A stretch of 35,157 nt of DNA from Alistipes sp. (GTDB lineage: Bacteria; Bacteroidota; Bacteroidia; Bacteroidales; Rikenellaceae). Below, piece by piece: positions 1-35,157 of the stretch (position 1 is its first letter; each line of letters starts with the position of its first letter). The translations under genes and the position numbers were made by a program. The DNA lies in the NCBI GenBank assembly GCA_017474235.1, contig JAFVIB010000027.1, forward strand, positions 1-35,157, in the 5' to 3' direction. The notes beneath the pieces are model-generated. The model saw nothing but the letters and a program-made list of their open reading frames with translations. It was not told the origin of the DNA and did no database searches.

Positions 1-1070
1 CTCGATTTTGTTATCTTGAATCATTGGATTACCGAAAGTGTTATACACAAAACCACACTCGGTATAAGCCGGAGTACCTACAGCTACTATCTCTCCATTG
101 AGTAATGCGGAACAATTGTCAATATCCACATTTGTAATATCTGCTATTTCAACTTGTGCTTGTTGCGTTGCAAGCGAGAATGTAGTCTGAGTAGAACTAT
201 ACGATATACCGTATTCGTTTATAGCATAAGCACGGACATAGTATTGTTTATTCAATTCTAAATTATCGACTTTTACACTATAATCTCCTACACCTTTATT
301 AGTGGTAGTTATTTTGTAATCATTTATCACAGGATTACTATTAAAGCCGTAAACAAAACCACACTCGGTAAATGCAGGAATACCAGTATCTACAATAGAG
401 CCATTTAATACAGCAGTTTTAGATGTAACATCAATATCATTAACATCTGCAATTGTAACAACCGGAGAAGTGGATGAAATAGAAAATCTAATATCATCGC
501 TGCTATAATATGTTCCTTGGCTATTTACAACATATGCTCTAAGATAATATGTCACATCTCTCTCTAGATTCTCTATCTGTGCCTGAAATTTACCTTCATT
601 TGTACCGGGAACTTGAACTTTTGTATTTACAATAGTAGGAGTAGAGGATGTTCCATAAACAAATCCTTTCTCGGTATATGCGGGATCGCCAATATAAGTT
701 ATCTCGCCGTTTGCAACTACTGACGCCTTTTTTGCATCTACATCACTAACATTGTTGGCAACAACTGATGGAGGTGTTGATTTTGCCATAAACGACACCT
801 GATTTGTAGAGTATGCAATACCTGCCTTGTTCCTTGCGTAGGCTCTGACATAGTAAGTTTTGCCAAGAGTTAAGCCGACAGCTTGTTGAGAGAATGTTGC
901 ATCTTTAGTAACGGTTGAGGTAAGCAGCTGTATAGTATTATTCTCATTAGGCTGTTGTTGCTCTGAATAGACAAATCCACGCTCTGTATATTCAGGATAG
1001 CCCACATCGACAATCTCTCCGTTAAATACTGCCGTAGAGGCTGTAATATCACCCATTTTTAGGGTGTTAA
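1..1070 (-). repeat. Tandem fibronectin-like protein repeats, about 300 bp period
   Basis: Four units within the partial surface lipoprotein start near 1066, 765, 465 and 160 on the minus strand. Each encodes about 100 residues with the same order of motifs: DI/DV, NGEI/NGSI, a GFVY turn, and YYVRAYA near the end. Some DNA blocks are nearly identical between units, for example the segment encoding TECGFVY near 40-60 and near 355-375. Repeats of this kind are common in Bacteroidales surface proteins and can change in number by recombination. Confidence 0.8.
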
Positions 1071-1713
1071 GAGTGGCAAGACGCTGCGCCTGACCTGTCG
1101 CTTTAACCTTGACTTCAGTGCTGCCGTTACCTGTTGTGCTGAGGACAAGAATAGCCTCATTAACACCGTCTGCAAGTGCATCACGGTCGATTTTTACGAT
1201 AATTGTTCCAGTTTTACCGTACTCTAACTCTCCACTCGCCGGCTCAACCTTATCAATCCAGCCACAATTGTTTACAATTTTCCAACCGAGCGTCTGATAG
1301 TTGTTATTTACGATATTGAACGACATAGTGTTGGTAGAGTAGTTACTACCGAAGTCTAACTCGTTGCGGTCGGCTGTAATAACGGCAGGAATACGCTCAA
1401 TAAGGATATGACACTCGGAGTTACCGCCGGAAGCAACCGATACGGTGTTTTCGCCCGGGTTATAACCCTCTTTGGTCGCTTTAATAGTGTATTTGCCCGG
1501 TTCTACGCTCTTGAATTCAAAAACTCCGTCAGTGCCGGTAATTGTTGTTTTGCCATTCTCTGTAAGTCTTACGCTTACAACCGGCACCGGTTCTCCTGTT
1601 GATTTATCAACTACACTACCGACAATATTACCGGTAGTCTCCTCGGTTGTGACATCTTCAGAACATCCAAAGAGAATTAATGCACATAAAAATGCAGATA
1701 AAAGTTTCTTCAT
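1..1713 (-). CDS. Surface lipoprotein with carboxypeptidase-regulatory, BACON-like and fibronectin-like repeats (partial)
   Basis: The frame is open from ATG at 1713 to the window edge: 571 codons with no stop, so the C-terminus is missing. The N-terminus is a lipoprotein signal ending in the lipobox LFGC, followed by the acidic SEDVTTEE, the kind of charge that marks surface export in Bacteroidetes. Residues about 30-110 form a carboxypeptidase-regulatory-like beta domain (GNIVGSVVDKSTGEPV). Next comes an Ig/BACON-like domain (about 115-210, containing FNIVNNNYQTLGWKI). After that are three complete and one partial repeat of about 100 residues, each with NGEI, then YTExGFVY, then YYVRAYA. 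It is the last gene visible in a six-gene operon and starts 21 bases after the preceding stop. It is probably a cell-surface binding or scaffold protein. The ligand is unknown. Confidence 0.85.
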   Translation of the reverse strand, partial: MKKLLSAFLCALILFGCSEDVTTEETTGNIVGSVVDKSTGEPVPVVSVRLTENGKTTITGTDGVFEFKSVEPGKYTIKATKEGYNPGENTVSVASGGNSECHILIERIPAVITADRNELDFGSNYSTNTMSFNIVNNNYQTLGWKIVNNCGWIDKVEPASGELEYGKTGTIIVKIDRDALADGVNEAILVLSTTGNGSTEVKVKATGQAQRLATLNTLKMGDITASTAVFNGEIVDVGYPEYTERGFVYSEQQQPNENNTIQLLTSTVTKDATFSQQAVGLTLGKTYYVRAYARNKAGIAYSTNQVSFMAKSTPPSVVANNVSDVDAKKASVVANGEITYIGDPAYTEKGFVYGTSSTPTIVNTKVQVPGTNEGKFQAQIENLERDVTYYLRAYVVNSQGTYYSSDDIRFSISSTSPVVTIADVNDIDVTSKTAVLNGSIVDTGIPAFTECGFVYGFNSNPVINDYKITTTNKGVGDYSVKVDNLELNKQYYVRAYAINEYGISYSSTQTTFSLATQQAQVEIADITNVDIDNCSALLNGEIVAVGTPAYTECGFVYNTFGNPMIQDNKIE

Positions 1714-1734
1714 AATAGTTTTTTATTATTGTTA

Positions 1735-3237
1735 TTACTCAATTTCTATAATCGTTATTTTGCTATTTTCGAGATGTGGCATAGCCTCTCCTATTGATGC
1801 ACCAATGTATGTAGGATCGCACACGAAGTATCTCTTGTTGTTATAGTCAATATAGCTTCCGGGGATGTCGTGTCCAAAATTTACTGCTGTTGCTAGATGG
1901 TTTGGATAGTGCAATAAGATAACATCCAATCCCAATAAATCCTTTGTGAGTAATGCAAATAATATTGCTCTGTCTTCACAATCGGAATATGGGTAGAACA
2001 ATGTCTCCTCTGCGAATAGTGGTTTTTCTATGCCGAATTGTTCCTGATCTGTTTTGTACTCAAAGGCTGTTTGTACAAAATTGATTAAGATGTTTGCTGC
2101 TTCAGTTTTGCTTTTTGAACTGATAGCAGAACGCAAAATATTGTACAATTTGTTTCGAGTACCATCACTTAGAGGAGTGTTTACATAGTATCTCCAATCT
2201 ATCATAGGGTAGTCACTGTAGAAATCAATAAGGTTTTTATTGACTGCAATATCAAAAGTTATATCAGGATACTTGCGAGTGCGCAAAGTGCGTGCTTTTG
2301 ACAGATTTGACTTTAGCTTTGGCAGAATAACTTTTTCAAGATTACAGAATCGTTCGCGAGGGAATTCTCGGTTATGTATGTATAAATTATTACCTTGCAA
2401 AGAGGTGTCAAGAGCAAAATATTCTGTGTCGTCTATGGATACTATAGGATACTGGTATATTGTAGATTCAGAACCCAATAGTACTATTACTTTGTTATCG
2501 CAGTACGCCAGACGGATCTTATAACCTGACTGTGTGAGTATGAAGGCTTGAAGTATGCGCGCTTCATTTACAGAACTTGCTCCAAAGAGAGCCTGTGTAA
2601 CAAACTCTGTCAGTTTTACATATCCCCAGTCGCATAACGATAGCTTGTTGCGTAGCTCCTCAACCTCCTCAACGAGCTTAAAATATTTGTCAGAGGAGAT
2701 AATATCCCAAACATCAGCAATAGCAGTATTGCTAACTTCTGATAACTTAAAACGATACGAATTGTCCAAATTTACAGAACAAACTGTTCCGTAATAATCA
2801 AAGGAGAACGCTGGTTTAGGTTCAGGTTTTGGTGTTGGTTTAGGCTCGAGCTTTGGCTCTGGTTTTGGTTCCGGTTTTGGTGTTGGTTTAGGTTCGAGCT
2901 TTGGCTCTGGTTTTGGTTCCGATTTTGGTTCTGGAGTAATCAGAGGCTGCGGAGCCTTCAATGGCTCCGTGTTAGGATCTTTAATTACCGGAGTAGGAGG
3001 CTCTGGTCGCTCCGGAATAGGGCGAGCAGGTTGAGATTGGAACTCATCCCAAGTTTTACGCATATATTCGGCATACTCCTTGTTAGCTTTTTTACGAAAA
3101 TCTTCAAAGTCGACTGTTGACTTTTGCTTGTATTGATAATACTCTTGCAGAGACTGCTTCTTAAAATCTTCAAAACTTTGAGCAAAAGAAGTAGTAGATA
3201 AAGTTAGCAATAAAATAACAATAAATAGCCTCTTCAT
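1735..3237 (-). CDS. Secreted transglutaminase-like (papain-fold) protein with KPEP linker
   Basis: 500 residues. A signal peptide (about 1-20, ending SFAQ) is followed by two short aromatic and charged repeats (SFEDFKKQ and DFEDFRKK, about 21-66). A proline-rich linker (about 70-142) consists of KPEP and KLEPKPTP units. The C-terminal part, about 145-500, ends in a transglutaminase-like core. The likely catalytic triad is Cys420 (YSDCEDRA), His447 (PNHLATAV) and Asp474 (VCDPTY). Members of this fold are usually cysteine proteases or amidases rather than true cross-linking enzymes, so the reaction cannot be named. The linker may let the enzyme reach across the periplasm or into peptidoglycan. 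The gene lies in the envelope operon, 63 bases after the DUF5683-like gene; that gap holds a perfect 12-bp hairpin. The family is clear, the substrate is not. Confidence 0.85.
   Translation of the reverse strand: MKRLFIVILLLTLSTTSFAQSFEDFKKQSLQEYYQYKQKSTVDFEDFRKKANKEYAEYMRKTWDEFQSQPARPIPERPEPPTPVIKDPNTEPLKAPQPLITPEPKSEPKPEPKLEPKPTPKPEPKPEPKLEPKPTPKPEPKPAFSFDYYGTVCSVNLDNSYRFKLSEVSNTAIADVWDIISSDKYFKLVEEVEELRNKLSLCDWGYVKLTEFVTQALFGASSVNEARILQAFILTQSGYKIRLAYCDNKVIVLLGSESTIYQYPIVSIDDTEYFALDTSLQGNNLYIHNREFPRERFCNLEKVILPKLKSNLSKARTLRTRKYPDITFDIAVNKNLIDFYSDYPMIDWRYYVNTPLSDGTRNKLYNILRSAISSKSKTEAANILINFVQTAFEYKTDQEQFGIEKPLFAEETLFYPYSDCEDRAILFALLTKDLLGLDVILLHYPNHLATAVNFGHDIPGSYIDYNNKRYFVCDPTYIGASIGEAMPHLENSKITIIEIE
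2825..2920 (-). repeat. 48-bp tandem duplication in the proline-rich linker
   Basis: Two adjacent 48-bp units (2825-2872 and 2873-2920) differ at a single base. Each encodes 16 residues of KPEP/KLEP/KPTP type. Because 48 is a multiple of three, gain or loss of units would change the linker length without shifting frame. Confidence 0.9.
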
Positions 3238-3262
3238 ATATGTATAATTTTGTTTAATTAGG

Positions 3263-3292
3263 ACTGTACGGTCAACCCAATGACCGTACAGT
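3263..3292. other. Perfect 12-bp inverted repeat inside the operon
   Basis: Arms 3263-3274 and 3281-3292 (ACTGTACGGTCA and its complement) are separated by six bases, between the DUF5683-like gene and the transglutaminase-like gene. On the transcribed (minus) strand no U-tract follows, so it is not a canonical terminator. It may stabilise or process the mRNA, or weaken read-through, and could also be a protein-binding palindrome. Confidence 0.75.
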
Positions 3293-3300
3293 AAATAGGA

Positions 3301-4161
3301 TTAAAATGTTATAGTTGCAGCTGCTGCAGGAGCACCTTCGTATGTTACCGTTGGAGCAAAGGCATACGAGCGACCGTTTCTATCGACTTTCTGCACTTTG
3401 ACATACCTTGCACCCGGCGCAACAATCGCATCTACAAGATTGTAAATGTATAGCGCAGCGGTGGCACCAATACAGATATTTCGAGCAAGAGCAAAGTTGT
3501 TTCGACGGTTAGCATATTTTGCCATAGCCTTTTTGTCATGTGTCATCGTAATCTTCTTTGCATAGTCGGCGCGGGTAACCTCTGTAAAGATTATACCACC
3601 TGCAAGAACAGCTGTTCCACCAAGTATCAATCCACCTTTCAGATAGCTGTGCTTGTGAAACTGTCCCCATCCGGGTACTATAGCCGAGCGCCACAGCCCC
3701 TTTGCACCGTATTTGGAGGTAACATATACATTGTCAAAGATTGGGTCTGCTGTTGTGCCGACTTGATAAAGAGTACTCATATATTGATGTTTCGCATCGA
3801 AATACTCATCTACAATTTTGGCTTTTAATTGAATAGGTTTACCCTCTGTTGTAATTACCTCAAAAGATTTGGTATCTAATTGTTCTTGAAATTTTCCGTT
3901 ATTATATGTTTGATGACCGGATATTTCATCTTTTGATTTATATGTAATTGTAAGAGTGTTTAATAATCCTCTATCCAATGACAACATCTGAAAGCATTTA
4001 TTACGCCCCATATCCAACGAAGCAGCTTCCGAGTCTGTTATTACAAATGTATATGTGTTATTCCCTGCAATAGGTTTAGGAGGCTTATTTAGCCATTGTG
4101 GCGTTTGCGCATAACCAGTTGCAGAGATACACAGCAATATGACTGCTAATAATACAACCAT
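3301..4161 (-). CDS. DUF5683-like membrane protein
   Basis: 286 residues. An N-terminal signal peptide (ends GYAQ) leads into a region beginning PQWLNKPP, which resembles the LPP20-like domain of the gene before it. The second half has the DUF5683 hallmark RSAIVPGWGQFHK followed by a glycine-rich hydrophobic segment (about 175-195). A second hydrophobic stretch lies near 228-245. The C-terminus has the FAPTV-type ending common in this family. The ATG shares one base with the stop of the upstream lipoprotein gene (TAATG), so the two are translationally coupled. DUF5683 proteins have no established biochemical role; this one is inferred to work in the cell envelope with its operon partners. Confidence 0.75.
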   Translation of the reverse strand: MVVLLAVILLCISATGYAQTPQWLNKPPKPIAGNNTYTFVITDSEAASLDMGRNKCFQMLSLDRGLLNTLTITYKSKDEISGHQTYNNGKFQEQLDTKSFEVITTEGKPIQLKAKIVDEYFDAKHQYMSTLYQVGTTADPIFDNVYVTSKYGAKGLWRSAIVPGWGQFHKHSYLKGGLILGGTAVLAGGIIFTEVTRADYAKKITMTHDKKAMAKYANRRNNFALARNICIGATAALYIYNLVDAIVAPGARYVKVQKVDRNGRSYAFAPTVTYEGAPAAAATITF

Positions 4162-4808
4162 TATTTTACGCTTTGATTCTTTCTAAACTCTTCTAACTGC
4201 TTGTTATATACCTCTTCCTCAAATTTTTGAGCATCAAACTTGACTTTTAACTCATCGTTCGAAGAGAGAGAATTGTAAATTTCTGATGAAATAGATTTAA
4301 GTAATTCCGGAGTTAACTTTACTTCTACACTATACTCCCAAATGTTGTCAGTTCTACTATATTCAGGAGCCTTAGAATAGCTAATGGTAGCGGTCTTGCG
4401 ATCAACAATACCTATAATCATATCTGATCTTTGAGTTTTGCTTGATATTTTATCCCCAATAGTAATATCTTCAGCGAACTCTTTATCAACGATAGAGAGA
4501 GTTCTGTATATGCGAATAGCAATGTTATTTTGAGCTGACTTTAATGCGTCTCGGAGAGCTTTAGCTCTGTCTCCACTTCTTCCAAAACCAAAGTCAATCA
4601 TTTCAACATTGATAGAACCTTGATTGTCAAATGCAGCTTGTGCAGCCGAAGATAGATTGATTGTCTGTGGCTGCTCAGATGATTTGTTATTTACTTGGGT
4701 TGTTTGCTGCCAAGTTTGATTGGAATTGTTTGTTGCCTGCTTTGTCGCACCACATGAAACAAGGCTCATTGCTGCAGTAATAACTGCAAATACAAAAATC
4801 TTCTTCAT
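4161..4808 (-). CDS. LPP20-family-like lipoprotein
   Basis: 215 residues. A lipoprotein signal (SLVSC, Cys at about 19) is followed by a Gln/Asn-rich low-complexity stretch (about 21-50). A compact domain (about 60-175) begins with an acidic helix and contains the GFGRSGDRAKALRDAL segment typical of LPP20-like lipoproteins. The C-terminus is strongly charged and helical (about 185-215). Proteins of this family sit at the outer or inner membrane face, and most have no known function. The gene overlaps the DUF5683-like gene by one base. Because that protein also seems to carry an LPP20-like N-terminus, the two may pair. Confidence 0.65.
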   Translation of the reverse strand: MKKIFVFAVITAAMSLVSCGATKQATNNSNQTWQQTTQVNNKSSEQPQTINLSSAAQAAFDNQGSINVEMIDFGFGRSGDRAKALRDALKSAQNNIAIRIYRTLSIVDKEFAEDITIGDKISSKTQRSDMIIGIVDRKTATISYSKAPEYSRTDNIWEYSVEVKLTPELLKSISSEIYNSLSSNDELKVKFDAQKFEEEVYNKQLEEFRKNQSVK

Positions 4809-4842
4809 AATTGTAAAATTTTAAAGGTTAATAAAAGTGATT

Positions 4843-5292
4843 TTAATGTTTGTTAAAATTGATTACTTCTTCTCCTGTATTGGGGTTTTCACGGGCTATG
4901 CTTAAGCTGATAACCTCGCCGTTAATTGCTACGCCCCAATTCTGTGTATTTGTATCTTTAAAATGTTGAAAGACTAACTCCAATTGGAGTTTTCCGACTA
5001 TACCTTCGCGTTGATTTTCAGCAGTCTTGTCAGTATCTACCATTGAGATAGCACTTTTTATCAAATCTCCCAATAAGATGCCCATTTTTAATTGAGCTAC
5101 GGAATTGCCAATATCGGTATTCGATAGTTGTTCGCTATAACGAGCATTAAGAGAGATATTATCATCTGTTTTGCTCGACATAACCATAATGCCAGAATCG
5201 GTCACAGGATCTGTTATTTGAGCCATTGAACACGGACTATCAGCTATAAACATTATAGCTGCCAAGCAACACTTTGATATAAAACTCCTCAT
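4843..5292 (-). CDS. Unknown small secreted protein
   Basis: 149 residues. The N-terminus looks like a signal peptide (basic MRSFISK, hydrophobic core, Ser-Met-Ala-Gln end at about 25). The mature part is polar and rich in Asp, Asn and Thr. It has one helical segment (about 60-90, VAQLKMGILLGDLIKSA) and a probable beta-rich C-terminal half. No family was recognised. A resemblance to curli accessory proteins was considered and not supported. The gene sits six bases after the 110-residue lipoprotein gene and 34 bases before the LPP20-like gene, so it belongs to the envelope operon. Confidence 0.6.
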   Translation of the reverse strand: MRSFISKCCLAAIMFIADSPCSMAQITDPVTDSGIMVMSSKTDDNISLNARYSEQLSNTDIGNSVAQLKMGILLGDLIKSAISMVDTDKTAENQREGIVGKLQLELVFQHFKDTNTQNWGVAINGEVISLSIARENPNTGEEVINFNKH

Positions 5293-5298
5293 AACATT

Positions 5299-5631
5299 CT
5301 ATTTATTGATTAGCGACAGAGTGATTGTTATTTCGAGCACCTCGTTGCTGACGCCTGTGATATTTTTGCGGTTGGGCTGGTATCCTTCTTTCTGAGCAAC
5401 AACGGTATATTGTACCGCATCAAGGTCTGTAAACTCAAAAGTTCCGGTAGAATCAGTCAATTTACTCTCTCCTCCGGGGGTAATGGTGACAGTAACACCG
5501 GAGAGTGGCTCTGCTGTTGCAGAATCTACAACAACACCTTTAATGCCTGTGTAATAAGTGAAAGTGTCTGTCTCTGTACATGCGCAAGTAATTCCGGCAA
5601 AGAGCAGAACAAGTAGTAGAAAGCGTTTCAT
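5299..5631 (-). CDS. Small carboxypeptidase-regulatory-like lipoprotein
   Basis: 110 residues. A signal peptide runs to a cysteine at about 16-18 (ITCAC), consistent with lipidation although the lipobox is not ideal. The rest is a single carboxypeptidase-regulatory-like beta-sandwich (GIKGVVVDSATAEPLSGVTV, then DSTGTFEF and YTVVAQKEGYQPN). The same module occurs in the last visible gene of the operon. As the first gene of the operon it lies directly downstream of the long structured leader. It is probably a small structural or binding module at the outer membrane. Confidence 0.8.
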   Translation of the reverse strand: MKRFLLLVLLFAGITCACTETDTFTYYTGIKGVVVDSATAEPLSGVTVTITPGGESKLTDSTGTFEFTDLDAVQYTVVAQKEGYQPNRKNITGVSNEVLEITITLSLINK

Positions 5632-5684
5632 AATTGGTAAATTGTTTTAAATTTACCATCAGACTCCAAAATGGTGGGTTACAT

Positions 5685-5937
5685 AAAAAAGAAAGTGTGG
5701 AGCCTATTAGTTTATCTGAACGAAGGTTGTGGAATGACCTGAACACAAATAAACAATACCCCACACCCGTATTGGATATGGGGGCAAACAGTGTGCCGCC
5801 ATAAGTGTATATTCCAATACAAGGTGACGAGTGTGTTGCTCTCCCTGTGTTCTGAAAACTTCCACATTTTCGTTCAAGGACAAAAGCTAATACACTTTCA
5901 TCTAATATGTTTGTTAAAAGACTTTTTAAAAGACTTT
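5685..5937 (-). promoter_or_regulatory. Structured 5' leader, copy A (attenuator-like)
   Basis: Between the promoter and the envelope operon lies a leader of about 300 bases with no convincing ORF. It is homologous to the plus-strand leader at 34481-34694. Shared blocks, in order, are: GAAAGTGT (5892-5899); GTCCTTGAACGAAAAT to AGTTTTCA (5853-5881); CAACAC near 5835; GGTGTGGGGTATTGT (5753-5767); AGATAAAC (5710-5717); and CTCCACACTTTCTTTTTT (5685-5702). GTGTGGGG (5759-5766) can pair with CTCCACAC (5695-5702). Just inside, TATTGTTTAT can pair with ATAAACTAATA leaving one bulged base. The T-rich tract directly after the closing stem resembles an intrinsic terminator with a structured loop. It may be a regulated attenuator or a conserved RNA domain. 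No known riboswitch was recognised. Confidence 0.75.
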
Positions 5938-5943
5938 ACGATG

Positions 5944-5973
5944 CAAATATAATAAAAATAATTGAAAGACAAA
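5944..5973 (-). promoter_or_regulatory. Promoter of the envelope operon
   Basis: On the minus strand the -33 box is TTTG (5970-5973) and the -7 box is TATATTTG (5944-5951), with an 18-base spacer. This is a close match to the Bacteroidetes consensus. Transcription should begin near 5937, giving a leader of about 300 bases. Confidence 0.8.
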
Positions 5974-5977
5974 ATAA

Positions 5978-6003
5978 AAGGGCTTCAAAAAACTGAAGCC
6001 CTT
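5978..6003 (-). terminator. Intrinsic terminator of the GH3 gene
   Basis: A perfect 10-bp stem (AAGGGCTTCA, 5978-5987, with 5994-6003) has a six-base loop. On the minus strand it is followed by TTTTATTTTG. It lies 20 bases after the GH3 stop and abuts the -33 box of the next operon. Confidence 0.9.
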
Positions 6004-6023
6004 ACAGTGTTATTTGACACCTA

Positions 6024-8141
6024 TTACTCTACGACAAATGGTAGGGTAGCGGCGATGTCGGCAGAAGATGTGCCGATAAGAATCTCGTACTCGCCAGGGT
6101 TGGTGGTCCAAGCGTGAGATTTGTCACACCAGAAGGCGCACATCTGCTTATCTACCTCGAAAGTTACAACTGCCTTCTTGCCGGCATCGACTGTAACCTT
6201 CTTGTATGCCTTCAGCTCCTTATTTGGACGCAGAACTGTAGGGTTCTTCTCGGCGATATAGAGCTGGACAACCTCGGCACCTGCCATTGCACCTGTATTA
6301 TTTACCTCAATGGCAACCTTAAGAGGCTTATCTGCTGTGAGGGTCTTAACCTTACCCTTGCTCAAAATCTTAGGCTTTGCAAGTTCGAAAGTTGTGTAGC
6401 TCAATCCATAACCGAATGGGAAGAGAGGCTTGATACCCTTCTTCTCGTACCAACGGTAGCCAACAAGTATTGACTCGTCGTAATTGACATCATAAGTCCA
6501 AGTCTGGAAAGCCTTCTCGTTAGGATTACCTACCGCCTTAGCAAGATCGAATCCCTCAGGGACGGTATCTACAGCAGGAGAGTCTGCAAAGTCACGCTCG
6601 ATAGTCATCGGGAGCTTACCAGAAGGGTTGACCTTACCGATGATAATATCACGGATAGCCTTCTGACCATTCTGACCCGGATACCAGCCATAAATAAGTG
6701 CAGCACACTTATCTGCCCAAGCAGACATATCGATTGCAGAGCCGGAGTGTACCAAAACAATGGTGTTAGGGTTATTCTCCACAGCGAGGCGTACAAGAGC
6801 CTCATCCTTCTTCTGCATAGCAAATGGACGCTCAGCATGCTCCTCATCGAATGTACCGGTCACGCAGATAACCACATCAGCAGCCTTAAGTCGAGCAGCT
6901 GAAGGTTTTTCTACGAATGAAACATTACCACCGAAACTATCTGTAAGTGCCATCATCAATGTAACATGATTGTAGCCCTCAACGCGTGCAGCTCCACCAC
7001 CACAAGGTACAGTGTCGAGCCACTTACCAACAACCAACACTTGACGGTCTGTAGAGAGAGGAAGAATACCGTTATTACGGAGCAATACAGCACCTTCAGC
7101 CGCTGTCTGATAACTTACCTCAAGGTGTGCAGGGAGCTTAGCCTCCAAAGAGCGGTCATACTGCTTGCCGCTATTGTATCGGTCGTATAGACCCCAGCGG
7201 ATGCAGGTTGCGATAGTTGGGCGAATCATATTCTCAATATCAGCCTCGGTTACAATGCCCTCAGCAACGAGGTCTGCCGGCTTCTTCTTGATATAGAATG
7301 CATCCTCACCCGGCATATCAAGGTTCTGACCGGAGAAAATTACCTTCTCCCAATCATATATTGAGTTCCAGTCACTCATAACCATACCCTTGAAACCGAG
7401 AGTGCCACGAAGCAGGTCTGTAATTACATACTTGCTCTGACCTGTCCACTCGCCATTGAGCAGGTTATATGCTGTCATCACTGTAGCTACATCAGCATCG
7501 ATAGCAGCCTTAAAAGCTGGTGTATAAATCTCCATAATTGCGCGCTCATCGACAATAGAGTTTGAACGGCGACGGTAGAACTCGGTCTGATTTGCCAAGA
7601 AGTGCTTTGCACAAGCAAGTGTTCCGGTGCTCTGCATACCTGTTACATACTCTCCAATAAGAGAGGCTGCAAGGTGTGGGTCCTCGCCGAGATACTCGAA
7701 ATTACGACCACATTGGGCATTTCGATAAATATTCATACCCGGACCAAGGATAACACCTGCACCAGCCATACGAGCCTCCTCGCCTACAGCGTGACCGTAT
7801 GTGTGTGCAAGCTCAGGGTTGAATGTAGAGGCAAGCATAATAAAAGCAGGGAACTGAGTTGTACGCTCGGCAATAACTACCTCGCTAGCATCGTGCATAT
7901 GCTGCCTATTTTTCACACCGATAGATGCATCTGTTGTGTAGATGTATGGCAGACCCTTCTCAGGTACGCCGGGGAAGAAGAAACGGTTGTGACCTTGTGT
8001 CATAGAGAGTTTCTCTTCTAATGTAAGAGTCTTTAGAATCTCATTAGCTTTAGCTTCAGCCTCCTGGTAACTCATCACAGGCTGAGCCATAATTGTTGTC
8101 GCAGCTGTCAGTGCGAACAAAGATAGGATTAATCTTTTCAT
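6024..8141 (-). CDS. Glycoside hydrolase family 3 (beta-glucosidase-like)
   Basis: 705 residues, secreted. A signal peptide (1-19, TIMAQ) is followed by the GH3 N-terminal barrel with the conserved KH (179-180) and the nucleophile Asp257 in VMSDW. The alpha/beta sandwich domain (about 355-550) contains the HSGSAIDM segment. A C-terminal fibronectin-III-like domain (about 610-705) ends PGEYEILIGTSS. The length is normal for the family. GH3 enzymes remove terminal beta-linked sugars (glucose, xylose or N-acetylglucosamine); the specificity cannot be told from the sequence. The gene stands alone between its own promoter and terminator, with no SusCD pair nearby. It may therefore act as a general periplasmic trimming enzyme. 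Confidence 0.9.
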   Translation of the reverse strand: MKRLILSLFALTAATTIMAQPVMSYQEAEAKANEILKTLTLEEKLSMTQGHNRFFFPGVPEKGLPYIYTTDASIGVKNRQHMHDASEVVIAERTTQFPAFIMLASTFNPELAHTYGHAVGEEARMAGAGVILGPGMNIYRNAQCGRNFEYLGEDPHLAASLIGEYVTGMQSTGTLACAKHFLANQTEFYRRRSNSIVDERAIMEIYTPAFKAAIDADVATVMTAYNLLNGEWTGQSKYVITDLLRGTLGFKGMVMSDWNSIYDWEKVIFSGQNLDMPGEDAFYIKKKPADLVAEGIVTEADIENMIRPTIATCIRWGLYDRYNSGKQYDRSLEAKLPAHLEVSYQTAAEGAVLLRNNGILPLSTDRQVLVVGKWLDTVPCGGGAARVEGYNHVTLMMALTDSFGGNVSFVEKPSAARLKAADVVICVTGTFDEEHAERPFAMQKKDEALVRLAVENNPNTIVLVHSGSAIDMSAWADKCAALIYGWYPGQNGQKAIRDIIIGKVNPSGKLPMTIERDFADSPAVDTVPEGFDLAKAVGNPNEKAFQTWTYDVNYDESILVGYRWYEKKGIKPLFPFGYGLSYTTFELAKPKILSKGKVKTLTADKPLKVAIEVNNTGAMAGAEVVQLYIAEKNPTVLRPNKELKAYKKVTVDAGKKAVVTFEVDKQMCAFWCDKSHAWTTNPGEYEILIGTSSADIAATLPFVVE

Positions 8142-8167
8142 AAATTTTTTTGGTTAAGTTTGTCGAA

Positions 8168-8199
8168 CAAAGGTAGACATAATTATTCGATTCTACAAA
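8168..8199 (-). promoter_or_regulatory. Promoter of the GH3 gene
   Basis: On the minus strand, TTTG (8196-8199), a 20-base spacer and TACCTTTG (8168-8175). The leader is about 20 bases. It is back to back with the promoter region of the MscS gene. Confidence 0.8.
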
Positions 8200-8215
8200 A
8201 ATTTTACTACCTTAG
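8186..8215 (+). promoter_or_regulatory. Possible promoter of the MscS gene
   Basis: TTCG (8186-8189), 18 bases, then TACCTTAG (8208-8215), one mismatch from the -7 consensus in each box. The ATG follows 25 bases later. It overlaps the divergent GH3 promoter, so the two genes may influence each other. Confidence 0.45.
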
Positions 8216-8240
8216 CGCCCAAATTAAACGCTAATAAAAT

Positions 8241-9170
8241 ATGAAGTTACTACTACAATCTGCCGAAGATGCTGCAAAAGTTGTTGAGAATCTGATAGTT
8301 CCGGATAGCGTTCAGAAGGCTCAACTTGCGGAAACGGTCAATAAACTCATAAATACCGACTATAATCAGCTCTTTAATGATTTGATATCGCAGGCGATGT
8401 GGATTGCTTTGAAAATCGCCCTTGCCTTTGCTATCTATATGGTCGGAAAGTGGCTTACAAAGTGGCTTATCCGCATTATGGATCGCTCATTTGATCGCCG
8501 CAATGTAGATGCATCACTCCGCTCATTCTTGCGTAGCTTTGTGAAGGCTGTGATGACCATTCTTGTAGTTTTGGCAGCTATTCAGACACTGGGTATTAAT
8601 ACAACCTCATTTGTGGCGATATTTGCCTCTGCGGGTTTGGCAATAGGTATGGCGTTGAGTGGAACGCTTCAGAATTTTGCCGGTGGTGTGATACTTCTTC
8701 TGCTCCGTCCTTATCGCGTGGGAGACTTTATTACAGCGCAGGGTCAGTCGGGTACGGTGAAGTCTATCGGACTCTTCTCTACGCAGCTCAGTACAGGCGA
8801 TAATCGCACAATTTATGTTCCAAATAGCGCAATTTCAACCTCTATTGTAGATAACTACTCACAGGCTGAGGCGCGTCGTGTAGAGTGGAATATAGCTATC
8901 AGCTATGGCGACGACTTTGATGTTGCTCGTCGTGAGATTTTGGCAATGCTTGAGGCTGATAGCCGTGTTCTCAAAGAGCCGGCTGAGCCGATGGTTGCCC
9001 TGAAGGAGTTGGGTAATAGTGCAGTAGTGGTTGTTGCTCGTTGTTGGACCGCAAATAGCGACTATTGGTCTCTTACATTCGATATTAATGAGAAGATATA
9101 CAAGGAGTTACCACTAAAGGGTATAAACTTCCCATATCCACAACTTGATGTACATATTAAACAAAATTAG
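8241..9170 (+). CDS. MscS-family mechanosensitive channel
   Basis: 309 residues. An N-terminal amphipathic region (about 1-45) is followed by three membrane segments near 48-68, 90-110 and 120-150. The third contains the pore-lining pattern FASAGLAIGMALSG followed by QNFAGGVILLLLRPYRVGDF, diagnostic of MscS. The C-terminal beta and alpha/beta cytoplasmic domains follow (about 165-305). The length matches small MscS channels (E. coli MscS 286). It opens under membrane tension to release solutes during hypo-osmotic shock. The DUF5606 gene follows after nine bases and is probably cotranscribed. Confidence 0.93.
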   Translation: MKLLLQSAEDAAKVVENLIVPDSVQKAQLAETVNKLINTDYNQLFNDLISQAMWIALKIALAFAIYMVGKWLTKWLIRIMDRSFDRRNVDASLRSFLRSFVKAVMTILVVLAAIQTLGINTTSFVAIFASAGLAIGMALSGTLQNFAGGVILLLLRPYRVGDFITAQGQSGTVKSIGLFSTQLSTGDNRTIYVPNSAISTSIVDNYSQAEARRVEWNIAISYGDDFDVARREILAMLEADSRVLKEPAEPMVALKELGNSAVVVVARCWTANSDYWSLTFDINEKIYKELPLKGINFPYPQLDVHIKQN

Positions 9171-9179
9171 AATACTATT

Positions 9180-9581
9180 ATGGAGTTAAAAGACATTTTG
9201 GCGATTTCGGGTCAGCCGGGATTATATCGCTACATTGCGCAGTCGCGTAACGGTTTTATTGTAGAGTCACTTATTGATGGTAAGCGTATCAATGCTACTG
9301 CATCAAGCAGAGTGAGCGCACTTTCAGAGATCTCTATGTTCACAGAGGGTGAGGATATCTCTTTGGCAGAGGTATTTACAAAGATGTTTGCATATACAGA
9401 GGGTAAGCAGGGTCCTTCTCATAAGGAGTCTAATGAGACATTGAAGGAGTTCTTCGGTGCTGTCATTACAGACTATGACCGTGAGCGAGTTCACGCATCT
9501 GATATCAAGAAGGCTGTTACTTGGTTTAACCTGCTTGTAGGTGCTGGTATGACTGAGTTTACACTTCCTGAGGAGGAGTAG
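9180..9581 (+). CDS. DUF5606-like protein
   Basis: 133 residues, with no signal peptide or membrane segment, so cytoplasmic. It begins MELKDILAISGQPGLYRYIAQS, the pattern of the small DUF5606 family conserved in Bacteroidetes, and ends in an acidic LPEEE tail. Residues about 1-55 look like a small beta domain (GLYRYIAQSRNGFIVESL) and about 60-133 are helical. It follows the MscS gene after nine bases and precedes a strong hairpin terminator. The family's function is unknown, and the pairing with MscS may be only positional. Confidence 0.8.
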   Translation: MELKDILAISGQPGLYRYIAQSRNGFIVESLIDGKRINATASSRVSALSEISMFTEGEDISLAEVFTKMFAYTEGKQGPSHKESNETLKEFFGAVITDYDRERVHASDIKKAVTWFNLLVGAGMTEFTLPEEE

Positions 9582-9596
9582 ATAAACCGTGTAACG

Positions 9597-9636
9597 AAAA
9601 AATATATGTCCGAAACCAATCGGACATATATTTTTT
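9597..9636. terminator. Bidirectional intrinsic terminator
   Basis: A 17-bp perfect stem (AAAAAATATATGTCCG and its complement, plus one further pair) has a six-base loop at 9614-9619. The A-run on one arm and T-run on the other make it work in both directions. It separates the plus-strand DUF5606 gene from the convergent DUF5009 gene, and its right arm overlaps the DUF5009 stop codon by two bases. Confidence 0.9.
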
Positions 9637-10747
9637 ATACTTTTAGATATATCTTCTGCCTATCTAAAAACCACAAAAATAACCAACAAACTGCAATATA
9701 ACCTATCGAGATTATAACTGCACCCCAACCTTCAGGCAGATGAGAGGCAAGACCTGAGAAGAAGTATCTTGAAATATTGCCAAATCCGATAAATCGTTGT
9801 GCTAAATAGATAGTTATCGAGTTTACTCCGATAACCTTGAAAAAGTATGTCCAACGAGTATATCCGAGTACATCGATAATGTAGTAGAATAGCGCAAGCA
9901 TACCCACTGAATAGGCACCTGCCGTGAGTACAAAAGCACTGCTCCACAGTGTCTTGTTAATCGGCTGTAATGTGTTCCAAATCAAGCCCGTAGCAAGTAG
10001 TATTACAGCAGATATAGCCAATGTTGCAGCCTTGCGATTTTGGGAGTGGTTGCTCTTTGCCAGATACTCGCCCGTAAAGACTCCGAGCATAGCAGTCACA
10101 ATGGCAGGCAGGGTGCTTAATATACCCTCCGGATCCATCACTCCGCGCCACAAAATATGGTTCGGCATAACTATACGGTCTATGTAGCCTGCTATATTCC
10201 CCTCCTTTGTCCAGACATCTACTCCGACAGCATCGGGCGCAGGAATTGTCAGTAGCAAAGAGTAGCCTATCAGGATGACAGCACTGATAGCAATTCTTAC
10301 TTTCGGCTTGAGATACAGGGTCATCAGTGCTGCGCAAGCCCACGCAATACCTATACGCCCAAGTACACTCGGAAAACGCAGGGTATCAAACTGCATCTTA
10401 AAGAAACCGTTGTAGAGAATACCAAGCACTACGAGTATTGCTGCACGACGGATAATTTTGACAACCATATCCCTCTTTGTAGCCCCTTGCTCCTGCTGTT
10501 TTGCCATAGAGAAGGGTAGGGATACTCCGGCAATAAAGAGAAAGAGCGGAAAGATAGTATCGTGATGGAAAAATCCGTCCCACTCGGCGTGTTTCATCTG
10601 CTGGGCGAACCACTCGGCAACAGCAGAGTCGGGTGCAAGGGATGCTAAAGCAATAATTAGCCCCGAAAGACCCATAATAAATAGCATATCAAACCCTCGC
10701 AAAACATCGAGAGAAAGTAGTCGTTTGTGTCTATTCTGTTTGTTCAT
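9635..10747 (-). CDS. DUF5009 / HGSNAT-like multi-pass membrane protein
   Basis: 370 residues, polytopic, with about ten hydrophobic segments and no cleaved signal. The N-terminus has the family pattern KRLLSLDVLRGFDMLFIMG, followed by the HHDTIFPLFLFIAGVSLPFS segment with conserved His-Asp. These features place it with the heparan-alpha-glucosaminide N-acetyltransferase/NagX-like group (DUF5009). Relatives are thought to move acetyl groups across the membrane onto sugars, and often sit near glycan-use genes. Here it is a single gene with no sugar locus attached. The acceptor is unknown. A -7 box ends only five bases before the ATG. Confidence 0.85.
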   Translation of the reverse strand: MNKQNRHKRLLSLDVLRGFDMLFIMGLSGLIIALASLAPDSAVAEWFAQQMKHAEWDGFFHHDTIFPLFLFIAGVSLPFSMAKQQEQGATKRDMVVKIIRRAAILVVLGILYNGFFKMQFDTLRFPSVLGRIGIAWACAALMTLYLKPKVRIAISAVILIGYSLLLTIPAPDAVGVDVWTKEGNIAGYIDRIVMPNHILWRGVMDPEGILSTLPAIVTAMLGVFTGEYLAKSNHSQNRKAATLAISAVILLATGLIWNTLQPINKTLWSSAFVLTAGAYSVGMLALFYYIIDVLGYTRWTYFFKVIGVNSITIYLAQRFIGFGNISRYFFSGLASHLPEGWGAVIISIGYIAVCWLFLWFLDRQKIYLKV

Positions 10748-10752
10748 AAGAA

Positions 10753-10760
10753 CAAAGATA
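10753..10760 (-). promoter_or_regulatory. -7 box of the DUF5009 gene
   Basis: TATCTTTG on the minus strand, a perfect -7 consensus, but with no clear TTTG at the right distance upstream. It ends five bases before the ATG at 10747, so the transcript would be leaderless or nearly so. Confidence 0.5.
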
Positions 10761-10782
10761 GTGAAAATTGCAAAATAATCAC

Positions 10783-10790
10783 TACATTTG
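10783..10790 (+). promoter_or_regulatory. -7 box of the dedA-argS-obg operon
   Basis: TACATTTG, a perfect -7 match; the -33 box is weak. It lies 32 bases before the ATG at 10823. That supports this start over an upstream in-frame one at 10727, which would lie before the promoter. Confidence 0.6.
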
Positions 10791-10822
10791 CAGCGCGAAA
10801 TGAAAAAATAACGGTTTTCGAT

Positions 10823-11452
10823 ATGGAATCATTGGGATTTATAGAGTGGTGCTTGGAGAATTTGAACTACTGGACAATCACGCTGCTGATGGCTATAGAA
10901 AGTTCATTTATCCCCTTTCCGAGCGAGGTTATAGTACCTCCTGCGGCATATAAGGCAGCTGCATCGGGAGAGATGAATGTTTGGTTGGTTGTATTTTTTG
11001 CAACTATAGGCGCGCTGATAGGTGCGTTTATAAACTACTTTTTGGCTCTGTGGCTCGGAAAACCAATCGTCTATAAGTTTGCAAATAGCAGAATAGGTCA
11101 CATGTGTCTGTTAGATGAGCAGAAGGTTGTTAAGGCAGAGCAGTTTTTTAATCGCTATGGCATTACTGCCACCCTTATCGGTCGTCTTGTTCCGGCTGTG
11201 CGTCAGCTTATATCTATTCCTGCCGGTTTGGCGAAGATGAATATTGCTAAGTTTGCACTCTTTACCGCTATCGGAGCCGGTCTGTGGAATGGAGTGTTGG
11301 CGGCAATGGGTTACTATCTTGAGGCTGTTGTGCCGGAGGAGCAGCTGATAGCGACAGTGACAGAGTATAGCCACGAGATTGGTTATGGAATTATTGCTAT
11401 AGTGGCATTGGCTCTTGCCTTTGTTATCTACAAGGGAGTGAAGAAAAATTAA
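10823..11452 (+). CDS. DedA-family membrane protein
   Basis: 209 residues from ATG 10823. An in-frame extension to 10727 was rejected because it would precede the promoter and overlap the divergent DUF5009 start. The family signature is present: ESSFIPFPSEVIVPPAAY near the N-terminus, and RLVPAVRQLISIPAGLAKM in the middle, matching the conserved DedA arginine motif. Five or so hydrophobic segments follow the SNARE-associated (VTT-type) fold. DedA proteins help recycle membrane lipid carriers such as undecaprenyl phosphate and keep the proton gradient. The gene is 11 bases upstream of argS and probably cotranscribed. Confidence 0.9.
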   Translation: MESLGFIEWCLENLNYWTITLLMAIESSFIPFPSEVIVPPAAYKAAASGEMNVWLVVFFATIGALIGAFINYFLALWLGKPIVYKFANSRIGHMCLLDEQKVVKAEQFFNRYGITATLIGRLVPAVRQLISIPAGLAKMNIAKFALFTAIGAGLWNGVLAAMGYYLEAVVPEEQLIATVTEYSHEIGYGIIAIVALALAFVIYKGVKKN

Positions 11453-11463
11453 AAAATAGAGAT

Positions 11464-13242
11464 ATGAATATCGACAAGTACATTTCAGAAGTTGTAGCAT
11501 CCGTAGTAACGGAGCTGTATGGTCAGGTTGCACCTACTCAAATTCAGATACAGAAGACCCGTAAGGAGTTTGAGGGCGACTACACATTAGTAACTTTCCC
11601 GCTGCTTAAGCTCTCAAGAAAATCTCCGGAGGCTACTGCCACAGAGATTGGCGAGAAGTTGGTGGCAGCAAGTGGCGATGTGAGCGCATTTAATGTTATC
11701 AAGGGCTTTTTGAACATCTCGCTCTCTGCGGCTTTTTGGCAGGCTCGCTTTGCAGAGATTGTTGCAGTAGAGAATTATGGTGTTGCAGAGCCGACAGGCA
11801 AGACAATTATGGTTGAGTACTCTTCGCCAAATACAAATAAGCCGCTTCACTTGGGTCATATCAGAAATAATCTGCTCGGATACTCTGTATCGCAGATTCT
11901 TGCTGCAAATGGACATAAGGTAATCAAGGCAAACCTTGTAAATGACCGCGGTATCCATATCTGCAAGTCTATGGTTGCTTGGCAGCGTTATGGTAATGGC
12001 GCAACTCCTCAGAGTACCGGCATCAAGGGCGACCACCTTGTTGGCGACTACTATGTTGAGTTTGATAAGCACTACAAGGCAGAGATTGCCGAGCTTGTTG
12101 CCGGAGGTATGAGTGAGGATGAGGCTAAAAAGTCGGCTCCTATTCTGCTTGAGGCGCAGGAGATGTTGCGTAAGTGGGAGGCTAAGGATGAGGCTGTGCG
12201 TACACTTTGGCAGACTATGAATGGCTGGGTATATGAGGGCTTTGATGTTACTTATAAGGCTTTGGGTGTCGATTTTGACAAGGTTTATTATGAGAGTCAG
12301 ACCTACCTGCTCGGTAAGAGTATCGTTTCAGAGGGTCTTGAGAAGGGCATCTTCTTCAAGAAGGAGGATGGCTCGGTGTGGATTGACCTTACAGCCGACG
12401 GTCTTGATCAGAAGTTGCTGCTTCGTGGCGATGGTACTTCGGTATATATGACTCAGGACTTGGGTACAGCTCTTCAGCGATTTGAGCAGAATAACCTTGA
12501 CGGTATCACTTATGTAGTGGGTAATGAGCAGAACTACCACTTCCAAGTTCTCAAGTTGGTGCTTAAGAAGTTGGGCTACGAGTGGAGTGATGATATCTAC
12601 CACCTCTCTTACGGTATGGTTGAGCTTCCTGAGGGTAAGATGAAGTCTCGCGAGGGTACTGTGGTTGATGCTGATGACCTTGTAGAGAAGATGATCTCTA
12701 CAGCACGCGAGATGAGCGCAGAGCTTGGTAAACTCGAGGGTTGTACAGATGAGGAGGCAGATAAGATTTGCGCTATGATTGGTCTTGGCGCGCTGAAATA
12801 CTTTATCCTCAAGGTTGATCCGAAGAAGACAATGCTCTTTGACCCACGCGAGAGTATCGACTTTAACGGCAATACCGGTCCATTTATCCAATACACACAC
12901 GCTCGTATCTGCTCAGTGCTGCGTAAGGCTGAGGAGCAGGGTATAGATTATAGTGGCAATGTCGTTGCAGAGTATCTGCCGGAGGAGGTAGAGATTGTTA
13001 AGAGCCTCTGTGACTATCCACAGACCGTTGCTGCGGCTGGCGAGGCTTTCGCACCGTCTATGATTGCAGCCTATACATACGAGTTGTGTAAGATGTTTAA
13101 CGGTTACTATCACGACCACTCAATACTTCGTGAGAGCGACGAGAATACAAAGCGTATGCGTCTGCAACTTGCTTCTGTTGTTGCGCGCACTATCCGTACA
13201 GGTATGGCTCTGCTCGGTATTGAGGTTCCGGAGAGAATGTAG
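11464..13242 (+). CDS. argS: Arginyl-tRNA synthetase
   Basis: 592 residues, normal for bacterial ArgRS. It charges tRNA-Arg with arginine in the cytoplasm. An N-terminal Arg-specific domain (about 1-110) precedes the class I catalytic core. The HIGH motif is HLGH at 129-132, in SPNTNKPLHLGHIRNN. The KMSKS-like motif is KMKSREG at 392-398. The C-terminal anticodon-binding DALR domain (about 470-592) ends in ARTIRTGMALLGIEVPERM, typical of the family. It lies between the dedA-like gene (11 bases) and obg (19 bases). No T-box or other leader is visible. Confidence 0.97.
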   Translation: MNIDKYISEVVASVVTELYGQVAPTQIQIQKTRKEFEGDYTLVTFPLLKLSRKSPEATATEIGEKLVAASGDVSAFNVIKGFLNISLSAAFWQARFAEIVAVENYGVAEPTGKTIMVEYSSPNTNKPLHLGHIRNNLLGYSVSQILAANGHKVIKANLVNDRGIHICKSMVAWQRYGNGATPQSTGIKGDHLVGDYYVEFDKHYKAEIAELVAGGMSEDEAKKSAPILLEAQEMLRKWEAKDEAVRTLWQTMNGWVYEGFDVTYKALGVDFDKVYYESQTYLLGKSIVSEGLEKGIFFKKEDGSVWIDLTADGLDQKLLLRGDGTSVYMTQDLGTALQRFEQNNLDGITYVVGNEQNYHFQVLKLVLKKLGYEWSDDIYHLSYGMVELPEGKMKSREGTVVDADDLVEKMISTAREMSAELGKLEGCTDEEADKICAMIGLGALKYFILKVDPKKTMLFDPRESIDFNGNTGPFIQYTHARICSVLRKAEEQGIDYSGNVVAEYLPEEVEIVKSLCDYPQTVAAAGEAFAPSMIAAYTYELCKMFNGYYHDHSILRESDENTKRMRLQLASVVARTIRTGMALLGIEVPERM

Positions 13243-13261
13243 TTGCCCTAAATAGACAATT

Positions 13262-14275
13262 ATGGCAGGTTCAAATTTTGTTGATTATGTAAAGATATTT
13301 GCGCGCTCCGGACACGGTGGCGCGGGCTCGGCACACTTCCGCCGTGAGAAGTTTGTTGCCTTCGGTGGTCCGGATGGCGGCGATGGCGGTAAGGGTGGCA
13401 GCATCATTCTTAAGGGCGACAGCCAATATTGGACTCTTATACACCTGAAGTACCAGCGACACCAATTTGCAGAGGATGGTCAGTGTGGCTCGGGCGCTCG
13501 TTCAAGCGGTAAGGATGCTAAAGATATTGTTATCCCTGTGCCGCTGGGTACTGTCGCACGCCGCGTTGTCGAGACTGAGGATGGCGAGACTGAGCTACAG
13601 TATGTAGGCGAGGTTACTGCCGATGGCGAGGAGCTGGTGCTGCTTAAGGGCGGTCGCGGAGGTCTTGGTAATTGGCACTTCAAGACGGCTACAAACCAAG
13701 CACCGCGCTATGCACAACCCGGCGAGGAGGGCGACGAAGGTGCATTTATCCTCGAGCTGAAGGTGCTGGCAGATGTGGGTCTTGTAGGCTTTCCAAATGC
13801 CGGAAAGAGTACTCTGCTCTCTGTTGTCTCGGCTGCAAAACCAAAGATTGCATCGTACGCCTTTACAACGCTTGAGCCAAACCTCGGTATTGTCGAGGTG
13901 CGTGATGGTCATTCGTTTGTTATGGCAGATATACCGGGTATTATCGAGGGCGCACACGAGGGTAAGGGTATCGGTACACGATTCCTTCGTCATATCGAGC
14001 GAAACTCCCTGCTGCTCTTTATGATAGCGGCAGATAGCGATAATATCGCCGAGGACTATAAGGTACTGCTCGGAGAGCTTACGCAGTATAACCCCGAACT
14101 GCTCGATAAACAGCGAATTTTGGCTGTCACAAAGTGCGATATGCTCGATGAAGAGCTTATTGAGCAGATGAAATCAGAACTTCCCGAGGGTATCGAGACA
14201 ATCTTTATATCCTCTGTCGCCGGTCTTAATATCCAACGCCTCAAAGACCGCCTTTGGGAGATGCTTCAAGCATAA
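13262..14275 (+). CDS. obg: GTPase Obg (CgtA)
   Basis: 337 residues. The glycine-rich N-terminal Obg fold (about 1-160, [21 protein letters not shown]) precedes the GTPase domain. G1 is GFPNAGKST (176-184), G3 is DIPG followed by [12 protein letters not shown], and G4 is TKCD. The protein ends after the G domain (about 337), so it lacks the variable C-terminal extension found in some Obg proteins. Obg binds the large ribosomal subunit and acts in its assembly and in stress control. The gene is the last of the dedA-argS-obg unit and is followed by a long hairpin. Confidence 0.97.
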
Positions 14276-14288
14276 CACATACTACTAT

Positions 14289-14334
14289 AAACCAATACAG
14301 GCGTATGCATTAGAGCATATGCCTGTATTGGTTT
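14289..14334. terminator. 20-bp hairpin between convergent genes
   Basis: Arms 14289-14308 and 14315-14334 pair over 20 bp with one G-T pair and a six-base loop. It sits between obg (plus) and potD (minus), 13 bases after the obg stop. Neither side has a clear U-tract, so it is either a non-canonical bidirectional terminator or a 3'-end stabiliser. Confidence 0.7.
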
Positions 14335-14393
14335 ACTAAAGAGGTATTGAGTAATATCGTATATAAGTTTGTTTATAGCATACAATTTTTTGA

Positions 14394-15704
14394 CTATTTG
14401 CGGCGGCGGTGCAGTCGTCTTGCATGTCGGCGGTGTTTGATGATTTTGCGGCGGATACCGAGGATGAACATCATCAGCAGGGTAATGCCGATAACAATCA
14501 GCACCCACGGCTTGACAACCTCGCCCTTGACTCTTGCCCACATCTCGAGCATCTGTTCTGTTCTTTCGCCCGAGTCGTGCATCATCGCGCAGCGTTCAAT
14601 GACCTTGCGGTCGGGGTACTGCACAGCGTCAATCTTTACCGACTCTGCCCCCTGACCAAAGAAGTAACTTGCATCGACGCTATTCTCAAGGCTGTCATCA
14701 ATCTTCGCCTCAAGCACCTCCGGCGTTGCCACTGCGCTGACATAGCCGATAGCGTCCATATTTCGCAAGGCGATATCGCTACGGCACATAAAGTTGATAA
14801 AGTAGCGTGCAGCCTTGATATTCTTTGCATATTTAGGTATTACCCAGCCGTCAAACCATACATTACTGCCCTCATCAGGTACATAGTAGTCGAGTGTTAC
14901 GCCCACATCGGCAGCCTCCTCGATAGCCCACACGGCGTCGCCACTCCAAGTGAGGTTGATATAAGCCTTCTCCTTTGTCATCATCTCCTTGCCAAAGTCA
15001 GCCTCCCAGCCGGCAACGAGCTGTTTTGCCTGCTTAAGAAAGCTCTCGACAAGGGCGATAGACTCATCCGAGGCGTCGTACATAACCTCGTCCATAGTAA
15101 CCTCGCCGCGGTCGATGGCATCGCGCTTGAGATAGACCAAAATAGGACCATAGACATCACGGAAGGCATCTTTGATAAATATCTTCTTACGGAACTGCTC
15201 ATTATGCAACACTGACCAAGACGCCGCCTGCTCGGCTGTTACATATTTGGTATTATAGAGCAGACCCGTTGTACCCCACATATAACCTACGGCATAATCA
15301 TTAGCATTTTTGCCTGAGCCGTCAATCATATTAAAGCGGTCGATAATATATGGAGAGATATTGCTGTCAATATAGTTTGGAGTAGTGCCAAAATCTCTAT
15401 CTATAGGCAGCAGCAGGTCGTTCCTGAGCATACGCTCGATAATATACTCAGAGGGGCATACAACATCAAAATCCTCTTTGCCTCGCTCGATTTTGGCAAG
15501 CATAATCTCGTTAATGTCAAAGAGTTGGTAGATAACCTCCACCTCTTCGCCCGTCTGCTCCTTATACCACTCTTGAAACTCGGTCAGAACATCTTCGTCG
15601 ATATAGTCTGCCCAATTATAGATCTTGAGTGTATGTTCACGGTCGGCAGCGGTAGTGCCGAATGCAACCACAAGGGCTGCAAAAAGAGTTAAGAGTCTTT
15701 TCAT
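14394..15704 (-). CDS. potD: Polyamine-binding protein PotD with C-terminal membrane anchor
   Basis: 436 residues from ATG 15704; a longer frame back to 15782 overlaps potC and was rejected. A signal peptide (about 1-20) precedes the periplasmic binding fold (TLKIYNWADYIDEDVL, then CPSEYIIERM, VGYMWGTTGLLYN and YVPDEGSNVWFDGW), matching the spermidine/putrescine-binding PotD family. It is longer than E. coli PotD (348). The extra C-terminus has a hydrophobic segment at about 399-417 followed by a 19-residue tail with 12 Lys/Arg and 3 His. The positive-inside rule places that tail in the cytoplasm, so the receptor would be tethered to the inner membrane. Last gene of the pot operon, starting one base after the potC stop. 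Confidence 0.92.
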   Translation of the reverse strand: MKRLLTLFAALVVAFGTTAADREHTLKIYNWADYIDEDVLTEFQEWYKEQTGEEVEVIYQLFDINEIMLAKIERGKEDFDVVCPSEYIIERMLRNDLLLPIDRDFGTTPNYIDSNISPYIIDRFNMIDGSGKNANDYAVGYMWGTTGLLYNTKYVTAEQAASWSVLHNEQFRKKIFIKDAFRDVYGPILVYLKRDAIDRGEVTMDEVMYDASDESIALVESFLKQAKQLVAGWEADFGKEMMTKEKAYINLTWSGDAVWAIEEAADVGVTLDYYVPDEGSNVWFDGWVIPKYAKNIKAARYFINFMCRSDIALRNMDAIGYVSAVATPEVLEAKIDDSLENSVDASYFFGQGAESVKIDAVQYPDRKVIERCAMMHDSGERTEQMLEMWARVKGEVVKPWVLIVIGITLLMMFILGIRRKIIKHRRHARRLHRRRK

Positions 15705-15705
15705 C

Positions 15706-16506
15706 CTAAATATTCTCCTGTTTACGGGCTGCGCGGCGTGCGCGAACATTGATAATAATGAGTAGTAACAGTACTGTGACAAAGATAATGGTCGATAGAG
15801 GTCTAAGCTCCGGAGTCAGACCACCCTTGCGGGCATCGGCATAGATAAATGTCGAGAGGGTCTCAAGTCCCTGATTGCCGATTGTGAAAATAGTCACTGC
15901 AAAGTCGTCAATAGAGAGGGTAAAGGCGAGGATAAATCCTGAAATCATACCCGGGCGAATCTCCGGAATGATAACCTTGCGTAGTGCCTGAAACGGTGTA
16001 GCACCAAGGTCAAGAGCCGCCTCATAGATATTTGGATTCATCTGCTGCAGTCGCGGCATAACACTCAGCACAACATAAGGTGTACAGAAGGCAATATGGG
16101 CAAGCACAACGGTTGCATAACCCTGTGTAACACCAAGGCTGACAAAGAGCAAAAACAGCGAGATACCTGTAATAATATCGGGATTGAGCATCGGGATATT
16201 ATTGAGGAATGTTATTGCCTGACGCTTTCTGCCACGCATATTATGTATGCCGATAGCTGCAATACTGCCCAAAATAGTCGATACCGCTGCTGCAATAAGT
16301 GCTATGGTAAATGTATTCTCAATAGCATCAAGCAGGCTATGGCGCACACCTCCCGAAAAGAGTGATGTGTAGAGCTTAGTCGAAAAGCCTGTCCAGTTGC
16401 CAAGTACCTTAGCCTCTGTAAAAGAGAATATGCCGATAATTATAATCGGAGCATAGAGCAGTGCAAGTAGCAGCCAGAGGTATGTCTGTGCAAAAAACTT
16501 CTTCAT
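15706..16506 (-). CDS. potC: Polyamine ABC transporter permease PotC
   Basis: 266 residues with six membrane segments. The EAA loop that docks with the ATPase is EAALDLGATPFQALRKVIIP, followed by PGMISGFILAF. It forms the transmembrane channel with PotB. Its ATG shares one base with the potB stop (TAATG), so the two are translationally coupled. PotC rather than PotB is assigned from gene order and the DDFAVTIFTIG segment typical of PotC. Confidence 0.93.
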   Translation of the reverse strand: MKKFFAQTYLWLLLALLYAPIIIIGIFSFTEAKVLGNWTGFSTKLYTSLFSGGVRHSLLDAIENTFTIALIAAAVSTILGSIAAIGIHNMRGRKRQAITFLNNIPMLNPDIITGISLFLLFVSLGVTQGYATVVLAHIAFCTPYVVLSVMPRLQQMNPNIYEAALDLGATPFQALRKVIIPEIRPGMISGFILAFTLSIDDFAVTIFTIGNQGLETLSTFIYADARKGGLTPELRPLSTIIFVTVLLLLIIINVRARRAARKQENI

Positions 16507-17294
16507 TATATCAGTCCTCCCTCATTTTGAGACTGCTCGTCGCTGTCAGAGAAGAGCGAAGTGACTCCTATAATGACAAGCATAATAAGCGACAGCGCAG
16601 CACCGTAGTTCCACATTCCGTTATTGATATTCTCCTGAATAGTTGTACCGAAGAGTTTGATATTATTCATAGTAAGCAACTCTGCAATGGCAAAGGTCGA
16701 TATAGTCGGCATAAATACCATCATAATACCGCTTGTAACGCCCGGCAGAGAGAGTGGCACTGTGACCTTCCAAAATACAGTACTCGGCTTTGCTCCCAAA
16801 TCCTCTGCCGCCTCGATGAGCGAGTGGTCCATCTTCTGCAGAGTGTTATAAATAGGGTAGATCATAAACGGCAAAAAGTTATAGACCATACCGAATATCA
16901 AAGCACCCTCGCCAAGTGGAATATGAGCAAAGTCAAAGAGCGCAACCGTAGCCAGCGTACGCACAAGAATATTAATCCACATAGGCAGTATGAACAACAT
17001 AACGGTTGTCTGCGAGCGGTTGAGATTCTTGTTGCTCAAAATATATGCTGCCGGATATCCGAGCAGGATACAGAGAAATGTTGTCACAAGTGCGATACCT
17101 ATTGAGTATATAAAGGTATTGACAGCCTCCGGTTGGGTTATAAACTTCTCAAAGTTGAGCAGGGATAACTCACCTTGATTGTTTGTAAATGCAAAGATGA
17201 CAATCAAGACCAAAGGCAGTGCCACAAAGACCCCTAAGAACAGAGCGTATGGCAGTGCCCAAGTTGAGCGGCGTGAAAAAATAGATACTTTCAT
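16506..17294 (-). CDS. potB: Polyamine ABC transporter permease PotB
   Basis: 262 residues with six membrane segments. The EAA loop is EAAEDLGAKPSTVFWKVTVP, followed by LSLPGVTSGIMMVF. The NILVRTLATVALF and GMVYNFLPFMIYPIYN segments are typical of PotB-type permeases. It pairs with PotC in the inner membrane. The start lies three bases after the potA stop and the end overlaps potC by one base. Confidence 0.93.
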   Translation of the reverse strand: MKVSIFSRRSTWALPYALFLGVFVALPLVLIVIFAFTNNQGELSLLNFEKFITQPEAVNTFIYSIGIALVTTFLCILLGYPAAYILSNKNLNRSQTTVMLFILPMWINILVRTLATVALFDFAHIPLGEGALIFGMVYNFLPFMIYPIYNTLQKMDHSLIEAAEDLGAKPSTVFWKVTVPLSLPGVTSGIMMVFMPTISTFAIAELLTMNNIKLFGTTIQENINNGMWNYGAALSLIMLVIIGVTSLFSDSDEQSQNEGGLI

Positions 17295-17297
17295 CGG

Positions 17298-18683
17298 CTA
17301 AACCCTCTTAGAGATGTGTAAATCAGAAATATCAACCGAGATACCGACAATATCGCCCTTATCCCAAATATCGTTTGTATCGACATATACCTTCTCGCCG
17401 CTATCTGTCAGCACAGTGAGGTGATAGTGGTTGCCCTTGTAGAGTATAAACTCAATTTCGCCCATCACGGTACCATCCTCCTTATTGTCAAGCAGCTCTA
17501 CGCGGTCGAAATTGATACTTGCATATACACTCTCGCCCTCCGCAAGTCCGCAGTCGGCACAATGGAACTCTCCGCCCATAATCTCGACAGTTGTTGCAGA
17601 GAGCATCTTACCCTCGAAGGTGTTGCAAGTACGCTCCTTTGCCATTACATGAATATCAGATGGCTTGATAAACATACCTACGGTGCTACCTACCTCAAAG
17701 GCATTGTAGTCTTGCAGCATCAGCTCATAGCCATTGTCTGTCTCTACAAACATCTCATAGTGAACGCCCTTGAAGATGCAACTCTTGACAGTTCCCGTAA
17801 ATTTGGCATTCTCGGCGTTGGCAATGATATATATATCCTCAGGGCGCACAACAACATCCACAGGTGTATTATTACCAAAGCCCTCATCTACGCACTCAAA
17901 CTTATGACCTATAAACTCTACCTCACGGTCGCAGACCATTGTTCCGTTCAGAATATTACTCTCGCCAATAAAGTCGGCAACAAATGAGTTTGTAGGCTCA
18001 TTGTAGATGTCGATAGGCGTGCCAATCTGCTGAATCTTACCATCGCTCATCACAACAACGGTGTCAGAGAGTGTCAGAGCCTCCTCTTGGTCGTGGGTTA
18101 CATATATAAATGTAATACCCAACTCCTGATGCATCTGCTTAAGCTCCATCTGCATATCCTTACGCATCTTAAGGTCAAGGGCTGCAAGTGGCTCGTCGAG
18201 CAGAAGCACCTTCGGACGATTTACAATAGCACGGGCAATAGCCACACGCTGCTGCTGACCTCCGGAGAGAGAGTTTACATCTCTATCCTCATAGTCGGTC
18301 ATACTAACCATCTTGAGCGACTTGCGTACGCGTGACTCAATCTCGGCAGCAGGGACTTTATTGAGTTTCAGGCCAAAGGCTATATTGTCATATACATTGA
18401 GGTGTGGAAAGAGTGCATAACGCTGAAAAACGGTATTGAGAGGACGGCGGTGAGGTGGAACCTCAGAGATGTCGTTGCCCTCCATCATAATCACACCCGA
18501 ATCCGGCTTAAGAAAACCGGCAATCATTCTGAGTAGGGTAGTCTTACCGCAACCCGAAGGACCGAGAAGTGTGATAAACTCTCCACGGCGAATGTCAAGA
18601 TTGATATCGTCAAGCACAACTTTGTCGCCAAAGGCTTTTGACAGGTGCTCAATTTTGATAATAGTGTCGTTGTTGGTAACCAT
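17298..18683 (-). CDS. potA: Polyamine ABC transporter ATPase PotA (extended)
   Basis: 461 residues, about 80 more than E. coli PotA. The ABC domain has Walker A GPSGCGKT (41-48), Q-loop Gln87, signature LSGGQQQR (139-146), Walker B VLLLDEP with Glu164, and H-loop His197. After about 250 come two TOBE-like regulatory beta domains instead of the usual one. The first is around [17 protein letters not shown] and the second around [17 protein letters not shown]. The second accounts for the extra length and contains an HCADC pair of cysteines. TOBE domains tune transport activity, so the duplication may add a regulatory input. One base separates it from the porin gene. Confidence 0.93.
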
Positions 18684-18684
18684 T

Positions 18685-19746
18685 TTATTTGTGTTTGCAG
18701 ATTGTCTGGGTTAAGTTAAAGTGATATGTTGCACCAATGCTCAGAGCAACGCTCTTTGCGTGGTTGTTTGCTGCAATAAGTGCGTGCAGACGCAAGTCCT
18801 GGCTCTTGCGAAGAGGGTAGTAGTTCACACCTCCACCATAGAAGGCATAGCCCCTTGCAGAAGAGTCAGTCGGGATAAATCCAAATTCATCTTCGTATCC
18901 GAATATATCCATGCCGGAGCGGTACTCATAACCTCCTTTGACAAATATCTCAACTTTGTCTTTGAGTGTATAGCCGACCTTGCCAACAGCCGAAAACTCG
19001 TGATTTTGACCCTCATAGTTAAGGTGCTTATACATAAAGTCTGCCTCTATGGCTAAGTTGTCGAAGAAAAATCCGTTACCCAAAGATGCCATCTTTACGA
19101 ACTGACCACGGTCGTACTCAATAAGATTTGCCGACCAAATAGGCGCAAAACAGCCATATTCGCCATACCAAACAAGCGAATATGTGAATAACTTGCTCTT
19201 GAACGGACGACAGCCAAATGGAGATGTGGCAAACTGAAAAGCGACAGATGATGCCTCATCGGCTGTCATATACTCAACTCTGCCACCCCATTGATATATT
19301 GCGCAGTTATGCCAAAAGGTAGAGCAGAGTAGCGGATGCTGATCAACATCCATCGGGTCGAGTTCATAGCCACCTACAGCAAGCATATCTTTGCCCACTG
19401 TAAATGTAAAGTTACCCACGCTGTAACTGAGCGTCAGCCAATCAATAAAATCGACATCGTCAGAGCGAAAAGCATTCTGATAGAGTGATGCAGGGTCTGT
19501 GGAGAGCCAATGGTTACTCATCGAGTATGAGAAATTCTCTCCGATAGAGCCTTCAAAGAGTGTGTAAAGGGAGGAGTTGCCGAAATCCACACCACTTACC
19601 CCCTCACTACCTGTTTGGAAGTAAGGGTTAACTTCAAATCGAGGTGAGATAATCAGCGTTGGAGTATTGCCTGATACCTCAGCCTCTTGCGAGTAAGTAC
19701 AAAAGTAGCATAGTAGAGCTACTGTCAGAGCAAATATTTTTCTCAT
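18685..19746 (-). CDS. Outer-membrane porin of the polyamine operon
   Basis: 353 residues. A signal peptide (about 1-19, CTYSQ) is followed by alternating aromatic and polar beta strands across the whole length (for example [18 protein letters not shown] and [14 protein letters not shown]). The C-terminus has strands ending [13 protein letters not shown]. This matches the porin O/P-like (phosphate-selective) superfamily of outer-membrane barrels. The stop is one base from the potA ATG and the genes share one transcript, so this barrel is probably the outer-membrane entry route for the polyamine transporter. That role is inferred from context; porins of this family vary in specificity. Confidence 0.8.
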
Positions 19747-19778
19747 TTCCCATAAAAAATAAAGAATGGTTTCGGGTG

Positions 19779-19786
19779 CAAATATA
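19779..19786 (-). promoter_or_regulatory. -7 box of the porin-pot operon
   Basis: TATATTTG on the minus strand, a perfect -7 match; no good TTTG is seen at -33. It lies 32 bases before the porin ATG and should drive the five-gene operon. Confidence 0.6.
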
Positions 19787-19856
19787 ACAAAAAAACTGAC
19801 ATTTGTACTTTTTGTGGTGTTAAATATGCATATTTTTACTGCGATAGAAGCGCAAA

Positions 19857-19887
19857 TTGGATTAAATGATAAATTTTGTTACCTTTG
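19857..19887 (+). promoter_or_regulatory. Promoter of the DUF4199-GT2-DUF4293 operon
   Basis: TTG (19857-19859), a 20-base spacer, then TACCTTTG (19880-19887). The ATG lies 20 bases further on, giving a leader of only about 14 bases. Confidence 0.7.
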
Positions 19888-19907
19888 TGCATTAAAAACT
19901 TTGTGAT

Positions 19908-20501
19908 ATGAAACAGAATATCTTTTTAAACAGTGTGTTGAATAGAGGTGCTATAGTTGGCTTTGTAATGCTCTGTTCTCACATCTTTGAGCAGTGTGCA
20001 GTGGTCTATGGTGGCAGTATGACTTGGTACTCTATAATGGGCTTTGAAATGGTAGTATCATTTGCCCTTTTTGTGTGGATGATTCACCGCTTTACAAAGA
20101 GCTATTCACTTGAGGTTATGGATGCAAGACAGGAGCTCAAGATGTTTAGCTTTGGTCAGGGATTCTCTTATGCAGTATCAGTATCTGTGCTTGCGGGTGT
20201 TATTGTCGGCTTGGGTCGCTATATCCTGCATAGTCTGATAATCGGACATACAGAGTATGTGCAGTCTATGATTTCATCTCTTCAGGCTGTGCTTAAGGCA
20301 AATCCTGAGACTGCATCTATGATGGGTACATACAATCAGATGTTCGCGCAGATGGCAGCTCAGCCTGAGCCTTCAATTTTGGCTACCATATTTTCATCAA
20401 TTTGGAGTTATCTGTTTTGGGGTACTATCGTAGCTCTGATTGTTGCAGCAATGGTAAAGCGAGAGCCAAATCTTTTTGAGAATCAAAATAGTGAGGAGTA
20501 A
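19908..20501 (+). CDS. DUF4199 membrane protein
   Basis: 197 residues with four hydrophobic segments (about 15-32, 40-62, 85-110 and 165-185). A polar stretch near 115-160 carries short acidic and Gln/Met-rich sequence. The MTWYSIMGFEMV segment and overall layout match DUF4199, a Bacteroidetes membrane family often next to glycosyltransferases. No function is established. Its stop shares a base with the GT2 start (TAATG), so the two are translationally coupled. Confidence 0.8.
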   Translation: MKQNIFLNSVLNRGAIVGFVMLCSHIFEQCAVVYGGSMTWYSIMGFEMVVSFALFVWMIHRFTKSYSLEVMDARQELKMFSFGQGFSYAVSVSVLAGVIVGLGRYILHSLIIGHTEYVQSMISSLQAVLKANPETASMMGTYNQMFAQMAAQPEPSILATIFSSIWSYLFWGTIVALIVAAMVKREPNLFENQNSEE

Positions 20502-21463
20502 TGGCTGATAGATTGGATATATCGGTTGTTGTACCACTCTATAATGAGCAGGAGTCGCTTCCTGAACTTATGGCGTGGATTGACAGGGTTTGTCGTGCGG
20601 AGAGGCTCTCTTATGAGGTTATAATGGTCGATGATGGCTCGAATGACGGCTCTTGGGAGGTGGTAGAGAGCCTTAAAAAGGAGTATGGCGACTCTCTGCG
20701 CGCTATCCACTTTATGCGTAACTATGGTAAGAGCGCAGCACTCTATTGTGGCTTTGAAGCAGCTCAGGGAGAGGTTGTATTTACTATGGATGCCGATTTG
20801 CAGGACTCTCCGGATGAGATTCCGGCTATGTACAAAATGGTTACGGAGGATGGCTACGACCTTGTCTCCGGCTGGAAGCGTAAGCGTTATGACCCAATAG
20901 GCAAGCGTCTGCCAAGTAAGTTTTTTAACTGGACTGCGCGCACTGTGTCGGGTATAAAGTTGCACGATTTTAACTGCGGACTAAAGTGCTATCGCAAGAG
21001 CGTGGTTAAGTCTATTGAGGTCTATGGCGAGATGCACCGTTATATCCCGATTCTTGCTAAGTATGCAGGTTTTAAGCGTATAGGCGAGAAGGAGGTACAC
21101 CATCAGGCGCGTAAATATGGAGTATCAAAGTTCGGTATGGAGCGAATGATAAAGGGGTACCTTGACCTTATCTCGGTAACATTTATGTCACATTTCGGAC
21201 GCTCGCCGATGTATTTCTTTGGTAGTTTGGGTACACTGATGTTCCTTATCGGAGGCTTTACAACTTGCTGGATTATAGGTAGTAAGATTTATAAGCAGGT
21301 GCTGGACTTACCTCTGCGTGCAGTTACAGACCAACCGCTCTTCTACTTGGCAATTCTCGCCATAATTTTGGGCGTTCAGCTCTTCCTTGCAGGATTTTTG
21401 GGCGAGCTTATCAACCGCAACTCAAGTGACAGAAATAGATATTTAACAGATAAAAGATTATGA
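20501..21463 (+). CDS. Glycosyltransferase family 2, polyprenyl-phosphate type
   Basis: 320 residues. The GT-A domain (about 1-230) begins SVVVPLYNEQESLP and has the nucleotide and metal motif DAD in TMDADLQDSPDEI. Two C-terminal membrane helices are near 236-262 and 280-310. This is the layout of DPM1/GtrB/ArnC-like enzymes, which transfer a sugar from a nucleotide donor to a polyprenyl phosphate at the inner membrane. The sugar cannot be read from the sequence. It overlaps both neighbours, by one base upstream and four downstream (ATGA), so all three are coexpressed. Confidence 0.9.
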   Translation: MADRLDISVVVPLYNEQESLPELMAWIDRVCRAERLSYEVIMVDDGSNDGSWEVVESLKKEYGDSLRAIHFMRNYGKSAALYCGFEAAQGEVVFTMDADLQDSPDEIPAMYKMVTEDGYDLVSGWKRKRYDPIGKRLPSKFFNWTARTVSGIKLHDFNCGLKCYRKSVVKSIEVYGEMHRYIPILAKYAGFKRIGEKEVHHQARKYGVSKFGMERMIKGYLDLISVTFMSHFGRSPMYFFGSLGTLMFLIGGFTTCWIIGSKIYKQVLDLPLRAVTDQPLFYLAILAIILGVQLFLAGFLGELINRNSSDRNRYLTDKRL

Positions 21464-21933
21464 TACAGAGAGTTCAAACACTATACCTGATGGTCGTTAC
21501 ACTGCTTATGGTCGTGACTCTTCTCTGCCCGCTGGTATATATCGGTGTGGATGGTCATCAAATAACCCTGTCGGCTTTCTCAATCTCTGATGCCGAAGGT
21601 GTGCTTTCACACGCCTCTGCGTGGTTGGGTGCTATGCTTGTTGTAACAACACTGCTTCCGTTTGTGACAATATTCCTCTATAAAAATCGCCCTCTGCAAA
21701 TCCGCCTTTGTGGTGTTGAGTGCGTACTGCTTATCGGAGTGTTGGTAGTTATGGGGGCATTTACCTACGCTATCTGCAATAATATCTTTGCGGACTTCGA
21801 TATTACATGGTCAAATATCGTATTTAGATTTCCGATACTTATGCCGATAGTCTCGGTCATCCTCACACCGCTTGCTATGCGTGCAATTCTGCGCGATGAG
21901 CTGCTTGTCCGCTCGTTAGATAGAATACGATAA
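21460..21933 (+). CDS. DUF4293 membrane protein
   Basis: 157 residues with four predicted membrane segments (about 7-28, 50-72, 82-103 and 123-142). The start MIQRVQTLYLMVVTLLMV is the hallmark of DUF4293, a Bacteroidetes family of unknown function. The first four bases overlap the GT2 gene. It is followed by a 15-bp hairpin. Confidence 0.85.
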   Translation: MIQRVQTLYLMVVTLLMVVTLLCPLVYIGVDGHQITLSAFSISDAEGVLSHASAWLGAMLVVTTLLPFVTIFLYKNRPLQIRLCGVECVLLIGVLVVMGAFTYAICNNIFADFDITWSNIVFRFPILMPIVSVILTPLAMRAILRDELLVRSLDRIR

Positions 21934-21962
21934 GACAATAAGGAGCTTATTATATAAAAAGG

Positions 21963-21997
21963 TAATGATGCAAAAAGTGGCTCTTTTTGCATCATTA
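21963..21997. terminator. Hairpin terminator after DUF4293
   Basis: A 15-bp perfect stem (TAATGATGCAAAAAG, 21963-21977, with 21983-21997) has a five-base loop. It lies between the plus-strand DUF4293 gene and the 3' end of the convergent SRP RNA. The U-tract is weak on the plus strand and better on the minus strand, so it may serve both. Confidence 0.75.
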
Positions 21998-22008
21998 TCA
22001 TAAAAAAA

Positions 22009-22106
22009 GGGTAAGCTACTTATATCGCACCGCTACAACCGCATACCCTTGCTCAATTCCTTGCCTGGGGGAGTTCTGCAGGAGCTGGTCGTATAAGACT
22101 TACCCA
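22009..22106 (-). ncRNA. ffs: Signal recognition particle RNA (4.5S, small bacterial type)
   Basis: On the minus strand the conserved SRP domain reads CCCCCAGG, then CAA, the GGAA tetraloop (22057-22060), TTG, then AGCAAGGG. This is the helix 8 hairpin with its asymmetric CAGG/AGCA loop that binds Ffh. The RNA ends pair: GGGTAAG near 22105 with CTTACCC at 22009-22015, and CTTATA with TATAAG further in. A run of seven T follows the 3' end, acting as terminator. The length of about 97 bases fits the small SRP RNA. It works with Ffh to deliver nascent membrane proteins. The region is otherwise non-coding, lying between DUF4293 and mltG. The exact 5' end is estimated. Confidence 0.9.
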
Positions 22107-22110
22107 GGCA

Positions 22111-22142
22111 CAAAAGTAGGACTTTTTTTGTATCTTTGCAAA
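22111..22142 (-). promoter_or_regulatory. Promoter of the SRP RNA gene
   Basis: On the minus strand, TTTG (22139-22142), a 20-base spacer and TACTTTTG (22111-22118), a full match to the consensus. Transcription should start five or so bases downstream, at the 5' end of the SRP fold. Confidence 0.85.
22131..22138 (+). promoter_or_regulatory. -7 box of mltG, inside the SRP RNA promoter
   Basis: TATCTTTG on the plus strand lies wholly between the -33 and -7 boxes of the SRP RNA promoter on the other strand. RNA polymerase could probably not occupy both at once. The mltG ATG is 16 bases on, leaving a leader of about ten bases. Confidence 0.6.
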
Positions 22143-22153
22143 AATTTTGGGCT

Positions 22154-23185
22154 ATGAATAGTAAATTTATTAAAAAAATATTCGCTTGGAGTATCTTTTT
22201 TGGTGCTTTTGCCGCTGCTGCGCTCATTGTAGGCTATAACTCCTTCTTTGGCTCGGCAGTAAGTAAGCAGCAGAGTATCTATATCTATCCACATAGTGAG
22301 TATAGCGCAGTTGTAGCTGATATCAAGAGCCATATTACAAACCCTCTCAAGAGCCGCGCTTTTGATATATACGCCTCGCACCTGAATCTTGAAAATCGCC
22401 TTAAAACGGGTCATTATAGCCTAAATGAGGGTATGAGCGTGGTTGCAATTGTAAGACGCTTGGCTTTGGGCGAGCAGACTCCTGTAAATCTTACAATTGG
22501 CGGGGCGCGTACATTGCCACAGCTTGCCGGTAAGATTTCAAAGCAGATTATGGCAGATTCGGCGGCAATTATCGCCGCTATGTACGACAGACAATTGCGT
22601 GCGGAGCTTGGATATAAGCGTGACTCGCTGATAGCTATGTTTGTGCCAAATACATACGAGGTGTATTGGAATACCACCCCCGAAAAGTTGCTGGGACGAC
22701 TTAAGCGCGAGTCTGATGCCTTTTGGAATGAGAGCCGCAAGGCAAAGCTCGCAGCAATGGGTATGAGTGAATATCAGGTTATGACACTTGCATCTATTGT
22801 CTATGAGGAGACTAAAAATAGGGGAGAGATGCCTCGAATTGCGGGCGTGTATATAAACCGCTTAAATAAGCGAATGCCTCTGCAAGCCTGCCCGACAGTG
22901 AAGTATGCACTTGGAGACTTCTCGCTCACCCGCATCCTCTACCGCCACCTGCGCGTGGACTCGCCATTTAATACATACCGCAATCAGGGTCTGCCACCAG
23001 CACCGATTTGCATTCCGAGCATAGCCGCTATAGATGCCACGCTGAACTACGAAAAGGGCAAATACCTCTACTTCTGTGCAAAACCGGAGTTTGACGGCAC
23101 CCACAATTTCTCCCGCACCCTGAGCGAACACAACGCCAACTCCCGCAAGTATAACGAGGCTCTGAGCAAGCTGAAAAAGAGATAA
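22154..23185 (+). CDS. mltG: Endolytic murein transglycosylase MltG
   Basis: 343 residues from ATG 22154; a TTG six codons upstream lies in the -7 box and was rejected. A single N-terminal membrane anchor (about 8-30) is followed by a LysM-like region and the YceG/MltG domain. The catalytic motif is LASIVYEET, with Glu218-Glu219 in place of the usual EKE, so the catalytic acid is retained. Other family blocks are FVPNTYEVYW, RIAGVYINRL, FNTYRNQGLPPAPICIP and THNFSRTLSEHN. MltG cuts nascent glycan strands at the inner membrane and helps set their length. It is a single gene followed by its own terminator. Confidence 0.95.
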   Translation: MNSKFIKKIFAWSIFFGAFAAAALIVGYNSFFGSAVSKQQSIYIYPHSEYSAVVADIKSHITNPLKSRAFDIYASHLNLENRLKTGHYSLNEGMSVVAIVRRLALGEQTPVNLTIGGARTLPQLAGKISKQIMADSAAIIAAMYDRQLRAELGYKRDSLIAMFVPNTYEVYWNTTPEKLLGRLKRESDAFWNESRKAKLAAMGMSEYQVMTLASIVYEETKNRGEMPRIAGVYINRLNKRMPLQACPTVKYALGDFSLTRILYRHLRVDSPFNTYRNQGLPPAPICIPSIAAIDATLNYEKGKYLYFCAKPEFDGTHNFSRTLSEHNANSRKYNEALSKLKKR

Positions 23186-23219
23186 AATAATCGCCAAGCA
23201 ATTTTGCCTGGCGATTATT
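23186..23219. terminator. Bidirectional hairpin terminator
   Basis: An 11-bp outer stem (AATAATCGCCA, 23186-23196, with 23209-23219) has a mismatch and a further GCAA/TTGC pairing inside. It separates mltG from the convergent DUF5689 gene, starts at the mltG stop, and has T-rich flanks on both strands. Confidence 0.85.
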
Positions 23220-23240
23220 GTTCTTTAATGGTAGCAATGT

Positions 23241-24524
23241 TTACTCCATGTCGTCATCCTTGAGGGTCTGAGGCAGGTCGATGGATGATTGTGGAGTATT
23301 TGCCTCAATCCACGCCTCGCGGGCTGCGATTTGCTCATCGGTAAGGCTGCCGTAGTACTCCGGAAGGAAGTCTTGGAAGCGGCAAGTGGTGAGCTGGAAT
23401 GCTCCGCTTTGGTCTGATGTCTTACTGAAGTTATAGCTATGTGAATAGATAGCATAGATAGCAAGCACGCTACCTGTTGCACCATCTTCGGGAACAAAGT
23501 TGCCTGCGTAGCGGGAGTAGCCGCTGGTACGGGCGGTATAGAAGCCCGGGGTAGAGCCGTGTGATGTGCCGAGAACCTCCGGATAGCAGAGGGCAACACT
23601 ACCGTAAAGGCTGATATTATTGATGCTATAAGCGAGTTTATACCACGGCTCGCTGACAACATACTGTACAGCACCATCGACGGTAATACCGCTTGTGCAG
23701 AGCCAGCTCGGGTAGATATTGGTATTGCTACCGCTTGTCAGTGCAGGGTGTGATGTCACGCCATTCTGATTCTTCACACCACGATAGGTGACCGTAAGGT
23801 TATTAAAGCGGATAAGACGACCCAAGAAGTCTGCATTATAGATGCTTTTTGACTCGTTGTAATTATCTACAACATAGATATCATCACTCTTGCTTTTACC
23901 CTCGGTAAGGGTGCAATTTTCACCCTTAAATACATGCTGTGCCACCTTATTTGGCGACACAATATTTGAGTTTGCGTAGTACTTGTAAATTCCGTAGGCA
24001 TTAAGGCTCTCGGTAGGTACATCGCCGATAGAGAGCATCATACGGAAGCTACCCAAATAGAGACCATTAAGGCGTACATATACCCAGCAACTCTCTTTAG
24101 TGTCAAGGTTACAAGGGAAGTCGGCAAACAGACCGTTTGTCAGCTTAAGCTCGATGGCGGCAGTGCCGTCGAAGATGTGCAGCGACTTGTAGATATTTCC
24201 CTGCTCGTCGTTGCTTATAACCTTACCTTTAATATAGTAGTCACCTTCGATATATCGTTTCTGCTCAAGCTCATAGTCTGTACACTCGCTCTTATTAAGC
24301 ACAAAACGCTTATACTTTGTCTCTGCCAACGAGTTTGTAGAGCCGGAGTTGTCGAGCGGGAAGAACATATCTTTCAACTCGGCAATAGTCAGGTGTGTCA
24401 TCCCCTGCTCCTGCATCTTGGTATCTGTCATCTCGGAAGGGACGGCAGGGGTGGTGAACTTCTCATAGCAACTTGTTGCAAGAAGTGCCACCAATGCGAT
24501 TATTGATATTTTTGTAAGTCTCAT
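23241..24524 (-). CDS. DUF5689 lipoprotein (OB-fold)
   Basis: 427 residues. A lipoprotein signal ends in LLATSC (Cys19). The DUF5689 domain (about 45-280) has the family blocks LTIAELKDMFF, YIKGKVISNDEQGNIYKSL and IFDGTAAIELKL, followed by a beta-rich region. This domain is thought to adopt an OB-like fold. The C-terminal third (about 280-427) resembles choice-of-anchor-type beta modules and ends with a short acidic tail (DDDME). It is the last gene of the nuclease and TonB-receptor cluster, 12 bases after the receptor. It probably helps the receptor capture its ligand at the cell surface, in the position a SusD would fill. Confidence 0.85.
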   Translation of the reverse strand: MRLTKISIIALVALLATSCYEKFTTPAVPSEMTDTKMQEQGMTHLTIAELKDMFFPLDNSGSTNSLAETKYKRFVLNKSECTDYELEQKRYIEGDYYIKGKVISNDEQGNIYKSLHIFDGTAAIELKLTNGLFADFPCNLDTKESCWVYVRLNGLYLGSFRMMLSIGDVPTESLNAYGIYKYYANSNIVSPNKVAQHVFKGENCTLTEGKSKSDDIYVVDNYNESKSIYNADFLGRLIRFNNLTVTYRGVKNQNGVTSHPALTSGSNTNIYPSWLCTSGITVDGAVQYVVSEPWYKLAYSINNISLYGSVALCYPEVLGTSHGSTPGFYTARTSGYSRYAGNFVPEDGATGSVLAIYAIYSHSYNFSKTSDQSGAFQLTTCRFQDFLPEYYGSLTDEQIAAREAWIEANTPQSSIDLPQTLKDDDME

Positions 24525-24536
24525 ATCGTCAATAGT

Positions 24537-27401
24537 TTAGAATCTGAAGTAAAGATTGAGGAAGTATGTTGTGCCCAACATATAGAAGTACTTGGAATCA
24601 AAGCGAGAGTAGTATGACACTGCCGGATTTGAGCCCGCAGGGGTGCCGTCATATCCGCGAGTGCGGCGCATACGCATCTGCTCATAACCTCCGGTCTTGA
24701 TATTCTGATTATTGAGAATATTCTTAACCTCGGCAGAGAATCCGAGCATATATTTACGCTGTATATACCAATTCTTACCCACGCTTGCACTCAAGGTGTA
24801 GGCGTGACCCAAATCCTCCTGCTGACGCATAGCATTGATATTGGCAAGTGCCCAATTCTTTGCATTATTTGTTGCATTCTCATTTGCAAGCACATCTACA
24901 TAAGCATCAACAGCATTATTTGTACGGTATGCCGGATTCATAGAGAGGTAGAGCTTGTCGTAGAAATTGAAGTTTACAGATGCAAACCAATTGTTGTCGC
25001 TGCGGTAGTCAAGACCGATGTTTACAGCCACCTGCGGAGAACTCTCAACAAAGAAGTTCTTCCAATTAACCTGATCTACCAACTCAATCTTCGCGCTATT
25101 GTCAATAATCTGCACAAAGTTTGGATTTGATGTATAGCGATAATCTCCCCAATTGAGAGCACCCTGAAGGGCAATGCCAGCCCAAATAGGTACATTGAAG
25201 GCAAACTCTACACCGTAGTAGCGTTTGTCAATACCGCTCATTGCAAAGTTCGTAAATGAGGACTGTGTATCGTCGTAGTATGAGATAACCTTCGACAGGT
25301 CATTCATCTTTGTAAAGTAGCCCGATACGCGAGCCTTGATATAAGGCAGATTGAGGTTGTATGTCAGCTCTGCGCTATATATCTTCTCGGTTGTAAGACC
25401 CGGGTTAGACTGATTACGAGTACGAGGCGATACAAATGCAGCAGCAAACTTCGGCGCATCTGCCATAGCAGCGGCATTGAGTGCAAGCGAGTGCGCACCC
25501 GAGAAGCGGTATGAGAATGCAGCCTTTGCCTTGTATGTAAAGAAATTCAGATGCTCAGAGTCGCCATAAGAGTCATTTCCGTTAGGGAACAGACCCTTTC
25601 TCCAAAGACCTTGACGCCACATAGAGCTATAACCAGCCTCTGCACCTATATTCATATTAAATCCGCCTAAAGTAAGACCGTACTGCGCCCAAAGCTGTGC
25701 CTGACGCAGATGTGCATAGTAGTCGTAGCCATACTTATCGCCCTCTTTTACTACGCGGGCGTGACCATTGGCATTGTAGTAATCAACATCGTTCTGATAG
25801 GCGATAATATCGCTACCTTTATCACGCTCTGCGAATTTGTCGATATCCAACCAATAGTCGCCACCCAGCAGGTCTTTTACAGTGCTGTAATACTCAGTGC
25901 GATTGATGCGAGCCTTTACGCCACCAACAATGCGGTGATTTGCATTGAACTCGTGAGATACTGTTGCAACAAAATTGTAGTCGAGCTGATCTGTGCGGCG
26001 CTCCTCAATCATATAGTTAGAGCGATAGCCCTGTGCATAACTTGAAGTTGTAGGGTCTTGGTGACGGTTGAGTGCATACATACGGTCGAAATCTATGCGA
26101 CCATTCCAAACCTTTATTGCACCAACAGCTCCGTTGATATAGTTGTCAAACTGCTCGTCAGATGTAGGCTCAAAGATACCTGTAATACCCGGGGTAATCT
26201 GACTCAGATAGTTTGAAGGCAGATAGCGGTAGTAATCCGGACGAGGGTCTGCACCATCCTTCCAAGTGAGGGCAGAGTAACCGTTATAACCAAAGCGGAG
26301 AGATGTAGCAACGCTCAGACGGGTCTTGTCTGTAATGTCAAAGAAGTAGTTAAGCATTGCAATCGGCTCGTGGGTGCGACGCACGCGAGTATTACGCAAC
26401 TTGCCATTCTGATAACCAACATTAGGGTTGTAGTAGTTGCTGCCAAACAGGTCGTAAGCCTCCTGTGTAGATGCCTGCTGTGCGCCACGCTGCTGCGGTG
26501 TTCCTAGAACAGAGAGTGAGAGGCGGTGACGAGTACCGAAAAGCTTCTCTACTGATGCAAAGTAGCCGTAAGCGTTGTAGAAGATACCATCTACATATCC
26601 GTTACCACCCTGACGAGTAGATACAGAAAAGCCGTATGACCAACCATTATCAAGCGCACCTGAGGCGTATGACACCATACCACGCCAACGATACATCTGA
26701 TTTGCATTAGAGACACTTACTCTAAAGCCCTTGCGCATCTGAGAGGCACGGGCATTGACATTTGTAGTACCACCAATACCTCCTACACCATAATCTGTAG
26801 GAGTAAGACCTGAACTGCTCTCCTGATTACGAGTCGCATCATTAAGTCCGCTCCACAGTGACCACGGACCGTAGCCTGTCATTGCATCGTTAAAGCGGAT
26901 ACCGTTAAGATAGACATCCTGATACATTGAGTCGTATCCACGAACATTAAAACGCATCTCGCTAAAACGATACGATGCGATATTGTTGTAGATATCTTTT
27001 GATGCACTGAGTGATGACGGCAGAGCCTGTGTATCAGAAGCTGAAGAGTCGCTGTCAAACTCTGCAAAGATAGAGTCATCCATAATCTCGTTCTGAAGTG
27101 ACGGAACAAGGATTACAGAGTGCAAATCACGCAGATTTTGATCTACGCGCACAACCATTTCGAGTGTTTCGAAGTCCGGAGCAGTAAATGTAAGGCGATA
27201 GTCGCCCTGTGCCAAATTGTCGAGCGTAAAGTAACCGTTATCATCGGTCGTAACGCTCTGTCCGGTAACATCAACAACGACCTTTACCTGACCAATGGCA
27301 GTTCTGCCATTTCTTGACACTACCTGACCCTTAATGCCGCCCTGTGCAAAGGCTGCAAAAGAGAGTAGTGAAAGAAGAGATAGTAGTAAAAACTTTTTCA
27401 T
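24537..27401 (-). CDS. TonB-dependent outer-membrane receptor
   Basis: 954 residues. The signal peptide (1-20, AFAQ) is followed by a carboxypeptidase-regulatory-like domain (about 21-100, GGIKGQVVSRNGRTA and YRLTFTAPDFETLE) and a plug domain (about 125-230, RFNVRGYDSMYQDVYLNG and GVGGIGGTTNV). The 22-strand barrel then runs to the C-terminal FLNLYFRF. It imports a substrate across the outer membrane using the proton gradient. There is no SusD homologue beside it, so it is not a standard Sus-type glycan importer. Its neighbours are two nuclease-superfamily genes upstream and the DUF5689 lipoprotein downstream, with gaps of 10 and 12 bases. The substrate is therefore inferred to be nucleic-acid fragments or released phosphate compounds. 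Confidence 0.92.
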   Translation of the reverse strand: MKKFLLLSLLSLLSFAAFAQGGIKGQVVSRNGRTAIGQVKVVVDVTGQSVTTDDNGYFTLDNLAQGDYRLTFTAPDFETLEMVVRVDQNLRDLHSVILVPSLQNEIMDDSIFAEFDSDSSASDTQALPSSLSASKDIYNNIASYRFSEMRFNVRGYDSMYQDVYLNGIRFNDAMTGYGPWSLWSGLNDATRNQESSSGLTPTDYGVGGIGGTTNVNARASQMRKGFRVSVSNANQMYRWRGMVSYASGALDNGWSYGFSVSTRQGGNGYVDGIFYNAYGYFASVEKLFGTRHRLSLSVLGTPQQRGAQQASTQEAYDLFGSNYYNPNVGYQNGKLRNTRVRRTHEPIAMLNYFFDITDKTRLSVATSLRFGYNGYSALTWKDGADPRPDYYRYLPSNYLSQITPGITGIFEPTSDEQFDNYINGAVGAIKVWNGRIDFDRMYALNRHQDPTTSSYAQGYRSNYMIEERRTDQLDYNFVATVSHEFNANHRIVGGVKARINRTEYYSTVKDLLGGDYWLDIDKFAERDKGSDIIAYQNDVDYYNANGHARVVKEGDKYGYDYYAHLRQAQLWAQYGLTLGGFNMNIGAEAGYSSMWRQGLWRKGLFPNGNDSYGDSEHLNFFTYKAKAAFSYRFSGAHSLALNAAAMADAPKFAAAFVSPRTRNQSNPGLTTEKIYSAELTYNLNLPYIKARVSGYFTKMNDLSKVISYYDDTQSSFTNFAMSGIDKRYYGVEFAFNVPIWAGIALQGALNWGDYRYTSNPNFVQIIDNSAKIELVDQVNWKNFFVESSPQVAVNIGLDYRSDNNWFASVNFNFYDKLYLSMNPAYRTNNAVDAYVDVLANENATNNAKNWALANINAMRQQEDLGHAYTLSASVGKNWYIQRKYMLGFSAEVKNILNNQNIKTGGYEQMRMRRTRGYDGTPAGSNPAVSYYSRFDSKYFYMLGTTYFLNLYFRF

Positions 27402-27411
27402 ATATCAACTA

Positions 27412-28446
27412 TTATTTACCTACATAAATAAATACCGGCAAGTGGTCCGAGAAACCATTTTGGAAATTATTGCCTACAAATGTGCGGAGAGGGTAGTTCT
27501 TGTACTGACCTTCACGCTGCATCATATATGGACGCGAGAAGATATTGCCGTAGAACTTCGATTTTGGAGCACGCTGCAACTTTAATTCGCCTGTAGAGCC
27601 TGTTGCAAGGTTTTCTGAGACGATGATGTTGTCAAACAGATTCCACGCATCACGATAGCCCAAAGTACCATAACCTGCTTTGAGCAGCTCGATGTACGGA
27701 TTGTAGAGGTCGCCTGATACGAGTTTCTTGATGTTACCTCTTGCACCAAGTACCTCTGTAATGCTCTTATCTGTTGCATCGTCGTTCAAGTCGCCCATAA
27801 TTACCACCTTTGTATTAGGGTTTGCAGTGCGTACAGAGTCGGCAATACGACGACACTGCGCTGCTGCAGCTTCACGCTTAGGGTCAGAAGCCTCCTTACC
27901 ACCAAGGCGAGAGGGCCAGTGCGAAACAAGGAAGAAGAATGGCTCGCCCTCGATAGTTCCCCACATAGTTACAAGGTCGCGGGTGTAGAAATTAGCCATT
28001 CCGGGCATCTCGAACTTATGAGCCTTGCTGCCTTCGAGCTTGAATACATCAGGGCGATAGAGAAAGGCACAATCTACTCCTCGACGGTCCGGAGAGTCGT
28101 AGTGGACAATGCGGTAGTTGCCAAGTGCCATGTGTGGCTGAACAACCAAATCCTCAAGAACAAGACGGTTCTCAATCTCTGATACTCCGATTACAGCCGG
28201 AAATTCGCGGTTGATGGCTGCCATATCGAAGAATACCTTGTCGATATTGCTCTGTTTGCGCTGATACTTTGTGGAGTTCCACTTTTTGTCGCCCATAGGC
28301 AAAAACTCCTCATCGAGCTTGTCAGGGTCATTGATTGTATCAAACAGATTCTCAAGGTTGTAGAAGACAACCATATGAGGTTTCTGCGCAAAACAGCTCA
28401 ACAATACGCCTGCAACGAGCAGAGTTGTCAAAATAATTTTTTTCAT
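27412..28446 (-). CDS. Secreted endonuclease/exonuclease/phosphatase family protein
   Basis: 344 residues. The N-terminal signal (MKKIILTTLLVAGVLLSC) could be a lipobox with Cys18 or a cleaved signal ending FAQ. The EEP fold motifs are in order: FYNLENLFD (about 28-36), VSEIEN with the metal Glu, SHWPSRLGG, MGDLNDDAT with the Asp and Asn, and the terminal SDHLPVFIYV with Asp-His. Members hydrolyse phosphodiester or phosphate bonds in DNA, RNA, lipids or nucleotides. The NLENLFD form is frequent in secreted bacterial enzymes associated with extracellular nuclease. It lies between the DNA/RNA endonuclease and TonB receptor genes (gaps 12 and 10), consistent with trimming fragments before uptake. 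Confidence 0.88.
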   Translation of the reverse strand: MKKIILTTLLVAGVLLSCFAQKPHMVVFYNLENLFDTINDPDKLDEEFLPMGDKKWNSTKYQRKQSNIDKVFFDMAAINREFPAVIGVSEIENRLVLEDLVVQPHMALGNYRIVHYDSPDRRGVDCAFLYRPDVFKLEGSKAHKFEMPGMANFYTRDLVTMWGTIEGEPFFFLVSHWPSRLGGKEASDPKREAAAAQCRRIADSVRTANPNTKVVIMGDLNDDATDKSITEVLGARGNIKKLVSGDLYNPYIELLKAGYGTLGYRDAWNLFDNIIVSENLATGSTGELKLQRAPKSKFYGNIFSRPYMMQREGQYKNYPLRTFVGNNFQNGFSDHLPVFIYVGK

Positions 28447-28458
28447 ATATTGATAGTT

Positions 28459-29631
28459 TTAGAAGTTCCAATCACTAAGTTTTTTCTGACTCTTCACCTC
28501 CTTTGCCACAGCAGGATTGAGGTTGCGGAAGAAGGTAAACCCGGCTCTATCTTCAATATCTTTGATAGATACCACAGCCTTATCGTAGCTTACAGCATTA
28601 GAGCTATTCTCAAACAAGAAGCCGATAGCCTTAATCTCTGAAGGGTCGGTAATCTCCGAAATACTCTTGCCGCTATTGCCTTTTACCGTTCTAAGCAAAA
28701 TCTTGTAGGTGTGCGATGGTCTTGTAATTGTTCTGCCTCGGGAGTTAAACTTTGTAGAGTTCTCGAACAGATTACCAACAACCACATAGAGAGTATCCGC
28801 ACAAACAACCTTGCGCACACTATTCTCAAGTGTGCCCCAAACTCCTTGATTAAATTGGCTGTTTTGCGGCATAATATTGGTTGAGTAGAAAGTTTGAGCA
28901 TTGGTTGTATAGGTGCTGTAACGCGATGCCGATGGGAGCATATGACCGCGGTCAAGCTGTCTGTTGCCACCGTCATTATAACCGCCATCAACTATATTTT
29001 GTTGTAAATTCTCAGGAATATCGGGATCGAATGCCCACGCATTGGTACGGTTGATAACCGGCTTTGTGTAGCAGTCGTGTAGTGGATAAGCCACCCATTG
29101 AGAGACTAACTTGTCGGTATCGTAACATATAGAGTAGTTACGGACAAACTTGCCATTTGCAAGGGTAGTGTAGTAAGTTTTATATATAAAGTCGTCATCA
29201 AGCAACTGTGCAGGCTGCTCTGCCCAGGCACGGTCGTAAGTAAAGTTATCACTTATGCCTAACTGCTCGAATGCGAGTGTTGTCTGAAAACCGTCGGAGA
29301 ATTTTATATAAACCGTAGCCGAACGCGATACGGTTGTCTCGTTTTTGGCAAAGTAAATTGTAGCAGTTGTACCTACAGTACCCTTTTTGGATATCTGATT
29401 ATCCGAGCTGCTGAATGATGCCCATTTATAACCCTCTATAATTACCGCCTCCCAGCTCAGTCGTGTATCGCCGGAGGTTGTTAGAGTGATAGAGGTCTCG
29501 TCCCAACCCATAGATGAGTGAGAGAGTTCTGCTTCTGATGTAAATGGCGACCACGGATCCTCGGTGTCGCACGCCCAGAAGTTAGAGATTGTTGTCAGAG
29601 CAACAAAAAGTATTGAAAAAAGTCTGTTCAT
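28459..29631 (-). CDS. Lipoprotein DNA/RNA non-specific endonuclease (NUC1 family)
   Basis: 390 residues from ATG 29631; an in-frame extension to 29661 lies inside a terminator hairpin and was rejected. The lipoprotein Cys is at 21 (NFWAC), followed by acidic DTED, a typical surface-export signal in Bacteroidetes. Residues about 34-125 are a BACON-like beta domain. The NUC1 nuclease domain (about 160-380) has the catalytic DRGH (227-230) and the metal-binding Asn261 in MPQNSQFNQGVW. These enzymes cut single- and double-stranded DNA and RNA without sequence preference, using magnesium. It is the second gene of the cluster, preceded by an intrinsic terminator. Confidence 0.93.
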   Translation of the reverse strand: MNRLFSILFVALTTISNFWACDTEDPWSPFTSEAELSHSSMGWDETSITLTTSGDTRLSWEAVIIEGYKWASFSSSDNQISKKGTVGTTATIYFAKNETTVSRSATVYIKFSDGFQTTLAFEQLGISDNFTYDRAWAEQPAQLLDDDFIYKTYYTTLANGKFVRNYSICYDTDKLVSQWVAYPLHDCYTKPVINRTNAWAFDPDIPENLQQNIVDGGYNDGGNRQLDRGHMLPSASRYSTYTTNAQTFYSTNIMPQNSQFNQGVWGTLENSVRKVVCADTLYVVVGNLFENSTKFNSRGRTITRPSHTYKILLRTVKGNSGKSISEITDPSEIKAIGFLFENSSNAVSYDKAVVSIKDIEDRAGFTFFRNLNPAVAKEVKSQKKLSDWNF

Positions 29632-29635
29632 TGTC

Positions 29636-29674
29636 AAAAAAAGCCCCTCAGCAGGGCACAACCCCGCTGAGAGG
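29636..29674 (-). terminator. Intrinsic terminator inside the nuclease cluster
   Basis: On the minus strand a 13-bp stem (arms 29662-29674 and 29644-29656, two G-T pairs, five-base loop) is followed by C and seven T (29636-29642). It sits between the stop of the large surface lipoprotein and the NUC1 start, ending five bases before that ATG. No TAnnTTTG box is visible after it, so downstream genes probably rely on read-through. Confidence 0.9.
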
Positions 29675-29682
29675 ATGAAAAA

Positions 29683-32322
29683 TTATTTAAGATGAACACC
29701 GGCAACGATTGCACGGCAGTTACCTGAGTTATCTGCGCTACCGCCTGCAAAATCAGATGCAGTAGAGAAGATAATCTTTGAATTTGCAGTAAGACCTGTA
29801 ATATTAATAGTGTAGAGGTCGCTTGTAGCAGCAGAGATGGTGTATGGAGCATTGCTTGTTGCACCATCATTAGCCTTAAGCTCAAATGTGCTATTACCTG
29901 TAATAGAGCCACCACACTCAACCTTTACATAGAGAGTAGCCTTCTTTCCCTTCCAAGAGAAAGCATAGAAACTAAGGGTCTTATCGCCTGTTGAGTTCAC
30001 AGCACCTGAAGTAAATGTACCATACTTCTTGCTTGTGCCGAGCTTAAATCCTGTTGCAGCATTGCCATTAACCTTCGTCTTGTCACCGAGAGTATATGCA
30101 GCAACAGCTGAATCATCAGTAGTCTGTACAAACTCGCTGTCTGATGCAAAGTCACCCTCTGCAGGTGTTGGGTCCGGTGTAGGCTCAGGCTCTACGGTTG
30201 TGCCCGGCTCGGCAACAACAACATCCTTAACCTCCCAAGTACCGGCAACAGTAGCGGTAGATACATATTTGAATGCAATCTTTATGCTCTTACCTACATA
30301 CTTTGTAAGGCTGATAGCACCTGAAGATACAAATGTATAGTCATTGTTTGAACCATAAGTAGGGATGGTAAGCTGCTCCCAATTTGCACCGTTGTCAGCA
30401 GTTGCCCATACAGTAAGCTCCTCTGCAAAAGTACCTGCAAACTTGTGAGTATGGTTGAATGTAAGCTCCGGAGCAGTTGCAGCAGCGAGAGAGAACTCAG
30501 GAGAGATAAGCCAGCTCTCTGTAGCTACAGGACCACCCTTATAACCGGATGCCTTCATATACTTGTCGTTGCCATAGCTTGCAGCAGACCAAACGAAATC
30601 AAGACCGCCGAGGTTTATATCATTGATAGTCCAATTGCCCTGACCATTTGCAAAGCTCTCTGAGAGGTATGAACCAGGAGTTGGCTCTGGGTCTGGTGTT
30701 GGCTCCGGCTGAGGGTCGTTACCTGTTGCAGCAACGGCTGTAACCATTGTATTTGTAAACTTGCCACTTGAAACGCCAATAAGGAAGCCTGTAACCTTAA
30801 TACCCTTACCATCAAGAGCCTTGATAGCATCTGTCATAGCTGCATCAGGGTAAGAGAGTGAGCCTACAGCAGTCTGTGCGCCCTCAACAGTTACATTGTA
30901 GTAGTAACCACTAACAGCCAAAGCACCCTCATACTGTGCATACTTAACCTCAGGCTTGCCTACATAAGCATCGAGATCTGCACCTGTCATAGTTACAGGA
31001 GTGCCCAAATCTACGCTCTTTGTCTCGCCTGTAGCAGTAACTGCTGTACCCTGACCAAACTGAAGCAGACCGGCATACTCTGTAACATCACCGCTAATCT
31101 TTACAACAGCACCTACAGCAGGAACCTCTGCCTTATCGCCGAGATAGCAGAGAATATACTTGCCTGTAGCATCGGTTACAAGGCATCCGCGAGCATAAGT
31201 TGCAACTACCCAAGCATTCTCGATAGAGTAGTTACCTGTGCCGGCTGCAAGAATTCCTGCAATATCCTTTACAGCACCTCCAGGAGTGTCGCCACCCTGA
31301 ATATTGAAGTCGAGAACTGCGCCCTCGCCGCCAATTGAGAGGCTGAAGTCGTCAAGACGAAGAGCTGCCTGATACTGATAGTCTGCGGATGGCAGAGCAG
31401 TAGTTTTGTCAGCAACATAGTCTGCAAACTTGATGTGGAGCTTCTCTGCATCTGCAGGAAGGCTAAACTGTGACACTACATACTGCCAATTACCGTCTGC
31501 TGATACATTAAATGGCATATCAGCCCAATTCTGACCATCAACGCTTGCGTAGAGCTTGAAGGTCTTGCCGTGCTCAATAACAGCAGGAACAGGGGTATAA
31601 GGAGAGGCAATAAGTGATGCATACTGGTTGAAAACAGTAAATGAGAATATATAGTTCTTCTCGCCACTCTTAAGAGCGATATTGTTGATAACAAAGTTTG
31701 CATCAGCCTTTGAGATGTAAGCATAAGGAGCATCTGTAGCGTAAGTTGCATCTACAGGAGCCCATGCCTTACCTGAGTTGCGTACAGAGGCATTCTTACC
31801 AGTGTAAGTTACACCGCTCTGATCTACGCCGTCGCCACCCTTTGGAGCCCAACCTGTGTAGGCATCAACATAGGGCCAGTAGCCATCAACCTTTGAAACA
31901 GCGTCACCGCAGTTGTCATAGTAGATGTTGGTACTCAGTGCCAAATCAGACTGAAGAATGGTAATCACCTTGCTATCAGTAAGCTCGACACCTGCCAAGA
32001 AGCCCGTAGCGGTAACTGTAGCCTTGATAGTACGCATAGCAGCAGCCTCCGGAACTGTGAATGTCACTGTTGCATCACCAGTGCCCTCGCTCTGCGATAC
32101 AGTCACACCCTCAGTGTCGATAGTAATGACCCACTGTGCAGGGGTTACGATGTGTACCTCCTCGGTAGTGCCACCTGCAAGTAGAACAACCAAAGACTCC
32201 GGAGCAACAGTAACCTCAGGTACACCCTGATACTGCTCCGGCTCCGGCTCGGTACATGAAACAGCAAATCCTGCGCTCAGTATAACGGCTGAGAGTAGGA
32301 GTGAACGAAAAATGTTTCTCAT
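29683..32322 (-). CDS. Multidomain surface lipoprotein with BACON-like, OB-fold and anchor-type modules
   Basis: 879 residues. A lipoprotein signal (Cys23, AVSC) is followed by TEPEPEQY, an acidic surface-export context. The modules are, in order: a BACON-like domain (about 33-125); a carbohydrate-binding or anchor-type beta domain (about 135-345); a putative OB-fold region (about 355-540, with VKISGDVTEYAGLLQFG); a PEPTPDPEP linker; a choice-of-anchor J-like domain (about 560-705); a second PEPTPDPTP linker; and a C-terminal beta domain (about 725-879). OB-folds of this kind often accompany secreted nucleases. As the first gene of the cluster, before an intrinsic terminator, it is probably the most abundant product. 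It is inferred to bind substrate at the cell surface; the module boundaries are approximate. Confidence 0.8.
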   Translation of the reverse strand: MRNIFRSLLLSAVILSAGFAVSCTEPEPEQYQGVPEVTVAPESLVVLLAGGTTEEVHIVTPAQWVITIDTEGVTVSQSEGTGDATVTFTVPEAAAMRTIKATVTATGFLAGVELTDSKVITILQSDLALSTNIYYDNCGDAVSKVDGYWPYVDAYTGWAPKGGDGVDQSGVTYTGKNASVRNSGKAWAPVDATYATDAPYAYISKADANFVINNIALKSGEKNYIFSFTVFNQYASLIASPYTPVPAVIEHGKTFKLYASVDGQNWADMPFNVSADGNWQYVVSQFSLPADAEKLHIKFADYVADKTTALPSADYQYQAALRLDDFSLSIGGEGAVLDFNIQGGDTPGGAVKDIAGILAAGTGNYSIENAWVVATYARGCLVTDATGKYILCYLGDKAEVPAVGAVVKISGDVTEYAGLLQFGQGTAVTATGETKSVDLGTPVTMTGADLDAYVGKPEVKYAQYEGALAVSGYYYNVTVEGAQTAVGSLSYPDAAMTDAIKALDGKGIKVTGFLIGVSSGKFTNTMVTAVAATGNDPQPEPTPDPEPTPGSYLSESFANGQGNWTINDINLGGLDFVWSAASYGNDKYMKASGYKGGPVATESWLISPEFSLAAATAPELTFNHTHKFAGTFAEELTVWATADNGANWEQLTIPTYGSNNDYTFVSSGAISLTKYVGKSIKIAFKYVSTATVAGTWEVKDVVVAEPGTTVEPEPTPDPTPAEGDFASDSEFVQTTDDSAVAAYTLGDKTKVNGNAATGFKLGTSKKYGTFTSGAVNSTGDKTLSFYAFSWKGKKATLYVKVECGGSITGNSTFELKANDGATSNAPYTISAATSDLYTINITGLTANSKIIFSTASDFAGGSADNSGNCRAIVAGVHLK

Positions 32323-32374
32323 AGTACTTTGTGTTAAAAATTAATATTGGTTTTAATTGTCCTATCCAAAAGCC

Positions 32375-32390
32375 GTGCGCACGCGCGCAC
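32375..32390. other. GC-rich alternating palindrome in the cluster leader
   Basis: GTGCGCACGCGCGCAC alternates purine and pyrimidine over 16 bases and folds as a six-bp stem (GTGCGC/GCGCAC) with a four-base loop. It lies between the promoter and the first gene of the nuclease cluster, in very AT-rich surroundings. It may be an RNA hairpin, a protein-binding site or Z-DNA-prone DNA. Confidence 0.6.
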
Positions 32391-32399
32391 ATTAGCCCA

Positions 32400-32431
32400 C
32401 AAACTTATTAATTATTTGTCAAATTTCCAAA
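32400..32431 (-). promoter_or_regulatory. Promoter of the nuclease and TonB-receptor cluster
   Basis: On the minus strand, TTTG (32428-32431), a 20-base spacer and TAAGTTTG (32400-32407). The leader to the ATG at 32322 is about 70 bases and includes the GC palindrome. Confidence 0.8.
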
Positions 32432-32454
32432 AAAAATGAACACTCTCTTTGAAT

Positions 32455-32485
32455 TTTGATTTCTCGACACTTTATACTATCTTTG
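32455..32485 (+). promoter_or_regulatory. Promoter of the thioesterase-GT4 operon
   Basis: TTTG (32455-32458), a 19-base spacer and TATCTTTG (32478-32485). The thioesterase ATG at 32490 follows only four bases after the -7 box, so the message should be leaderless or nearly so. Confidence 0.8.
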
Positions 32486-32489
32486 TGGT

Positions 32490-33218
32490 ATGGAAAATCA
32501 GACTACATATCGTTATCAGATTGTAACGCAGAATGTGGATTTTACGCTGCGTGCAACAATCGACTCTTTAGGTAACTATATACTCAACACAGCCGGCAAT
32601 GATGCACAAGGTAAGGGATTTGGTGTAGATGCACTCTCGCCGATGAACTACACTTGGGTACTTTCAAAGTTTGTTTTAGAGATAGACTCTCGTCCGGAGC
32701 AGTTTACAGATTTTAATCTTACCACTTGGGTCAATAAGAATAGCCGATTGGTATCTACTCGTAATTTTGAACTCTCCGATTTGTCGGGAAATGTGTTCTG
32801 CCGCTCTCTTTCGCAGTGGTGTATGCTCGACTATATTCGTCGTGTGCCTGTAGATTTGCAGTACATCGAGTCCTCTTATAAAAACTATATCTGTGAGGCT
32901 CCGTCACCTTGCGATTTGCCTTTAAGATTGCGCGCCATCGAGCCTGATGTTGTGTGTGAGCATAAGGTGGTGTATAGCGACATTGATTTTAATAGCCATA
33001 TGAACACTATGAGATATATCGGTCTTATGGTAGATATGCTTGATATTGAGCTGCTTAGGAGTAATCGCCCGCTGCGTCTTGATGTCCATTTTATGAATGA
33101 GTGCATATATGGTCAGACCCTTAAAGTGGGTATGCAGACACTCGAAAATCAGACACTTTTTGAGGTTACGCGCGATGATGGTGTTGTTGCCTGCCGAGCT
33201 TCGTTTATTTGGAGATAA
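32490..33218 (+). CDS. Acyl-ACP thioesterase
   Basis: 242 residues, two tandem hot-dog domains, cytoplasmic. The N-terminal hot-dog (about 5-130) begins TYRYQIVTQNVDFTLRATID. The second carries the FatA/FatB-type catalytic segment VVYSDIDFNSHMNTMRYI, with the Asp, Asn and His triad residues at about 167-175. This enzyme releases fatty acids from acyl carrier protein, ending or diverting fatty-acid synthesis. The start is fixed by the short distance to the -7 box and by the family's N-terminus. The glycosyltransferase follows after five bases. Confidence 0.9.
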   Translation: MENQTTYRYQIVTQNVDFTLRATIDSLGNYILNTAGNDAQGKGFGVDALSPMNYTWVLSKFVLEIDSRPEQFTDFNLTTWVNKNSRLVSTRNFELSDLSGNVFCRSLSQWCMLDYIRRVPVDLQYIESSYKNYICEAPSPCDLPLRLRAIEPDVVCEHKVVYSDIDFNSHMNTMRYIGLMVDMLDIELLRSNRPLRLDVHFMNECIYGQTLKVGMQTLENQTLFEVTRDDGVVACRASFIWR

Positions 33219-33223
33219 AGTTT

Positions 33224-34339
33224 ATGAAAATTGTCATTCTTGGTCCTGCGCACCCTTACAGAGGTGGTTTAGCGTCGATAATGGAGACTATGGCGCGAGA
33301 GTATATCTCTCGTGGCGATGAGGTTGCGATATACACCTTCTCGTTGCAGTATCCGTCGATACTCTTCCCGGGTAAGAGTCAGACTGTGACCACTCCTCCA
33401 CCTACGGATTTGCATATAGAACGCATTGTAAATACTTGTAATCCAATAAATTGGATAAGAGTAGGAAACCGCATCCGTCGTGAGGCTCCCGATATGGTAC
33501 TGATGAAGTATTGGACCCCGTTTATGGCTCCTTGCTTTGGAACGATTGCCCGCATTGCCCGCAGAAACGGAGTGACAAAGGTAGTGTGTCAAATAGACAA
33601 TGTTGAGCCGCACGAACACCATATCATCGACCGTCCATTTAATAGTTACTATCTCGGTGCGGTTGATGGTTTTGTATATATGTCGGAGCAGGTGCATAGT
33701 GAACTGACGGAGTACACAGCAGCTCCGGCACTCTTCTCGCCCCATCCGATGTTCTCGAATTTTGGAAGTAGGGTAGAGCGCAGTGAGGCGTGCCGACACC
33801 TCGGATTAGATGAAAACTGCAACTATCTGCTCTTCTTCGGTCTTATTCGCGAATATAAGGGTCTTGATACGCTGCTGCAGGCGTGGGAGAAGGTCAGAAG
33901 AGATGGTCTGAAGCTGATTGTCGCAGGAGAGTTCTATGAGAGTAAGGAGAAGTATGAGCCGCAGCTCAATCGCCTTGGGCATAGTGTTATTCTGCACGAT
34001 AGATTTATTGCAGACGAGGAGGTGAAGTACTACTTCTCGGCTGTAGATGCCCTTGTATTGCCATATAAGACCGCCACACAGAGCGGCGTGACACAAATTG
34101 CTTACAACTTCTTCCTTCCGATGATTGTGACCGAAGTTGGAGGTCTGCCTGAGATTGTACCTGACGATAAGGTCGGCTATGTATGCCCGCCTACGGTCGA
34201 TGGTGTGGCTGATGCAATAGAGAGCCTGTATAAAGATGACAATCTCCAGCGTTTTCGCACAAATATCATATCCGAGCGCAAACGCTTCAGCTGGTCAGCA
34301 ATGTGTGATAAGATTACAGAGGTACTCCATATGTCGTAA
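33224..34339 (+). CDS. Glycosyltransferase family 4
   Basis: 371 residues from ATG 33224; an upstream TTG lies in the thioesterase frame and was rejected. A Rossmann-like N-terminal half begins MKIVILGPAHPYRGGLAS. The C-terminal GT-B half contains LLFFGLIREYKGLDTLLQA, and the donor-binding EVGGLPEIV preceded by ALVLPYKTATQSGV, which are standard GT4 motifs. It uses a nucleotide sugar to build a cell-surface or lipid-linked glycan; the acceptor is unknown. Coupling with an acyl-ACP thioesterase might link it to lipid glycosylation, but this is only positional. A strong terminator follows. Confidence 0.88.
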   Translation: MKIVILGPAHPYRGGLASIMETMAREYISRGDEVAIYTFSLQYPSILFPGKSQTVTTPPPTDLHIERIVNTCNPINWIRVGNRIRREAPDMVLMKYWTPFMAPCFGTIARIARRNGVTKVVCQIDNVEPHEHHIIDRPFNSYYLGAVDGFVYMSEQVHSELTEYTAAPALFSPHPMFSNFGSRVERSEACRHLGLDENCNYLLFFGLIREYKGLDTLLQAWEKVRRDGLKLIVAGEFYESKEKYEPQLNRLGHSVILHDRFIADEEVKYYFSAVDALVLPYKTATQSGVTQIAYNFFLPMIVTEVGGLPEIVPDDKVGYVCPPTVDGVADAIESLYKDDNLQRFRTNIISERKRFSWSAMCDKITEVLHMS

Positions 34340-34360
34340 GAGTATATCTGCGTTCATATT

Positions 34361-34396
34361 TCGCCTTTCGCACTCCTGCGAGAGGCGATTTTTTTT
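34361..34396 (+). terminator. Intrinsic terminator of the GT4 gene
   Basis: A 12-bp stem (TCGCCTTTCGCA, 34361-34372, with 34377-34388, one G-T pair) has a CTCC loop and is followed by eight T. Confidence 0.95.
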
Positions 34397-34427
34397 GTAT
34401 CCTAACAGAGCAATGCCCCACCGAGTG

Positions 34428-34458
34428 TTGTTCGTTTGGAAAACTTTTTCTAATTTTG
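34428..34458 (+). promoter_or_regulatory. Promoter upstream of leader copy B
   Basis: TTG (34428-34430), a 20-base spacer and TAATTTTG (34451-34458). The start site should lie near 34465. The stretch from 34397 to 34736 has no gene: it holds this promoter and the structured leader. Confidence 0.7.
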
Positions 34459-34480
34459 TGATGTAATCAGATAGATTACA

Positions 34481-34694
34481 GACATATTGAAAGTGTTTTC
34501 GTGGTCCTTAACGGAAAATCTGACAGTTTTCAATGACTAAGGGGTAACGGACAACACTCATTCTTGTATATGCTATTGGTGTCCTCACACCTATTGGTGT
34601 ATTACAGGTGTGGGGCATTGTATCGTTTGTTTTAGTCAGGGTTTTGTCAGAGCCTCCGTTAGATAAACGAAAAACAACTCCACACTTTCTTTTT
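34481..34694 (+). promoter_or_regulatory. Structured 5' leader, copy B (attenuator-like)
   Basis: Homologous to the minus-strand leader upstream of the envelope operon. Shared blocks are: ACATATT and GAAAGTGT (34489-34496); GTCCTTAACGGAAAAT to AGTTTTCA (34504-34532); CAACACTC near 34552; GGTGTGGGGCATTGT (34607-34621); AGATAAAC (34661-34668); and CTCCACACTTTCTTTTT (34678-34694). GTGTGGGG (34608-34615) can pair with CTCCACAC (34678-34685). Inside it TCGTTT (34623-34628) can pair with AAACGA (34665-34670). The corresponding inner pairing in copy A differs in sequence but is kept. A further hairpin, GGTGT/ACACC, forms near 34578-34600. The final T-rich tract after the closing stem suggests regulated termination. 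Confidence 0.75.
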
Positions 34695-34736
34695 ATATAG
34701 CCCGATAGGAGTTGGCGGGCACAAAAACCAATCAAA

Positions 34737-34850
34737 ATGGAGAAAAAATCTTATAACGCACCAGATGTGGATTGCTACTCTGCACAGGTAGAGAGCGGTT
34801 TTCAAACATCGTTAGAAGATCCAAAAACAGATCCTACGCAAAGTTGGTAA
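34737..34850 (+). CDS. Short 37-residue ORF between leader and lipoprotein
   Basis: Starts with ATG 34737 and ends TAA at 34850: MEKKSYNAPDVDC followed by YSAQVESGFQTS and a DPKTDPTQSW end. No signal peptide or membrane segment. It resembles the small MKKxYxxP-type peptides ending in Trp that often precede surface-lipoprotein genes in Alistipes and Bacteroides; this resemblance is from memory and was not searched. It sits 42 bases after the leader and 16 bases before the lipoprotein ATG. It could be a leader peptide, a secreted peptide precursor or a structural partner. A small hairpin (GCCCG/CGGGC, 34700-34720) precedes it. Confidence 0.65.
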   Translation: MEKKSYNAPDVDCYSAQVESGFQTSLEDPKTDPTQSW

Positions 34851-34866
34851 TTAAAACTTATATATT

Positions 34867-35157
34867 ATGAAGAGATTATTTTTTGCAGTAGTTGCAATGC
34901 TCTTTGCTGCCTGCACAACTGATGTTACAAAAGATGTAACAGTTGAAGTACCCCAAACGCTGACCGTATCCTTTGAGGAGGATACGCGCATACAGCTGAT
35001 GAATGGCAAGACAGTCTGGAACACGGGCGACCTTGTCAGCGTATTCTATAAGAGCGATGCCAATGACTGCTACCGCTTTGCCGGCAATACGGGCGAGCGC
35101 ACCTCGGAGCTTGTGCGCACCGCAAAGGGCGAAAAGAGCCGTAGTGGCGACCATATC
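34867..35157 (+). CDS. Alistipes-type surface lipoprotein (partial)
   Basis: 97 codons to the window edge with no stop. The lipoprotein signal MKRLFFAVVAMLFAAC (Cys16) is followed by a short Thr/Asp-rich spacer and LTVSFEEDTRIQLMNGKTVW, then GDLVSVFYKSDAND. This resembles the N-terminal domain of many Alistipes surface proteins, including leucine-rich-repeat and fimbrillin-like ones. The C-terminal part, which would decide the class, is outside the window. It is probably expressed under the structured leader. Confidence 0.8.
   Translation, partial: MKRLFFAVVAMLFAACTTDVTKDVTVEVPQTLTVSFEEDTRIQLMNGKTVWNTGDLVSVFYKSDANDCYRFAGNTGERTSELVRTAKGEKSRSGDHI

Follow-up and report, generated by a model that had tools for sequence, protein, structure and literature searches.

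The window analysed here, a 35,157-nt Alistipes sp. contig (JAFVIB010000027.1; Bacteroidales; Rikenellaceae), carries a cluster of five collinear open reading frames, all on the minus strand between positions 23241 and 32322. In the 5′ to 3′ direction these encode an 879-aa lipoprotein, the nuclease NUC1, an EEP-family hydrolase, a TonB-dependent transporter (TBDR) and a DUF5689 lipoprotein (Table 1). The successive intergenic gaps are 51 (counted from the NUC1 ATG), 12, 10 and 12 bases, so that the one-direction cluster with gaps of 10–51 bases described in the original prediction, which was made from the sequence alone, lies where it had been placed. Translation of NUC1 more probably begins at the ATG (29631) than at the TTG (29661).

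Table 1. Genes and putative transcription signals of the cluster in the window.
Feature	Position	Strand	Evidence or remark
Bacteroidales-type promoter match, TTTG-N20-TAnnTTTG, upstream of the cluster	32400..32431	-	consensus scan
879-aa multidomain lipoprotein, choice-of-anchor J domain	29683..32322	-	NF038128 E 1.3e-20; NF052645 E 2e-10
Terminator-like hairpin between the 879-aa and NUC1 genes	29644..29674	-	RNA folds, judged by eye
Lipoprotein DNA/RNA non-specific endonuclease NUC1 (PF01223)	28459..29631	-	TTG ORF begins 29661
EEP-family hydrolase (PF19580), signal-peptide type N-terminus	27412..28446	-	profile match and motifs
TonB-dependent transporter (TBDR), family tied to transformation in Riemerella	24537..27401	-	profiles, tree, model
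DUF5689 lipoprotein, TBDR partner	23241..24524	-	profile match
Terminator-like hairpin 3′ of the last gene (DUF5689)	23186..23219	-	hairpin scan

The consensus TTTG-N20-TAnnTTTG, which we take to be that of Bacteroidales promoters, occurs seven times in the window, where 0.73 occurrences are expected. A scan for sigma-70 sites gave 21 against 14.4 expected and is not used as evidence. A hairpin, unlike in sequence, is present at the 879-aa/NUC1 junction in 11 of the 13 loci examined by eye, and since the terminator-like hairpin of the window lies in the 51-base gap the five genes may not form one simple transcript.

The TBDR matches the CarbopepD_reg_2 profile, together with Plug below its cut-off, and none of the five cluster proteins matches SusD at E 1, which bears out the earlier description of a TonB-dependent receptor without SusD. 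Its structural model (mean pLDDT 47) contains 22 long barrel strands by our own count, with a plug part of low confidence, and all 50 of the Foldseek matches listed are TonB-dependent transporters. In a tree calculated without the Riemerella protein itself, seven general TBDR paralogs split off from the cluster TBDRs on a branch of length 1.52 with 100/100 support, and three L139-type rows, from another genus family, are placed among those of the cluster.

Both hydrolases are of the families originally assigned to them. NUC1 matches PF01223 (E 1.3e-39) with the DRGH motif present, and its PDB relative is the Anabaena-type nuclease 2o3b (E 2e-18). The catalytic RGH is kept in 14/14 full-length rows, the catalytic Asn and Glu are likewise present, and a simple in-house rule finds a lipobox-type N-terminus in 12/13, loci fetched twice being counted twice. 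The N-terminal part gives a weak BACON match, below cut-off. When three proteins were given to a phage-family search the sole match was a nuclease one, for NUC1. The EEP protein matches PF19580 (E 7.2e-115), with GDxN in 63/63 and [ST]DH in 61/63 partly duplicate rows, and has no PDB relative at E 1e-3. By sequence it would be a nuclease or another phosphodiesterase, and is probably periplasmic.

The fifth protein is the DUF5689 lipoprotein that had been expected, matching the DUF5689 profile at E 2.9e-21. The same lipobox rule holds for 88 of the 90 rows assigned to DUF5689; twice-fetched loci are counted doubly in this set, which also includes at least one row of the big lipoprotein (L094). 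That relative carries choice-of-anchor J and DUF5689 as a joint unit; the choice-of-anchor J domain of the window sits on the 879-aa lipoprotein, not on the DUF5689 protein. Counterparts of the 879-aa protein in relatives bear DUF5689, BACON or F5/8C modules. The suggestion that both lipoproteins contain OB-fold modules was not confirmed: profile and PDB sequence comparison found no OB fold, residues 340–525 of the 879-aa protein match neither DUF5689 in hhalign (probability 0.5%) nor PDB sequences, and the predicted DUF5689 structure reaches a pLDDT of only 35.

The arrangement of the cluster in the genus is more than chance. The order NUC1-EEP-TBDR-DUF5689 is found in 25 of the 27 same-genus loci fetched, the window locus included, the other two stretches ending too early for the order to be read, and dN/dS is ~0.02–0.12 across cluster comparisons with finite dS. 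Gene order, offered as a check in the original prediction, is thus kept, and the TBDR–DUF5689 pair extends to flavobacteria, mostly with an EEP gene alongside. EEP adjoins the TBDR in 18/20, 6/7, 10/10 and 35/36 loci of four sets, the last being the named flavobacterial loci from one scan of contigs (34 titled Chryseobacterium, one from a Weeksellaceae MAG, one from Bergeyella; no Riemerella). A full TBDR occurs in 46 of 296 genomes when three candidates are scored in each; every one of the 46 has an NF052645 match, in the same locus in 45 (lists compared by eye). The exceptions are Bergeyella, with no EEP within its 21-kb locus, a member of the same class without EEP (L082), a member of the same order without EEP and DUF5689 (L089), and one genome in which TBDR and DUF5689 are present but apart (G077).

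In the duck bacterium Riemerella anatipestifer, natural transformation is abolished when either RA0C_RS04915 or RA0C_RS04920 is removed by markerless deletion, and is undetectable in each mutant (wild type 5.4e-5, detection limit ~4.2e-10; PMC8459023). Homology of the window pair to these genes was reached via Bergeyella and Chryseobacterium, the Riemerella sequences themselves standing outside the comparison. Bergeyella zoohelcum and two Chryseobacterium genomes each contain one DUF5689 match at E 0.01, and this gene adjoins the one that scores clearly highest against the window TBDR (31–33% over the full length, 361–394 bits; next best 91); identity between the window and Weeksellaceae homologs is only ~31%. 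The Bergeyella–Chryseobacterium identities of the pair (61.5% and 39.7%) resemble those published for Riemerella and Bergeyella (60.46% and 38.22%; PMC8459023). Homologs of the four new Riemerella genes are described as widespread in Bacteroidetes, the transporter homolog as found in Flavobacteriaceae only (PMC8459023). Loss of two of the three Riemerella tonB genes is described as lowering transformation, one of these two effects being put down by the authors to iron shortage. The literature searched, with preprints and most subscription papers outside its scope, names DUF5689 in a single paper and contained nothing closer than the Riemerella pair.

The competence genes of these genomes bear on the fate of any imported DNA. 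A search of 12 genomes found no outer-membrane secretin, whereas 6 of 14 control genomes gave secretin matches; the usual pilus route thus seems to be missing. The window genome encodes ComEC, a 367-aa HHH protein and, in the usual gene order, a relative of DprA. ComEC is found in 288/296 genomes overall and HHH_3 in 59/59 (59 of the 73 class members sampled); being near-ubiquitous they do not discriminate purpose, and co-occurrence was dropped as a test of it. ComF is below cut-off in 12/12 genomes, Bergeyella and Chryseobacterium included, and is therefore uninformative. In the window genome and in four close relatives, all of which conserve the cluster, the DprA ortholog is short and scores weakly. 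The window protein, without the C-terminal domain, scores 105 bits on TIGR00732 (cut-off 191), against 182 for another genome (G030) and 207 for Bergeyella. Within the genus, 23 genomes have the cluster and full-length DprA, 5 the cluster and short DprA, 7 DprA only and 2 neither, one genome (G009) being counted from a contig-end fragment. In the window clade DprA identity is 0.54 at a TBDR identity of 0.89; 20 control pairs in the genus average 0.66 at 0.85, some reaching 0.55. DprA thus outpaces the TBDR genus-wide, which weakens its fast evolution as a sign of decay and means that the short DprA favours scavenging over transformation only moderately. Short DprA can function elsewhere, as in Helicobacter. 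A role in anti-phage defence was also considered: PADLOC gave no match for the five cluster proteins, and the short DprA matches ShosA less strongly than do two full-length DprA proteins, which indicates a family effect.

For both the TBDR and the DUF5689 protein, the closest relatives that have been tested are essential for transformation. A nucleic-acid cargo therefore has more behind it than the presence of nucleases, and DNA as the inward-moving cargo is better grounded than the original prediction could know. We put at about even the chance that the cluster serves DNA import across the outer membrane, as a nuclease-bearing Bacteroidales form of the Riemerella TBDR/DUF5689 pair, with DNA used more for nutrients than for recombination. 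The 879-aa and DUF5689 lipoproteins would bind DNA at the surface, where NUC1, a nuclease by family with presumed location and substrate, would cut it. The TBDR, energized by TonB, may then carry the DNA across the outer membrane, as the need for its homologs in Riemerella transformation suggests, and the putatively periplasmic EEP enzyme may trim or degrade it. In the weakest step, the imported DNA would be used for its phosphorus, nitrogen or nucleosides rather than for recombination. The original prediction of nucleic-acid degradation and uptake is partly borne out, in that the genes form a conserved unit and the TBDR and DUF5689 proteins have homologs essential in Riemerella. The role tested in those relatives is transformation, which the prediction did not consider, and the evidence for nutrition is indirect and weakened by the DprA control pairs.

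On balance, nutrient use is the more likely in the window species. In its favour are the short, weak DprA beside an intact cluster, as moderate support, the added surface nuclease and DNA-fed Lutibacter (PMC8289736); against it, the genome still encodes ComEC, the HHH protein and a DprA relative, and DprA evolves fast genus-wide. These same genes, the DprA relative being in its usual gene order, the missing secretin and the essential homologs in Riemerella (PMC8459023) are what a transformation apparatus importing long DNA for recombination would present, and DprA divergence alone proves little against it. The pneumococcal nuclease EndA is of the same family as NUC1, which here would make an EndA-like entry cut while the short DprA still works. 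We regard this as unlikely, though the strongest competitor, given the low score and missing C-terminal domain of the window DprA and the uncoupling of cluster and full-length DprA in the genus.

Surface nucleases often serve to clear extracellular DNA, in biofilms, neutrophil traps or viscous surroundings, and NUC1 is a lipoprotein; the Bergeyella pair without adjoining EEP illustrates that hydrolase and transporter can part. That the hydrolases only clear DNA while the TBDR takes other cargo is nevertheless improbable, as EEP–TBDR adjacency is kept across families and transformation in Riemerella depends on the homologs of the TBDR and the DUF5689 protein themselves (PMC8459023). A Sus-like locus whose substrate is a glycan, lipid or phosphorylated small molecule, and in which EEP and NUC1 lie only by chance, is more improbable still: the cluster has no SusD or glycosidase, NUC1 keeps its catalytic residues in every full-length row, and where relatives of the pair have been tested, their role is in transformation (PMC8459023). 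BACON and choice-of-anchor J modules do occur in glycan-binding lipoproteins. EEP enzymes include lipid and sugar phosphatases.

The conserved TBDR locus offers a testable candidate channel for DNA through the outer membrane of Bacteroidota without pili. More speculatively, and in our estimate rather less probable than the import locus itself, Bacteroidota without pili would pass DNA across the outer membrane through a TBDR, and some Bacteroidales would have turned the transformation machine into a Sus-like system for feeding on nucleic acid, with a surface nuclease and a large lipoprotein for binding added and DprA eroding. If DNA eating and DNA recombining are indeed split within the genus, the purpose of DNA uptake could be tested in close relatives.

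Several known systems resemble the cluster in part. The EEP protein shares its domain with the ExeM/NucH extracellular DNases (NF033681) and matches them weakly, at 28.6 bits against a cut-off of 300. As in SusCD polysaccharide utilization loci, surface lipoproteins, hydrolases and a TBDR are clustered, but SusD and glycosidases are lacking and the annotated neighbours include no regulator. Type IV pilus/secretin competence shares the presumed DNA cargo and relatives of ComEC and DprA, whereas here, with no secretin, the TBDR is the proposed outer-membrane route. Closest is the Riemerella pair, an adjacent CarboxypepD_reg outer-membrane protein and DUF5689 lipoprotein (RA0C_RS04915/RA0C_RS04920; PMC8459023), likewise with choice-of-anchor J in the locus and EEP beside the pair in nearly all named flavobacterial loci (35/36). 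Unlike that pair, the window locus has its EEP gene collinear rather than divergent, DUF5689 and choice-of-anchor J on two proteins rather than one, and a short DprA in the genome; it also adds NUC1 and the 879-aa lipoprotein. The transporter family is now shown in Bacteroidales with nucleases attached, and what is new is this addition of nucleases and a large lipoprotein to a transformation-linked transporter, a barely studied kind.

The five-gene cluster is present as the original prediction described it, and the domain search proposed with it (Pfam, NCBIfam) identifies the nuclease as NUC1 (PF01223), the hydrolase as EEP (PF19580) and the last lipoprotein as DUF5689. In the same databases the 879-aa lipoprotein carries a choice-of-anchor J domain, and the TonB-dependent transporter (TBDR) a CarboxypepD_reg domain with a plug below threshold. 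Housekeeping genes flank the cluster: those for MltG and a small SRP RNA of Bacteroidales type lie to one side of it, those for a glycosyltransferase and an acyl-ACP thioesterase to the other. The predicted TBDR structure (mean pLDDT 47) contains 22 long barrel strands by our own count, which leaves out shorter strands. Foldseek gave 184 matches at E 0.001, and the 50 listed are without exception TonB-dependent transporters (TM-scores <0.5).

Positions of features in the window and in fetched loci (L-numbers)
Feature	Position	Remarks
Five-gene cluster	window 23241–32322	all on the minus strand
Bacteroidales small SRP RNA gene	window 22005–22112	near cluster end
NUC1 start (ATG), most likely	window 29631	
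Hairpin, big lipoprotein–NUC1 gap	window 29644–29674	equivalent gaps in L080, L081, L088, L093–L095, L097–L100
Short, weak-scoring dprA ortholog	L182 2599–3474 (own genome, contig C35)	relatives' copies in L183–L186
Barrel-like family gene, 815–832 aa	L139 5784–8231 (own genome, contig C35)	also L143, L144, L145
Second DUF5689 lipoprotein gene	L083 9106–9867 (own genome, C41:85201–85857)	
Big lipoprotein of genome G028	L094, ORF 315–3869	
Bergeyella zoohelcum dprA	L137 1374–2486	

The NUC1 start is placed at the ATG because the upstream TTG sits within a terminator-like hairpin. Of 13 loci examined, 11 have a strong hairpin in the gap that separates NUC1 from the big lipoprotein gene, similar in shape and unlike in sequence; none was found in that gap of L101 and L102. 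The hairpin would likely cause partial termination and so place big lipoprotein output above that of the other cluster genes. A match to the Bacteroidales-type promoter consensus (TTTG-N20-TAnnTTTG) finishes 78 bases ahead of the 879-aa start. The consensus occurs at 7 places in the window, about tenfold enriched over shuffles.

Among 14 NUC1 rows of sufficient length, window included, all retain the RGH core, the N-x-x-P-Q stretch and a downstream Asn and Glu; the Asp of DRGH is variable, and the DRGH rule by itself is satisfied in 4 of 13. For EEP, with doubly fetched loci counted twice, GDxN is found in 63/63 rows and [ST]DH in 61/63, two stricter motifs in 34 and 49, and a third in 57. EEP is probably periplasmic, as its N-termini resemble ordinary signal peptides; the lipobox rule is satisfied in 16/63 rows, and in none of these is the Cys followed by acidic residues.

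Gene order was examined in 30 loci, 27 from the genus, taken from a search for TBDR matches in 61 genomes including the window's own. The order NUC1–EEP–TBDR–DUF5689 is codirectional in 25 of the 27, own included; in L028 and L029, the remaining two, the sequence stops within or just past the TBDR, leaving order unreadable. When longer stretches were read, EEP was next to the TBDR in 18/20 loci of the first set, 10/10 genus loci and 6/7 order-level loci with the upstream side in sequence (L087 and L092, both ended by a contig edge, being left out). The exceptions are L082, L075, from a genome (G077) whose TBDR is on a different contig, and L089, which lacks both EEP and DUF5689. EEP and the TBDR diverge in five order-level loci and in every one of the 16 EEP-bearing loci that belong to the same class but lie outside the order, and no NUC1 gene was flagged in any of these; in the genus, as also in L080, L081 and L088, the two are collinear and NUC1 is present.

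Scoring of three candidates in each genome gave a full TBDR (≥460 bits) in 46 of 296 phylum-sample genomes. NF052645 matches occur in 52, including all 46 when the lists are compared by eye, and share one locus with the full TBDR in 45; in the remaining six genomes the match is confined to the choice-of-anchor J half. In the own genome it is the 879-aa protein. In a tree built from 15 cluster TBDRs together with 10 paralogs, seven general paralogs stand apart (branch 1.52, support 100/100). Three rows of a genus family of 815–832 aa group beside the Bacteroidales cluster TBDRs on a long branch, and the cluster TBDRs are therefore not strictly one group. Several genomes of the genus encode this barrel-like family; its member in L139 gave no Pfam match, and the gene of that member adjoins a second EEP gene (PF03372). 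The own genome also has a second DUF5689 lipoprotein gene; the gene divergent from it encodes a Golvesin_C protein of 984 aa, beyond which comes a GH20 gene, and an HHH_3 protein gene lies ~10 kb away on the same contig.

The cargo is suggested by Riemerella anatipestifer, in which RA0C_RS04915, a CarboxypepD_reg outer-membrane protein, and RA0C_RS04920 (DUF5689 plus DUF5017, annotated choice-of-anchor J) are both essential for natural transformation, markerless deletion of either reducing it below detection (PMC8459023). Huang and colleagues speculatively assign the pair DNA binding and outer-membrane passage, and tabulate homologs in Bergeyella and Chryseobacterium (PMC8459023). Three genomes, one of Bergeyella zoohelcum and two of Chryseobacterium, each have a single DUF5689 match, which adjoins the best window-TBDR match (361–394 bits; runner-up ≤91). 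These pairs are almost surely equivalent to the RA0C pair, an equation made via these genomes rather than Riemerella sequences. The 21-kb B. zoohelcum locus contains dprA, ~4.6 kb upstream of the two genes, but no flagged EEP gene.

Imported DNA could serve recombination or nutrition. No secretin was found in 12 genomes (controls positive in 6/14), and ComEC and HHH proteins are almost universal, therefore non-discriminating. DprA of at least 200 bits occurs in 30 of 37 genus genomes; two, of 72–74% completeness, have none. The window genome, G003, G006, G028 and G029 hold a sole form of 99–128 bits; the last four also hold the 85–86% TBDR matches, and G030 (84%) has full DprA. The short dprA occupies the same genomic place as the full one of G030 and shares the gene order around full-length dprA in L187; the genes downstream we take, from motifs, to be TatD-like and asparaginase-like. 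Some 75 C-terminal residues are missing in the three aligned, the other two being short by length, and the short form scores 105 bits against TIGR00732 (G030 182, Bergeyella 207; cut-off 191, so that G030 also falls below). Between G028 and G029 non-synonymous distance is 0.207 for dprA versus 0.007 for TBDR and EEP, 0.017 for DUF5689, and, for the two downstream neighbours of dprA, 0.036 and 0.006. The dS of dprA is also raised (1.64), making gene replacement possible; in many other pairs dS is close to saturation. In 20 control pairs (full-length DprA, TBDR identity ≥0.80) mean DprA identity is 0.66 at TBDR 0.85, with one subgroup at 0.55–0.63, versus 0.54 at 0.89 in ten window-clade pairs. 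DprA is thus fast-evolving throughout the genus and faster in the window clade; the controls weaken the divergence argument and leave shortening and low score as that clade's particular marks. By hand count 23 genomes have both cluster and full-length DprA, five cluster and short DprA, seven DprA only and two neither, G009 being entered on a contig-end fragment. Cluster and full-length DprA are uncoupled in the genus, and we therefore lean to import independent of recombination.

Lutibacter has assimilated carbon from labelled DNA, an instance of DNA as food in Bacteroidota (PMC8289736). In Riemerella, phosphate removal reduces transformation, as do tonB mutants, one case of which the authors attribute to iron. 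Flavobacterium johnsoniae is reported as not competent where R. columbina was (PMC7965970). Of the predicted nucleic-acid import, DNA as cargo is supported by the tested Riemerella homologs, and its use as food is a leaning.

The locus is real and conserved, and its function is most likely DNA import. Residues 646–1184 of the G028 big lipoprotein form a complete unit of DUF5689 with choice-of-anchor J, similar to that of the flavobacterial protein, which hints that the cluster's two lipoproteins have exchanged domains by shuffling. The locus type is a known, barely studied one, of which the nuclease-bearing form is new.
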